Assembly: GCA_035759705.1 (NCBI GenBank)
Contig: DASTUJ010000107.1
Location: forward strand, 1 to 48,893
Source: Actinomycetota bacterium
GTDB lineage: Bacteria > Actinomycetota > CADDZG01 > JAHWKV01
DNA: 48,893 nucleotides
Direction: 5' to 3'
Below, one piece after another: positions 1-48,893 of the stretch. The notes under the pieces were generated by a model that saw only the letters and a program-made list of their open reading frames with translations, did not search any database and was not told the DNA's origin. The first letter of the stretch is position 1; every line of letters starts with the position of its first letter. The translations under genes were made by a program, and so were the position numbers.

Positions 1-972
1 ATCCTCGAACGCGACATCGCGGCCCTGCTCGCCGTGCTTGAGCAGCGCGCCGTCGAGTTCAAGGACACCCTCTGCATGGGCCGGACGCACGGCGTCCACG
101 CCGAGCCGACCACCTTTGGCCTCAAGGTCGCCGGTTGGGCCTTCGAACTGGACCGGGGCCGGGATCGCCTCCGGCGGGCCCGCAAAGCGGTTTCAGCCGG
201 AAAGTTGTCCGGCGTCGTCGGCACCTTCGCCGGCGGGGACCCGGACATCGAGGTCTACGTCTGCGAGAAGCTCGGTCTCGACCGGGACCCGGGCTCGACG
301 CAGGTGGTCTCCCGGGACCGCCACGCCGAGTTCACCGCCGCGATGTCGATCCTGGCCGGGACGCTCGACCGGATCGCCACCGAGATGCGCCACCTCGCCC
401 GCACCGAGGTCGCCGAGGTCCAGGAGCCGTTCGTCACCGGGGAGCAGAAAGGGTCATCGGCCATGCCTCACAAGCGCAACCCGTGGCGCTTCGAGCGGAT
501 GAGCGGCATGGCCCGCATCGTCCGGGCGGCTCTCACGCCGGCCATCGAGAACCAGGCCCTGTGGCACGAGCGGGACATCTCCCACTCCTCGGTCGAGCGC
601 GTGATGCTGCCCGACGCCTGCCTGGCGCTGGACTTCATGCTCAACGAGGCCACGGTGCTGCTGGACAAGATGAGCGTCGACACCGAGAAGATGCTGGAGA
701 ACATGGACATCTCCTACGGGCTGATGTTCTCGCAGAACGTGCTGCTGAAGTTGATCGACAAAGGTTTGCAGCGGGACGAGGCCTACCGGGTGGTCCAGAA
801 GGCTGCCGGGACCGCCTGGGAGACCCGCTCCCACCTGCGCAGCGTGCTCAGCCACACGCCGGAGGTTACATCTGCGTTCCGGGCCACCGAACTGGACGAC
901 TTGTTCGACGAAGCGCGGTATCTTGAGCACGTGGACCACGTGATCAAGCGGCTCGACGAGATCGAGTCATGA
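1..972 (+). CDS. purB: adenylosuccinate lyase, 5' end missing
   Basis: Cytosolic enzyme that splits SAICAR to AICAR and adenylosuccinate to AMP, releasing fumarate both times. The reading frame is already open at base 1, so the N-terminus lies outside the window. Visible family motifs are the substrate-binding CMGRTHGVHAEPTTFG near the start and the mobile signature loop GSSAMPHKRNP, which carries the catalytic serine. About 323 codons remain, which suggests that roughly the first 100-150 residues are missing. The stop TGA overlaps the purC start as ATGA, so the two are translationally coupled in a purine operon. The identification is firm. Confidence 0.96.
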   Translation: MLERDIAALLAVLEQRAVEFKDTLCMGRTHGVHAEPTTFGLKVAGWAFELDRGRDRLRRARKAVSAGKLSGVVGTFAGGDPDIEVYVCEKLGLDRDPGSTQVVSRDRHAEFTAAMSILAGTLDRIATEMRHLARTEVAEVQEPFVTGEQKGSSAMPHKRNPWRFERMSGMARIVRAALTPAIENQALWHERDISHSSVERVMLPDACLALDFMLNEATVLLDKMSVDTEKMLENMDISYGLMFSQNVLLKLIDKGLQRDEAYRVVQKAAGTAWETRSHLRSVLSHTPEVTSAFRATELDDLFDEARYLEHVDHVIKRLDEIES

Positions 973-1883
973 GCCCCACCGCCGCCACCTTCGACCTGCC
1001 CCTCGAGCTGATCGCCACCGGCAAGGTGCGCGACATCTACGCGCTGGACGACGAGCGCCTGCTGTTCGTCACCTCCGACCGCATCTCGGCCTACGACGTG
1101 GTCATGAACGAGCAGATCCCGGACAAGGGCCGGGTACTCACCGGCATGACGAAGTTCTGGCTGGAGCGGGCGGCGGGCGTGCCCAACCACCTGATCTCGA
1201 TGTCGGTATCCGATCTTCCAGACGAAGCGCAACCCTTCGCCGAGGACCTCAACGGCCGGTTCATGATCGTCCGCCGGTTGAACATGATGCCGGTGGAGTT
1301 CGTCGTCCGTGGTTACCTGGTCGGCTCCGGCTGGTCGGAGTACAAGCGCAACGGGACGATCGCCGGCATGCCGCTGCCCGAGGGCCTAAAAGAGGCCGAC
1401 AAGCTGCCCGAGCCCCTATTTACCCCGGCCACCAAAGCCGTCACCGGCCACGACGAGAACATCTCGGAGGACGCCGCCGGCGAGATCCTCGGTGAGGCCC
1501 GCATGGCGGAGGCCCGGGACCTGGCGATCGAGCTCTACAAGTCCGGCGCCGACTACGCCGCGGGGCGGGGGATCATCCTGGCCGACACCAAGTTCGAGTT
1601 CGGCGTGGACCCGGAGGGCAAGGTCGTCCTGGCCGACGAGGTCCTGACCCCCGACTCGTCCCGATTCTGGCCCGCCGAGGAGTGGAAGCCCGGCACCAAC
1701 CCGCCTTCGTTCGACAAGCAGTACCTCCGGGACTGGCTGAGCGGGCTCGACTGGAACAAGGAGCCTCCGCCCCCGGCGCTGCCTGCCGACGTGGTCAGCG
1801 GCACCCGCAGCCGCTACCTGGAGGCGTACGAGAAGATCACCGGCCAATCCTTCGACGACTACCTGAAGGAGGTCGGCTCGTGA
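969..1883 (+). CDS. purC: phosphoribosylaminoimidazole-succinocarboxamide synthase (SAICAR synthase)
   Basis: ATP-dependent ligation of aspartate to CAIR, step 8 of de novo purine synthesis. The 304 residues match the longer SAICAR synthase form. Family motifs include GKVRDIY at the N-terminus (nucleotide-binding strand region), VTSDRISAYDVV, and ILADTKFEFG with LADEVLTPDSSRFW near the C-terminus. The ATG start overlaps the purB stop by 4 nt, and its own TGA overlaps the GTG of purS by 4 nt. Its place between purB and purS is normal for Actinobacteria and related phyla. Confidence 0.97.
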   Translation: MSPTAATFDLPLELIATGKVRDIYALDDERLLFVTSDRISAYDVVMNEQIPDKGRVLTGMTKFWLERAAGVPNHLISMSVSDLPDEAQPFAEDLNGRFMIVRRLNMMPVEFVVRGYLVGSGWSEYKRNGTIAGMPLPEGLKEADKLPEPLFTPATKAVTGHDENISEDAAGEILGEARMAEARDLAIELYKSGADYAAGRGIILADTKFEFGVDPEGKVVLADEVLTPDSSRFWPAEEWKPGTNPPSFDKQYLRDWLSGLDWNKEPPPPALPADVVSGTRSRYLEAYEKITGQSFDDYLKEVGS

Positions 1884-2134
1884 GCAAGTTCGCTGCGCAG
1901 ATCAACGTGATGCCCCGGGCCGAGATCTCCGACCCCCAGGGCCAGACGGTGGAGCGGACGCTCCCGTCGATCGGCTTCGAGGGCATCACCGGGGTCCGGG
2001 TCGGCAAGCGGATTACGCTGACCGTCGAAGCGCCGGACGAGGAGTCCGCCCGCACGATCGTCTCCAACGCCTCCGAGAAGATCCTGGCCAACCCGGTGAT
2101 CGAGGACTACGAGCTGGAGCTGACGCCCCTTTGA
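1880..2134 (+). CDS. purS: phosphoribosylformylglycinamidine synthase subunit PurS
   Basis: Small 84-aa subunit that assembles with PurQ and small PurL into FGAM synthase and helps pass ammonia from PurQ to PurL. The sequence shows the typical compact beta-alpha-beta fold pattern: FAAQINVMPRAEISDPQGQT, then a GFEGITGVRVGKRI strand, and a C-terminal NPVIEDYELEL. It starts with GTG, overlapping the purC TGA (GTGA). Its presence means the organism uses the three-subunit FGAM synthase and not the single large PurL of enteric bacteria. Confidence 0.95.
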   Translation: MSKFAAQINVMPRAEISDPQGQTVERTLPSIGFEGITGVRVGKRITLTVEAPDEESARTIVSNASEKILANPVIEDYELELTPL

Positions 2135-2844
2135 TCCCCACCGTCGGGGTGGTGGTGTTCCCCGGGTCCAACTGCGACCGGGACGCCAACTACTCCTTCG
2201 ACTACCTCGGCGCGAAGACCCGGTTCATCTGGCACCTGGAGACCGACCTGGAGGGCATCGACGTCATCGTCCTGCCGGGCGGCTTCGCCTACGGCGACTA
2301 CCTGAGGACCGGGGCGATGGCCGCCTGGTCGCCGGTGATGGCGTCGGTCAAGGAGTTCGCCGCCTCCGGCAAACCGGTGATAGGCATCTGCAACGGCTTC
2401 CAGGTCCTCTGTGAAGCCGGCTTGCTCCCCGGCGCCCTGCGCCGCAACAGCGGCCTCAAGTTCCGCTGCATGCCGGTGCGCATCCGGGTCGAGACACTCG
2501 ACTCCCCGTTCACCTCCGGCGGCATGTGGCCGGGCCAGGTGCTGACGATCCCTATCGCTCACTTCGACGGCAGCTACTACGCCGACGACGAGACCCTGGA
2601 GGAGCTCATTGCGACCCGGCGGATCGCCTTCCGCTACTGCGACGAAGAGGGCGAGCTGACCGACGAAGCCAACCCCAACGGCTCGCGCCTGCACATCGCG
2701 GGGATCCTCAACGAGGAGCGCAACGTGCTCGGCATGATGCCGCACCCGGAGAGGGCGGTCGACCCGGCGGTCGGCGGCACCGACGGCCGGCTGATCCTGG
2801 CCTCGGTCCTTTACGCTCTGCAGCCTGCGGGCGAACCTTCCTAG
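2131..2844 (+). CDS. purQ: FGAM synthase glutaminase subunit PurQ
   Basis: Class I glutamine amidotransferase that supplies ammonia to PurL. The nucleophile cysteine is C87 in GICNGFQVLCEAG, and the partner His/Glu lie in MMPHPERAV near the C-terminus. The N-terminal FPGSNCDRD motif is typical of PurQ. At 237 aa it is the usual length. The start is TTG at 2131, sharing TTGA with the purS stop. No ATG or GTG fits the conserved N-terminus better, so this rare start is well supported by the overlap. The stop TAG overlaps the purL GTG by one base. Confidence 0.96.
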   Translation: MIPTVGVVVFPGSNCDRDANYSFDYLGAKTRFIWHLETDLEGIDVIVLPGGFAYGDYLRTGAMAAWSPVMASVKEFAASGKPVIGICNGFQVLCEAGLLPGALRRNSGLKFRCMPVRIRVETLDSPFTSGGMWPGQVLTIPIAHFDGSYYADDETLEELIATRRIAFRYCDEEGELTDEANPNGSRLHIAGILNEERNVLGMMPHPERAVDPAVGGTDGRLILASVLYALQPAGEPS

Positions 2845-5057
2845 TGGCGCCGGCTACCACGGAGCAGCCCCTCCACCGGTCCCTCGGGCTCACCGACGAC
2901 GAGTACGAGAAGATCCAACAGATCCTCGGCCGGGTCCCCAACCACGCCGAGCTGGCGATGTACTCGGTTATGTGGTCCGAGCACTGCTCCTACAAATCGA
3001 GCCGGGTCCACCTGAAGGACCTCCCCTCCGACGGCCCGCACGTGTTGATCGGCCCGGGCGAGGGCGCCGGGGTCATCGAGGTCGACGGAGTCGCGGTCGC
3101 CATGCGGATCGAGTCCCACAACCACCCCTCGTTCGTCGAGCCGGTCCAGGGGGCCGCCACCGGCATCGGAGGTGTGGTCCGAGACGTGGTCTCCATGGGG
3201 GCCCGCCCGATAGCCCTGCTCGACTCGCTGCGCTTCGGCAACCTCCCGGGCGACACCGGCGCCGACCAAACCGCCGACCGCAACAAGTGGCTTACCGACG
3301 GCGTGGTCCACGGCATCTCCTCCTACGGGAACTGCATCGGCGTGCCGACCATCGGCGGCGAGATCAAGTTCGAGGCCTCCTACTCCGGCAACCCGCTGGT
3401 GAACGTGATGTGCGTCGGGGTGGTGCCGATCGACGGGATCATGCTGGCCCGAGCCCCCGGTCCGGGGAATGCAGTGCTGCTGCTGGGCTCGACCACCGGC
3501 CGGGACGGCATCGGCGGGGTGTCGGTGCTGGCCTCCGCCGCCTTCGACGAGGAGGCCGCCACCAAACGCCCCAGCGTCCAGGTCGGAGACCCGTTCACCG
3601 AGAAGCTTCTTATCGAGGGGTCGCTGTCGCTGATCGAGAAGGGCCTGGTCGTCGGCATCCAGGACCTAGGCGGCGCCGGGTTGTGCTGCGCCACCTCGGA
3701 GTCGGCGGCCAATGCCGGGACCGGGATGACCATCGACCTGGACACGGTCCCCCTCCGGGAGCCCAACATGGAGCCGTTCGAGATCCTGACCTCCGAGTCC
3801 CAGGAGCGGATGCTGGTGATCGTCAAGCCGGAGCTGGTAACCGGCGCCATCGACGAGTGCACCCGCCTGGGCCTAAGGGCCACCCAGATCGGTACCGTCA
3901 CCGATACCGGTCACCTGACCTGCACCCAGAAGGGTGAGGTGGTCGCCGACGTCCCGGCGGCGTCGCTGGGCGACGGTCCCCTCTACCACCGCCCGTTCAC
4001 CGCCCCCACCCAACGGCCGGTCCACCAAGTCGACGCCCCCGGCCCGGACACCAAGCCGGACCAGGCGCTGCTCAAACTCCTCGGCTCGGCCAACATCGCT
4101 TCCAAGCGCTGGGTGTGGGAGCAGTTCGACTACCAGGTGATGCTCAACACGGTCGCCGGGCCGGGCAGCGACGCCGCCATCCTCAGGCTGCCGGGGACGC
4201 AGACCCGCATCGCGGTGACCGTCGACGGCAACGGCCGCTACGGACAGGTCGACCCCCGGGAGGGCGCCCGCCACTCGGTCGCCGAGGCCTACCGCAACCT
4301 GTGCGCGGTGGGCGCCGAGCCGGTCGCAGTCACCAACTGCATGAACTTCGGCAACCCCGAGATCCCCGAGGTGATGTGGCAGTTCGTCGAGGCGGTCCAG
4401 GGCATGGGCGACGCCTGCCGGTCCCTCGAGACGCCGATTACCGGCGGCAACGTCTCCTTCTACAACCAGACCCTCGACGAGGCGATCTACCCGACGCCGA
4501 TGATCGGCATGATCGGGATCATCAAGCCGGGGGTACTCGCCCCGCCGGTGGCGCTGCAGGACGAGGAGGACGCGATCGTCCTGCTCGGCCGGACGAAGGA
4601 CGAGATGGGCGCTAGCGAGTACCAGCGGACGATCCTCGGAACCCTCGAAGGCCCCCTTCCGGACCTCGACCTGAACGCCGAGGCGTCGCTGGGATGGCTG
4701 TTGCGGGAGCTAATCGGACGCAACCTGCTCAAGAGCTCCCACGACTGCTCCGAGGGAGGGGTCGGCGTCGCCCTGGCCGAGATGGTCGCGCAGGGAAAGT
4801 TCGGCGCCGAGATCAAGCCGGAGCCCGGACACGATCTGACCCGCTGGCTGTTTTCCGAGACGACCGCCCGTGCGGTGGTAGCCCTGGCCCCCGGCGACGT
4901 CGCCGAACTGAAGAGCCTGGCGAAAGGGATCGGGTGCCCGGTCTTCGAGCTGGGATTCGTCCGGGGCCGCAAGCTTTCCATCCGGGGGATGGCGGAGATC
5001 AACCTTCGGGACCTGAAAGGCGCCTACGAAAACGGCTTTGCAGGAATGATGGGTTGA
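2844..5057 (+). CDS. purL: FGAM synthase large subunit PurL (small-type)
   Basis: ATP-dependent amidation of FGAR to FGAM, step 4 of purine synthesis. With 737 aa it is the short PurL that needs PurS and PurQ. Motifs: MWSEHCSYKSSR near the N-terminus, ESHNHPSFVEPVQGAATGIGG (substrate and Mg-ATP binding), and the second-half repeat with FGNPEIPEVMWQF and SHDCSEGGVGVALAEM. The open frame runs upstream into purQ, but conserved sequence begins just after GTG 2844, which overlaps the purQ TAG by 1 nt. It is the last gene of the first purine block. Confidence 0.96.
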   Translation: MAPATTEQPLHRSLGLTDDEYEKIQQILGRVPNHAELAMYSVMWSEHCSYKSSRVHLKDLPSDGPHVLIGPGEGAGVIEVDGVAVAMRIESHNHPSFVEPVQGAATGIGGVVRDVVSMGARPIALLDSLRFGNLPGDTGADQTADRNKWLTDGVVHGISSYGNCIGVPTIGGEIKFEASYSGNPLVNVMCVGVVPIDGIMLARAPGPGNAVLLLGSTTGRDGIGGVSVLASAAFDEEAATKRPSVQVGDPFTEKLLIEGSLSLIEKGLVVGIQDLGGAGLCCATSESAANAGTGMTIDLDTVPLREPNMEPFEILTSESQERMLVIVKPELVTGAIDECTRLGLRATQIGTVTDTGHLTCTQKGEVVADVPAASLGDGPLYHRPFTAPTQRPVHQVDAPGPDTKPDQALLKLLGSANIASKRWVWEQFDYQVMLNTVAGPGSDAAILRLPGTQTRIAVTVDGNGRYGQVDPREGARHSVAEAYRNLCAVGAEPVAVTNCMNFGNPEIPEVMWQFVEAVQGMGDACRSLETPITGGNVSFYNQTLDEAIYPTPMIGMIGIIKPGVLAPPVALQDEEDAIVLLGRTKDEMGASEYQRTILGTLEGPLPDLDLNAEASLGWLLRELIGRNLLKSSHDCSEGGVGVALAEMVAQGKFGAEIKPEPGHDLTRWLFSETTARAVVALAPGDVAELKSLAKGIGCPVFELGFVRGRKLSIRGMAEINLRDLKGAYENGFAGMMG

Positions 5058-5082
5058 CTTTCGGGGAATAGTCCTTTAAAGA
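5054..5082 (+). promoter_or_regulatory. possible promoter downstream of purL
   Basis: TTGACT (5054-5059) overlaps the purL stop. About 17 nt later there is an AT-rich TAAAGA stretch (5077-5082). A short inverted repeat GTACCG/CGGTAC (5093-5098 and 5107-5112, 8-nt loop) follows and could be an operator or weak hairpin. The -10 match is poor, so this is only a suggestion. Confidence 0.25.
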
Positions 5083-5132
5083 TCGCCGTTTTGTACCGAT
5101 AGCAAACGGTACACAAGCAAGGCGGAGGGACT

Positions 5133-5276
5133 ATGAAGAACACCGGCAAGAAACTGACCCTGGCACTCTCGGGCGTTTCCAAGTCTTCTTTTCCCCGCCG
5201 GCTCCGCGGTGAACTTCAGCTACAGGACCGCATGGGCAACGTCCTCCTTCGTACGAGCGTTCGCGGCAGCCGCTAG
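5133..5276 (+). pseudogene. 47-codon ORF, probable frameshifted remnant of a small secreted protein
   Basis: ATG with a good Shine-Dalgarno (GGAGG, 4 nt upstream) opens a 47-codon frame that begins like a signal peptide, MKNTGKKLTLALSGVS. It then turns into Arg/Ser-rich sequence unlike an exported protein. Switching frame just after GVS gives a hydrophobic core and an AGSA-type cleavage region (SLLFPAGSAVNFSYRTAW) and stays open to about 5306. That suggests an indel inside a former signal-peptide gene. The rest of the 317-base interval between purL and the next gene shows only the possible promoter and small inverted repeat described above. It could also be a real tiny protein. Confidence 0.3.
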
Positions 5277-5374
5277 CACCACCTCCCGCCGGCAATCTCA
5301 CGGTTAACAATCCTCTGAATCAGGTACCTTGCTTTCGTTGCGCGTCCGGGCGCAGCTAGGAGCGAAGGAGAACC

Positions 5375-5863
5375 GTGGCTACGAAGAACGTCGAGGAGAA
5401 GAAGGCCGACCGTGAGGACCCGGGCGAGAAGCTCGACCGGGAACTCGCCGAGTTGCACCAGGAGTTGCGAGTGACCCTTCCCGGGGTCGAGGTCCTGTTC
5501 GGTTTCCAGCTTGGGCTGCCGTTCACCCAGCGGTTCAACAGCATCACCGCCTTTCAGGAAGTGGTCTATCTGGGATCCTTCCTGGCAACGGCCGTGGTGA
5601 GCTGCCTTCTCATCGCCCCGGTTGCCTTCCACCGCCTGCGCTGGCGGCAGTACGACAAGGAGAAGCTCCTGCGGCTGGGCAACCGGATGCTTGTGACCGG
5701 TCTGGCTTTTCTGGCCGCGTCGCTCGCCGGCATGGTCTTCGTGGTGACCGACATGATCCTCGGCCGCAGCTTCTCGGCCGTCATGGCCGGGGTTCTCCTC
5801 TTGCTGTTCGCCTGGTTGTGGTTTGCCCTGCCGCTCAGCCGCAGGTTGCAGGAGGACGACTGA
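5375..5863 (+). CDS. DUF6328 family four-helix membrane protein
   Basis: 162-aa integral membrane protein of the actinobacterial DUF6328 type; its function is unknown. A charged cytoplasmic N-terminus (about residues 1-30) leads into the conserved LPGVEVLFGFQLGLPF motif, followed by hydrophobic segments around residues 65-85, 105-125 and 130-152. The GTG start is chosen because AAGGAG sits 4 nt upstream at 5365-5370 and homologues begin near here. It lies between the two purine gene blocks but has its own ribosome binding site and no visible link to purine synthesis. The family name is from memory of the sequence pattern. Confidence 0.8.
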   Translation: MATKNVEEKKADREDPGEKLDRELAELHQELRVTLPGVEVLFGFQLGLPFTQRFNSITAFQEVVYLGSFLATAVVSCLLIAPVAFHRLRWRQYDKEKLLRLGNRMLVTGLAFLAASLAGMVFVVTDMILGRSFSAVMAGVLLLLFAWLWFALPLSRRLQEDD

Positions 5864-5938
5864 TCTGCCACTCAGGGTGTTGGCTGTTACTCTCTAAGTA
5901 GGCCATTTTCATCGAGCGGGCCGGGTAGGAGACGGTTT

Positions 5939-7366
5939 TTGTTGCACCAACCACTCTCCTTCAGGAGGGCTTTCGCCTCTCTTCTGATGCTCGCCGCCAT
6001 TTTTACGACGGTGGTCACCTTCGCACCGCCGTCAGCCGCTGCAACCGGGTTCTCGGTCAGCCCCGACTTTCCTACTGCTGTGACTCCCGGCCAGACCAAC
6101 GTCCCGGCCTCGGTGTTGCTGGTCAACAACTCGAACCTCATCGAAGCGATCGGGGAGGTCCAGGTGACCTCCCTTCGCATGGTGCCTTCCTGCTCGAACC
6201 CGGCCGACACGGGGTGCGACGACCCGGGATCGGTAGCCGACCCGGGCGCCTTCGTAGTCAGTCCCACCGGAACCGGGCGAGCCGGCACCGGCTGCGCCAA
6301 CCAGTCGTTCGACATCACCACGACCTCACCCGCCACCGGCGAGGTGAGGTTCGCACCCATCAACCAGGGCCTTTTCCTGCTCCAGCAGCCTCTGTTGTCG
6401 AACGAACAGCACCGCTGCGTCATCGACTTCACCTTCAGCGTGAACCGGGTCCCCAACCACGATGCCAACGCGGTCGCTCTCGGAGTCCAGACCTCCCAGG
6501 TGGCGCGGGTTGAGGGGGCCCACTGGCTGCTCGGCTCGCCGGGCGCGGCCGCGGGCACGGACGTCACAACCGTTACGCCCCCGCCCCGGTCGGACTCGGC
6601 CCTTGCCGATTTCAACGGGAATGGGAGCACCGACGTCGGGGTGTGGCGTCCATCCTCGAGCCAGTGGTTCATCAAGGACCAGTTTGTGCGGAGTTGGGGG
6701 TGGACCGGCAACATCCCGGTTGCGGGCGACTACGACGGCAACGGCACCAGCGATGTCGCGGTGTTCCGTCCCCCGAGCGGCCAGTGGTTCGTCGCAGACC
6801 AGAGCACGACCTTCTGGGGCCTGCCCGGTGACGTCCCGGTGCCCGCCGACCACGACGGAAACGGCTCGACCGACATCGCCGTGTGGAGGCCCTCCTCCGG
6901 GCAGTGGCACATCCCAGGGCAGCCGGCCGTCAGCTATGGCCTCTCCGGCGACATCCCGCTCCCCGCGGACTACGACGGCAACGGCACCGCCGACCTGGCG
7001 GTCTGGCGCCCTTCCAGCGGCCAGTGGTTCGTCCGCAACCAGCTGACCCAGAGCTGGGGCCTCTCCGGCGACATCCCGGTTCCTGCCGACTACGACGGCA
7101 ACGGCACGGCGGACCTGACGGTTTGGAGGCCGTCGAACGGCGCGTGGTACACGTTCAACGGGCCGATAGTGAGCTGGGGCCTGCCGGGCGACGTCCCGGT
7201 TCCCGGGGACTACGACGGGAACGGCACCATGGACCGGGCCGTCTACCGCAACGGCCAGTGGTATTTCCACGTCAATTCGACGACCCTCAGCTACGGCTTG
7301 AGCGGCGACGCCCCCACGCCGCTTCCCCCCGCCCTCTATATGCGCCTGGTCGGCCAGGGAGGTTGA
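5939..7366 (+). CDS. secreted FG-GAP/VCBS-type repeat protein
   Basis: 475-aa exported protein. An N-terminal signal peptide (hydrophobic LLMLAAIFTTVVTFA, likely cleavage after about residue 34) is followed by an unrecognised beta-rich domain (about 40-200) with several cysteines. Six tandem units of about 40 residues then run from about residue 223 to the end. Each unit carries the calcium-binding-like DYDGNGT(A/S)D loop and a W-x-PSSGQW motif, so the C-terminal half is probably a beta-propeller of FG-GAP style. The start is TTG 5939 (TTG 5942 is also possible), with GTAGGAGA upstream. It is probably a cell-surface or secreted binding protein; its ligand is unknown. It lies alone between DUF6328 and purF. 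Confidence 0.8.
   Translation: MLHQPLSFRRAFASLLMLAAIFTTVVTFAPPSAAATGFSVSPDFPTAVTPGQTNVPASVLLVNNSNLIEAIGEVQVTSLRMVPSCSNPADTGCDDPGSVADPGAFVVSPTGTGRAGTGCANQSFDITTTSPATGEVRFAPINQGLFLLQQPLLSNEQHRCVIDFTFSVNRVPNHDANAVALGVQTSQVARVEGAHWLLGSPGAAAGTDVTTVTPPPRSDSALADFNGNGSTDVGVWRPSSSQWFIKDQFVRSWGWTGNIPVAGDYDGNGTSDVAVFRPPSGQWFVADQSTTFWGLPGDVPVPADHDGNGSTDIAVWRPSSGQWHIPGQPAVSYGLSGDIPLPADYDGNGTADLAVWRPSSGQWFVRNQLTQSWGLSGDIPVPADYDGNGTADLTVWRPSNGAWYTFNGPIVSWGLPGDVPVPGDYDGNGTMDRAVYRNGQWYFHVNSTTLSYGLSGDAPTPLPPALYMRLVGQGG
6607..7326 (+). repeat. six tandem ~120-bp coding repeats
   Basis: The Asp-rich loop codons recur at about 6607, 6730, 6850, 6970, 7090 and 7210, a period of 120 nt (123 for the first). Units 4 and 5 are very similar at the DNA level. 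They code for the propeller blades of the FG-GAP protein. Confidence 0.8.
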
Positions 7367-7391
7367 CGTCCCCCGGGGTCTCGTCTAGACG
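7363..7391 (+). promoter_or_regulatory. possible purF promoter
   Basis: TTGACG (7363-7368), a 17-nt spacer, and TAGACG (7386-7391) within the palindrome CGTCTAGACG (7382-7391). The first hexamer is a good -35; the -10 is weak. It lies about 90 nt before purF in the only intergenic space available. Confidence 0.3.
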
Positions 7392-7477
7392 CACATTTCT
7401 CTGCAATCGACCCGGCCGTACGGCTAGATCAGGCACTGTGTTTCCCGTTCCGGTTAAGGTGGAAGCAAGGAGATGCG

Positions 7478-8905
7478 ATGACTTCGGGCGACGATAAACC
7501 TCAAGAGGCGTGCGGAGTCGTAGGTATCTACGCTCCGGGGCAGGAGGTTGCCAAACTTACCTACAACGCCCTTCTCGCCCTCCAGCACCGCGGCCAGGAG
7601 TCGGCCGGCATCACCGTCGTCGACAACGGACTGATGACCACCTTCAAGGAGATGGGCCTCGTCGCCCAGGTCTTCAACGAGAACGTGCTCAACTCGCTGA
7701 CCGGCGACATCGCCATCGGCCACGTCCGCTACTCCACGACGGGCTCCAGCACCTGGGAGAACGCCCAGCCCATCTACCGTCACTACGGCAAGCTCGGCGC
7801 CGCCCTCGGGCACAACGGCAACCTGGTCAACACCATGCAGCTTGCCGCCGACCTGGCCGGTGACGACGAACGCCAGCGTGGGGTGTCCAACGACTCGGAC
7901 GTGATTGCCGAGATGATCGTCACCTGCGGCAAACCCACAGTCGAGGAGGGCATCCTCGACACACTCCCCAAGCTCCAGGGAGCGTTCAGCCTGGTGGTCC
8001 TGGACGACCACACCGTCTTCGGTGCCCGTGACCCTCACGGCCTTCGCCCGCTGGTGCTCGGCGCCCTGGGCGCGACAGGCTACGCCCTGGCCTCCGAGAC
8101 CTGCGCCCTAGACACCATCGGCGCCACCTTCATCCGGGAGGTTGAGCCGGGGGAGATGGTGGTCATCGACGACACCGGCGTCCGCAGCCACCGCTACGCC
8201 GAAGCCACTCCGTCGCTCTGCGTATTCGAGTACGTCTACTTCGCCCGCCCGGACTCGATCCTCTACGGCAAGAGCGTCCAGAAGGCCCGCTACCAGATGG
8301 GCATGAAGCTGGCCGAGGAGAGCCCGGCCGACGCCGACATCGTCATCCCGGTCCCCGACTCCGGCCGGGGGGCGGCAGCCGGCTACTCGCAGACCTCCAA
8401 GCTCCCCTACGTCGACGGCTTCGTGAAGAACTCCTACGTCGGCCGCACGTTCATCCAGCCCTCCCAGGCGATCCGGCAGCGGGGCATCGGCAACAAGCTG
8501 AACCCCATTGCCCACCTGATCGAGGGCAAACGCCTGGTGGTCGTCGACGACTCGATCGTCCGGGGCAACACCACCCGGCAGATCGTCCGCCTGCTCCGCC
8601 ACGCCGGGGCGAAGGAGGTCCACATGAGGATCTCGTCGCCGCCCATCAAGTGGCCCTGCTTCTACGGCATCGACACCGCGAACCGGGACGAGCTAATCGG
8701 CGGCCACAAGAGCGTCGACGAGATCTGCGCCCACATCGAGGCCGACTCGCTGGCCTACCTCTCCGAGGAGGGGATGATCGAGGCCACCGAGACCGCGGCC
8801 GACAAACTCTGCACCGCATGTTTCTCCTCGAACTACCCGATCCCGGTGCCGGTCGAGGTCAAGCTGACCAAGAAGATGCTTGAAGTTGAGGGTGCCCCGC
8901 AATGA
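7478..8905 (+). CDS. purF: amidophosphoribosyltransferase
   Basis: First committed step of purine synthesis: PRPP plus glutamine gives phosphoribosylamine. 475 aa. The Ntn glutaminase nucleophile is C12 in EACGVVGIY after an 11-residue propeptide, which points to the Bacillus/actinobacterial type that is self-processed. Further features are LQHRGQESAGI, the PRPP-binding loop VVVDDSIVRGNTT, and C-terminal cysteines (PPIKWPCFYG, CTACFSSNYP) that fit an Fe-S cluster. The ATG at 7478 has AAGGAG at 7467-7472. ATG 7473 is out of frame. The purM frame opens inside its 3' end. Confidence 0.96.
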   Translation: MTSGDDKPQEACGVVGIYAPGQEVAKLTYNALLALQHRGQESAGITVVDNGLMTTFKEMGLVAQVFNENVLNSLTGDIAIGHVRYSTTGSSTWENAQPIYRHYGKLGAALGHNGNLVNTMQLAADLAGDDERQRGVSNDSDVIAEMIVTCGKPTVEEGILDTLPKLQGAFSLVVLDDHTVFGARDPHGLRPLVLGALGATGYALASETCALDTIGATFIREVEPGEMVVIDDTGVRSHRYAEATPSLCVFEYVYFARPDSILYGKSVQKARYQMGMKLAEESPADADIVIPVPDSGRGAAAGYSQTSKLPYVDGFVKNSYVGRTFIQPSQAIRQRGIGNKLNPIAHLIEGKRLVVVDDSIVRGNTTRQIVRLLRHAGAKEVHMRISSPPIKWPCFYGIDTANRDELIGGHKSVDEICAHIEADSLAYLSEEGMIEATETAADKLCTACFSSNYPIPVPVEVKLTKKMLEVEGAPQ

Positions 8906-9983
8906 CACCCCGCACGACGCTGATTTGACCCCCGAAACCCCCACCGGTTCCCGCTCCGCCACCTACGCCGACGCAGGCGTCGACATCCAGGCCGGCGAAC
9001 GTGCCGTCGAGTTGTTCAAGAACCGCGTCCGGGCGACCGACCGTCCTGAGGTGGTTGGAGGCATCGGCGGCTTCGCCGGGCTGTTCTCTCTCGGCCGCTC
9101 CAAGTACTCCCAGCCGATGCTGGTGTCGGCCACCGACGGCGTCGGAACCAAGCTGATGATCGCCCAGGCGCTGGGCAAACACGACACGATCGGGATCGAC
9201 CTGGTGGCCATGTCGGCCAACGACGTCGCGGTACAGGGGGCCGAGCCGCTGTTCTTCCTGGACTACATCGTCACCGGCAAGGTGGTTCCCGAGACCATCG
9301 AGCAGATCGTGTCGGGTGTCGCCGAGGGGTGCCTGCAGGCGGGCTGCGCGCTGCTGGGCGGGGAGATTGCCGAGCACCCCGGCCACATGCGGGAGGGCGA
9401 CTACGACCTGGCAGGCTTCTGCGTCGGGGCGGTCGACGAGCGCAAGGTTCTGACCGGCGCATCCATGGTGCCGGGCGACGTGCTGATCGGCTTCAACTCG
9501 TCCGGCCTGCACTCCAACGGCTACTCGCTGGTGCGCAAGGTCATCGAGGAGAGCCTGTTCGATCTGAACGACCATCCTGCCGAGCTGGACCGTCCGCTCG
9601 GCGAGGAGCTGCTCACCCCCACGATCATCTACTGGAACGCGGTGGCCGCCCTGCAGGCGGAGGGGCTGGCCCGGGGGTTCGCCCACATCACCGGCGGCGG
9701 GCTGGCCCACAACCTGGGGCGAATCATCCCGCCCGGGTTCCAGGCGGTGGTCGAGCGGTCGGCGTGGACGATCCCGCCGATTTTCCGGGTGATCGCCTCC
9801 GAAGGGGTCTCGGTGCCCGAGATGTTCAAGACCTTCAACATGGGGATCGGGATGGTCGGAGTGGTTGACGCCGACGACGCCGGCCGGGCGCTGGAGGTCA
9901 TCAGAGAAGCCGGCTACAAGGCGCAGCAGATAGGCGTGGTTCGGGCCCGCCCGGACGGGGACCCCGAAGTTATACTGCCCTGA
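8892..9983 (+). CDS. purM: phosphoribosylformylglycinamidine cyclo-ligase (AIR synthetase)
   Basis: ATP-dependent ring closure of FGAM to AIR. Core motifs: SATYADAGVDI at the N-terminus, DGVGTKLMIAQALGKHDTIGIDLVAM, NDVAVQGAEPLFFLDY, and GLHSNGYSLVRKV. The start is uncertain. TTG 8880, GTG 8892 and TTG 8925 are all in frame, and the ATG at 8902 is in another frame and closes after eight codons. GTG 8892 is preferred because a purine-rich GTTGAGG lies just upstream and it overlaps purF by 14 nt, as expected for coupled translation. About 363 aa from this start, normal for the family. Confidence 0.94.
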   Translation: MPRNDTPHDADLTPETPTGSRSATYADAGVDIQAGERAVELFKNRVRATDRPEVVGGIGGFAGLFSLGRSKYSQPMLVSATDGVGTKLMIAQALGKHDTIGIDLVAMSANDVAVQGAEPLFFLDYIVTGKVVPETIEQIVSGVAEGCLQAGCALLGGEIAEHPGHMREGDYDLAGFCVGAVDERKVLTGASMVPGDVLIGFNSSGLHSNGYSLVRKVIEESLFDLNDHPAELDRPLGEELLTPTIIYWNAVAALQAEGLARGFAHITGGGLAHNLGRIIPPGFQAVVERSAWTIPPIFRVIASEGVSVPEMFKTFNMGIGMVGVVDADDAGRALEVIREAGYKAQQIGVVRARPDGDPEVILP

Positions 9984-10012
9984 ACCTTGCTTTACCCCGG
10001 GGAACTTCGGGG
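9962..10012 (+). terminator. inverted repeat across the purM stop
   Basis: CCCCGAAGTT (9962-9971) and AACTTCGGGG (10003-10012) are perfect complements around a 31-nt loop. A local alternative, CCCCG/CGGGG, also forms. The loop contains TATACT (9971-9976), a good -10-like hexamer. It could be a terminator, or a promoter with a structured leader for the cupredoxin operon. There is no U-tract. Confidence 0.35.
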
Positions 10013-10054
10013 AAGCGGCTCTTCGCTGCGGCCCCGATGTCGTTAGGAGGATCC

Positions 10055-10495
10055 ATGCGAAAGTCGGTCGCATTGCTTGCTGCTTTGTTCCTGCTGCTCC
10101 TTTCCGCCTGCGGCGGGGGAGACAGCGACTCGGGATCGGACACGGCGGAGCCGGAGGCTACCGCCACCGCGTCGAACATCGAGGATAGTGCCGAGGACCC
10201 CACCTGTGAGCCTCAGGGAGCCGAGGTGAACGTGGTCTCCAAGGACAACGCCTTTGACTCGGACTGCTACGCCGCCCCGGCGGACACCGAGTTCAAGCTC
10301 ACGCTGAAGAACGAGGACCCATTCGCCCACAATCTTTCGATCTACAAGACCAAGGGGGGTGACCGGTACTTCGAGGGTCCCTACGTCCAGGGAACGGAGA
10401 CCCAGACCTTCGACATCGGAGGCCAGCCGGCACAAAATGCTTACTTCGTGTGCGACATCCACCCCCAGATGGAGGGGGTGTTCATCTTTGGCTAA
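10055..10495 (+). CDS. cupredoxin-like lipoprotein (type 1 copper site)
   Basis: 146-aa exported lipoprotein: a hydrophobic signal ends in LLLLLSAC (lipobox), then an acidic Ser/Thr linker, then a plastocyanin-like domain. The copper ligands are visible as a His in DPFAHNLSIY and the cluster FVCDIHPQMEG, giving Cys, His and Met. It therefore probably carries electrons at the outer face of the membrane. ATG 10055 is preferred to ATG 10037 because TAGGAGGA stands just before it. Its stop overlaps the start of the sugar dehydrogenase gene by 8 nt, so the two are co-translated. The copper protein may be the electron acceptor for that enzyme; this is an inference from position. Confidence 0.85.
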   Translation: MRKSVALLAALFLLLLSACGGGDSDSGSDTAEPEATATASNIEDSAEDPTCEPQGAEVNVVSKDNAFDSDCYAAPADTEFKLTLKNEDPFAHNLSIYKTKGGDRYFEGPYVQGTETQTFDIGGQPAQNAYFVCDIHPQMEGVFIFG

Positions 10496-11975
10496 TTCCA
10501 ATCGTTTGCGGCTGGGAGTCCTTGCGGCGGTAACCGGCTTGCTCCTGATCACGCCCGGGGCTGTGTCGGCGCAGACCGGCGATGATGACCTGCGTGCGCC
10601 GGCCGGGCCCGAGGTGGGGTTGGAGCTTCTCGCCGATGGTTTGACCTCACCGGTGTTCCTCACCGAGTCGCCGGACGACTCCGGAAGGCTGTTCATCGTC
10701 GACCAGGCGGGACAGATCCGGATTCTGGACGAGGAGGGGTCCCTCGTCGACGAACCGTTCCTGGACCTGTCCGACAAGCTGGTTGAGCTGACGCCGGTCT
10801 ACGACGAGCGTGGCGTGCTCGGCCTGGCGTTTCATCCGGACTACGCAAACAACGGCCGGCTGTTCGTCTACTACTCGGTGCCGTTGCGCGACGGAGCGCC
10901 CGAGGGCTGGAACCACACCGCACGCTTCTCCGAGTTCAAGGTCGACTCAGACGACGAGAACCGCGTCGACCCCGAGTCGGAACGGGTTGTTATGGAGATC
11001 GACAAGCCGCAGGCCAACCACAACGGCGGCCACATTGCGTTCGGCCCCGACGGGTTCCTGTACATCCCGATGGGCGACGGGGGCCGGGCCAACGACGTCG
11101 GCCTCGGGCACTCACCGGGGGGCAACGCCCAGGACCTTACCAACGTACTCGGCGACATCCTGCGGATCGACGTCAACGGAGCGGAGCCCTACGCAGTCCC
11201 TCCCGACAACCCGTATGTGGGCCGGGCGAACGTAAAGCCGGAGATCTGGGCCAACGGCTTCCGCAACCCGTACCACATCAGCTTCGACCAGGGCGGTTCC
11301 CGCGAGCTGTTCGCCTCGGACGCCGGCCAGGACCGGTTCGAGGACGTGAGCATCGTCACCAAAGGGGGCAACTACGGGTGGAACATCAAGGAGGCCGCCC
11401 ACTGCTTCGACCCCGAAAAGCCGGCCCAGCCGCCGGCGACCTGTCCTTCGACCGGGCCGGCGGGTGAGCCGTTGATCGATCCGGTGATCGAGTACGGCAG
11501 GCTGGAGATTCTGGGCTCGACGGTGGTCGGAGGCTACGTTTACCGGGGCACCGAAATTCCCGAGCTCGACGCCGCCTACGTCTTCGGCGACTACAGCCGC
11601 GACCGGGTCAAGCCGGACGGTACGCTGTTCGTCGCCCGCCGGGCCGAGTCGGGCCTATGGCCGGTGGAGGAGGTCAAGCCCTACCTCCCAGCGGAGGACA
11701 TCGACGGGACGCTCGGTGAGTTCGTCCTGGGCTTTGGCCAGGACAACGACGGCGAGATGTATCTTCTGACCAAGGACGCCGGAGGTCCCGAAGGTGAAAC
11801 CGGATCGGTTTACCGCTTCGTACCCCGAGCCTCGGTCGAGGCGGCGCCCGATGGGGCCGGCAGCGACGAAGATTCGCCGGGCGGTGGGATCAGCCCGTGG
11901 ATCTGGGCGATCGGCGTTCTGGTTCTGATCGGCCTGGCGATAGTGATCGGCAGCATGAGGTCTTCGGACAGCTAG
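10488..11975 (+). CDS. PQQ-dependent sugar dehydrogenase-like beta-propeller with C-terminal membrane anchor
   Basis: 495-aa exported enzyme of the soluble glucose dehydrogenase / aldose sugar dehydrogenase type. N-terminal signal peptide (VLAAVTGLLLITPGAVSA), then a six-bladed propeller with conserved DERGVLGLAFHPDY, NHNGGHIAFGPDGFLYIPMG, GNAQDLTNVLGDILRIDV and FRNPYHISFD. A C-terminal transmembrane helix (about 466-487, IWAIGVLVLIGLAIVIGS) is unusual, because many relatives are free secreted proteins. The start is TTG 10488, inside the cupredoxin stop, with GGAGGGGG about 9 nt upstream; longer frames lack a signal peptide. It probably oxidises aldose sugars outside the membrane. The true substrate cannot be told. 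Confidence 0.82.
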   Translation: MANSNRLRLGVLAAVTGLLLITPGAVSAQTGDDDLRAPAGPEVGLELLADGLTSPVFLTESPDDSGRLFIVDQAGQIRILDEEGSLVDEPFLDLSDKLVELTPVYDERGVLGLAFHPDYANNGRLFVYYSVPLRDGAPEGWNHTARFSEFKVDSDDENRVDPESERVVMEIDKPQANHNGGHIAFGPDGFLYIPMGDGGRANDVGLGHSPGGNAQDLTNVLGDILRIDVNGAEPYAVPPDNPYVGRANVKPEIWANGFRNPYHISFDQGGSRELFASDAGQDRFEDVSIVTKGGNYGWNIKEAAHCFDPEKPAQPPATCPSTGPAGEPLIDPVIEYGRLEILGSTVVGGYVYRGTEIPELDAAYVFGDYSRDRVKPDGTLFVARRAESGLWPVEEVKPYLPAEDIDGTLGEFVLGFGQDNDGEMYLLTKDAGGPEGETGSVYRFVPRASVEAAPDGAGSDEDSPGGGISPWIWAIGVLVLIGLAIVIGSMRSSDS

Positions 11976-11986
11976 GAAGCCATCGA

Positions 11987-12030
11987 GCCCGGGCCGCCCC
12001 ACCTCACTAAAGGGGAGGGGCGGCCCGGGC
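11987..12030 (+). terminator. strong GC-rich hairpin terminator
   Basis: A perfect 14-bp inverted repeat, arms GCCCGGGCCGCCCC (11987-12000) and its complement at 12017-12030, with a 16-nt loop. It directly follows the sugar dehydrogenase stop. There is no clear U-run, as is common for high-GC Actinobacteria. Confidence 0.7.
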
Positions 12031-12086
12031 CATCCTGTCCCTGTTCCTGCTACGGTGGAGGGATCACCTACCGGAAGGCAATGGAC

Positions 12087-12272
12087 ATGGCGGCCAAGTT
12101 CAGCATCCGTACCAGCAAGAACGACCAGTTCCACTTCGTGTTGGTTGCAGGTAACGGCGAAGCGGTCGCCAACAGCGAGATGTACGCCTCGAAGTCCGGA
12201 GCGGTCAAAGGCGCCGAGGCCTGCCAGCGGGCCGCCGCAGCGGCAACAATCGTCGACGACACCGGAGCGTAA
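12087..12272 (+). CDS. DUF1508 (YegP-like) small protein
   Basis: 61-aa single DUF1508 domain with the typical pattern FSIRTSKNDQFHFVLVAGNG, then SEMYASKSGAVKGAEACQR. The fold is a small alpha/beta unit; its function is unknown, and many relatives carry two copies. ATG 12087 is preferred over ATG 12081 because GGAAGG ends 8 nt before the former but only 2 nt before the latter. The stop TAA (12270-12272) directly abuts the stop of the convergent HerA-like gene with no base between. Confidence 0.82.
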   Translation: MAAKFSIRTSKNDQFHFVLVAGNGEAVANSEMYASKSGAVKGAEACQRAAAAATIVDDTGA

Positions 12273-14738
12273 CTACCAGCCGGGAGAGAGCTCTCCCGAC
12301 GGCGACACGAAATGCGGCGCCCACGCCAAGGCCAGCAGTTGGACCGAGATATCCGTCTTCTTCGGTTTGACCGTAACCTTCTCCAGCGTCTCGGTCATCG
12401 GATCGGCTGCTGCCGACAGGGCGTTGGCGTCCTCCTGAAACTGCACCTCCAGGGCGTCCAGCTGGGACCTTAGGGCCCCTACCGTCTCCTCGGCACGCTT
12501 CACGTCCCCCGACTGCTGAACCGCCCGGCCGACGCCCCGGGCGGCCGTAGTGGCGCGACCCAGCGACCCCAGGCCCTTCTTCCGGCCCAAGAACGCTCCC
12601 AGCACCGTTCCGCCGATGGAGATGGCGGTCTGCAGCTTGGCCTGCTTGGCCTGCTCGGCCTCACGTTCGGTGGCGGCCATCGCCTTGCGCAGCCGCTCCT
12701 GGAGCGTGGCGGTCTTGGCGGCGTACTTCTTGCGCAGCTCCTCGGCGCCGGCGTCCCGCTTCTCCCGGCCGGCCTGCTGGAGCCGGATGCGGAAGTCGGC
12801 CTCCGACTCGTCCGGGGTCGAGAACGCTTTGTAGGTAGGACTCGAGAACAGCTCGATCGACTGGCTGCCGTAAACCCACTTCGCCAGGTCCCGCTCCCAA
12901 CCGGCATAAGAGGTCTTCTTTCCGGCGGCGGCGGGAAGCTCGCCGTAACCCGAGCTCGGCTCGGGCTCGGACTCCAGGTCGGAGGGACCGAACTCACAGG
13001 GGACCGACTCGTCCCAGTCGGCCGGCACCGGCCGCTCGATCAGGGGCGTAAGCAGGTTCAGGCTGGTTGAGGTGTCGACCCCGGTCTTCGCGTCGGCAAA
13101 CCGGACTTCGACCGCCCCGAACAACATCGGCTGGTAAGCCACCTCGCCCTGTCCCCTCACCGGCAGGAAGTACTGCGGGATGTCCGGGGGCAGGACCGGC
13201 CGGGAAGCCGGGAGTGGTCCGTCGGTTGTCGCAACCGGGGCGGCTGCCGGAACCGCAGGTGCGGGAGCCGCCGGCGGTTCGGAAGCATCCCTGTGAGCCG
13301 GCAGCCCGGCCTTCACCGGGTCCATCAGGGTCCGGATCTGGGACTGGGTGATCGGCCCCGCCAGGTAGGACAGGGTCCACCGGGTCTGGAAGATCACCGG
13401 CTCGTCCTCGTGGACGTTGTTCATCAGGAAGACCCGCTTGCCGAGGCCGGCCAGCGTCTCCTCCATCGCACCCCGGTCGAAGCCCGCCGCGCTGCCCGCT
13501 GAGGCGCCTTCAAGTCCTTCGAGCACCCGTTCTTTGTCCCGGGCGGTCTGCAGCCGGCCGATAAGCCAGGTCCCGGCGTTCGAAAGTCCCTTGTAGTCCA
13601 GGTCGACCGGGTTCTGGGTCGCCAGCACCACTCCGACCCCGAACGCCCGAGCCTGCTTCAGCAGGGTGAGCAGCGGGGCCTTGGACGGCGGGTTGGCGAC
13701 GGGCGGGAAGTACCCGGCGATCTCATCCATGTAGATCAGGGCTCGAAGGCTGGTCGTGCCTGCCTGTGAGCGGGTCCAGGCAAGCATCTCGGAGAGCACA
13801 AGCGAGACGAAGAACATGCGCTCGGTGTCGTTCAGGTGGGCGATGGAGAGGATCGAAAGCCGGGGCCTGCCCTCCGGGGTTCGGAGCATCGCGCCGATGT
13901 CCAGCGGCTCGCCCTCCATCCACGCCTCGAATCCGGGAGAGGCAAGCAGCGCGTTGAGTCCGAGGGCCAGCTCGAACCGGTCCTTGGAGGGGAAGAAGCT
14001 TTCGACCTCCATCACCCCGACCCGGGTGACGGGCGGGTTCTGGATCAGCTGGATGAGGTCGCCCAGCTCCAGGTTGCGGCCCTCCCGCCACGCGCCGCCG
14101 ACGATCGTCGACAGCAGGATGTGCTCCCGGCTGCGGATGGGGTCGGCCTCGATCCCGGCCAGCGACAGCAGGGCGCTCACCGTGCCGGAGACCCGGTCGC
14201 CGAGCGCTTCGGGGTCGGCCATTATCGCCGGCGAAGGAGCGGTGAAGGACTTGAGGACCGACACCGGGATGCCGGCCCGGCTGCCCGGCGTGTAGATCGC
14301 CACCTCGGCGGCGTCCTTCAGCCGGCGGATGCGTTCGCCGTCCTGCCCCCAGTCCGCCAGGCCGTTCCGCCAGAGATCGGCCTGCTTGGCGGCAAGCTCG
14401 GGCACCGAGATGCCTTCCGAGGCGGCCTGGTCGGCGTTGACCCACGGTTCCAGGTCGGCGGGCGCCAGGTCGGGGAAGGTCAGCATGAGGTTGGCGAGGT
14501 CGCCCTTGGGGTCGATGAGGATCGCCGGGATGCCGTCGATCGCCGCTTCCTCGATCAGGCCCAGGCACAGACCGGTCTTGCCGCTGCCGGTCATGCCCAC
14601 GCAGACCGCGTGGGTGGTCAGGTCCTTCGAGTCGTAGAGGAGCAGGTCGGGTTGGCGCTCGCCGGCGGCCAGGTCGAACTTACGGCCGAGGTAGAACGAC
14701 CCGAGCTTTTCGTAGTCGGTATCCATGGGTTCGGCCAT
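12273..14738 (-). CDS. HerA/FtsK-like AAA+ ATPase (DUF87-type)
   Basis: 821-aa predicted P-loop ATPase of the HerA/VirB4-like kind. Walker A is GMTGSGKT (residues 48-55), and the Asp-rich DPKGDLANLM follows at 76-85. Walker B is LRALIYMDE (331-339). The HerA-type sensor/arginine-finger block VLATQNPVDLDYKGLSN is at 371-387, with GRLQTARDKERV after it. An Ala/Pro-rich linker (about 490-530) leads to a C-terminal part with a long charged helix (about 650-720) and a last coiled coil. The gene lies 1 nt downstream of a membrane protein gene on the same strand, so the two probably work together. The substrate (DNA, protein or a conjugation-like channel) is unknown. Confidence 0.85.
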   Translation of the reverse strand: MAEPMDTDYEKLGSFYLGRKFDLAAGERQPDLLLYDSKDLTTHAVCVGMTGSGKTGLCLGLIEEAAIDGIPAILIDPKGDLANLMLTFPDLAPADLEPWVNADQAASEGISVPELAAKQADLWRNGLADWGQDGERIRRLKDAAEVAIYTPGSRAGIPVSVLKSFTAPSPAIMADPEALGDRVSGTVSALLSLAGIEADPIRSREHILLSTIVGGAWREGRNLELGDLIQLIQNPPVTRVGVMEVESFFPSKDRFELALGLNALLASPGFEAWMEGEPLDIGAMLRTPEGRPRLSILSIAHLNDTERMFFVSLVLSEMLAWTRSQAGTTSLRALIYMDEIAGYFPPVANPPSKAPLLTLLKQARAFGVGVVLATQNPVDLDYKGLSNAGTWLIGRLQTARDKERVLEGLEGASAGSAAGFDRGAMEETLAGLGKRVFLMNNVHEDEPVIFQTRWTLSYLAGPITQSQIRTLMDPVKAGLPAHRDASEPPAAPAPAVPAAAPVATTDGPLPASRPVLPPDIPQYFLPVRGQGEVAYQPMLFGAVEVRFADAKTGVDTSTSLNLLTPLIERPVPADWDESVPCEFGPSDLESEPEPSSGYGELPAAAGKKTSYAGWERDLAKWVYGSQSIELFSSPTYKAFSTPDESEADFRIRLQQAGREKRDAGAEELRKKYAAKTATLQERLRKAMAATEREAEQAKQAKLQTAISIGGTVLGAFLGRKKGLGSLGRATTAARGVGRAVQQSGDVKRAEETVGALRSQLDALEVQFQEDANALSAAADPMTETLEKVTVKPKKTDISVQLLALAWAPHFVSPSGELSPGW

Positions 14739-14739
14739 G

Positions 14740-15336
14740 TTATCGGTATCGCAGCCCCATCTCTTTCAGCTCCAGCCGGGCGAGCGGGGCGTAGTCGCCG
14801 GTGTGGAAGGCGCGGATCGCCTGCCGGGCGTCCTTGGTGCGAAGTTCGGTCAACGGCCGGTTGGAGATCGCCCGCAGCGCGAACAGGTAGAGGTTCTCCG
14901 GGTCCTCCCGGAGTCGTGCGGCCGCGGACGCGTCCCGGATCCAGCCGGCTCGCCTCCACAGCCACACCGTCAGCGCCAGCAGAATCGGCAGCAGCGCCAC
15001 AATGACCCCCACCCAACTCGACAGGGTGTCGACCGTGGCCACCTGGCTGTTGCCCGAGTCCTGCAGCGACTGCCCGACGCCCACCAGCCCGTCGAAGCGT
15101 TCCTTCAGGAAGCTGCCCAGGACCGGGACCCTCACGACTGTACCCTGCACCGAGGAGGCGGTTCCCTCCAGGTCCTTTCCGGCGTCTATCAGCATCCGCC
15201 CGGCGGCGGACAGCTTCTCCACCAGGTCGTTCATGTACATTCCGACCCGGATCCAGGCCCAGCACCAGGCGACCAGGAAGAGGTCGAAGAATGCCTGCCG
15301 GGACCTCTGGGTAGGGAGTTCGGCGTAGAGCTTCAT
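14740..15336 (-). CDS. membrane protein paired with the HerA-like ATPase
   Basis: 198-aa protein not matching a family I recognise. A hydrophobic stretch near the N-terminus (AFFDLFLVAWCWAWIRVGMY, about 15-34) is followed by a helical region with Gly/Ser-rich heptads (about 40-100). A clear transmembrane helix follows (WVGVIVALLPILLALTVWLW), with a C-terminal cytoplasmic tail. ATG 15336 is chosen for the GGAGGA 5 nt upstream; TTG 15348 is the upstream alternative. It sits 1 nt from the HerA-like start, suggesting it anchors the ATPase at the membrane. It is divergent from the RRM gene. Confidence 0.7.
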   Translation of the reverse strand: MKLYAELPTQRSRQAFFDLFLVAWCWAWIRVGMYMNDLVEKLSAAGRMLIDAGKDLEGTASSVQGTVVRVPVLGSFLKERFDGLVGVGQSLQDSGNSQVATVDTLSSWVGVIVALLPILLALTVWLWRRAGWIRDASAAARLREDPENLYLFALRAISNRPLTELRTKDARQAIRAFHTGDYAPLARLELKEMGLRYR

Positions 15337-15415
15337 GGTGTCCTCCAAAGCTTCCGGCGGCGGGGATTCGTCCGGGTTCTAGAATCGCACCATCGAAACC
15401 TTTCAGGAGAAACGA

Positions 15416-15664
15416 ATGATCGTTCGCTTACACATCGCCAACGTGGCGCCCGACGTCACCGAGGACGACCTCCGCGAGGAGTTCGGCATGGTGGCGGAGG
15501 TGATCGACCTGAGGCTGGTGATGGACGACCTCACCGACCGGCCGACCGGCACCGCATGGGTCCAGATGGCCAGCCAGCACGACGCCGACGAGGCGGTCAG
15601 GGCTCTCGACGGCGCCAAAGTCGGGGGCCGGACCCTCCGGGTGTACGAAGCGGACGACGACTAG
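15416..15664 (+). CDS. small RRM-type RNA-binding protein
   Basis: 82-aa single RNA recognition motif. RNP-2 is visible as LHIANVAP (residues 5-12) and RNP-1 as the GTAWVQMAS region (about 45-53), with AVRALDGAKVGGRTLRVYEA closing the fold. The aromatic positions of a classic RNP-1 are partly replaced, since W48 is the only large aromatic. Bacterial RRM proteins of this size are known in cyanobacteria and scattered phyla as RNA-binding, often cold-linked proteins; the role here is unknown. The ATG has CAGGAGA upstream. TAGAAT (15380-15385) is a possible -10. Its stop lies 1 nt from the convergent metalloprotease-like gene. Confidence 0.85.
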   Translation: MIVRLHIANVAPDVTEDDLREEFGMVAEVIDLRLVMDDLTDRPTGTAWVQMASQHDADEAVRALDGAKVGGRTLRVYEADDD

Positions 15665-15665
15665 A

Positions 15666-17852
15666 TCAGTTAGAAGCGGGGCTTCCGGTCCACGATTCGG
15701 CGTACTGGACCGGCGTGCCGTCGTTCCTGACCAGCTTCTTGCCGTCGTTCAGGGTGAGCTCGTAGGTACCCGACCCTTGGGCGTCGCCCTCGGCGTTGAC
15801 TGTGCCCTCGAAGGTGCCTTCGAACGTGAGCCGGTTCGGGGGGAAGCCCGGCTGCACCGAGGTCTCCACGCCGTTGACCAGCCTCCCGGTGATCCGGCCT
15901 GAGGCATCGACGGTTGCGTCCACGTCGAACCGCAACTCCCCGCCGTTGTCGTAGGGCAGCCGGCAGCTGCCGGTGACCTTTCCCGCCTGGTAGTCGATCC
16001 GCAGGCGCAGATGGTTGTCGTACGCGCCGTTTTGGACCCGCCCGCAACCCACCCTGCCGCCGCGGTAGTCCACCACCACCTCGATGTTGGGCCGAGCGCT
16101 CGGCGTCTGGTCGTCGCTGCCCCTTACCGTCAACGAAAACGGGATCGGGGCGGGAGGGGCGCCGGCCGCGGCGGTCGAGGGCCCGGCCAGCCCGAACACC
16201 AGCGCGACGATCTTCACCTTGCCCAGGTTCGGGGAAAACCGCCTCAGCCTTCCCACCTCAACCGTGGCCGTGTCCTCTCCTCCACCGAGAAGGCCGATGG
16301 CGACGGCGTGTTTGCGAAAGCACGAGATGACCTCTTTGGTTCGGGCGGTCTTTTCTTCGGGGCCAATCGACTGGTTGCAGTACGTGAGGTTGTCGGAGTC
16401 GTCGCCCTTGACGGCGAACAACAGGGTCCGCACGGCCTCCGCTTTGCCCGACGACACCCCGAAGGTCAGTGTGTCCCCGTCGCTCGCCCGGTCCATCTGC
16501 CCCATCTGCAACCTGACCAGTTTGTGGCCCAGCACCGGGACCGTGCCGTCGACCTTCGAGGGAAGCGAACCCCAGGAGACCGTGGCGTCGTTCCGGGCCA
16601 CGTATCCGAGTGCCGCGTTGGTCCGGTGGTTGACCCCGCTTCGAATGAACCCGGGAAAGTGCAGGTCGGTTATCGCCCGGAGGTAGATCACGTTGAACTT
16701 GTTCAGGTCGACGCCGCCGGAAGGGTCGGCCGCCAGAGTCTTCAGCAGCGACTGCGAGGAGCTGACCCCCGGCGCAGCCTCCTTTAACCACCGGAGCATG
16801 GTCGTAGGGTCGTCGCCGGTCTGAAAGACGGCCTCGTCGGCAAAGAAGCTAGCTTCGTACGCCTTCTCGTAGTTGGCGTCGGTCACCGACGGCCAGTCGA
16901 AGTAGCCCACGTCGAGCAGGCCGGCTCCGAACGACGAGTAGGCGTTGGGGTCCGGGTACTGCCTCTGCGTGAAGGTCGCGAAGCTCTCGGTCTGCCAGTA
17001 GTAGCCGGGCCGCTGGAACAGCTCCGACTTGCCCAGAGCCCTCAGCAGGTACATGTGAGCCACGTGGAATACCTCGTGGGCGATGCGCGGGCGGTCCATC
17101 GGCTGGTACTCGCCGGACTTCCACTGGGCGGGTTCGAAGTAGATCATGACCTGCGGGATACATTCCGCCCGGTCCTGCACCGGGGCGTTGCTGCACGGGT
17201 TGGCGGCGCCGTGCCGGAACGAAGCAACGTGGGTCATCGCAGCGAACGGCCTGCGGTCGGTGGTGATCAGGACCCCGAAGCGCCGGGCCCTCGCCGCGTC
17301 GACGAAGTTGAACGCCGGGTCCGGGTAGAACGCGGCGAAGTGGGCGGCCCCGCCCGCAACGCCCTGGCCTACGAAGGTGACGAAGTCCGGCGGCACGTCG
17401 CCGTCGACCCGGACGTCGGCGATCTCCGCCAGAGGCGGCGGGGCCGCGGCGGGCTGCGCCCGGAGAACGATCTCTTCCAGCGACGGAGGCGGGGCGAGGT
17501 AGTGGGGCTCGGCCGGGGGGCCCGGGGCGGAGAACAGCGTTGCGAGTGCTGCATCGTCCATAAGAAACGGTTCATCGAGCCCGGCGGTCAGCTGCTCCGA
17601 CAGCCGGTCCTGGTCCTGGGAACCGTCGACGGTGGACCCACGGTCGTCCAGACGGGGGATGATCACAGCAGCCGCAACGGCAACCACCGCTGCCACCGCC
17701 AGCGGGAGCTTCCCGCGCCTCCGCCGCCCGGCGATGTCGGGATCCCTGGGCGCCTCCTGCCGGGAGGCGGGATCGTCCAGAGATTTCCCGCACCAGGGAC
17801 AGAACTTCCCCGGGTCTTCCAGCGGCTTCCCGCACCAGGGACAAAACGCCAT
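15666..17852 (-). CDS. zinc-ribbon, single-pass membrane protein with extracellular HExxH domain
   Basis: 728-aa protein of unrecognised family. At the N-terminus is a zinc ribbon with C4, C7, C18 and C21 (two CPWCGK motifs). A basic patch and one transmembrane helix follow (about 49-65). The rest is predicted outside the cell. It carries HEVFH (259-263) in RIAHEVFHVAHMYLL and a Glu at 289 in QTESFATF. This is the layout of a gluzincin metallopeptidase (HExxH plus downstream Glu), but activity is not proven. The C-terminal region (about 570-728) looks like beta-strand repeats. Last gene of the five-gene minus-strand operon, 8 nt after the preceding stop. Confidence 0.75.
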   Translation of the reverse strand: MAFCPWCGKPLEDPGKFCPWCGKSLDDPASRQEAPRDPDIAGRRRRGKLPLAVAAVVAVAAAVIIPRLDDRGSTVDGSQDQDRLSEQLTAGLDEPFLMDDAALATLFSAPGPPAEPHYLAPPPSLEEIVLRAQPAAAPPPLAEIADVRVDGDVPPDFVTFVGQGVAGGAAHFAAFYPDPAFNFVDAARARRFGVLITTDRRPFAAMTHVASFRHGAANPCSNAPVQDRAECIPQVMIYFEPAQWKSGEYQPMDRPRIAHEVFHVAHMYLLRALGKSELFQRPGYYWQTESFATFTQRQYPDPNAYSSFGAGLLDVGYFDWPSVTDANYEKAYEASFFADEAVFQTGDDPTTMLRWLKEAAPGVSSSQSLLKTLAADPSGGVDLNKFNVIYLRAITDLHFPGFIRSGVNHRTNAALGYVARNDATVSWGSLPSKVDGTVPVLGHKLVRLQMGQMDRASDGDTLTFGVSSGKAEAVRTLLFAVKGDDSDNLTYCNQSIGPEEKTARTKEVISCFRKHAVAIGLLGGGEDTATVEVGRLRRFSPNLGKVKIVALVFGLAGPSTAAAGAPPAPIPFSLTVRGSDDQTPSARPNIEVVVDYRGGRVGCGRVQNGAYDNHLRLRIDYQAGKVTGSCRLPYDNGGELRFDVDATVDASGRITGRLVNGVETSVQPGFPPNRLTFEGTFEGTVNAEGDAQGSGTYELTLNDGKKLVRNDGTPVQYAESWTGSPASN

Positions 17853-17860
17853 CCGTGCGC

Positions 17861-18757
17861 CTAGAAGAAGCTGTAGGCGGCCCGGGCGAGCTTGAAGCCT
17901 TTGCCCGAGGCGAGGTTGGTGCAGGTCACCCCTTGTTCGGACACGTCACACCGGAAGTTCCCCCGCTGGGCCGAATTCCCGTAGCCCAGCGTCACCGGGC
18001 CACCGAGAACGGTGTCGCCCGCGCATACGGTGTGTGCCCCGACGTCCCTGACCATCAGGCCCTGACCCCAGTCCAGGTTGCACAACGGGGGCTTCGGCGG
18101 CGTAGGCCAGTCCTTCTCGGCAATGTCGCATCGAGCGCCCTCGGCGTCCAGGTAACAGCCGATGTTGCCCGAAGGCGTGACGAAATGTTCCGGGCCTGTG
18201 CCGGAGGGGGTTACGACGGTCTGGATGACCACCGGTTCAGTCGGAAAGACCGGAATGGTCGGCTGGGTCTGCGACTCGGTCGGGCTGGGTGAGGGGCTCG
18301 ACCGGGCGGTTGGCTGCGGTGTGTCCTTTTGGGACTGGTCGACGTACCAGTAGAAGATCAGGAACCCGATGATCAAAAGGGCCCACCAGAGCTTCTTGAC
18401 CTTCGAGGGCTTGGGTTTGCCGGCCTCGGCGGGACTTGCTCCAACCGGCACCGTGGGTGTGTCTTCTTTGCCGGACACTGCGGCGCCGCAGTTCCCGCAG
18501 AAGGGCGCCCCGGGGACAAGCTCGGCGCCGCAGTCTAGACACCTGCCGGACGTGGGGGGCGGCTCGGAAGGGGGTGGGGGAGAAGGCGCCGGCGGGGGAG
18601 GCGGCGGTGGAGGCGACTCGGAGGGACGCGGCGGAGGCTCGGGCGGAGGCGGCGGAGGCGGAGGAGCCTCGGACGGAGGCAGCGGAGGCGGAGGAGGCTC
18701 GGGCGGAGGCGGCGGCTCCGAGGGCGGAGGGCCCGGCGGCGGCGGGACGGAGCTCAA
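17861..18757 (-). CDS. proline-rich zinc-ribbon membrane protein with exported DUF6636-like domain
   Basis: 298-aa protein in three parts. First comes a 70-residue polyproline/Ser/Glu tail, then a zinc ribbon (C73, C76, C87, C90). A single transmembrane helix follows (about 123-139, LWWALLIIGFLIFYWYV). The outer C-terminal domain holds FVTPSGNIGCYLDAEG and paired cysteines, resembling the actinobacterial exported domain I recall as DUF6636. The start is not obvious because the frame stays open to about 19060. TTG 18757 is preferred: it shares TTGA with the stop of the upstream gene and has GGCGGGG before it. The longer reading would duplicate sequence read by the 109-aa gene in another frame. 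Confidence 0.68.
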   Translation of the reverse strand: MSSVPPPPGPPPSEPPPPPEPPPPPLPPSEAPPPPPPPPEPPPRPSESPPPPPPPPAPSPPPPSEPPPTSGRCLDCGAELVPGAPFCGNCGAAVSGKEDTPTVPVGASPAEAGKPKPSKVKKLWWALLIIGFLIFYWYVDQSQKDTPQPTARSSPSPSPTESQTQPTIPVFPTEPVVIQTVVTPSGTGPEHFVTPSGNIGCYLDAEGARCDIAEKDWPTPPKPPLCNLDWGQGLMVRDVGAHTVCAGDTVLGGPVTLGYGNSAQRGNFRCDVSEQGVTCTNLASGKGFKLARAAYSFF

Positions 18758-19083
18758 ACCGCACCCCGCCCTTCCAGCCGCCGGCCGTCGACCCAGCCGG
18801 TCCAGCCGTTCCAGCCCCTGACCTCGGCCCACGATCCCCACTCCCGGATCAGCTCCAGCTCCACGCCCGGCTGCAACTGGGCGACCGGCGGCTGGGTTCC
18901 ATCGGCTGCGGCCCACGCGCTCATTCCACCGGCGGGAACCGTGTGGGTCGCCCGCCAGGAGGGAGCCGGGTCGGCAGCCGCTGGAGAGCCAACCGCCTGC
19001 CCCAGCGCGGTGCCGCAGATCAGGCATTGGGTCAGCGCCCCGACGTTGAGCGACCCACATCCGGTACAGACGATGCCCTTCAT
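18754..19083 (-). CDS. zinc-ribbon plus SH3-like domain protein
   Basis: 109-aa soluble protein. The N-terminal zinc ribbon has CTGCG (residues 6-10) and CLICG (20-24). It is followed by a short Ala/Pro linker and an SH3b-like domain with AQLQPGVELELIREWGSWAEV and NGWTGWVDGRRL. No signal peptide or membrane helix is seen. The ATG has GAGGAAGG about 6 nt upstream. The gene lies 32 nt after the 862-aa membrane protein and overlaps the next gene by 4 nt, so all are one operon. The zinc ribbon/SH3 mix suggests a binding or scaffold role; the partner is unknown. Confidence 0.7.
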   Translation of the reverse strand: MKGIVCTGCGSLNVGALTQCLICGTALGQAVGSPAAADPAPSWRATHTVPAGGMSAWAAADGTQPPVAQLQPGVELELIREWGSWAEVRGWNGWTGWVDGRRLEGRGAV

Positions 19084-19115
19084 CTCGACCTTCCTCGCCT
19101 ATCGTTTGCCCACGG

Positions 19116-21704
19116 CTATTTTGTCTTCGAGCTCGACTTCAGAGCCTGAAGCTTCTTGGTGGCCTCGTTCAATCGCTTCAGGTCGTTTGCCCGATCCTCC
19201 TCGGCCTGGACCGCAAGCTCCCTGACGTCGTTGGTCACCGGTTTGTTCGCCTTCTCAAGCTGGGCGACCTTTGCCGATGCCTGGTCGGCGGCTTTCACCG
19301 CGTTGTCGTAGCTGAGCTTCAGTCTCGCCACCTCCTTCTCGGCCGTGTCGATCTGCTGGGCCGCCGCCGTCTGGGCCGGGTCGGGGGGCTGCGGCTTCAT
19401 CGCTGCATCGGCCTTCTTCAGCAGGTCCTCACCCATCTGGATCCCCTTGTCGGTGGCAAAGTCCTTGAACGCCTGCGAACCGGTCACCTTGTCCGCAGCC
19501 GCATCCTTCAAGGTCTTTGCACCTTCGGTGATCTTGTCCCCGGCGTCCGAGAGGGCTTTACCGATTGACGTCGGGTCGATCCCTTTGGCCAGCTCCATCG
19601 CCTTGGCCACCGCGTCGGCAGCGGCCGGCTGCGAGGTGGCGGGGCCGGGAGCGGCCGGGGGCTTGAGTGCCTCCCGGATTCTCCGCTGCTCGTAGAGGCT
19701 CTCGATGTGGGCCTGTTCCGCCCGCAGACGGTCCAGCTTCGCCTGGTCGATCTTCTGCTGGAGGTCGGGGGAGATGCCGCCTGGGCCGGAAGCCTTCTTG
19801 CCCTCCTCCCGCAGCTTGCCCTCCTTGCGCCGGGCGTCGTCGTAGCCCTTCTTCAGGTCCTTCGACCGCTTCTCCGCCTGGTCCAGGTCTTGCTGGGTCG
19901 GGGGCGGCGGCAGCTGCCGGACGATCTCCTCGACCTTTCCGGAGATCGCGGTGCGCGCCTGGTCGACGCCCTCTGCGATCTTCGTGGCGGCGTCGCCGAT
20001 TGCGTCCTTGGTGGAGCCCCACGGGTCCGGAACCGGCGGGGCGGGCGGAGCGGGCCAGGTCTGGGTGACTATGGGCCGGTTGGGGTCGAAAACCGTCTTT
20101 CCGTCCACCTCCTTGGTTCCGAAACTCCCGCCTGCCCAGTTCTCCGGCAGGTTCTCGGGGACCTCGACGTAGGTGTTCCCGTCCGACCCGGTGTGAAGTC
20201 TGGGGTCGGCCCCCAGCCCCTTGAGGTCGCCCGCCAGCTTGTTGGGGTCGAAACCGCCCGCCGGCGGGTCCAGCTGGCCGGTCACGGGAGGTGTGGCCGG
20301 GTGGGTCCAGTTTTCGACTACGGCGATCGGCTGGTCCGGGTCGAGGACCACCTGGCCGTTGGGCAGCGTCCTGGGGTTGCCGGCAATGCCCTTGATCCCG
20401 GGCGGGAGGTCGTTGGGCCAGGGGAGCGGCGCCGTCGGGTCGTAGGGAACGCCCGGGTTGGAGGCCTCCCAGATGCGCTGCCTGGCGTCGTCCCCGCTGA
20501 TGACCCGCTCGTCCGTGACCATCGGGTCGCCGCCCTGCGGAGGAGTCGATGCGGCTCCGGGCGAGGTTACGGATGGGCCGGAGACCGGGCCGACGTCGGG
20601 CACCGCCATCGGCCCCACCGGGTACCCGAGCGGCGGGGTGCCGAAGGGACTGAAGGGCCCCCCGGGCGGGACCGGAGCGTCCGGCGCCGGTTCGGGCGGG
20701 CCGGTCGGGCCGCCGCGGGCCGCATCCTCGAACGCCTTGCGTATTCGGCCGACCAGGTCCCCGATCGCCTTGCCGCCGGCGGCGCCGGCTGCCGCGGCGA
20801 TCGCTCCTTTGACCGCGTCGACGAATATTCCGGTGGTTCCCTCGCAATCCAGCCACTGCTCGGTCTGCTCGCCGCTCAGCACCCCGGCGAGCGTCACCAT
20901 GCACTCGGCAAAGTCGCCGTCGTCGGCGAAGGCGGGGGAGGCTCCGAGCACGATTCCCAGTGCCGCCGGCCAGATCAGCAGTGCGGCGGGCCCGGCTCCG
21001 GGCGCCCCGGGTTTGCGCCCGGAGGCCATCGCGCCGGCCGCGGCCGCGATCGCCAGGACCAGCTTGATCACCGGGCTCTGGATCACAAAGCCCAGGGCGA
21101 GCGCGGCAGCGCCGCCGAGGAGTCCGACGATCGCTGCGAGGGGCCGGTCCAGGGCCCGGGCTCGGCCGGGCGAGATGCGCCCGGCGACCGCCCCCCAAAC
21201 CCGCTGGACCAACCCGGCGAGGATCAGGCCGATGAAGGTCGGCACCGCAAGCAGCACCCCGGTAGCCATAACTGCACCCAGCCAGGGTGCGATGAACTGC
21301 GAGGCGACCAGCCCGGCGGCCAAACCCCACAGAAGGTGGCTGCGGGCGTCCTGCCCGTCGTCCTCGAATATTCTGCCTATCGTCTTCGGAAGGCCGCGGA
21401 CGTCCCGCCAGAACACCTCGGCGCCGACCGCCCGCCGGTACCCGAAGAGGCTGAAGAGCACCATCATCCCGAGCGTCCAGGTCAGCCCGCCGGTGATCGT
21501 GTTGTCGTTGCTGGTGACCGGGCTACCGGGAGGGGCGTTGGACCCGCCGTACCGGCCGGCGATCAGCAGGACGTTGGCGGCGTAGCCGATGACCGCGCCC
21601 ACCGCGGCGGTGACTACGGTCGAGGGGAGGTTTGAGAGCAGCGACCGCTTGACGGCGGAGGCCAGCTCCCGGAAGGTGGCGGGTGCGGCCGGCGAGGAGC
21701 TCAC
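19116..21704 (-). CDS. large polytopic membrane protein with Pro-rich repeats and coiled coil
   Basis: 862-aa protein of unrecognised family. Residues 1-260 hold about six to eight transmembrane helices. The last helix ends in GASPAFA-DDGD (258-260 AFA), which looks like a signal-peptidase site, so the remainder may be released or displayed outside. C268 and C287 could form a disulfide. A Pro/Gly-rich region follows, with two related segments: VVLDPDQPIAVVENW (452-466) and KTVFDPNRPIVTQTW (536-550). Long charged coiled coils are predicted at about 595-690 and 780-862. The GTG start shares GTGA with the upstream stop. It is a possible structural core of the operon. Confidence 0.68.
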   Translation of the reverse strand: MSSSPAAPATFRELASAVKRSLLSNLPSTVVTAAVGAVIGYAANVLLIAGRYGGSNAPPGSPVTSNDNTITGGLTWTLGMMVLFSLFGYRRAVGAEVFWRDVRGLPKTIGRIFEDDGQDARSHLLWGLAAGLVASQFIAPWLGAVMATGVLLAVPTFIGLILAGLVQRVWGAVAGRISPGRARALDRPLAAIVGLLGGAAALALGFVIQSPVIKLVLAIAAAAGAMASGRKPGAPGAGPAALLIWPAALGIVLGASPAFADDGDFAECMVTLAGVLSGEQTEQWLDCEGTTGIFVDAVKGAIAAAAGAAGGKAIGDLVGRIRKAFEDAARGGPTGPPEPAPDAPVPPGGPFSPFGTPPLGYPVGPMAVPDVGPVSGPSVTSPGAASTPPQGGDPMVTDERVISGDDARQRIWEASNPGVPYDPTAPLPWPNDLPPGIKGIAGNPRTLPNGQVVLDPDQPIAVVENWTHPATPPVTGQLDPPAGGFDPNKLAGDLKGLGADPRLHTGSDGNTYVEVPENLPENWAGGSFGTKEVDGKTVFDPNRPIVTQTWPAPPAPPVPDPWGSTKDAIGDAATKIAEGVDQARTAISGKVEEIVRQLPPPPTQQDLDQAEKRSKDLKKGYDDARRKEGKLREEGKKASGPGGISPDLQQKIDQAKLDRLRAEQAHIESLYEQRRIREALKPPAAPGPATSQPAAADAVAKAMELAKGIDPTSIGKALSDAGDKITEGAKTLKDAAADKVTGSQAFKDFATDKGIQMGEDLLKKADAAMKPQPPDPAQTAAAQQIDTAEKEVARLKLSYDNAVKAADQASAKVAQLEKANKPVTNDVRELAVQAEEDRANDLKRLNEATKKLQALKSSSKTK

Positions 21705-22738
21705 GGCCGGGCCTGCGGTTCGACGATCACGAAGCCTCCCGAGTAGGGTTCGTCGGCGATCTTGACCCGCTGAACCACCCGACCACTGAAGCAGACGCGC
21801 TCCCGACCCCCCGCCTCTAGGGGGGTGCCGTCGCCTGGGCCGATTGTGTAACTCCGCTCGTCAAGATTCAAGATGGTGGCGCATCTTTGGGAATCCACCC
21901 GCAGCCACTCCGGGAAAAAGCGCCCGCCGGAGATCACCGCGCTCGGACCCGGAGCCACTTCCCGGCCGGCCCGGACCAGCTCGGGGACGGCGAACGGCCG
22001 GTGCCATGACGCCAGCGCCCCGACCAGCACAGCCAGGGTCCATGCGACGGAGTGGGGACCGACCTCGCGCAGGTGGGACATCCACTCGTCGGCCTTCCGG
22101 ACGACGAGCCCAAGGGCGAGGCCGTACGGGACGTGCGCGGCGTAGGCCAGCCCGACCAGGTCCCACTTGCCGGCGATCCCGTAGAAGTCAGCGAAGGGCG
22201 TGACCACGGTTGCGGATTCGAGCACCATGGCCCAGGCCAGGCCGAACCCCCAGTGCCTGCCCCGGAACAGCGAGGCATAGAAGATCGCAAACCCCACACC
22301 GTTCAGGAAGTGGTAACCCCAGCCGGCAAATCCGGTGAGCGGCGACGACCCGTCGGCGTTCAGGATCAGCAGGCCGTAGGAGTCGATCGGGGCGAGCAGG
22401 CGGAACCCCATCAGTGAAAAGGGCACCCGAAACAGGTCGTACCCGATGGTGCCGATGAGCCCGGCCGTGAAGCCGACCGCGAGCGTCTGCCGGGTGGAAG
22501 GCAGACGCTCGTTCCGGGAGGAGAGAACGGCGAGGGCCAGCAGCCCAATGAGAGCGGGGGCCGCCACCCCCCAGAACCATTTGTGAAATGGGCCCAGGCC
22601 GTAGACCCAGGCGAGCAGCGGAACCACGGAGGCCAGGCCCAGCAGCCCGCAGGCGGCCGCGACCACACCATCGGTAACGCAGGTTTCGCTGCGATTGTCG
22701 ACCGACCCGGGGCGAACCAAGCCTTGTGAGCCCCCCAT
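21701..22738 (-). CDS. polytopic membrane protein, first gene of the five-gene operon
   Basis: 345-aa protein with about seven hydrophobic helices (about residues 25-265) containing GTIGYDLFRVPFSLMG and HFLNGVGFAIFYASLF. A C-terminal extramembrane part of about 75 residues follows (SGGRFFPEWLRVDS). No family is recognised with confidence. An open frame continues upstream to 22885, but that part would cross the tRNA-Phe gene, so it cannot be the real start. ATG 22738 is the first likely start; AGAGGA lies about 13 nt upstream, which is far, so a downstream start is possible. The stop overlaps the next gene by 4 nt. Confidence 0.65.
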   Translation of the reverse strand: MGGSQGLVRPGSVDNRSETCVTDGVVAAACGLLGLASVVPLLAWVYGLGPFHKWFWGVAAPALIGLLALAVLSSRNERLPSTRQTLAVGFTAGLIGTIGYDLFRVPFSLMGFRLLAPIDSYGLLILNADGSSPLTGFAGWGYHFLNGVGFAIFYASLFRGRHWGFGLAWAMVLESATVVTPFADFYGIAGKWDLVGLAYAAHVPYGLALGLVVRKADEWMSHLREVGPHSVAWTLAVLVGALASWHRPFAVPELVRAGREVAPGPSAVISGGRFFPEWLRVDSQRCATILNLDERSYTIGPGDGTPLEAGGRERVCFSGRVVQRVKIADEPYSGGFVIVEPQARP

Positions 22739-22855
22739 TTTGAGATGCCAATCCTCTTGCCGGAACCGCGTGAACGCAAGAGTGAACTGGGGAGGATGCT
22801 GAATTGTCTGTGCGGGGTGGCGCGCTCCCACCCGGTTGCGAGTGAGGGAGGGGAG

Positions 22856-22928
22856 TGGCCAGGGCCGGAATCGAACCAGCGACACCGCGGTTTTCAGCCG
22901 CGTGCTCTACCGACTGAGCTACCTGGCC
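22856..22928 (-). tRNA. tRNA-Phe (GAA)
   Basis: A complete 73-nt cloverleaf. Acceptor stem GGCCAGG/CCTGGCC with discriminator A; D-arm AGCTCAGTCGGTAGAGC; anticodon loop CTGAAAA gives GAA; T-arm GGTTCGATTCC. The 3' CCA is not encoded. TAGTAT on the minus strand (22997-22992) could be its -10. The rest of the 22739-23047 interval holds only this tRNA and flanking promoters. Confidence 0.96.
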
Positions 22929-23013
22929 GGGATGCGGCCTGCACGGCGGGAGAAGACCTTCCGAGCAACCGGTCCAGCGTGCCCAATGAGGATACTACGG
23001 GCAGTCCGGGTGT

Positions 23014-23041
23014 TTGCGCGCCCGGCCGAGGGGTGTACCTT
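23014..23041 (+). promoter_or_regulatory. leaderless-type promoter of the DUF4032 gene
   Basis: TTGCGC (23014-23019), a 16-nt spacer, then TACCTT (23036-23041) exactly 6 nt before ATG 23048. No Shine-Dalgarno sits at a useful distance. This is the spacing expected if transcription begins at the start codon. Confidence 0.45.
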
Positions 23042-23047
23042 CCACTC

Positions 23048-24280
23048 ATGGCCAGAGCGGTCCAGTTCCGGTTCCTCGCGGGCCTCGAGCCCTCGAACCT
23101 GATCGACCTGCCCTGGCACTCCCCGCTCGCAAGCTGGGATCACCCCTCAATCGTCCACCGGACCCGGGGACAGAGCCGCCACGTCGTCAGATTCGTAAAC
23201 GACGGCAGCCGGACCTTCGCCCTCAAGGAGATCGACGAACAGGTGGCACAGAAGGAGTACCGGCTGCTCCGGGAAATCCGGGGGGCCGGCCTTCCGGTGG
23301 TGGAGGCGGTCGGCGTGGTCACCGGGAGGGAGGACGCCGAAGGCGAGCCGATCGAAGGCGTCCTGGTCACCCGGTTCCTCGACTACTCCCTGCCCTTCCG
23401 GTACCTGTTCAGCATCGAGGAGGGCGAGCCGCTCAGCGCGAAGCTGATCGACGCGGCCGTTGTGCTGCTGGTCCGTCTCCACGTCGAGGGCTTCTACTGG
23501 GGCGACTGCTCGCTCTCGAACCTGCTGTTCCGCCGGGATGCCGGAGCGCTGATGGCCTACCTGGTGGACGCCGAGACCTCCGTGCGCCGCCGGCCCATTC
23601 CCGACGGGATGAGGGAACATGAGCTCGACGTCGCCCGGGAGAACTTTGCCGGAGGCCTGATGGACCTCGCCGCGGAGGGCCGGTTGCCGGCCGAGTTCGA
23701 CGTCATCCACCTGATCAACCTGCTCTCCGAACGCTACACGCTGCTGTGGCACGAACTGACCGGCGTCACCGAGATCGACGCCCGGGAGCGTCACCTGATC
23801 GACCACCGCATCCGCCGCCTGAACGAGATGGGGTTCGACGTCGACGAGCTGGTGGTCGAGCGAGACCCCTCTGGGGACCGCCTGAGGGTAATCCCGGCGC
23901 TGGTGGAGGAGGGCCACCACGCCCGGGAGCTCAGCCGCCTGACCGGTCTGGAGGTGCAGGAGAACCAGGCCCGCCGCCTGCTGAACGACATAGCGTCCTA
24001 CGGCGCCTACCTGGCCCGGGTCGAGGACCGGGCGCCCACGCCGCCCATCGCGGCGGCCCGGTGGATCGCGGAGGTCTATCAGCCGATCGTCTCCCAGATC
24101 CCGGAGGAACTGAGGGGACGGCTGGAGCCGGCGGAGCTTTTCCACGAGCTCCTGGAGCACCGCTACTACCTCTCCGAGGCGGCCGGTTACGAGGTGGACA
24201 ACGACACCGGGCTGCGTTCCTACCTTGAGTCCGTGCTGCGATTTCGGCCGGCGGAACAGGCCTTGTTTCCCGACGAATAG
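23048..24280 (+). CDS. DUF4032 domain protein, kinase-like
   Basis: 410-aa cytosolic protein. The N-terminal two thirds resemble a lipopolysaccharide-kinase-like fold: VVRFVNDGSRTFALKEID (lysine strand), then GFYWGDCSLSNLLFRRD, which corresponds to a catalytic loop with Asp and Asn, and LVDAETS as the metal-binding Asp. The C-terminal part is the DUF4032 domain (about 230-400) with ARWIAEVYQPIVSQIP. It may phosphorylate a small molecule or a lipid; no substrate is known to me. ATG 23048 is chosen because conserved sequence begins there and upstream frame crosses the tRNA. Such genes often stand near sugar ABC operons in Actinobacteria, as here. Confidence 0.8.
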   Translation: MARAVQFRFLAGLEPSNLIDLPWHSPLASWDHPSIVHRTRGQSRHVVRFVNDGSRTFALKEIDEQVAQKEYRLLREIRGAGLPVVEAVGVVTGREDAEGEPIEGVLVTRFLDYSLPFRYLFSIEEGEPLSAKLIDAAVVLLVRLHVEGFYWGDCSLSNLLFRRDAGALMAYLVDAETSVRRRPIPDGMREHELDVARENFAGGLMDLAAEGRLPAEFDVIHLINLLSERYTLLWHELTGVTEIDARERHLIDHRIRRLNEMGFDVDELVVERDPSGDRLRVIPALVEEGHHARELSRLTGLEVQENQARRLLNDIASYGAYLARVEDRAPTPPIAAARWIAEVYQPIVSQIPEELRGRLEPAELFHELLEHRYYLSEAAGYEVDNDTGLRSYLESVLRFRPAEQALFPDE

Positions 24281-24290
24281 GGCGGGGTAC

Positions 24291-24302
24291 GCAACCGCTT
24301 GC
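24291..24302 (+). promoter_or_regulatory. LacI-family-like operator before the sugar ABC operon
   Basis: GCAACCGCTTGC is a near-perfect palindrome (one mismatch pair) with central CG, like LacI/GalR operators. It overlaps the putative -35 at 24299-24304. GCAACCGC is repeated at 24301-24308. No LacI gene is in the window. Confidence 0.45.
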
Positions 24303-24327
24303 AACCGCATCGGGCGAAGTCCAGAAT
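24299..24327 (+). promoter_or_regulatory. putative promoter of the sugar ABC operon
   Basis: TTGCAA (24299-24304), a 17-nt spacer, then CAGAAT (24322-24327). It leaves a leader of about 105 nt before the TTG start at 24438, in which no clear structure was found. Confidence 0.4.
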
Positions 24328-24437
24328 GTGGCCTGCAGATTCCGGACGGCCCGCCTAGCAGGGGCGGTCGTTTCCGGGGGGACGCAAAGGATTCGTGTGG
24401 CAATGGGAGCCCGGGTCGCGGTTGAAGGTCTCTCCGC

Positions 24438-25727
24438 TTGACATCACGCCGCCCTGCCGCAGCAGCCCTCTGCCTACTGCTTTTCGGATCGGTTCTGGCC
24501 GGGTGCGGCAGTGAGTCCGGCACCCCCACCCTCAACTGGTACATCAACCCGGACAACGGCGGCCAGGTGGACCTCGCCGAGAAGTGCTCCGACGGCTCCG
24601 GCGGCGCCTATGACATCAACGTCTCGGTCCTCCCCAACGACGCCACCGCCCAGCGGGAGCAGCTGGTACGGCGCCTGGCGGCCAAGGACGCATCCATCGA
24701 CCTCATGAGCCTCGACCCACCCTTCATCCCGGAGTTTGCCTCGGCAGGCTTCCTGCGCCCGTTCTCAGAAGACGAAGCAGGCGAGTTCACCGAGGGGGTG
24801 CTGGAGGGGCCGGTCGAGCACTCGACCTGGGACGACGAGCTGGTCGCCGCTCCGTTCTGGGCCAACACCCAGCTTTTGTGGTTCCGGAAGTCGGCCGCCC
24901 AGCGAGGCGGCCTGGACCCGTCGAAGACCACCGACGCCACCTGGGCCGACCTGGTGACCGCCGCCGAGAAGGCAAACGCCTCGGTCGAGATCCAGGGCAA
25001 CCGGTACGAGGGGTACATGGTGCTGCTGTCGGCTTTGATCTCCTCCGCCGGCGGCGAAATCCTGGTCAACCCGGAGGCCGGGAAGGACGTCAAGACCTCC
25101 ATCGCCTCGGACGCCGGACGCAAGGCGGCCGAGGTCGTCGCCATGATCGCGGACTCGCCGTCGCGCAACCCCGCCATCTCCACCACCGACGAGGAGGCGG
25201 GCAGGGCCGCCTTCCAGTCCGACCGAGGGGGCTACATGGTCAACTGGCCGTACGTCTACGGCGCCGCCCAGGAGGCGGTCGCCGCGGGCTCGCTGCCCCA
25301 GTCGGTCGTAGACGACATCGGGTGGGCACGCTACCCCCGGGTCGACAAGGCCCTGGAGAGCCAGCCCCCGCTGGGCGGGATCAGCCTCGGGATCGGCGCC
25401 TTCGGCGAGCACCACGACCTGGCGCTGGACGCAGTCCGCTGCATCACCTCGCTGGAGAGCCAGACCGAGTACATGGTCGGCGCCAAGAACCCCGCCGCCC
25501 GGGCCGCGGTCTACGACGACGCCGAGGTCCGCGAGATCTTCCCGATGGCCGACCTGATCCGGGAGTCGATCGGGGCGGCCGCCCCGCGGCCCAAGACTCC
25601 GTACTACACCGACGTGTCGACAGCAGTCGTGCGCAGCTTCCACCCGCCATCCTCGGTCGACCCGAAGTCGCCGGAGCGGGCAGCGAAGCTCATCGGCGAC
25701 GTCCTGAACGACCGGGTGCTGCTGTGA
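24438..25727 (+). CDS. extracellular solute-binding lipoprotein, trehalose/maltose-type ABC importer
   Basis: 429-aa binding protein (SBP family 1). The signal peptide ends in the lipobox VLAGC (C23). It is followed by a typical sugar-binding layout: LNWYINPDNGGQ near the N-terminus, a RRLAAKDASIDLMSLDPPFIPEF lobe-1 region, and WADLVTAAEKANASVEIQGN. It resembles LpqY/ThuE proteins that deliver trehalose or related alpha-glucosides. The start is TTG 24438, with GAAGG about 9 nt before it; ATG 24403 is out of frame. The stop overlaps the first permease gene by 4 nt. Exact sugar cannot be read from sequence; the linked glucosidase supports an alpha-glucoside. Confidence 0.88.
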   Translation: MTSRRPAAAALCLLLFGSVLAGCGSESGTPTLNWYINPDNGGQVDLAEKCSDGSGGAYDINVSVLPNDATAQREQLVRRLAAKDASIDLMSLDPPFIPEFASAGFLRPFSEDEAGEFTEGVLEGPVEHSTWDDELVAAPFWANTQLLWFRKSAAQRGGLDPSKTTDATWADLVTAAEKANASVEIQGNRYEGYMVLLSALISSAGGEILVNPEAGKDVKTSIASDAGRKAAEVVAMIADSPSRNPAISTTDEEAGRAAFQSDRGGYMVNWPYVYGAAQEAVAAGSLPQSVVDDIGWARYPRVDKALESQPPLGGISLGIGAFGEHHDLALDAVRCITSLESQTEYMVGAKNPAARAAVYDDAEVREIFPMADLIRESIGAAAPRPKTPYYTDVSTAVVRSFHPPSSVDPKSPERAAKLIGDVLNDRVLL

Positions 25728-26650
25728 GCGTCGAAGCGGCGCCCGTCCCGGGCCAGGTTCCGAAGGCCAAGTCGAGCGACCGCTCGGTCAGCGAACGCCG
25801 TCTCGGCTGGAAGCTGGTCGCCCCCGCGGTGATCATGATGCTGCTGGTCACCGCCTACCCGATGCTGAACGCCCTGTACCTTTCGCTGTTCAGCTACCGG
25901 CTGACCGACCCGGCCGGCAAGGAGTTCGTCGGGCTCCGCAACTACGCGGTGGTCCTGGGGGACAGCCTGTGGTGGCGGGACGTGGCCACTACCGTGACGA
26001 TCACGGTCATCACCGTGGTGGTCGAGCTGGTCCTCGGCTTCGCCTTCGCCATGGTCATGCACAAGATCATCTTCGGCAAGCGGGGCGTGCGGACCTCGAT
26101 TCTAATCCCCTACGGGATCATCACTGTGGTCTCGGCATTCGCCTGGCGGTACGCCTTTGCGCTCGACTCCGGCTTCGTGAACGAGTGGTTCAACCTCGGG
26201 GACAAGTCGTGGTTCGGGGAGCGGTGGAGTTCGCTGTTCGTCATCTCGATGTCGGAGATCTGGAAGACCACGCCGTTCATCTCGCTGCTGCTGCTGGCCG
26301 GCCTGGCTCAGGTGCCGGAGGTGCTGCAGGAAGCGGCTCAGATCGACGGCGCCACCTGGAGGCAGCGCCTGCTGAAGGTCACGCTTCCAAACATGAAGGC
26401 CGCGATCCTGGTGGCGGTGCTGTTCCGGACCCTCGACGCCTACCGGCTCTTCGACAACGTCTTCATCATGACTGCGGGGGCCCAGGAAACCGAAACCGTC
26501 TCGTTCCTCGCCTACCGGCAGATGATCAGCCGGACCGCCCTGGGCCTTGGCTCGGCGGTCTCGGTGCTGCTCTTCCTGTCGGTCCTGCTGATCGCCGCGC
26601 TGTTCATCAAAGGGTTCAAGGTCGACCTCAGCCAGGTGAGGGGCGGATGA
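25724..26650 (+). CDS. sugar ABC transporter permease (MalF/SugA type)
   Basis: 308-aa inner-membrane permease with six predicted helices. The binding-protein-dependent EAA loop is EVLQEAAQIDGATWRQRLLK, which docks the ATPase. A cytoplasmic N-terminus of about 35 residues precedes the first helix (LVAPAVIMMLLVTAYPM). The GTG start shares GTGA with the binding-protein stop, and its own TGA shares ATGA with the next permease. It forms a heterodimer with the second permease. Confidence 0.93.
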   Translation: MSVEAAPVPGQVPKAKSSDRSVSERRLGWKLVAPAVIMMLLVTAYPMLNALYLSLFSYRLTDPAGKEFVGLRNYAVVLGDSLWWRDVATTVTITVITVVVELVLGFAFAMVMHKIIFGKRGVRTSILIPYGIITVVSAFAWRYAFALDSGFVNEWFNLGDKSWFGERWSSLFVISMSEIWKTTPFISLLLLAGLAQVPEVLQEAAQIDGATWRQRLLKVTLPNMKAAILVAVLFRTLDAYRLFDNVFIMTAGAQETETVSFLAYRQMISRTALGLGSAVSVLLFLSVLLIAALFIKGFKVDLSQVRGG

Positions 26651-27471
26651 AGCGAAAGGAAGGGGCCTGGACCGTCCTCGGCGCGATGCTGATCATCCTC
26701 TGGGCGCTCGCCCCGGTGGTGTGGATCTTCTCGCTGTCCTTCAAGGCCGGTGACGACATCAACAACAAGAGCTTCTGGCCCAGCCAGTTCAGCACCGAGA
26801 ACTACGAAACCGTCTTCAACACCCCGCTGTTCACCAGCGCTCTCCGCAACTCCATCGGGATCTCGCTGATCTCCACGGCCCTGTCGGTGGCCATCGCCAC
26901 CGTGGCGGCTTACGCCATCGCCCGGCTGGACTTCCCCGGCAAGCGGGCGGTGCTGTCGATCGCCCTGGCCATCGCGATGTTCCCGGCCGTCTCCCTGGTC
27001 GGCCCGCTGTTCAACATCTGGCGGACCGTCGGGCTCTACGACACCTGGATCGGCCTGATCATCCCGTACATGTCGTTCACACTCCCTCTGTCTTTGTGGA
27101 CCCTCTCGGCGTTTTTCCGGGAGATTCCCTGGGAGATGGAGGAGGCGGCGCAGATGGACGGGGCGACGCCCTGGCAGGCGTTCCGGAAGGTGATTGTGCC
27201 GCTGGCGGCGCCCGGGGTGTTCACCGCAGCCATCCTGGCGTTCTTCTTCGCCTGGAACGACTTCGTGTTCGGCATCTCCCTCACCTCCACCAACTCCGCC
27301 CGCCCGGTGCCGGCGGCTCTGGCGTTCTTCACCGGCGCCTCGCAGTTCCAGCAGCCGGCGGGCGCGATCTCGGCGGCGGCGGTAGTGGTGACCATCCCGG
27401 TAATCGTGCTGGTCCTGCTCTTCCAGAAAAAGATCGTCGCCGGCCTGACCAACGGCGCCGTTAAAGGCTAA
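26647..27471 (+). CDS. sugar ABC transporter permease (MalG/SugB type)
   Basis: 274-aa partner permease with six helices. The EAA motif is EMEEAAQMDGATPWQAFRK. The N-terminal helix LGAMLIILWALAPVVWIFSLSFK is typical of the MalG group. ATG 26647 overlaps the previous stop as ATGA; the longer open frame upstream lacks conserved sequence. The ATPase gene follows after 13 nt. Confidence 0.93.
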   Translation: MKRKEGAWTVLGAMLIILWALAPVVWIFSLSFKAGDDINNKSFWPSQFSTENYETVFNTPLFTSALRNSIGISLISTALSVAIATVAAYAIARLDFPGKRAVLSIALAIAMFPAVSLVGPLFNIWRTVGLYDTWIGLIIPYMSFTLPLSLWTLSAFFREIPWEMEEAAQMDGATPWQAFRKVIVPLAAPGVFTAAILAFFFAWNDFVFGISLTSTNSARPVPAALAFFTGASQFQQPAGAISAAAVVVTIPVIVLVLLFQKKIVAGLTNGAVKG

Positions 27472-27484
27472 GGAGCGACTTCGT

Positions 27485-28666
27485 ATGGCATCGATAACCG
27501 TTAAGAACGTGTTCAAGGAGTACGGCGACGGCTTCAAGGCGGTCAACGACGTCAGCCTCGACATCGGCGACGGCGAGCTGATGATCCTGGTCGGCCCCTC
27601 GGGGTGCGGCAAGTCCACGCTTCTCAGGATGATCGCCGGGCTGGAGGACATCTCGGCCGGCGAACTTTTGATCGGCGGCGAACGAGCCAACGAGAAGGCG
27701 CCCCGGGACCGCAACCTGTCGATGGTGTTTCAGAACTACGCGCTTTACCCGCACCTGTCGGTGTACGAGAACATCGCCTTCCCGCTCAGGCTGAGCGGCA
27801 AGTTTTCGGAGGACGAGATCCGGGCGAAGGTCAACGAGGCGGCCGACACCCTGGAGCTCAAGGACCACCTGGAGCGCAAGCCGAGCCAGCTGTCCGGCGG
27901 CCAGCGCCAGCGGGTGGCGATGGGCCGGGCGATCGTGCGGGAGGCCGAGGCGTTCCTCTTCGACGAGCCGCTCTCCAACCTGGACGCGAAGCTGCGCGGC
28001 CAGATGCGCACCGAGATCTCCCGGCTGCAGCGCCGCCTGGGAATCACGACGGTCTACGTCACCCACGACCAGACCGAGGCCATGACGCTGGGGGACCGGG
28101 TCGCGGTCCTGCGCAAAGGGGTCCTGCAGCAGGTCGACACCCCCCGGGAGCTGTACACCCGCCCGGTGAACCTGTTCGTCGCCGGCTTCATCGGGTCCCC
28201 TCCGATGAACTTCGTCCCGGCCACCGTCGAGGGCCGGACGATCACGCTGCCCTTCGTCTCGTTCGAGGTCTCCCAGGAGGTTGCCGACAAGCTGGGGGAG
28301 CGCGACCTGCTGATCGCAGGCATCCGCCCGGAGAACTTCGAGGACGCCGCCCTGGTGGACGAGGACAAGCTGGCGCACGGCGTAACCTTCAGCGACCACG
28401 TCGACGTGACGGAGTGGCTGGGCAATGAGCTGTTTGCCTACGTCCCTTTCGAGACCACCACCGAGATCCACGACCGCCTGAAGACGCTGGCCCGGGAGCT
28501 GGACAGCGAGTCTCTTAGGACCCAGCTGGTGGTGGCGCTCGACGCGGAGAGCCGGATCTCCCACGGCCAGGACGCTAAGCTGACCTTCGATGCGAGCAAA
28601 ATGCACTTCTTCGACCCGGCGTCGGGTGAGAACCTCACCCGCGACCTGGCGGTAGTGGCCCACTGA
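27485..28666 (+). CDS. sugar ABC transporter ATP-binding protein (UgpC/MsmK/SugC type)
   Basis: 393-aa ATPase. Walker A GPSGCGKST (37-45), Q-loop Q83, signature LSGGQ (136-140), Walker B FLFDEP (157-162), switch His194 in VTHDQTEAM. The C-terminal regulatory domain (about 240-390, OB-fold/TOBE) contains LIAGIRPENF and is typical of carbohydrate importers. The ATG has AAGGAGCG 8 nt upstream. The stop TGA overlaps the CTG that appears to begin the glucosidase gene. Confidence 0.95.
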   Translation: MASITVKNVFKEYGDGFKAVNDVSLDIGDGELMILVGPSGCGKSTLLRMIAGLEDISAGELLIGGERANEKAPRDRNLSMVFQNYALYPHLSVYENIAFPLRLSGKFSEDEIRAKVNEAADTLELKDHLERKPSQLSGGQRQRVAMGRAIVREAEAFLFDEPLSNLDAKLRGQMRTEISRLQRRLGITTVYVTHDQTEAMTLGDRVAVLRKGVLQQVDTPRELYTRPVNLFVAGFIGSPPMNFVPATVEGRTITLPFVSFEVSQEVADKLGERDLLIAGIRPENFEDAALVDEDKLAHGVTFSDHVDVTEWLGNELFAYVPFETTTEIHDRLKTLARELDSESLRTQLVVALDAESRISHGQDAKLTFDASKMHFFDPASGENLTRDLAVVAH

Positions 28667-30228
28667 ACCAGCCGGCCCCGTCGACGGACTCTTCTTCGCG
28701 CGCCTGGTGGCGCAGCGCGGTCATCTACCAGATCTATCCCCGCTCGTTTGCCGACGGCAACGGCGACGGGGTCGGCGACCTGGAGGGCATCCGCAGCCGG
28801 CTGGAGTACCTGGCGTGGCTCGGGGTCGATGCGATCTGGATGTCGCCCTTCTACCCGTCGCCGATGAAGGACTTCGGCTACGACGTGTCCGACTTCTGCG
28901 ACGTCGACCCGCTCTTCGGGGACCTCGCCGCATTCGACCGGCTGGTTGAAGAGGCCCACCGGCTGGGCATCCGCGTTCTGGTCGACCTGGTTCCCAACCA
29001 CACGAGCGACCAGCACCCCTGGTTCGTCGAGTCGCGCAGCTCCCGGGACAACCCCAAGCGGGACTGGTACATCTGGCGCGACGGCACCCCGGACAAGCCG
29101 CCGAACAACTGGAAAGGCGCCTTCATCGGCGGCCCGGCGTGGACCTGGGACTCCACCACGGAGCAGTGGTACCTGCACTTCTTCCTGCCCGAGCAGCCCG
29201 ACCTCAACTGGGGCAATCCCGAGGTCGAGGAGGCGATGCACGATGTGGTCAGGTTCTGGTTGGACCGGGGCGCCGACGGATTCCGGATCGACGTGGTGCA
29301 CGGCATCGGCAAGGACCCGGAGTTGCCCGACTCGCCGCCCGAGCTGATCCTGGAGCCCCGCTCGTCGGTGCACGACGACCCGGCCACCCACCCGATCCTC
29401 CGCCGGCTGAGGGCAATGGCCGAGCAGTACCCCCAGAACCCGGTGCTGGTGGGGGAGGTCCACCTGCTGGACACGGTGAAGATCGGGGCCTACTACGGCA
29501 ACGACGACGAGCTGCACCTGGCGTTCAACTTCCCGGCCCTCTACGCCCCATGGAGCGCCGAGGCGTGGAAGAAGGAGCTGGCCGATGCCGGCCGCGTGTT
29601 CGGGCCGGTCAACGCCTGGCCGACCTGGGTCCTCAGTAACCACGACGAGCCCCGCCACCGCACCCGGTACGGGTCGGAGGAGCGGGCACGGGCGGCGGCG
29701 GTTCTGCTGCTGACGCTTCGAGGGACGCCGTTCGTCTACGCCGGCGAGGAGCTGGGGCTGGAGGATGCGGTGATCCCGCCCGAACGAAAGGTAGACCCCG
29801 GGAACCGGGACGGCTGCCGGGCCCCCATCCCCTGGGATGCGTCGCCCGACCACGGGTGGGGCTCCGACCCCTGGCTGCCGTGGCCGCCGGACCCGGAGAC
29901 CCGGAACGTGGAGTCGCTGAAGGGCGAGCCGGACTCGATTCTCAACCTCTACCGCCGGCTGCTGGCCCTGCGCCGGGAGTCGCCCGCATTGAACCGGGGC
30001 AGCTTTACCGTGCTGGAGTCACCGGAGGGGACGCTGGTCTACGAGAGGGCCTTCGAAGACCAGAAGTTCGTCGTGGTCATCAACTTCTCAAGCTCCACCG
30101 TGAGGTTCGGCGACGGTGTCGAAGGTCGGATGCCGGCCGGCGGCGAGCTCGTGCTGGCCAGCTACCGTACCGGCGCCGGGGCGGAGGGCACGATCCCCCC
30201 GGAAGGGGCGTTGATTCTCAAGCCTTAA
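28663..30228 (+). CDS. GH13 alpha-glucosidase, apparently starting with CTG
   Basis: About 521-aa cytosolic alpha-amylase-family enzyme that hydrolyses alpha-glucosides brought in by the ABC importer. Motifs: DLVPNHTSDQHPWF (region I), GFRIDVVHG with nucleophile D210, VLVGEVHLL with acid/base E265, and SNHDEPRHR with D328. The oligo-1,6-glucosidase/alpha-glucosidase-like opening WWRSAVIYQIYPRSFADGNG must be translated. Yet between the in-frame stop at 28627 and ATG 28840 there is no ATG, GTG or TTG. CTG 28663, sharing CTGA with the upstream stop, fits the overlap habit of this operon. The alternative is a sequencing error or another non-standard start. Starting at 28840 would remove the first barrel strands. 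Confidence 0.82.
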   Translation: MNQPAPSTDSSSRAWWRSAVIYQIYPRSFADGNGDGVGDLEGIRSRLEYLAWLGVDAIWMSPFYPSPMKDFGYDVSDFCDVDPLFGDLAAFDRLVEEAHRLGIRVLVDLVPNHTSDQHPWFVESRSSRDNPKRDWYIWRDGTPDKPPNNWKGAFIGGPAWTWDSTTEQWYLHFFLPEQPDLNWGNPEVEEAMHDVVRFWLDRGADGFRIDVVHGIGKDPELPDSPPELILEPRSSVHDDPATHPILRRLRAMAEQYPQNPVLVGEVHLLDTVKIGAYYGNDDELHLAFNFPALYAPWSAEAWKKELADAGRVFGPVNAWPTWVLSNHDEPRHRTRYGSEERARAAAVLLLTLRGTPFVYAGEELGLEDAVIPPERKVDPGNRDGCRAPIPWDASPDHGWGSDPWLPWPPDPETRNVESLKGEPDSILNLYRRLLALRRESPALNRGSFTVLESPEGTLVYERAFEDQKFVVVINFSSSTVRFGDGVEGRMPAGGELVLASYRTGAGAEGTIPPEGALILKP

Positions 30229-30494
30229 GGACCGGCCGGCGCTTCCGGCTCACGCCGTTCGACCTCAACCGTCCACCTGGCGGCGAGGGCCCCGATGGCG
30301 CCGATCGCCGCCACCACCGGAGCGGCAATCGCCCCGACCACGCCGATCGACACCGGGACCTCCATCACCGTGTGACCTTTGTCGTCCTTGATGATGATGC
30401 GGCGGACGTTGCCCTCGTGGATGAGCTCCTTGACCTTGTTCTTGAGCCCCTCGGCATCGACCTTGAAGCTGTCTCGTTCGAACTCGACGTCCAT
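30225..30494 (-). CDS. DUF4342 domain protein
   Basis: 89-aa protein. The N-terminal half (FKVDAEGLKNKVKELIHEGNVRRIIIKD) has the DUF4342 pattern of a soluble alpha/beta unit. The C-terminal half has a hydrophobic stretch (VSIGVVGAIAAPVVAAIGAI) that probably spans or touches the membrane. Function unknown. ATG 30494 with GGAGG just upstream. Its stop shares TTAA (30225-30228) with the stop of the convergent glucosidase gene. Confidence 0.82.
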   Translation of the reverse strand: MDVEFERDSFKVDAEGLKNKVKELIHEGNVRRIIIKDDKGHTVMEVPVSIGVVGAIAAPVVAAIGAIGALAARWTVEVERREPEAPAGP

Positions 30495-30565
30495 TCAAGC
30501 CTCCTTTGTTGGCACCAATTGAGTGTCCCACCCGGGAGCGATAGTTCCTATCGGGGATCTCCATG

Positions 30566-30600
30566 AAAAAGCCCCTGCAGCGACGATGGGCCTCAGGGGC
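30566..30600 (-). terminator. rho-independent terminator of the NmrA-like gene
   Basis: On the minus strand a GCCCCTG/CAGGGGC stem (30600-30594 with 30577-30571) is followed by TTTTT (30570-30566). It lies 8 nt after the stop of the NmrA-like gene. Confidence 0.75.
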
Positions 30601-30607
30601 CTTCTCT

Positions 30608-31486
30608 TTAGCCGCGAAGCTCGTCCGATTTCGTCTCAAGCCACTCGCGAACCGTCAAGGCCGAAGGCAGGAGTTCCCGGGTCAGGGTGGTGTCGGTCGG
30701 AACCTCGTTCTTGCCCAGCCAGGTCCACATCCTGCTCAGGTCCCCCCGGGTGAACCGGTCGAACAGCCATAACGGCATGGACGAGGAGCGAGGTGGGTGG
30801 CCCGCCACCTCCTCGTAGATCGAGCGACACTCGGCGAGCGTCCGAACGTCGGCCGCCAGGTTCAGCTCCCGGCCGATGAACTGCTCGGACCCGGCAAAAA
30901 CCCGCTCCGCAATCGCTCCAATGTCCGAGACGGCGATCCAAGGGATCGCCCTTTCGTCGCCCATCAGCCGGGGCCAAATGTTCCAGGTGCCGACCGCGGG
31001 CGAGAACTTCTTGTCGGTCATGAGCTCCATATAGGCGGTGGGCCGAAGGACGGTTACGGGGAGGGCGAGCTCTTGTATGTACTCCTCGATAGCCATCTTG
31101 CCGTCGAACGAGCCGACGCCGGTCCGGCCGCCGCCGGTGATTGTCGACAGGTACACCAGGTGCGGAACCTCCGCAGCCTTTGCCGCATCGGCGACATTCC
31201 GGCCCTGCCGGATCTCTTTGTCGAAGCCGGCCTTCAGCCCGTTCTGGACGCTGAACACCCCGTAAGCGCCGGCGAACGGTTTCCGTAGTGATGCCGGATC
31301 GTTCATATCGGCCTTGATTACGTCTGCGCCCAGCCCGGCAAGGGCGCGGGCCGGCTCACCCTTGGGCTTCCGTGTAAGGGCCCTGACGCGCCATCCATGC
31401 TCGATAAGACTTCGGGCGACCGCGCCACCCACTCTCCCTGTGGAGCCGCAAACTGCAACAGATTGCTCTCGGGAAGCTGTCTCCAT
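30608..31486 (-). CDS. NmrA-like NAD(P)-binding oxidoreductase
   Basis: 292-aa atypical short-chain dehydrogenase of the NmrA/SDR type. The Rossmann motif is VCGSTGRVGG (GxxGxxG, 14-20), with RALTRK as the likely NADP-binding arginine strand and YGVFSVQN typical of the family. The C-terminal half carries FDRFTRGDLSRMW. There is no catalytic YxxxK in the usual place (MELMTDKK is similar but not clear), so it may be a redox sensor or a quinone/isoflavone-reductase-like enzyme. The ATG start has no Shine-Dalgarno; TAGAAA lies 7 nt before it. The promoter region upstream contains a long inverted repeat. Confidence 0.82.
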   Translation of the reverse strand: METASREQSVAVCGSTGRVGGAVARSLIEHGWRVRALTRKPKGEPARALAGLGADVIKADMNDPASLRKPFAGAYGVFSVQNGLKAGFDKEIRQGRNVADAAKAAEVPHLVYLSTITGGGRTGVGSFDGKMAIEEYIQELALPVTVLRPTAYMELMTDKKFSPAVGTWNIWPRLMGDERAIPWIAVSDIGAIAERVFAGSEQFIGRELNLAADVRTLAECRSIYEEVAGHPPRSSSMPLWLFDRFTRGDLSRMWTWLGKNEVPTDTTLTRELLPSALTVREWLETKSDELRG

Positions 31487-31515
31487 AAGTTCGTTTCTAC
31501 GCCGGGCAAAACAAA

Positions 31516-31577
31516 ACCGCTCTAAGGAATTCTTGCGGCTGACAACAAAGTGTCAACCAAAGATTCCTTAGAGCGGT
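31516..31577 (-). promoter_or_regulatory. 15-bp inverted repeat enclosing a consensus -35
   Basis: ACCGCTCTAAGGAAT (31516-31530) pairs perfectly with its complement at 31563-31577. The 32-nt loop contains a nested TGACA/TGTCA pair and, on the minus strand, TTGACA (31556-31551). Position 31533-31528 (AGAATT) would be the -10, overlapping one arm. After the repeat on the minus strand comes a T-rich TTTTGTTTTG. It could be the operator/promoter of the NmrA-like gene, or the terminator of the tRNA-Asp transcript, or both. Confidence 0.6.
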
Positions 31578-31590
31578 AGTGACGTGCTTA

Positions 31591-31621
31591 GAGCAACCAT
31601 TTGAGAATCGTTTGGTTGCTC
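31591..31621 (-). terminator. hairpin downstream of tRNA-Asp
   Basis: GAGCAACCA (31591-31599) and TGGTTGCTC (31613-31621) form a perfect 9-bp stem with a 13-nt loop, 8 nt past the tRNA 3' end. No U-tract follows directly. Confidence 0.5.
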
Positions 31622-31628
31622 CGGGCTG

Positions 31629-31703
31629 CGCGGGCGACGGGCTTCGATCCCGCGACCTTCACCTTGACAGGGTGACGAGCTAACCGTGCTGCTCCACGCC
31701 CGC
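31629..31703 (-). tRNA. tRNA-Asp (GTC)
   Basis: 75-nt cloverleaf. Acceptor GCGGGCG/CGCCCGC, discriminator G as expected for Asp; D-arm GAGC/GCTC with GG in the loop; anticodon stem TCACC/GGTGA, loop CTGTCAA giving GTC. The T-loop reads ATCGAAG where TTCGANN is usual, so position 54 is A. CCA is not encoded. Confidence 0.92.
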
Positions 31704-31728
31704 AGTGCTGTCGGTAACTATCCTAACG

Positions 31729-32148
31729 CTACTCGGGCTCACCCCTGCGTGCCGCACGCTTCCGCAGGCACATTTCGACCACCACGGCCCAGCACAGATG
31801 GTCGGGCAGCTTGAGGCTGGGGTCTTCGTCGAGCATCGGCTGGGGCGCCAGCAGCTTTATGTCGACCGCCCACAGCGCGACCCCGAAAGCAGCGGCCCCG
31901 ATGAACGAGGGCTTTGGAAGGCGACGCCGAGCCCAGCAGGAGTAGAGCACGCTTCCCGACAGTGAAATCGCCATGTGGGTGGCCGCCCCCGCCACCCGGC
32001 GGCTCCAGCGGGAAGTCAGGTGGGAGTTGCCGGGTACCAGGTGGGCGATGGAGCGAACCGACCGGTCGAGCTCGGGCAGCGTAAGCGCCAGGGTGCTCGG
32101 CAGACCCCCGATCAGGCCGGCGACCGCCCCGGCGAACAGCCCGTCCAC
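31729..32148 (-). CDS. small hypothetical membrane protein
   Basis: 139-aa protein with three or four hydrophobic helices: LFAGAVAGLIGGLPSTLALT (about 4-23), ATHMAISLSGSVLYSCWA (about 56-73), IGAAAFGVALWAVDIKLLAP (about 83-102) and HLCWAVVVEMCL (about 117-128). The pattern resembles small actinobacterial membrane proteins of unknown function; I do not recognise a family. The start is taken as GTG 32148, with no good ribosome binding site. It lies 17 nt downstream of the lipoprotein gene on the same strand and upstream of tRNA-Asp, so the three may be co-transcribed. Confidence 0.6.
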   Translation of the reverse strand: MDGLFAGAVAGLIGGLPSTLALTLPELDRSVRSIAHLVPGNSHLTSRWSRRVAGAATHMAISLSGSVLYSCWARRRLPKPSFIGAAAFGVALWAVDIKLLAPQPMLDEDPSLKLPDHLCWAVVVEMCLRKRAARRGEPE

Positions 32149-32165
32149 CAGGCACTCTGACCGGC

Positions 32166-33023
32166 CTACGGCCAGGTTGCCTCCAGCACCGGGAACAGCA
32201 GGGCTCCGGTGCCGTTGTTGGTCAACGCGAGGATCGATGAGTCCTCGGCCTTGAGGGTCGCCCCCACCGAGACCGATCCGGGGCCGGCGCTCGACGCCGA
32301 GGTCGCGGATGAGACGACGGTGTACGCCGGCGGGGTCGCGGCGGTACCGGTGTCCGGGGCCGGTACGGCCGTCCGGATGTCCACCAGCGCCGAGCCCGCT
32401 TCGCCCCAGCTCGCAGTCGCATTCAGGTCGCCGTCGCGGGCCGGGTTCATCTCAAACGAGGGGCAGCCCCGGGGGGCGCAGGTGGCGTCCGCCGGGGCCG
32501 GCTGGAGGTTGGGCAGCAGGAACTTCACGCGCCGGTCGGTTGCGGTGAAGCTGAGCGCAATCTCGTCGAGGTCCACCAGCGGGGACCTTCCGGCAAGGGA
32601 TATCTCCGCCCCCCGGATCCCGGGAGCGGCGGGCAGGTCGACCGGCCTACCGGACACCGGCAGCACGCACTGGGTGCTCGGCGGCAGGCTGGTCTCGTCG
32701 GTCACCGAGCACACGGTCACCGATCTTCCTTCCTGGTCGATCGGCCCGGTGAGCGTTATTCGCAGGTCGGGGGTGGCGTTGTTCACCATGATACGAAGGC
32801 GGTCGCCGCCCTTTTCGGTGCCGGTCGTCAGTTGAAGCTGGTAGATCCGAACCGTGGCCTGGGCGTCCTCGTCGACCTCCTCCTCAACCGCGGACGGCGA
32901 TGCGGAAGCGGCTCCGGACTCTTCCCGGGCCCCGCTTCCCGAGGTGCGTTCGCCGGACCCGCAGGCGGCCAAAAGCAGGGCCAGGGCCGGCAGCAGCGCA
33001 AAGAGTTTTAGAGGGGGGAGCAC
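32166..33023 (-). CDS. putative lipoprotein of unknown function
   Basis: 285-aa exported lipoprotein. The signal ends in ALALLLAAC (lipobox), then a Ser/Glu-rich linker. The remainder looks beta-rich: ATVRIYQLQLTTGTEKGGDR, LRITLTGPIDQEG, and several Cys (CSV, QCV, CAPRGC). No family recognised. GTG 33023 is preferred to the adjacent TTG 33026 because TACCCT ends exactly 6 nt before it, matching the leaderless pattern of other genes here, and no Shine-Dalgarno is present for either. Confidence 0.68.
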   Translation of the reverse strand: MLPPLKLFALLPALALLLAACGSGERTSGSGAREESGAASASPSAVEEEVDEDAQATVRIYQLQLTTGTEKGGDRLRIMVNNATPDLRITLTGPIDQEGRSVTVCSVTDETSLPPSTQCVLPVSGRPVDLPAAPGIRGAEISLAGRSPLVDLDEIALSFTATDRRVKFLLPNLQPAPADATCAPRGCPSFEMNPARDGDLNATASWGEAGSALVDIRTAVPAPDTGTAATPPAYTVVSSATSASSAGPGSVSVGATLKAEDSSILALTNNGTGALLFPVLEATWP

Positions 33024-33029
33024 CAAGAC

Positions 33030-33057
33030 AGGGTACCCAGCGGGCCGCTCTCGCCAA
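33030..33057 (-). promoter_or_regulatory. leaderless-type promoter of the lipoprotein gene
   Basis: Minus strand TTGGCG (33057-33052), a 16-nt spacer, then TACCCT (33035-33030), 6 nt before GTG 33023. Confidence 0.4.
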
Positions 33058-33097
33058 ACTCCCCCGGGTCGCGACGTCCTGTAACGCCGTGGTTTAG

Positions 33098-33127
33098 CTT
33101 TCCAACCCTATGGGGAGACTTTCCAAC
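33098..33127. repeat. two CTTTCCAAC direct repeats, 21 bp apart
   Basis: Identical 9-mers at 33098-33106 and 33119-33127 in the divergent intergenic region. The 21-bp period places both on the same DNA face. TAGACT (33128-33133) is a possible -10 for the rightward gene, so this may be an activator site. Confidence 0.4.
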
Positions 33128-33173
33128 TAGACTTATGGCCCCAGTAGCACCTATTTTCCAGAGGAGGGAATCC

Positions 33174-33671
33174 ATGGTGCAGACCGCCGCAACAGTTGAC
33201 ACCGCTACCCTTAGGTCGTACCTAACCGACCACCTTGCAGGCTCGGTCGCAGGCGTCGGAGTAGCCGAGAAGCTTGCCGAGCAGAACCCCAACAACGAGT
33301 TCTTCCAGGGACTGGTCAAGTCCATCAAGGCGGACCAGGACACCCTCGAGCGGATCATGGACAAGGTCGGAGCCGAGGAGAACCCCATCAAGAGCGCCGG
33401 CGCCAAGGTTGCGCAGTCAATCGGTACCGGTCTCTCAGGCGCCAGCGGCGCAGGTAACGCCGGCGACATGGGATCGGTTCGGGAGTGTGAGGGCCTCATG
33501 ATGGGGATCACGGGCAAGCTCGGCCTGTGGACCACCCTGAACGAGATTGCCGAAGCCGACGAGCGCCTGTCTGCATTCAGCTACGACAAGTTGATCCAGT
33601 CCGCCATCGAACAGCGGGACGGCCTCGAGGTCGAGCGCCTAAAGATGTCCAGGAAGGCGTTCCTGCGCTGA
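33174..33671 (+). CDS. small all-helical protein, ferritin-like bundle
   Basis: 165-aa soluble protein that appears to be a four-helix bundle: LRSYLTDHLAGSVAGVGVAEKLAE, FFQGLVKSIKADQDTLERIMDKV, a Gly/Ala-rich middle part, and LGLWTTLNEIAEADERLSAF near the C-terminus. The His/Glu pattern is incomplete for a di-iron ferritin, so metal binding is unsure. ATG 33174 is chosen over ATG 33135 because GAGGAGGGA stands just before it. Divergent from the lipoprotein gene; a strong hairpin follows its stop. No firm family. Confidence 0.7.
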   Translation: MVQTAATVDTATLRSYLTDHLAGSVAGVGVAEKLAEQNPNNEFFQGLVKSIKADQDTLERIMDKVGAEENPIKSAGAKVAQSIGTGLSGASGAGNAGDMGSVRECEGLMMGITGKLGLWTTLNEIAEADERLSAFSYDKLIQSAIEQRDGLEVERLKMSRKAFLR

Positions 33672-33677
33672 TACTCT

Positions 33678-33696
33678 GGCCCTCATGTTGAGGGCC
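33678..33696 (+). terminator. 8-bp hairpin with 3-nt loop before putA
   Basis: GGCCCTCA (33678-33685) pairs with TGAGGGCC (33689-33696). It lies 6 nt after the helical protein's stop, with no U-tract. ATG 33685 inside it opens a 10-codon ORF (MLRAEAEKVG) ending 3 nt before the putA GTG, in the same frame. Confidence 0.45.
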
Positions 33697-33720
33697 GAAG
33701 CAGAGAAAGTCGGCTGATCC

Positions 33721-36696
33721 GTGGCCTCGCTGGACGATGAGGTCACGGATCTTGCGCGCCGGATCGCCGACCTCGGCGCCGGGGAGCAGGCCAGCGTCTT
33801 CAACATGTCGTGGTGGAGCGAGCGCATGCTCGAGTGGGCCATGGCGCATGCGGCGTTCAAAACCCGGCTCTTTCACTTCGTAGACGTCTTCCCGGCGCTC
33901 AGGTCCGACGAAAACGTCGTCCGCCACCTCGAGGAGTACTTCGAGGGGGTCGAGGTCCCCTCCCAGCTCAAGCTCGGGCTCGACCTTGCCGACCGGGTTC
34001 CCCTCGGAAAGGCGACCTCCGCCCTGGTCGCCCGGAGGAACATCCGGCGCATGGCCCGGCAGTTCATCGTCGGCGAGTCTCCGCACGACGCCGAGGACGA
34101 CCTGCGCCGCCTCTGGGGTCACGGCAGCAGCTTCACCGTCGACCTGCTCGGCGAGAAAACCCTAACCTCCGGCCAGGCCGACGCCTACGCCGCCCGCGTG
34201 CTGGAGATGCTGGAGGCGCTGGGGTCCTCCACTCTCAAGTGGGAGGCGCAGTCGCACCTGGAGCGGGACGACGTGGGGCCGCTGGCCCGGGTCAACCTCA
34301 GCGTGAAGCCGACCGCCCTCAGCCCCAAGTTCTCCCCGCTGACCGCCGAGGAGGGTCTGGAGCAGGTGAAGTCCCGGCTCCGGCCGATCCTTCGCCGGGC
34401 GCAGGCACTGGGGGCGTTCATCAATCTCGACACCGAGCACTACGACGTCAAGGCCCTGACCTACCGCCTGGTCAAGGAGCTGTGGGGAGAGCCGGAGTTC
34501 GAGGCCATGGAGGGCGGCGTCGTGGTCCAGGCCTACCTGAAGGAGTCGGCCGGGGACCTTCAAGACCTGATCTCCTGGTCGGGGAGCCGGTCCCGGCCGT
34601 TCACCGTCCGGCTGGTCAAGGGCGCCTACTGGGACACCGAGACGGTAGTCGCCCAGGCGGAGGGGTGGCCAATCCCGGTCTACGAGCACAAAGCCCAGAC
34701 CGACCTGAACTACGAACGCTGCGTACGCCTCCTGCACGACGCCCACGGCACCATCAAGGCGGCCTTCGCCAGCCACAACCTTCGGTCCCTGGCCTACGCC
34801 GTGGCCTACGCCCGGGAGAAGGGCATCTCGGACCGGGGATACGAGCTGCAGATGCTCTACGGGATGGCCGAGCCCATCCAACACGCGATTCGCAGCCTGG
34901 GGCTTCGCCTCAGGATCTACGCCCCGGTGGGCGAGCTGATCCCGGGGATGGCGTACCTGGTCCGCCGGCTCCTCGAGAACACCTCCAACGAGTCGTTCAT
35001 CCGTCACCGTTTTGCCGAGAGCTGGTCGCTGGAGCAGCTGGTCGCCCCGCCGGCCGCCCTGGAGCTGCCCGACCCGGAGCGGGGCAGTCTTCGCCGTTCG
35101 ACCAACCCTTCGTCGCCGTCGGCATACGAGCCCGAGCCGCTGGCGGAGTGGCGCCGGCCGGGGATGATGGAGGCGTTCGGGGCCGAGATCGAGCGGTGTT
35201 CACTCGGCTTGGAGGTCCCGGCGGTGATCGGCGGGCGGGAGATCTGGACGCGCCGGACCATCACCTCGGTCGACCCGGGGGACCCGTCGACGACGGTCGC
35301 AACGTCGGCCGCATGCGGGCCCGAGGAGGCCGCGGGGGCCATCGCTTCCGCCGCTTCCGCCTGGCCGGCCTGGAGGCGCGCCCCGGCCGTCGAGCGTTCG
35401 GCCATCCTGTTCCGGGCGGCCCACTGGATGCGGGAGCGCAGAGGTGAGCTGGCGGCCCTGCAGATATTCGAGGCCGGCAAGCCGTGGAAGGAGGCCGACG
35501 CCGACGTCTGTGAGGCCATCGACTTCTGCGAGTACTACGGCCGGGAGATGATCCGGCTCGACAAGGGGGGCCTGGTCCAGTCTCCGCCGGGCGAGCGGAA
35601 CCGGTTGACCTACGCCTCCCGGGGGGTGGGCGTGGTCATCGCTCCGTGGAACTTCCCACTGGCCATCCCGATGGGGATGACCGCGGCGGCGCTGGTCGCC
35701 GGCAACCCGGTGGTCCTGAAGCCGGCGGAACAGAGCCCGGGAGTCGCCTGGCAGATCGTCCGGGCGTTCAAGGCTGCCGGCCTGCCGGACGGCGTGCTGA
35801 ACTTCCTGCCGGGCTACGGCGAGGAGGTCGGCCCGGCGCTGGTCGAGCACCCGGAGGTGTCGTTCGTCACCTTCACCGGCTCTCGCGCGGTCGGCCTGGG
35901 GATCGTGGAGAGCGCGGCCCGGCACAAGCCGGGGCAGTCGCACGTCAAGCGGGTGGTGGCCGAGATGGGGGGCAAGAACGCGATCATCGTGGATTCGGAC
36001 GCCGACCTGGACCAGGCGGTACCGGGCATCCTCCACTCCGCCTTCGGGTACGCAGGTCAGAAGTGTTCGGCGGCGAGCCGGCTGATCGTGCTCTCCTCGG
36101 TTTACGACGAGACCCTGGAACGCCTGGCCGCAGCGGGGGAGGAGGTCATAGTCGGGCACCCTCGGAAGTCCGGCGTGACCGTCGGGCCGCTGATCGACGA
36201 GGACGCCTACAAACGCGTGCACGACTGCATCCAGCAGGGCCGGAAGGAGGGCCGGGCGGTGCTGGTCCGGGAGGACGTCCCAGCGGAAGGCTACTTCGCG
36301 GGCCCGGCGATCTTCGACGGCCTTAGCCCCGAATCGGACCTGGTCAAGCAGGAGATATTCGGGCCGGTGCTGTCGGTTTTGAAGGCGAAGACCTTCGACG
36401 AGGCGATGAAGCTGGCCAACGACACCGAGTACGCCCTGACCGGCGGTCTGTACTCCCGGCTGCCCTCGCACCTGGAGCGGGCGGCCGACGAGATGCGGGC
36501 CGGCAACGTCTACCTGAACCGCCCGACAACCGGCGCGGTCGTCGGCCGCCAGCCGTTCGGCGGGTACGGGATGTCCGGGGTCGGCTCGAAGGCCGGGGGG
36601 CCCGACTACCTGATGCAGTTCCTGAACCCCAGGGTGGTCACCGAGAACACGCTGCGCCAGGGCTTCGCGCCGTCGGAGGAGGCGGGCGGGGTCTAA
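33721..36696 (+). CDS. putA: bifunctional proline dehydrogenase / P5C dehydrogenase
   Basis: 991-aa enzyme oxidising proline to P5C (FAD) and P5C to glutamate (NAD). N-terminal PRODH barrel: RLVKGAYWDTETVVAQ, YEHKAQTDLNYERC, FASHNLRSLAYAVAYA, and RRLLENTSNESFIRHR. C-terminal aldehyde dehydrogenase: APWNFPLAIPMG, base/activator E748 in VAEMGGKNA, nucleophile C782 in GQKCSAASR, and EIFGPVLSVL. There is no N-terminal DNA-binding domain, so it is not a PutA self-repressor. Many Actinobacteria have two separate enzymes, so the fusion is worth noting. GTG 33721 follows a stop by one codon; the ribosome binding site is weak, and coupling to the short upstream ORF is possible. Confidence 0.93.
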   Translation: MASLDDEVTDLARRIADLGAGEQASVFNMSWWSERMLEWAMAHAAFKTRLFHFVDVFPALRSDENVVRHLEEYFEGVEVPSQLKLGLDLADRVPLGKATSALVARRNIRRMARQFIVGESPHDAEDDLRRLWGHGSSFTVDLLGEKTLTSGQADAYAARVLEMLEALGSSTLKWEAQSHLERDDVGPLARVNLSVKPTALSPKFSPLTAEEGLEQVKSRLRPILRRAQALGAFINLDTEHYDVKALTYRLVKELWGEPEFEAMEGGVVVQAYLKESAGDLQDLISWSGSRSRPFTVRLVKGAYWDTETVVAQAEGWPIPVYEHKAQTDLNYERCVRLLHDAHGTIKAAFASHNLRSLAYAVAYAREKGISDRGYELQMLYGMAEPIQHAIRSLGLRLRIYAPVGELIPGMAYLVRRLLENTSNESFIRHRFAESWSLEQLVAPPAALELPDPERGSLRRSTNPSSPSAYEPEPLAEWRRPGMMEAFGAEIERCSLGLEVPAVIGGREIWTRRTITSVDPGDPSTTVATSAACGPEEAAGAIASAASAWPAWRRAPAVERSAILFRAAHWMRERRGELAALQIFEAGKPWKEADADVCEAIDFCEYYGREMIRLDKGGLVQSPPGERNRLTYASRGVGVVIAPWNFPLAIPMGMTAAALVAGNPVVLKPAEQSPGVAWQIVRAFKAAGLPDGVLNFLPGYGEEVGPALVEHPEVSFVTFTGSRAVGLGIVESAARHKPGQSHVKRVVAEMGGKNAIIVDSDADLDQAVPGILHSAFGYAGQKCSAASRLIVLSSVYDETLERLAAAGEEVIVGHPRKSGVTVGPLIDEDAYKRVHDCIQQGRKEGRAVLVREDVPAEGYFAGPAIFDGLSPESDLVKQEIFGPVLSVLKAKTFDEAMKLANDTEYALTGGLYSRLPSHLERAADEMRAGNVYLNRPTTGAVVGRQPFGGYGMSGVGSKAGGPDYLMQFLNPRVVTENTLRQGFAPSEEAGGV

Positions 36697-36738
36697 ATCA
36701 CTGACCACGAGGCGACGAGATTCGACAGGAGGGACACC

Positions 36739-37563
36739 ATGAGCACGCCCGCCAACCCGAGCAGAGCCCTTACCGGCAAACCTCCAATTGTCGACATGGC
36801 CACCTGGCAGGCCGAGCGCGAGAAGCTGCTGGTCCGCGAGAAGGCCCACACCCGTGAGGGCGATGCGATCGCAGCGGCCCGGCGGCGGCTGCCGATGGTC
36901 GAGGTCGATGCCCGGGCCGTGGTCACCGGCGCCGACGGGCCCGTCCCGTTCATCGACCTGTTCCAGGGTCGCGACGAGCTCGTCGTCTACCACTCCATGT
37001 GGTACGACGGCGCGCCGCACCAGGGCCAGTGCGAGGGCTGCACCTTCAACCTCTGGCACATGGATGACGCCGTCTACCTCAACGCTCGGGGCGTCTCGTT
37101 CGCCGCCCTGACCTCGGGCGCGTGGGAGGAGGTGGCTCCCTACGTCGAGTTCATGGGGTACACCCAGCCGTGGTACTCGGTGCGGGGCGTGGAAAAGTCG
37201 ATCGCCACCGAGGAGGGGCACATCGTGTGCTGGCTGCGCGACGGCGACCGTGTGTTCCTCACCTACTCCACGACGGGCCGGGGCAACGAGCCTGCCGACA
37301 CGACGCTGGGCCTGCTCGACATGACGCCCTACGGCCGCCGAGAGGCGTGGGAGGACAACCCCGAAGGCTGGCCCGAGCCTGCGCAGGTCAACTCGCCGGT
37401 CGGGGGGCACGGCGCGCAGATTTGCTGGTACTGGCGCTCGGACGCCGACGGCGCCGCCAGCTGGGCCCCGACCAGCCGGCCCGTGCCGCAGTGGACCCGC
37501 CCCGGGGCGACCCGTGAGGAGACCCTAGGTCGCCAGGGCGAACATCAACCGACGAGTAACTAA
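36739..37563 (+). CDS. DUF899 family thioredoxin-like protein
   Basis: 274-aa protein of the DUF899 family (thioredoxin-fold-like, function not established). Conserved features: PPIVDMATWQAEREKLLVREKAHTRE near the N-terminus, ELVVYHSMWYDG, CEGCTFNLWHMDDAVYLN (CxxC), and GYTQPWYSVRG. ATG 36739 has CAGGAGGGA upstream. It follows putA by 42 nt and may be in the same transcript. Its TAA (37561-37563) would overlap the ancestral stop of the convergent P450 gene. Confidence 0.83.
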   Translation: MSTPANPSRALTGKPPIVDMATWQAEREKLLVREKAHTREGDAIAAARRRLPMVEVDARAVVTGADGPVPFIDLFQGRDELVVYHSMWYDGAPHQGQCEGCTFNLWHMDDAVYLNARGVSFAALTSGAWEEVAPYVEFMGYTQPWYSVRGVEKSIATEEGHIVCWLRDGDRVFLTYSTTGRGNEPADTTLGLLDMTPYGRREAWEDNPEGWPEPAQVNSPVGGHGAQICWYWRSDADGAASWAPTSRPVPQWTRPGATREETLGRQGEHQPTSN

Positions 37564-37567
37564 GGTG

Positions 37568-37666
37568 TTAGCTCTCTCCGCTCGATCCTTGCGGGAACCG
37601 CCCCTTCTATGAAAGTCGAGGGCGGTTTAGCTCTCTCCGCTCGATCCTTGCGGGAACCGCCCCTTC
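37568..37666. repeat. 40-bp tandem direct repeat at the P450 3' end (59-bp period)
   Basis: The 40-mer starting TTAGCTCTCTCCGCTCGATC occurs at 37568-37607 and again at 37627-37666 with no mismatch, separated by 19 nt. The second copy codes for the end of the P450; the first lies just beyond its present stop. Reading through the first copy on the minus strand gives the same residues plus ELTP and a stop at 37560-37562, apparently the original end. Confidence 0.9.
37596..37627. terminator. hairpin formed between the repeat copies
   Basis: AACCGCCC (37596-37603) pairs with GGGCGGTT (37620-37627), 16-nt loop, between convergent DUF899 and P450 genes. It may end transcription in both directions, though no U-tract is present. 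Confidence 0.4.
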
Positions 37667-39025
37667 AGGTCGCAAGGTGATGCCGGTGAACAGCTTCACC
37701 GGGCCCTCGGGAGTCGTCACCTTGAAGCTCTGCATCAGAAGCGCGGTTACGACCGCCGCCTCCAGCATCGAGAAGTACTGGCCGATGCACGCCCTGGCGC
37801 CCCCTCCGAACGGGAAGTAGGCGTAGCGCGGGCGGGCCTTCTCCCGTTCCGGCGTGAAACGCTCCGGGTCGAACTCCTCCGGGTCCTCCCAGAAGTCCGG
37901 GTGCCGGTGGGTGGCCCAGGTGCTGCAGAACACGCTCTTGCCGGCAGGGATTTCGTAACCGCCGATGGTGTCGCCGTTCTTGCAGAACCGGGGGATGCCG
38001 TAGGCCGCCGGGTAGAGGCGCATAGCCTCCTTGATCACCATCGTGGTGTAGCGAAGATTCATCACGTCCTCGAGCGTCGGCTCGGTCCGGCCCTGCAGCA
38101 CCCGGTCCACCTCGGTCTGCAGGTAGGACTGGATTTCGGGGTGCTGGCCCAGCAGGTGCAGCGTGAAGGTCAGCGAGGTTGCGGTGGTCTCGTGGCCCGC
38201 CAGCAGGAAGATCAGTACCTGGTCCCGGACCTCTTCGTCGTCCAGTCCCTGGCCGTTTTCGGGGTCGGTTGCCTGCAGCAGCAATCCCAGCAGGTCCTCG
38301 CCCTCGGCGGGCTTGGTCCGGCGGGCGGCGATCAACTCGTCGACCACGTCGTACAAAGCCTTCTGGTACTTCAGAGCCTTGCGGTTGCCCGGCGTCGGCC
38401 AGGTCTCCGGGATGGCGACCGGAAAGAGGGCCCGGTGGATCGCCCGCTCGCTGAGGAACGGGACCGTCTGCCGGATGACGGCAACCGCACCCTCGACGTC
38501 GGCGCCGAACAGCGCCCTTCCGACCACCGACAGGGTCAGCCGGGCCATCTCGTCGTTCAGGTCCACGGTGGCGCCGGCATCCGCGAACCGGTTCCAGCGC
38601 TCGACGGCGGAGCGGGTCTCGTCCGCCATCATCGGGACGTAGGAGGCGACCCGGCGGTGCGTGAAGATCGGCTGGATCATACGCTTCTGGCGCTTCCACT
38701 CCTCGCCCTCGCTGGTCAGAAGGCCGTCGCCCAACAGGTGGCGAAGTTCGTTCCAGACGCCGTCGTCCTTGACGTATCCGGCGGTCTTGGAGGTCAGGAC
38801 CTGCTGGATGTGGTCGGGATGGAAGACTCCGTACGCCTCCTCCTGGAACCGCCCGGCCGGGCCGACCGTGAAGCGGACCACGTCGCCGTACTCGAGCATC
38901 GCCCGGTGGGTGGTGCCGAGCAGGTCGTTCTTGAGGTCAAGGGCCGATCCGAGAATCGGTGAGCCCTTCGGACCGGGGGGAACCCGCTTGCCCGCTTCCC
39001 GGATTTCGTCTGCCTGAACCGCCAT
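37607..39025 (-). CDS. cytochrome P450
   Basis: 472-aa heme monooxygenase. Proline-rich entry VPPGPKGSPILGS (15-27), I-helix AGHETT (276-281) with acid-alcohol pair, ExxR as E333-R336, and the heme loop FPFGGGARACIG with ligand C413. It resembles CYP102/CYP110-like fatty-acid or terpenoid hydroxylases, but the substrate is unknown. ATG 39025 is chosen for GGGAGG 5 nt before it; the frame continues to TTG 39058. The last residues NRPRLS come from the junction of a 59-bp tandem duplication, replacing an ancestral end in TP. A palindromic operator and a good promoter lie upstream; no redox partner is nearby. Confidence 0.92.
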   Translation of the reverse strand: MAVQADEIREAGKRVPPGPKGSPILGSALDLKNDLLGTTHRAMLEYGDVVRFTVGPAGRFQEEAYGVFHPDHIQQVLTSKTAGYVKDDGVWNELRHLLGDGLLTSEGEEWKRQKRMIQPIFTHRRVASYVPMMADETRSAVERWNRFADAGATVDLNDEMARLTLSVVGRALFGADVEGAVAVIRQTVPFLSERAIHRALFPVAIPETWPTPGNRKALKYQKALYDVVDELIAARRTKPAEGEDLLGLLLQATDPENGQGLDDEEVRDQVLIFLLAGHETTATSLTFTLHLLGQHPEIQSYLQTEVDRVLQGRTEPTLEDVMNLRYTTMVIKEAMRLYPAAYGIPRFCKNGDTIGGYEIPAGKSVFCSTWATHRHPDFWEDPEEFDPERFTPEREKARPRYAYFPFGGGARACIGQYFSMLEAAVVTALLMQSFKVTTPEGPVKLFTGITLRPEGAVPARIERRELNRPRLS

Positions 39026-39062
39026 CTTTGCCTCCCGACCCATCAAGACATTCAACAATGCG

Positions 39063-39076
39063 ACATCAGTTGATGT
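39063..39076. promoter_or_regulatory. palindromic operator at the P450 transcription start
   Basis: ACATCAGTTGATGT: 6-bp perfect arms around GT. It begins 1 nt after the -10 hexamer on the minus strand, so it covers +1, as for a TetR-type repressor site. No TetR gene is in the window. Confidence 0.55.
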
Positions 39077-39077
39077 A

Positions 39078-39105
39078 ATGGTACCCCCTCACCCGGCAAA
39101 GTCAA
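39078..39105 (-). promoter_or_regulatory. P450 promoter
   Basis: Minus strand TTGACT (39105-39100), a 16-nt spacer, then TACCAT (39083-39078), about 53 nt before ATG 39025. Confidence 0.55.
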
Positions 39106-39150
39106 CCCGGCTATGGAGTGTTGTGGGGTAAATGTGGGTACCACAGGCGC

Positions 39151-40059
39151 ATGGCTCACTCACTGAAGAAAGGCGCGACCTTCGAGGGTCCCGGGGAACC
39201 CATCCCGACCAAGACCGAGGACACCGGCGGCCCCGACTCGCCCCTGGACCTGACCAAGAGCGACTGGAAGGCCACCGCCAAGCGTGTGATGAAGGAGTTC
39301 AAGGAGGACCGGGTGACGATGGTCGCCGCCTCGTTGGCCTTCTACTTCTTCCTGGCGATCTTCCCGGCGCTCATCGCAGCGGTCGGGATCGTCGACCTGC
39401 TGGGCCTGGGCTCGCAGTTGATGGGGTCGGTGAACGACTCGATCGGCACCACCGTCCCGGGCGGAGCGGGCAAAATCCTCACCACCGCCATCGACAGTGC
39501 CCAAAGCGCTTCCAAGGGGACCTCGGTGATGGCGGCGGTCATCGGTATCGCGATCGCTCTATGGAGCGCAACCGCCGGCATGAACGCGCTGCAACAGGGG
39601 CTCGACGTGGCGTACGACGTGCCCAACGAGCGCAAGTTTTTCAAGGCTCGGGCCATCGCACTCCTGCTCGTCATCGCCACCGGCGTCCTCGGAGCCATCC
39701 CCTCACCGTTCTTCGCGGCCAAGGGCGTCATCTGGTCGGTGATCGGCTGGATCGTCACCGTCGTCGTTGTGATCACCCTGTTCGCCGTCTACTACTACCT
39801 CGGCCCCAACCGGGAGAAGCCGAACTGGAAGTGGGTCAGCCCGGGTGGGCTGTTAGGAGCGTTCCTGTTCCTGCTGGCATCGGGCGCCTTCTCGGTATAC
39901 GTCGGCAACTTCGCCAAGTACGGTGAGACCTACGGGCCGCTGGCCAGCGTGGTAATCCTCCTTTTCTGGCTCTACCTGACCGGCCTGGCGATCATGCTGG
40001 GGGGCGAGCTGAACGCAGAGTTGGAGCGCCAGACCGCCATGCGAGAGGGCAGGGCCTAG
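39151..40059 (+). CDS. YihY/BrkB family inner-membrane protein
   Basis: 302-aa polytopic protein of the YihY/virulence factor BrkB family (UPF0761-like), often mislabelled ribonuclease BN. A soluble N-terminus of about 40 residues precedes six helices. Conserved: VTMVAASLAFYFFLAIFPALIAAVG, LWSATAGMNALQQGLDVAYD, and SVYVGNFAKYGETYGPLASVV. ATG 39151 is preferred; GTG 39118 would add 11 residues. Upstream RBS is weak for both. Its stop codon region carries the -35 of the next gene. Confidence 0.88.
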   Translation: MAHSLKKGATFEGPGEPIPTKTEDTGGPDSPLDLTKSDWKATAKRVMKEFKEDRVTMVAASLAFYFFLAIFPALIAAVGIVDLLGLGSQLMGSVNDSIGTTVPGGAGKILTTAIDSAQSASKGTSVMAAVIGIAIALWSATAGMNALQQGLDVAYDVPNERKFFKARAIALLLVIATGVLGAIPSPFFAAKGVIWSVIGWIVTVVVVITLFAVYYYLGPNREKPNWKWVSPGGLLGAFLFLLASGAFSVYVGNFAKYGETYGPLASVVILLFWLYLTGLAIMLGGELNAELERQTAMREGRA

Positions 40060-40085
40060 ACTCCGGCGCCGCTCAACGCTAATGT
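40057..40085 (+). promoter_or_regulatory. leaderless-type promoter of the DUF5996 gene
   Basis: TAGACT (40057-40062), a 17-nt spacer, then TAATGT (40080-40085), exactly 6 nt before GTG 40092. The -35 overlaps the yihY stop codon. Confidence 0.5.
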
Positions 40086-40091
40086 CGCCGG

Positions 40092-41009
40092 GTGACCGAT
40101 TTCGCCGCCTGGCCGCCTCTTCCCTACGCCGACTGGACCGACACCAAGCAGACCCTCCACCGCTACGCGCAGACGGTCGGCAAGATCAGGATGGCGCTCG
40201 TACCCTTTCGCAACCACTGGTGGCACGTGACCCTGTACGTCGGCACCCGCGGACTGACGACCGGCCCCATGCCCATGCCCGACGGCCGGTCCGTGGAGAT
40301 CCGGTTCGACTTCGTCGACTCCCTCCTGCACGTGATCACCAGCGCCGGGGAATCCGGGTCGTTCCAACTGCGCCATGGGCTGACCTGCGCGAGCTTCTAC
40401 GGGCAGCTGTTCGATGCGCTGGCCGATCTGTCGTTGGAAGTGGAGATCTACCCGGCCCCGTTCGACCTCGATGGGCCGCTTCTTTCGGAAGACACGGTCC
40501 ACGACGCCTACGACGAGGAGGCGGTGGCCCGCTACTGGACCGTCCTCCGCCGGACCGTCGACGTCATGAACCGGTTTGCCGGCGGATTCAACGGCAAGCA
40601 GAGTCCGGCCCACCTGTTCTGGCACAGCTTCGACCTGGCGTACGCCCGCTACTCCGGCCGCCCCGCTCCGGCCCGGCCCGGCGCCGACCGGGTGACGCTG
40701 GAGGCGTACTCGCACGAAGTCATATCGTGCGGCTTCTGGCCGGGGGACGACAAAACGCCTGCGCCCTCCTTCTACTGCTACACCGCCCCGGCCCCCGAGG
40801 GCCTGACCGCGCAGCCGCTGGAGCCGTCGGCAGCCTTCTGGAACGAGCAGGCGGGGACTGCCTACCTTCCCTACGACGAAGTCAGGACTAGCCCCGAGCC
40901 CGAGGCGACGCTGCTGGGTTTTTTCGAGAGCGCGTACCGGGCGGGCGCAACGACCGGCAACTGGGATATCGAGGCCTTCACGGCCTCCGGCGGATCGGAG
41001 ATCAGATGA
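40092..41009 (+). CDS. DUF5996 family protein
   Basis: 305-aa soluble protein. Family features: WPPLPYADWTDTKQTLHRYAQTVGKIRM, PFRNHWWHVTLYVGTRGLTT, and SPAHLFWHSFDLAYARYSGR, with several conserved His and Trp. No function is known to me; the pattern suggests a metal- or ligand-binding enzyme-like fold. GTG 40092 begins at the conserved N-terminus and follows a -10 by 6 nt. The stop shares ATGA with the next lipoprotein gene. A long open frame on the other strand here is a shadow. Confidence 0.83.
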   Translation: MTDFAAWPPLPYADWTDTKQTLHRYAQTVGKIRMALVPFRNHWWHVTLYVGTRGLTTGPMPMPDGRSVEIRFDFVDSLLHVITSAGESGSFQLRHGLTCASFYGQLFDALADLSLEVEIYPAPFDLDGPLLSEDTVHDAYDEEAVARYWTVLRRTVDVMNRFAGGFNGKQSPAHLFWHSFDLAYARYSGRPAPARPGADRVTLEAYSHEVISCGFWPGDDKTPAPSFYCYTAPAPEGLTAQPLEPSAAFWNEQAGTAYLPYDEVRTSPEPEATLLGFFESAYRAGATTGNWDIEAFTASGGSEIR

Positions 41010-41605
41010 AACGGATGAGGTGGTTCGCTTGTGTTGTGCTGCTCTGCCTTTCGGCCGGGGCGTGTCGCACGGAGGATCCGGCGGTGGCGCCCTCTCCGTC
41101 CGCCTCAGTCACCGCAGGTGAAACCGGCTCTCCCGCGGCCACCCCAACCGCCGATCCCCTGACCCTGGCCCAGGGATCCGGCGGCCCCGGACTCGAATAC
41201 GAACTCAAGCTGGTCCCCGGAGACCCGGTCTGCGTCCAGCTGCGACGGCTGGAGGAGGCGGGCGACTTCATGATCTGCGACGAGAATTCGGAACAGGACT
41301 TCAACGGCGACGACGACCTGCGCTACGCCTTCGGCGGGCTGAACCCGGAGCAGGTGCCGAAGTTCGTCATAGGGATCACCGACGAGAAGGTCGCGAGGGT
41401 GGTGGTCAACCTTGCCGAAGGTCCAAGCCCGGAGGTGGCGACCCTTTCGTCGACGGAAGTGCCCGACCGGCGGTTTTTCGTCGTCATGCTGAACCCCGAC
41501 CCGCCGCAGCACGTGCAGGCAGTGCGGGGGCTCGACGCCGGGGGGAAGACCGTGGCCGGCTTCAGCCTGGGGGAGGAAGGCCCTTCGCCCCTGCCGACCG
41601 GTTAG
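41006..41605 (+). CDS. putative lipoprotein of unknown function
   Basis: 199-aa exported lipoprotein: signal VVLLCLSAGAC, a Ser/Pro/Thr linker (about 22-55), then a beta-rich domain with two cysteines (DPVCVQLR and FMICDENS) that may pair. No family recognised. ATG 41006 overlaps the DUF5996 stop by 4 nt, so the two are co-translated. Confidence 0.7.
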   Translation: MKRMRWFACVVLLCLSAGACRTEDPAVAPSPSASVTAGETGSPAATPTADPLTLAQGSGGPGLEYELKLVPGDPVCVQLRRLEEAGDFMICDENSEQDFNGDDDLRYAFGGLNPEQVPKFVIGITDEKVARVVVNLAEGPSPEVATLSSTEVPDRRFFVVMLNPDPPQHVQAVRGLDAGGKTVAGFSLGEEGPSPLPTG

Positions 41606-41617
41606 GTTCCCGGGAGG

Positions 41618-41791
41618 CTATTTGCCGGTGACCGGCTGGTCCGGGGCCGCGAATCCTCCACCCCCGAAGTTCTTGAGGACGACGCCCTCTGAGCGGACCA
41701 TGTCCTTGCCGCACTTGGGGCAGGGCTCGCTGCCGGTGGAACTGTCCTCCATCATGTCGAGACCGCAGTCCTCGCATCTAAAGTTGGCCAT
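41618..41791 (-). CDS. 57-aa zinc-ribbon protein
   Basis: Small soluble protein MANFRCEDCGLDMMED..., with C6, C9, C24 and C27 forming a clear rubredoxin-like zinc ribbon (CEDC ... CPKC). The tail (GGGGFAAPDQPVTGK) is Gly/Pro-rich. The ATG at 41791 has AAGGAG 7 nt upstream, which supports real translation. It is antisense to nothing: it occupies the gap between two plus-strand lipoprotein genes. Function unknown; such ribbons are seen in many short actinobacterial proteins. Confidence 0.75.
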   Translation of the reverse strand: MANFRCEDCGLDMMEDSSTGSEPCPKCGKDMVRSEGVVLKNFGGGGFAAPDQPVTGK

Positions 41792-41930
41792 CCGGTGCTC
41801 CTTCGCCAGTTCGGTGTCTGTGCGGAAATCATGCCACGTTGTTTCCCATCAAACGCTTGCCTGCCATCCGGGGCCGGTTCATTGTGGTCTTTCGCGCACT
41901 TATCGGGACCGGAACAGAACGGGGGATCTG

Positions 41931-42404
41931 ATGATTGGGGAAGCCAAGAAGGCCATAGTCCGGCGGGTTGCGGTCCTGCTGGTCGCTGTCGTCGCTGCTG
42001 CAGGTTGTACCCAGGACGATCCGGTTATCGAAGGGTCCCCGACCCCCGCCGCTTCCGCCACGGCGTCGGCCGAGCCTTCTGCTCCAGCTTCGGCGGAGCC
42101 GAACGCGTCAGGCACTGCGGATCCCCAGAAGCTCACCGATCCGGAGGAGGCGGCCAAGCATCTGTTCGAGGCGTGGAAAGCGGGCGACAAGGCCAAGGCG
42201 TTGAAGTTCGCCGACCAGAAGGCGGTGGACGAGGTTTTTTCCCGTCCTTACACCGGGCCAGACCCGGAGTTCATGGGGTGCGACCACGAGGTCGACCACT
42301 ATTTCTGCCGGTTCCGGTACGAGGGCGGGTCGACGACCTACCGGGTGGACGGCGGCGTGTCGGCCGGTTACATGGTGACGGAGGTCACGCAAACCGCCGA
42401 CTAG
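41931..42404 (+). CDS. small lipoprotein of unknown function
   Basis: 157-aa exported lipoprotein with signal VAVLLVAVVAAAGC, an Ala/Ser/Pro-rich linker (about 30-65), and a compact domain DPEEAAKHLFEAWKAGDKAKALKFAD that resembles the NTF2-like helices of secreted actinobacterial lipoproteins. Two Cys (MGCDHEV, YFCRF) may pair. ATG 41931 is chosen; a longer frame reaches 41622 without a signal peptide. The stop shares CTAG (42401-42404) with the convergent peptidase-like gene. CAAACGCTTG (41850-41859) upstream is a LacI-like near-palindrome. Confidence 0.72.
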   Translation: MIGEAKKAIVRRVAVLLVAVVAAAGCTQDDPVIEGSPTPAASATASAEPSAPASAEPNASGTADPQKLTDPEEAAKHLFEAWKAGDKAKALKFADQKAVDEVFSRPYTGPDPEFMGCDHEVDHYFCRFRYEGGSTTYRVDGGVSAGYMVTEVTQTAD

Positions 42405-43666
42405 ATCCGGGCTCGGATCCAGTCCTTGGCGGCGGCGTCGAGCTGTTCAAGCGTCATGTCGAACCGCTTTTCGAGGAGTCTCGCGGCGATGGCCTCGGCC
42501 TGCTCCCGGGCGGTCTCGTGCCGGATCATCGCCCAACTGAGTTTCTCGAGTTCCTCGTCGGTCTGCTCCTCGTCGCACGATTCCAGGAAATCAAGGACGG
42601 CCTTCTCCCCGAACCGTTCTACGAGGTGGGAGATGGCGGCACCGCTGATTGCATAATCGGAGACCGATAGGCCCCGCCACTGGCCTTCGGCCATCTTCAT
42701 AAGCGACCGCTCCTGTAATTCTTCGGGTTTGCGCCGGATAGCCTCCAAACCGGGTTCTCCAGAGAAGTAGACGGCAACGCCTTCGCCTACCCAGTCGGGC
42801 ACGAGCGCCGAAGTCACCGGGGTGAGGATGGCGTGAGTGACCTCGTGCAGGATCAGGCTCCGGCGGGTCGGAGGGTCGGCGTCCTCCCAGTCACCGAGGT
42901 TCACGAGCAACCACGGTTCCGAGACGGTGAACTCTCGGCCTTTGGTCGAGTGGACGCTGGTAACCGAGGCGGCACCGCCGCCGCCGACCAGGTCAAAGTC
43001 CCTTGAGTCCCCAGGAACCAGGACCAGGTAGGTCTTGGAACGCACGTCGGAAAGGCTCTTGCCCAGGTTCGACCGAGCTTCGGCCACCAGCGTGCCGAGC
43101 TCGGCAGCGTCAAAGTCCGGCGGGTGAAAGATGAGCGCTGCGGGGGTTTTCGTGCGGGTCACCGTATTTTCGACCGCCCAGGCCGGCTCCAGCTCCCACT
43201 CCAGGTACCCGAGCTGCCAGCCGTCTTCCCCGACGGGATCGACCCGGATGCTCGCAGAGAAGGGCAGGTCGACCGTTACGTCCTTCAAACGATACGAGCC
43301 CGACAAGGACCGGTGGTGCTCGGAGCGGTCATGCTCCTTCGTATCCATCTTCAGGCTTACCTTGTTGACCCCGAAATCCCGGGTTCGGTCCACCGCGAGC
43401 AGAATTCGCTCCATGTAGCGGTCTTTGAGCCCGGTGCTGATCGGGGGCAGGGCCTTCCTGTCGGAGGTTTCGAAGGCTTTTTGGAGCGGCCCGACGATCT
43501 GGTGGTTGATCTCCCGGACGATCTTGTCCTCGCTGGGCGAACTCTTGGCGGCCTTTGGCAACGAGGTCGTTTTGGGAGAGGCCGTGGAATCGAGACGGCT
43601 GCAAGCGGCCGGAAGCAGCAGAAGAAGACAGATGATGGCCCGGGCGGCCCCCGCTCGCCGAAACAT
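42401..43666 (-). CDS. gluzincin-like lipoprotein (peptidase MA-type)
   Basis: 421-aa exported lipoprotein: signal LLLLLPAAC (lipobox C22), a Ser/Lys linker, a beta-rich domain (about 120-250), then the metallopeptidase-like core. HEVTH is at 274-278 in LILHEVTHAIL, and the third ligand E295 sits in DWVGEGVAVYFS. This is a gluzincin pattern like peptidase MA (M61/M1-like minimal) families in Actinobacteria. The catalytic Glu275 is present, so it may be active. The ATG is preceded 6 nt upstream by TAAAAT and no Shine-Dalgarno, so it is probably leaderless. Confidence 0.8.
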   Translation of the reverse strand: MFRRAGAARAIICLLLLLPAACSRLDSTASPKTTSLPKAAKSSPSEDKIVREINHQIVGPLQKAFETSDRKALPPISTGLKDRYMERILLAVDRTRDFGVNKVSLKMDTKEHDRSEHHRSLSGSYRLKDVTVDLPFSASIRVDPVGEDGWQLGYLEWELEPAWAVENTVTRTKTPAALIFHPPDFDAAELGTLVAEARSNLGKSLSDVRSKTYLVLVPGDSRDFDLVGGGGAASVTSVHSTKGREFTVSEPWLLVNLGDWEDADPPTRRSLILHEVTHAILTPVTSALVPDWVGEGVAVYFSGEPGLEAIRRKPEELQERSLMKMAEGQWRGLSVSDYAISGAAISHLVERFGEKAVLDFLESCDEEQTDEELEKLSWAMIRHETAREQAEAIAARLLEKRFDMTLEQLDAAAKDWIRARI

Positions 43667-43672
43667 GCATAG

Positions 43673-43701
43673 ATTTTAGGCGGGAGGTCGGCCGTTTTGA
43701 A
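43673..43701 (-). promoter_or_regulatory. leaderless-type promoter of the gluzincin-like gene
   Basis: Minus strand TTCAAA (43701-43696), a 17-nt spacer, then TAAAAT (43678-43673), exactly 6 nt before ATG 43666. It is the best -10 of the window. Confidence 0.55.
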
Positions 43702-43711
43702 GGCTGAAGTT

Positions 43712-44104
43712 TCAGGTCTGGAGAAGCCGGCGAAACCTGGCGGCGATCTCCTCGACCGACTGCCGGCCGGCCGCAACCTCCATCACCAAGCTGTACACGC
43801 CGTCATTGGGGGCGGCTGTTATGGCCACGCCATTGATCTCGAGAAAGGCGGCGGCGGCGAGCCACCCCAGCCGCTTGTTTCCATCGACCAGCGGGTGACT
43901 CTTTACGATCGACTGAAGGAGCGCCGCGGCCTTGGTCCAAATGTCCGGATAGGCGTCTTCACCCGATACGGTAACCGCTACCCTCCCGGCCGCAGCGCCC
44001 AGGAGACCGTGATCTCTGATGGGCGGCGGGTCACCGAAGAGCGCCCGCGCCAGGTAAATCAGATCGTTGAGGTCGAGGTACTCGAACTCCTCATCACTCG
44101 CCAA
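43712..44104 (-). CDS. doc: Doc-type toxin (Fic fold)
   Basis: 130-aa death-on-curing toxin. The core motif is HPLVDGNKR (70-78), which matches Doc (GNKR) and not AMP-transferring Fic (GNGR). In the family, Doc is a kinase that phosphorylates EF-Tu. The N-terminal YLDLNDLIYLARALFG and C-terminal AFLEINGVAI are usual. It overlaps the antitoxin gene by 11 nt on the same strand. Confidence 0.88.
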   Translation of the reverse strand: MASDEEFEYLDLNDLIYLARALFGDPPPIRDHGLLGAAAGRVAVTVSGEDAYPDIWTKAAALLQSIVKSHPLVDGNKRLGWLAAAAFLEINGVAITAAPNDGVYSLVMEVAAGRQSVEEIAARFRRLLQT

Positions 44105-44297
44105 GGCGGTTCAAGGCGTCCGCGTGAGCGTCCATCACTTTGCGAGCTGCCTCGGAGACCCGCTCGCGATGCCGGCCGCTCGCCACGTAGTCCCGAACCG
44201 CTCGGCGTGCCGCTTCCTGCATCGAGATGCCGTCGGCCTTTGCACGCGCCTGCAGAGCCTTCTGCTCCTCAGCCGTCAATCGCAGGGTCATAGCCAT
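44094..44297 (-). CDS. ribbon-helix-helix antitoxin
   Basis: 67-aa protein. MTLRLTAEEQKALQARAKADG is a typical RHH strand plus helix, followed by QEAARRAVRDYV and a C-terminal helix that likely binds the toxin. The antitoxin of classic P1 Doc is Phd (a different fold), but RHH/Doc pairs are known in Actinobacteria. ATG 44297 is preferred because TACCAT ends 6 nt before it and there is no Shine-Dalgarno; ATG 44291 is the alternative. Confidence 0.83.
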   Translation of the reverse strand: MAMTLRLTAEEQKALQARAKADGISMQEAARRAVRDYVASGRHRERVSEAARKVMDAHADALNRLGE

Positions 44298-44305
44298 GCG
44301 TCGAT

Positions 44306-44322
44306 GGTATCAAATTGATACC
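44306..44322. promoter_or_regulatory. toxin-antitoxin operator
   Basis: GGTATCAAATTGATACC is a perfect 17-bp palindrome. It overlaps the antitoxin -10 (TACCAT, minus strand 44309-44304) and also contains the -35 of the divergent acetyltransferase gene. It is the expected site for RHH autoregulation. Confidence 0.75.
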
Positions 44323-44343
44323 TGAACCTGTACCTGCCATAGT
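44315..44343 (+). promoter_or_regulatory. leaderless-type promoter of the GNAT gene
   Basis: TTGATA (44315-44320), a 17-nt spacer, then CATAGT (44338-44343), exactly 6 nt before ATG 44350. The -35 lies inside the antitoxin operator. Confidence 0.5.
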
Positions 44344-44349
44344 CATCGG

Positions 44350-44637
44350 ATGATCGACCTGGAAGTCACCAACGACGAGACATCCGGCCGGTTTCACACC
44401 GTGGTCGACGGGTACACCGCCGAGCTCACCTACCGGCTCACCGGTGACCGGATGGTCATCACCCACACCGGCGTCCCTCCGGCCATCGAGGGCCGGGGCA
44501 TCGGGTCGGCCCTGGTTCGGGCCGCCGTCGAGGACGCGACCGCCCGGGATCTGACGATCGTCCCCCTGTGTCCGTTCGTCGGCGCCTGGCTGGACCGCCA
44601 CCCCGAAAGCAAGGTCAAGGTGGACCGGCCGGGGTGA
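44350..44637 (+). CDS. GNAT-like N-acetyltransferase (YidJ type)
   Basis: 95-aa minimal GNAT fold. The acetyl-CoA loop is visible as PPAIEGRGIGSALVRAAVE, preceded by MVITHTGVP, and PLCPFVGAWLDRHPE is the typical C-terminus of this short subfamily. Substrate unknown. It is divergent from the antitoxin gene and shares its control region. Confidence 0.87.
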   Translation: MIDLEVTNDETSGRFHTVVDGYTAELTYRLTGDRMVITHTGVPPAIEGRGIGSALVRAAVEDATARDLTIVPLCPFVGAWLDRHPESKVKVDRPG

Positions 44638-44653
44638 TAGCAGCCGCCGGGCG

Positions 44654-44659
44654 CATAAT
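44654..44659 (+). promoter_or_regulatory. -10 of the sensor kinase gene
   Basis: CATAAT, 8 nt before ATG 44668 with no Shine-Dalgarno, which fits a leaderless or near-leaderless mRNA. No -35 was recognised. Confidence 0.4.
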
Positions 44660-44667
44660 TCTGGGCG

Positions 44668-45822
44668 ATGAACGCGCTTCGTAAGGCCTGGGTCGACTGG
44701 GCCGTCGATCTGACGGTCGCCGCCTTCTCGACGGCCGCAGCCGTAGTGCTCCACCTCGAAGTGGCAGGCGATTCGGTGTTGCCCGCCGGGCTGGTCACCT
44801 CCGCGTTTCACGGCGGATCGGTGCTGTTCCGCCGGCGCTACCCGCTCCCGGTGCTCGTCTTTCTCGCCGCCACCGCTGCGCTTTACGTCGTCCTGGGTTT
44901 TCCCGTCTTCATGCTGGGCCCGGCGGTCCTGTTTGCCATGTACAGCGCCGGCGCCGGACTGCCCGGCCGCCGGTCGGCAGTTGCGGCTGCGGCCATGACG
45001 GCGGTGGTCGCCCTCCTGGTTATGGTCGGGCCGGCCTTTCCGGGGTTCGCATCGGTGGTCTTCTACTCGGTCCTGGCGGGCGTCGCCTGGTGGCTGGGCC
45101 ACCTGGTCCAGCGTTCCCGCACTGCTGCAGAGGAGCACGCCCGCCGGGCCGACGAGCTGGCCGCCACCCGGGAGGAGCTTGCCCGGTACGCGGTGTCGGA
45201 GGAGCGCCGGCGCATCGCCCGGGAACTGCACGACGTGGTCGCCCACTCGATGACCGTGGTCGCCATGCACGCCGGCACCGGTCGCTTGGTCGGGGCCGAC
45301 AACCCGAAGGCGGCGATCGAGGCCCTGTCGACCGTCGAACGGCTGAGCCGGGACGCCCTGCAGGAGATGCGCCGCCTGGTGGGTCTGCTGCGGGAGGGAG
45401 CCGAGGACGATCAGGGGCTGGCGCCCGCACCGGGGCTCGGGGACCTGCACCGGCTGGTCGCCGAGGTGGTCGCCGCCGGAATGGCGGTGGAGGTGCACGC
45501 CGAGGGCCCGCTGGACCGGGTTCCGCCGGGGCCGGCCCTGGCGGCCTACCGGATCGTCCAGGAAGCCCTGACCAACGCAGTGAGACACAACGGAGCCGTC
45601 AAGGCCGAGCTGACGGTGAAGGTCACCGACAGCGAACTGTCTCTGCTCATCAGCAACGAACCGTCCGGCGGCGGCGCCGGCGGGCAGGCGGGCGGCGGGA
45701 TGGGAATGGTCGGGATGAAAGAGAGGGTGCAGCTGTACGAGGGGACGCTCGACGCCGGCCCCGTGCCGGGCGGCGGCTACCGGGTGCAGGCGCGCATCCC
45801 CCTCAGCCTGGGGGCCGGATGA
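44668..45822 (+). CDS. sensor histidine kinase, NarL-type two-component system
   Basis: 384-aa membrane kinase. Four or five helices fill residues about 15-145. A short coiled coil follows, then the HisKA_3 dimerisation domain with phospho-acceptor H188 in RRRIARELHDVVAHSM. The ATPase domain has the N-box AYRIVQEALTNAVRHN and a glycine-rich lid. The sensor has no large extracellular domain, so it may detect membrane stress. Its stop shares ATGA with the response regulator start. Controls are likely the ABC exporter genes downstream. Confidence 0.93.
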   Translation: MNALRKAWVDWAVDLTVAAFSTAAAVVLHLEVAGDSVLPAGLVTSAFHGGSVLFRRRYPLPVLVFLAATAALYVVLGFPVFMLGPAVLFAMYSAGAGLPGRRSAVAAAAMTAVVALLVMVGPAFPGFASVVFYSVLAGVAWWLGHLVQRSRTAAEEHARRADELAATREELARYAVSEERRRIARELHDVVAHSMTVVAMHAGTGRLVGADNPKAAIEALSTVERLSRDALQEMRRLVGLLREGAEDDQGLAPAPGLGDLHRLVAEVVAAGMAVEVHAEGPLDRVPPGPALAAYRIVQEALTNAVRHNGAVKAELTVKVTDSELSLLISNEPSGGGAGGQAGGGMGMVGMKERVQLYEGTLDAGPVPGGGYRVQARIPLSLGAG

Positions 45823-46487
45823 TCCGGGTGGCCATCGCGGACGACCAGGGCCTCGTCCGGGCCGGCCTTAGAACCCTGCTCGACCACGCCGGTGATATGG
45901 AGTGCGCCGGCGAGGCGGCCGACGGGCTGGAGGCGGTCGACCTCGCCCGCAAACGACAACCGGACGTGGTGGTCATGGACGTCCGCATGCCCCGGTGCGA
46001 CGGGATCGAGGCTACCCGCCGCATCGTCGCCGACCCCGACTGCGCCGGCGTGAAGGTACTGGTGCTGACCACCTTCGACGCCGACGAAAACGTCTACGCC
46101 GCCCTGCGGGCCGGCGCCAGCGGGTTCCTTCTGAAGGACGCCGCACCGGAGGACATCCTGGGCGCCATACGCATCGTCGCCGGAGGCGACGCCCTGCTCG
46201 ACCCGGCGGTCACCCGCCGCCTGATCACCGAGTTCGCCCGCCGCCCGGCGGCCGCCGACAAACGGTCGGCCCTTGCCCTCGAGCAGCTGACCGAGCGGGA
46301 GCGCCAGATGCTCGGGCTGGTGGCCCGCGGCCTGTCGAACGCCGAGATCGCCGAGCTGGAGACGCTCAGCTACGCCACCGTGAAGACCCACGTCTCCCGG
46401 ATCCTCACGAAGCTCGGGATGCGGGACCGGGCCCAGCTGGTGGTGCTGGCATACGAGTCCGGGCTGGTCACCCCCGGAGGGACCTAG
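45819..46487 (+). CDS. NarL/LuxR-type response regulator
   Basis: 222-aa regulator. The receiver domain has D54 in VVMDVRMP as phosphorylation site, D8/D9 as acidic pocket, and T/K switch residues in LVLTTFDADE and GFLLKDA. The LuxR-type DNA-binding domain lies in the C-terminus: LTERERQMLGLVARGLSNAE, then TVKTHVSRILTKLGMRDR. Partner of the preceding kinase. ATG 45819 overlaps its stop by 4 nt. Confidence 0.95.
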   Translation: MIRVAIADDQGLVRAGLRTLLDHAGDMECAGEAADGLEAVDLARKRQPDVVVMDVRMPRCDGIEATRRIVADPDCAGVKVLVLTTFDADENVYAALRAGASGFLLKDAAPEDILGAIRIVAGGDALLDPAVTRRLITEFARRPAAADKRSALALEQLTERERQMLGLVARGLSNAEIAELETLSYATVKTHVSRILTKLGMRDRAQLVVLAYESGLVTPGGT

Positions 46488-46498
46488 TACCTCTGGGG
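46472..46498 (+). terminator. hairpin over the response regulator stop
   Basis: CCCCGGAGG (46472-46480) pairs with CCTCTGGGG (46490-46498) with one mismatch around a 9-nt loop. It partly separates the regulator from the ABC genes. No U-tract. Confidence 0.4.
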
Positions 46499-46591
46499 AT
46501 GTACGCCCAAGTGCACTCCCCGGACCGACGATTTCCACCCGCCGTTTGCCTACCTTGGGAGGTGTCCACTTCCAAACCAGCGGGAGGCACC

Positions 46592-47491
46592 ATGGCAGCA
46601 ATCGAGGTATCCGGTCTGATCAAGCGGTTCGGCGACGTGACCGCAGTCGACGACCTCAGCTTTTCCGTCGACCCGGGTACGATCACCGGGTTCGTCGGCC
46701 CCAACGGAGCAGGCAAGTCCACGACGCTGAGGGCGATCCTAGGCCTGGTGCGGCCCGACGCCGGGACCGCCCTACTGAACGGCGTCCCCTACCGGCAGCT
46801 TCCCAACCCGCCGGCGACCGTGGGGGCGGTTCTGGAGACCGGAGCCTTCCACCCCGGCCGCCGGGCCCGCGACCACTTGAGGGTGCTTGCTACGGCGGCC
46901 GGGGTCCCGCTCGACCGGGTGGACCCGACGCTGGAGGAGGTCGGCCTTGCGGGGGCCGCTTCCCGCAGGGTCGGCGGATTTTCGCTGGGCATGAGGCAGC
47001 GCCTCGGGCTGGCCGGCGCCCTGCTGGCCCGTCCGGAGATCCTCATCCTCGACGAGCCGGCCAACGGCCTGGACCCGGAGGGGGTCCGCTGGCTCCGGGA
47101 CACCCTGCGCGCCCACGCGTTGGGCGGCGGGACCGTTCTTTTGTCGAGCCACGTGATCGCCGAGCTCGCACTGTCTGCCGACCACCTGGTGGTGGTGAAG
47201 CAGGGCCGGCTGGTGAGGCAGGGGACGGTGGAGCAGATCATGTCGACCGGTCAGGCCGCCGCCGTCAGGGTACGGACCCCGGACCGGGAGGCGCTGGTCA
47301 AGGCTTTGACCGACGCGGGAATGAGGCCGCTCGCCGGCGACGACGGTGAGGTGATTGTTGCCGGCGCCACGCCGGAGGAGGTCGGCCGGGTGGTCGCCCG
47401 CACCGGGATCGTCGTCTACGAGATGCAGATGGACCGCCCCCAACTGGAGGACGTGATCCTGGATCTCACCGTTGGAGGTGTTCAGTCATGA
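46592..47491 (+). CDS. ABC transporter ATP-binding protein, ABC-2 type exporter
   Basis: 299-aa ATPase. Walker A GPNGAGKST (36-44), signature FSLGMRQRLGLAGAL, and Walker B ILILDEPANGLDPEG. The C-terminal extension (about 220-299) is typical of drug/lantibiotic resistance pumps (DrrA/CcmA-like). ATG 46592 has GGGAGG upstream. It overlaps the permease gene by 4 nt. Likely controlled by the upstream two-component system; the substrate is unknown. Confidence 0.93.
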   Translation: MAAIEVSGLIKRFGDVTAVDDLSFSVDPGTITGFVGPNGAGKSTTLRAILGLVRPDAGTALLNGVPYRQLPNPPATVGAVLETGAFHPGRRARDHLRVLATAAGVPLDRVDPTLEEVGLAGAASRRVGGFSLGMRQRLGLAGALLARPEILILDEPANGLDPEGVRWLRDTLRAHALGGGTVLLSSHVIAELALSADHLVVVKQGRLVRQGTVEQIMSTGQAAAVRVRTPDREALVKALTDAGMRPLAGDDGEVIVAGATPEEVGRVVARTGIVVYEMQMDRPQLEDVILDLTVGGVQS

Positions 47492-48237
47492 GCAGGTTGA
47501 TTCGAGCCGAGTTCCGCAAGCTATCGACCGTCCGGACGTTCAAGGGGCTTATCGCCGGAGCGGTGGTCTTCAGCCTGGTCCGGTTCACGATGATCGTGGT
47601 GTCGGCGGGCAAGATCGAGGCGGCGCCGCTGGGGACCGCGGCGAGTACGAAGGACATGCTCCTGGCGGCGGGGTCCGGGACGATCGTCTTCCTGGTGATC
47701 GGAGTTCTTTCGGTCAGCACCGAGGTCCGGCACGGGACGATCGACTGGACCTTCCTGGCGACGCCCGACCGGTGGCGGGTACTGGCTTCCAAAGTTGCCG
47801 CAGTGGTTCTGCTCTCGGCGGTCTACCTGGTGGCCATGGGCGCGGTGCTGGTCGGGTTGACGGCAGCGGTCTTCTCCCGGGAGGGCATCCCATTCGGCGC
47901 AGTGGTGAACAAAGAGATGCTGGCGGTGCTCGGCGGCGTGATGATCGGCATGCCCCTTTACGGCGCCCTGGGCGTCGGGCTGGGTGCTCTCATCCCCAAC
48001 CAGATCGCTTCGCTGATGATCCCGCTGGCCTGGATCCTGGTGGTCGAGACCCTGCTGCCCAGCTTCGGCCTGATGGGGCTGATGGCGTGGATGCCCGGTG
48101 GGGCCACCGCTTCACTCGGCCGGGCCGACCTGCCCGGGCTGCTGCCGATGTGGGCCGGGGCGGTGCTCATGGCGGGGTACGCCGCAGCGGCCGTAGCCGC
48201 CGGAGGCGCCGCAATCACGAAGCGGGACTTCACGTGA
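47488..48237 (+). CDS. ABC-2 family permease
   Basis: 249-aa membrane protein with six hydrophobic segments; the first follows FRKLSTVRTFKGLIAGAVVF, and IGVLSVSTEVRHGTIDWTFL is the typical ABC-2 motif before the second. Together with the ATPase it forms an exporter. The stop TGA overlaps the GTG of the hydrolase by 4 nt. Confidence 0.88.
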   Translation: MSRLIRAEFRKLSTVRTFKGLIAGAVVFSLVRFTMIVVSAGKIEAAPLGTAASTKDMLLAAGSGTIVFLVIGVLSVSTEVRHGTIDWTFLATPDRWRVLASKVAAVVLLSAVYLVAMGAVLVGLTAAVFSREGIPFGAVVNKEMLAVLGGVMIGMPLYGALGVGLGALIPNQIASLMIPLAWILVVETLLPSFGLMGLMAWMPGGATASLGRADLPGLLPMWAGAVLMAGYAAAAVAAGGAAITKRDFT

Positions 48238-48893
48238 GGCGGGCTTTCGCCCTGCTGGCGGTGCTGGCCCTGGCGGCCTGCCGGCCGGCGGCTCAGGCCT
48301 CGTCTCCGGGCGACGACCTGGAGCGGGCGGTCGAAGCGTGGCGGGAGAGAACCCCGGTCCCCGGCGTGGTGGCGATTGTGTCCGGCGAGGGCGCCGGGGA
48401 GCGCGTCCTGGTCTCGGGCACCGAGCGGCGCGGGGGCGGCGAGGCGATCAGTGCGGACTCGCAGTTCCGGGTGGCCTCGATCACGAAGATGCTGGTGGCG
48501 ACGGTGGTCATGCAGCTGAAAGAAGAGGACCGCCTCTCTCTTGACGACCCGGTCGTCGACCACCTGCCGCGACCGACGCCGGTCGCCAAGTTGCTGGACG
48601 GGGTAACTGTCGAGGACCTGCTTGCCCACACCAGCGGGCTGCCCGACTCCGGCCGCAGCACCGAGCTGGTCGATGCTCTGGTCGATCACCCCGAACGCGC
48701 CTGGTCCGTCGACGCCGTCCTGAAGATTGTGGCCAAGAGCGAGCCAGAGTTTGCCGCCGGGTCGGCGTACGCCTACTCCAACACCAACTACCTGATCCTC
48801 GGCGAGGTGATCGAGGGGGCCACCGGCCGCCCGTGGCACGCCGAGGTCCGGGAGCGGATCCTCAACCCGCTGGGCATGACCGCCAGCTACATA
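48234..48893 (+). CDS. serine hydrolase, beta-lactamase/DD-peptidase fold, 3' end missing
   Basis: Exported lipoprotein (signal LLAVLALAAC, C16) of the class C beta-lactamase/D-alanyl-D-alanine carboxypeptidase-like family. Active-site SxxK is S82-K85 in ASITKM, and YxN is Y181-N183 in YSNTNYLILGE. Only 220 codons lie in the window, so the KTG-type third motif is outside. GTG 48234 shares GTGA with the permease stop. Its coupling to an ABC exporter and two-component system suggests a role in envelope stress or antibiotic response. Confidence 0.88.
   Translation, partial: MRRAFALLAVLALAACRPAAQASSPGDDLERAVEAWRERTPVPGVVAIVSGEGAGERVLVSGTERRGGGEAISADSQFRVASITKMLVATVVMQLKEEDRLSLDDPVVDHLPRPTPVAKLLDGVTVEDLLAHTSGLPDSGRSTELVDALVDHPERAWSVDAVLKIVAKSEPEFAAGSAYAYSNTNYLILGEVIEGATGRPWHAEVRERILNPLGMTASYI

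Follow-up and report, generated by a model that had tools for sequence, protein, structure and literature searches.

What the operon contains and how it is laid out

Zinc-ribbon membrane proteins are frequent in Gram-positive bacteria and mostly unexplained. What such proteins might do when several of them are encoded together with other envelope proteins is the question raised by a minus-strand operon of five genes, which runs from position 22738 down to 15666 of an actinobacterial contig of 48,893 nucleotides (the window, i.e., the whole stretch of DNA that was analysed). A sequence-only reading had described five genes joined by GTGA and TTGA overlaps and short gaps, and had taken their products for one envelope machine. 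We find that the operon is real, unusual, undescribed, and partly decoded. Its order and coordinates were confirmed: the reading frames are stop-free and overlap or nearly abut, and the junctions, read directly in transcription order, are a GTGA overlap, a 32-nt gap, a TTGA overlap, and an 8-nt gap. The TTG start of gene 4 is inferred from the TTGA overlap. The GC content at third codon positions is 0.80-0.88 in all five genes, near the values of the flanking genes. Scans for promoters and terminators returned nothing exceeding chance. The zinc ribbon pattern, C..C(8-20)C..C, arises in only 0.03-0.28% of shuffles of each protein that carries it. Taken together, the sequence supports reading the five genes as one co-transcribed-looking set of envelope proteins (Table 1).

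Table 1. Position and character of the operon genes, their domains, and the flanking features
Feature	Position	Strand	Description
tRNA-Phe	22855-22928	-	just upstream of operon, shared strand; edge of variable region
Gene 1	21701-22738	-	345 aa, polytopic membrane protein
Gene 1 C-terminal domain	21704-21991	-	residues 250-345, beta-rich
Gene 2	19116-21704	-	862 aa, multi-helix with exported helical region; GTGA overlap with gene 1
Gene 2 helices (about six)	21018-21617	-	between residues 30 and 229; hydropathy and charge
Gene 2 signal-peptide-like helix	20925-21017	-	ends SPAFA at residue 260; preceded by R/K-bearing loop
Gene 2 exported region	19119-20924	-	600 residues, Pro-rich and helical/coiled-coil; predicted outside
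Gene 3	18754-19083	-	109 aa, soluble, zinc ribbon and SH3-like domain
Gene 3 zinc ribbon	19015-19068	-	Cys 6, 9, 20, 23
Gene 3 SH3-like domain	18775-18897	-	SH3_3 profile, weak
Gene 4	17861-18757	-	298 aa, polyproline, zinc ribbon, membrane helix, DUF6636
Gene 4 zinc ribbon	18488-18541	-	Zn_Ribbon_1, 25.6 bits (cut-off 25)
Gene 4 membrane helix	about 18338-18388	-	one helix
Gene 4 DUF6636 ectodomain	17876-18133	-	Cys-rich
Gene 5	15666-17852	-	728 aa, zinc ribbon, membrane helix, HEVFH...E ectodomain
Gene 5 zinc ribbon	17790-17843	-	
Gene 5 membrane helix	17658-17714	-	
Gene 5 HEVFH	17064-17078	-	residues 259-263, in ectodomain
Gene 5 C-terminal region		-	beta-rich, beyond HEVFH...E289
RRM-protein gene	15416-15664	+	downstream of operon and convergent with it; 82-aa stand-alone RNA recognition motif

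Gene 1 encodes a relative of the DUF6789 family

The gene 1 protein has about seven helices, counted by eye, with its N terminus inside. Residues 26-211 (22106-22663) align over 186 aa, at 31% identity and E 3e-11, with a protein of G179, a genome from another family, and that protein matches Pfam DUF6789 (PF20587) at 42.5 bits, against a cut-off of 27.1. Gene 1 itself falls below Pfam detection at this cut-off and has no DUF6789 profile match; judged by these alignments, it is filed as a relative of the family and not as a member. In comparison to DUF6789, gene 1 adds a beta-rich C-terminal domain, which probably sits outside the cell. AF2 predicted only strands for this domain (pLDDT 47.6), and a cupredoxin or cupin fold was unsupported, the best Foldseek match to the low-confidence model having an E value of 0.13.

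Other relatives of gene 1 are found near merR, DUF302, or unrelated genes. Of the DUF6789-like membrane proteins encoded on gammaproteobacterial plasmids, one (L112, 1396-2178) adjoins merR and another (L085, 3800-4489) a DUF302 protein. Such neighbours are a possible metal link for the DUF6789-like family. They would fit a module in which gene 1 handles metal at the membrane while the ribbons and the peptidase depend on zinc supply, as would the conserved His and Asp residues within the membrane helices. We consider this metal-linked account very unlikely, however, as the relatives next to merR and DUF302 are distant (27-33%) and lack ribbon genes, the window operon includes neither a metal transporter nor a metal regulator, and a search for a metal-site match in the gene 1 beta domain found none.

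Gene 2 combines membrane helices with a long exported region

The 862-aa product of gene 2, for which six to eight helices had been proposed, is best read as having seven, the last being the signal-like helix with the AFA site; five exceed a strict hydropathy cut and the remaining ones were assigned by eye. The pattern of positive charge in the loops fits an N-in, C-out topology. Searches of 120 relatives, about 300 genomes of the phylum, viral contigs, plasmids, and phages, together with a pattern scan across GTDB, turned up no homologue of gene 2. These samples cover hundreds of the phylum's genomes, not all, and the exact short-pattern scans used for gene 2 and for the peptidase region are insensitive. 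Two weak matches to gene 2 were inspected, one of them an acetolactate synthase-like reading frame, and both were chance-like.

Genes 3 and 4 pair zinc ribbons with SH3-like and DUF6636 domains

Of the zinc ribbon and SH3 domain attributed to the gene 3 protein, the ribbon is borne out by its four cysteines, while the SH3 assignment is weak (SH3_3, 22.6 bits and E 1.2e-4, compared with a cut-off of 27 bits). The usual ligand of bacterial SH3 domains is the cell wall. The gene 4 protein was correctly described as a polyproline zinc ribbon protein with an exported Cys-rich domain. Prolines account for 47 of the 70 residues at its N terminus, its ribbon passes the Zn_Ribbon_1 profile, and its Cys-rich ectodomain is a member of DUF6636 (PF20341), here preceded by the polyproline stretch and the ribbon. 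The DUF6636 score is 29.9 bits with the ectodomain alone, which passes the cut-off of 27, and falls to 25.3 bits for the longer reading frame that includes the low-complexity stretch. Thus, the earlier statement that the operon has no recognised function needs qualification: DUF6789-like and DUF6636 are families that apply to it, yet both are uncharacterised.

Gene 5 encodes a candidate surface metallopeptidase

The zinc ribbon, membrane helix, and HEVFH domain noted earlier can all be read in gene 5, and the peptidase motif is credible. As in gluzincin metallopeptidases (peptidase MA-like), an HExxH is followed after 25 residues by a glutamic acid in a WxxExxA context: E289, within YYWQTESFA, is a candidate third zinc ligand, and the protein thus contains both elements of the gluzincin motif. 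HEVFH arises in 0.75% of shuffles of the gene 5 protein, and the longer pattern HExxH...[WFY]xxE[SG]xA in 0 of 20000, a count that is indicative only, since the pattern was devised after seeing the sequence. In contrast to gluzincins, the gene 5 protein has no Pfam peptidase profile match, no PDB sequence match, and no usable structure model (single-sequence AF2, pLDDT 36.4); it is the motif that suggests a peptidase. The peptidase region found no homologue in anything searched, including the insensitive exact-pattern scan; a single weak match to it was noise. From its motif, the gene 5 ectodomain is probably a surface metallopeptidase.

Parts of the operon recur in other actinobacteria

If the five products act together, their genes might be expected to keep company elsewhere, and here the result is mixed: only one instance of the complete five-gene set came up in everything searched, but sub-sets recur in other actinobacterial lineages, one combining DUF6789, ribbon, and exported helical proteins and the other ribbon, membrane helix, and DUF6636. 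The first is seen in G179. At one locus a tRNA-Lys is followed by the DUF6789 protein, a protein with a ribbon and six helices, and an exported helical protein with a signal peptide. The DUF6789 relative overlaps the ribbon-six-helix gene by ATGA, and the operon is truncated, as the contig ends after the exported helical protein. A paralogous second locus encodes a ribbon-polyPro-TM-ectodomain protein, a ribbon-six-helix protein, and an exported helical protein. The two ribbon-six-helix proteins are 41% identical (E 7e-39), and a search of about 300 genomes of the phylum for further copies found them in G179 only. The two sets lie at L075, 10153-12703, and L062, 1-2432; their exported proteins have in common a repeated helical hairpin flanked by two cysteines and belong to no Pfam family.

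In G179, a multi-helix protein and an exported protein led by a signal peptide have a gene each. By analogy, gene 2 is plausibly the two fused into one, and the AFA site inside it would be accounted for in this way. The equivalence is one of architecture and position, because neither half matches above chance: alignment of the exported part of gene 2 to the two G179 exported helical proteins was no better than with shuffles, and that of the membrane parts was not significant.

The second sub-set occurs on plasmids. In one protein from a Nocardia plasmid (L113, 2945-4345), DUF6636 is fused to several helices, a ribbon with four cysteines, and a membrane helix, and on a Miltoncostaea plasmid a TM-ribbon protein adjoins a polyPro-TM-DUF6636 protein, which by eye has a SHOCT-like N terminus. 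The Rhodococcus and Mycobacterium DUF6636 proteins are without a ribbon. Hence, among the four plasmid examples of DUF6636, a ribbon is part of the protein in one case and of an adjacent protein in another. No peptidase was seen beside the G179, Nocardia, or Miltoncostaea sets.

These distributions bear on whether the genes form a machine at all. That the complete set was seen once in the searched data, and that gene 1 relatives and DUF6636 relatives can also be found on their own, could mean that unrelated envelope genes were packed together as neighbouring cargo. The overlapping reading frames, the three matching ribbons, and the recurrence of identical pairings in unrelated genomes all argue against this explanation, which we judge to have little chance of being correct.

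The operon lies in a variable interval next to tRNA-Phe

In the window, the interval from purM to tRNA-Phe (8880-22928) carries a HerA-like ATPase, a 202-aa membrane protein gene, the RRM gene, and the five-gene operon; it also holds a glucose/sorbosone dehydrogenase with a cupredoxin reading frame (10037-11975). Gene content here differs in each genome of the family that was compared, and the operon is absent from the three others, G002, G003, and G005. In G002, a congener that keeps the flanking genes in synteny (61-91% identity), HTH, glyoxalase-like, and UvrA-like genes lie between HerA and tRNA-Phe. In G003, the 202-aa gene alone separates purM and tRNA-Phe, and in G005 the two are directly adjacent. 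Because the contents of the interval vary in this way, the operon appears to be optional cargo there.

The HerA-like ATPase (12273-14738) has a long C-terminal extension and is weakly matched by the mads_8 and HerA defence models; its orthologues, 38-75% identical, are found without the five-gene operon in G002, G064, G052, G077, G066, and G103. We rejected this ATPase and the 202-aa gene, which together span 12273-15348, as parts of the operon system. Their presence varies independently, since G002 has HerA and G003 has the 202-aa gene, both without the operon, and the opposite-strand RRM gene lies between them and the operon.

Such a setting could also suit an accessory conflict cassette, serving competition or phage defence, in an insertion hotspot beside tRNA-Phe, and the G179 set is likewise beside a tRNA. 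This alternative is improbable in our view, given that the five genes have no PADLOC match, that PHROGs gave only weak ribbon or low-complexity matches, and that no toxin domain was found. Integrase-driven integration at tRNA-Phe was rejected as well: the 3' end of the tRNA was not directly repeated at 20 or 24 nt within 9901-22854, and the genes scanned around the operon gave no Pfam match to an integrase.

A proposed accessory envelope complex

The reading that we favor, tentatively and with somewhat less than even confidence, is that the five genes are one translationally coupled cassette and build an accessory cell-envelope complex with cytosolic ribbon adaptors and a peptidase acting outside. 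The ribbons would serve as cytosolic adaptors that hold the products of genes 4 and 5 and the soluble ribbon-SH3 protein under the polytopic products of genes 1 and 2, and an SH3-polyproline contact might also help tie the membrane proteins together. The outside face would present a helical scaffold, DUF6636, and the probable metallopeptidase. The exported part of gene 2, 600 residues long, would be an outer stalk or scaffold, possibly freed at the AFA site, and the substrate of the gluzincin-like gene 5 ectodomain may be this scaffold, a protein associated with the wall, or an incoming one. Through such membrane-anchored proteolysis the cassette would maintain the surface or remodel it in response to stress, a task carried as optional cargo and not as a core function.

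Several observations support such a complex, namely, the overlaps and short gaps, the coding signature, the parallel operon in G179 with its matching order and its second copy, the Nocardia fusion, the Miltoncostaea pairing, and the peptidase motif. Against it stand the absence of a homologue of gene 2 or the peptidase from everything searched, the chance-level matches of gene 2 to the G179 proteins, the absence of a peptidase beside the partial sets, the low confidence of the structure models, and the fact that relatives of gene 1 elsewhere often lack ribbon neighbours. Of the single envelope machine first envisaged, the pairing of cytosolic ribbons with outer domains holds up, while secretion or regulated proteolysis is still inference. 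The wider proposition, in which zinc ribbons bind several membrane proteins together beneath the membrane in an undescribed envelope machine that displays an exported helical scaffold and a metallopeptidase on its outer face, and in which the related ribbon/DUF6789/DUF6636 sets make up a dispersed class of actinobacterial systems, is rather unlikely to hold in full. The operon and its partial counterparts bring a probable surface peptidase, exported helical proteins, ribbons, DUF6789, and DUF6636 together as a testable set, and they place the last two, both uncharacterised Pfam families, in a common context.

Comparison with known systems

The earlier claim that no described system has this set stands, as far as the searched libraries and papers show. 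Zinc-ribbon membrane proteins in operons of this kind have been described (PMC11237479, PMC8581546, PMC9239133, PMC10611510), which, with the Miltoncostaea protein whose SHOCT-like N terminus was noted above and which adjoins a ribbon protein, could point to a membrane-stress sensor like PspA-YdjGHI or TcaA. Its ectodomains would sense wall or antibiotic stress, its ribbons would relay the signal, and the HEVFH domain would be minor or inactive. We regard this account as doubtful, since the operon has no regulator and PspA, band-7, TPM, PspC, and LiaF are all missing from the Pfam and NCBIfam matches of the five genes. In comparison to the sensor, the envelope complex remains our preferred reading.

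Staphylococcus aureus TcaA is a zinc-ribbon-domain protein linked to the glycopeptide response (PMC10611510). The ectodomains of the window operon differ from the TcaA type, whose partners are the TcaB efflux pump and the TcaR regulator, and a TcaA-like profile was absent from the Pfam and NCBIfam matches of the five genes. A likeness in gene composition is seen with the envelope-stress operon pspA-ydjGHI of Bacillus subtilis, where a zinc-ribbon membrane protein works alongside further membrane proteins and one with a coiled coil. Zinc ribbons are present in the membrane protein YdjG (PMC11237479, PMC9239133); YdjG and YdjH are required for YdjI and PspA to reach the membrane, and their loss leads to misplaced cell-wall synthesis under stress (PMC8581546). 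They offer the proposed complex a precedent in which membrane proteins with ribbons serve as assembly points. In contrast, the helical region of the window operon is predicted to be extracellular, and the operon adds a peptidase-like ectodomain, DUF6636, and SH3. Judged by its protein families, the operon is not the PspA-YdjGHI system; by analogy, it may work on a similar plan.
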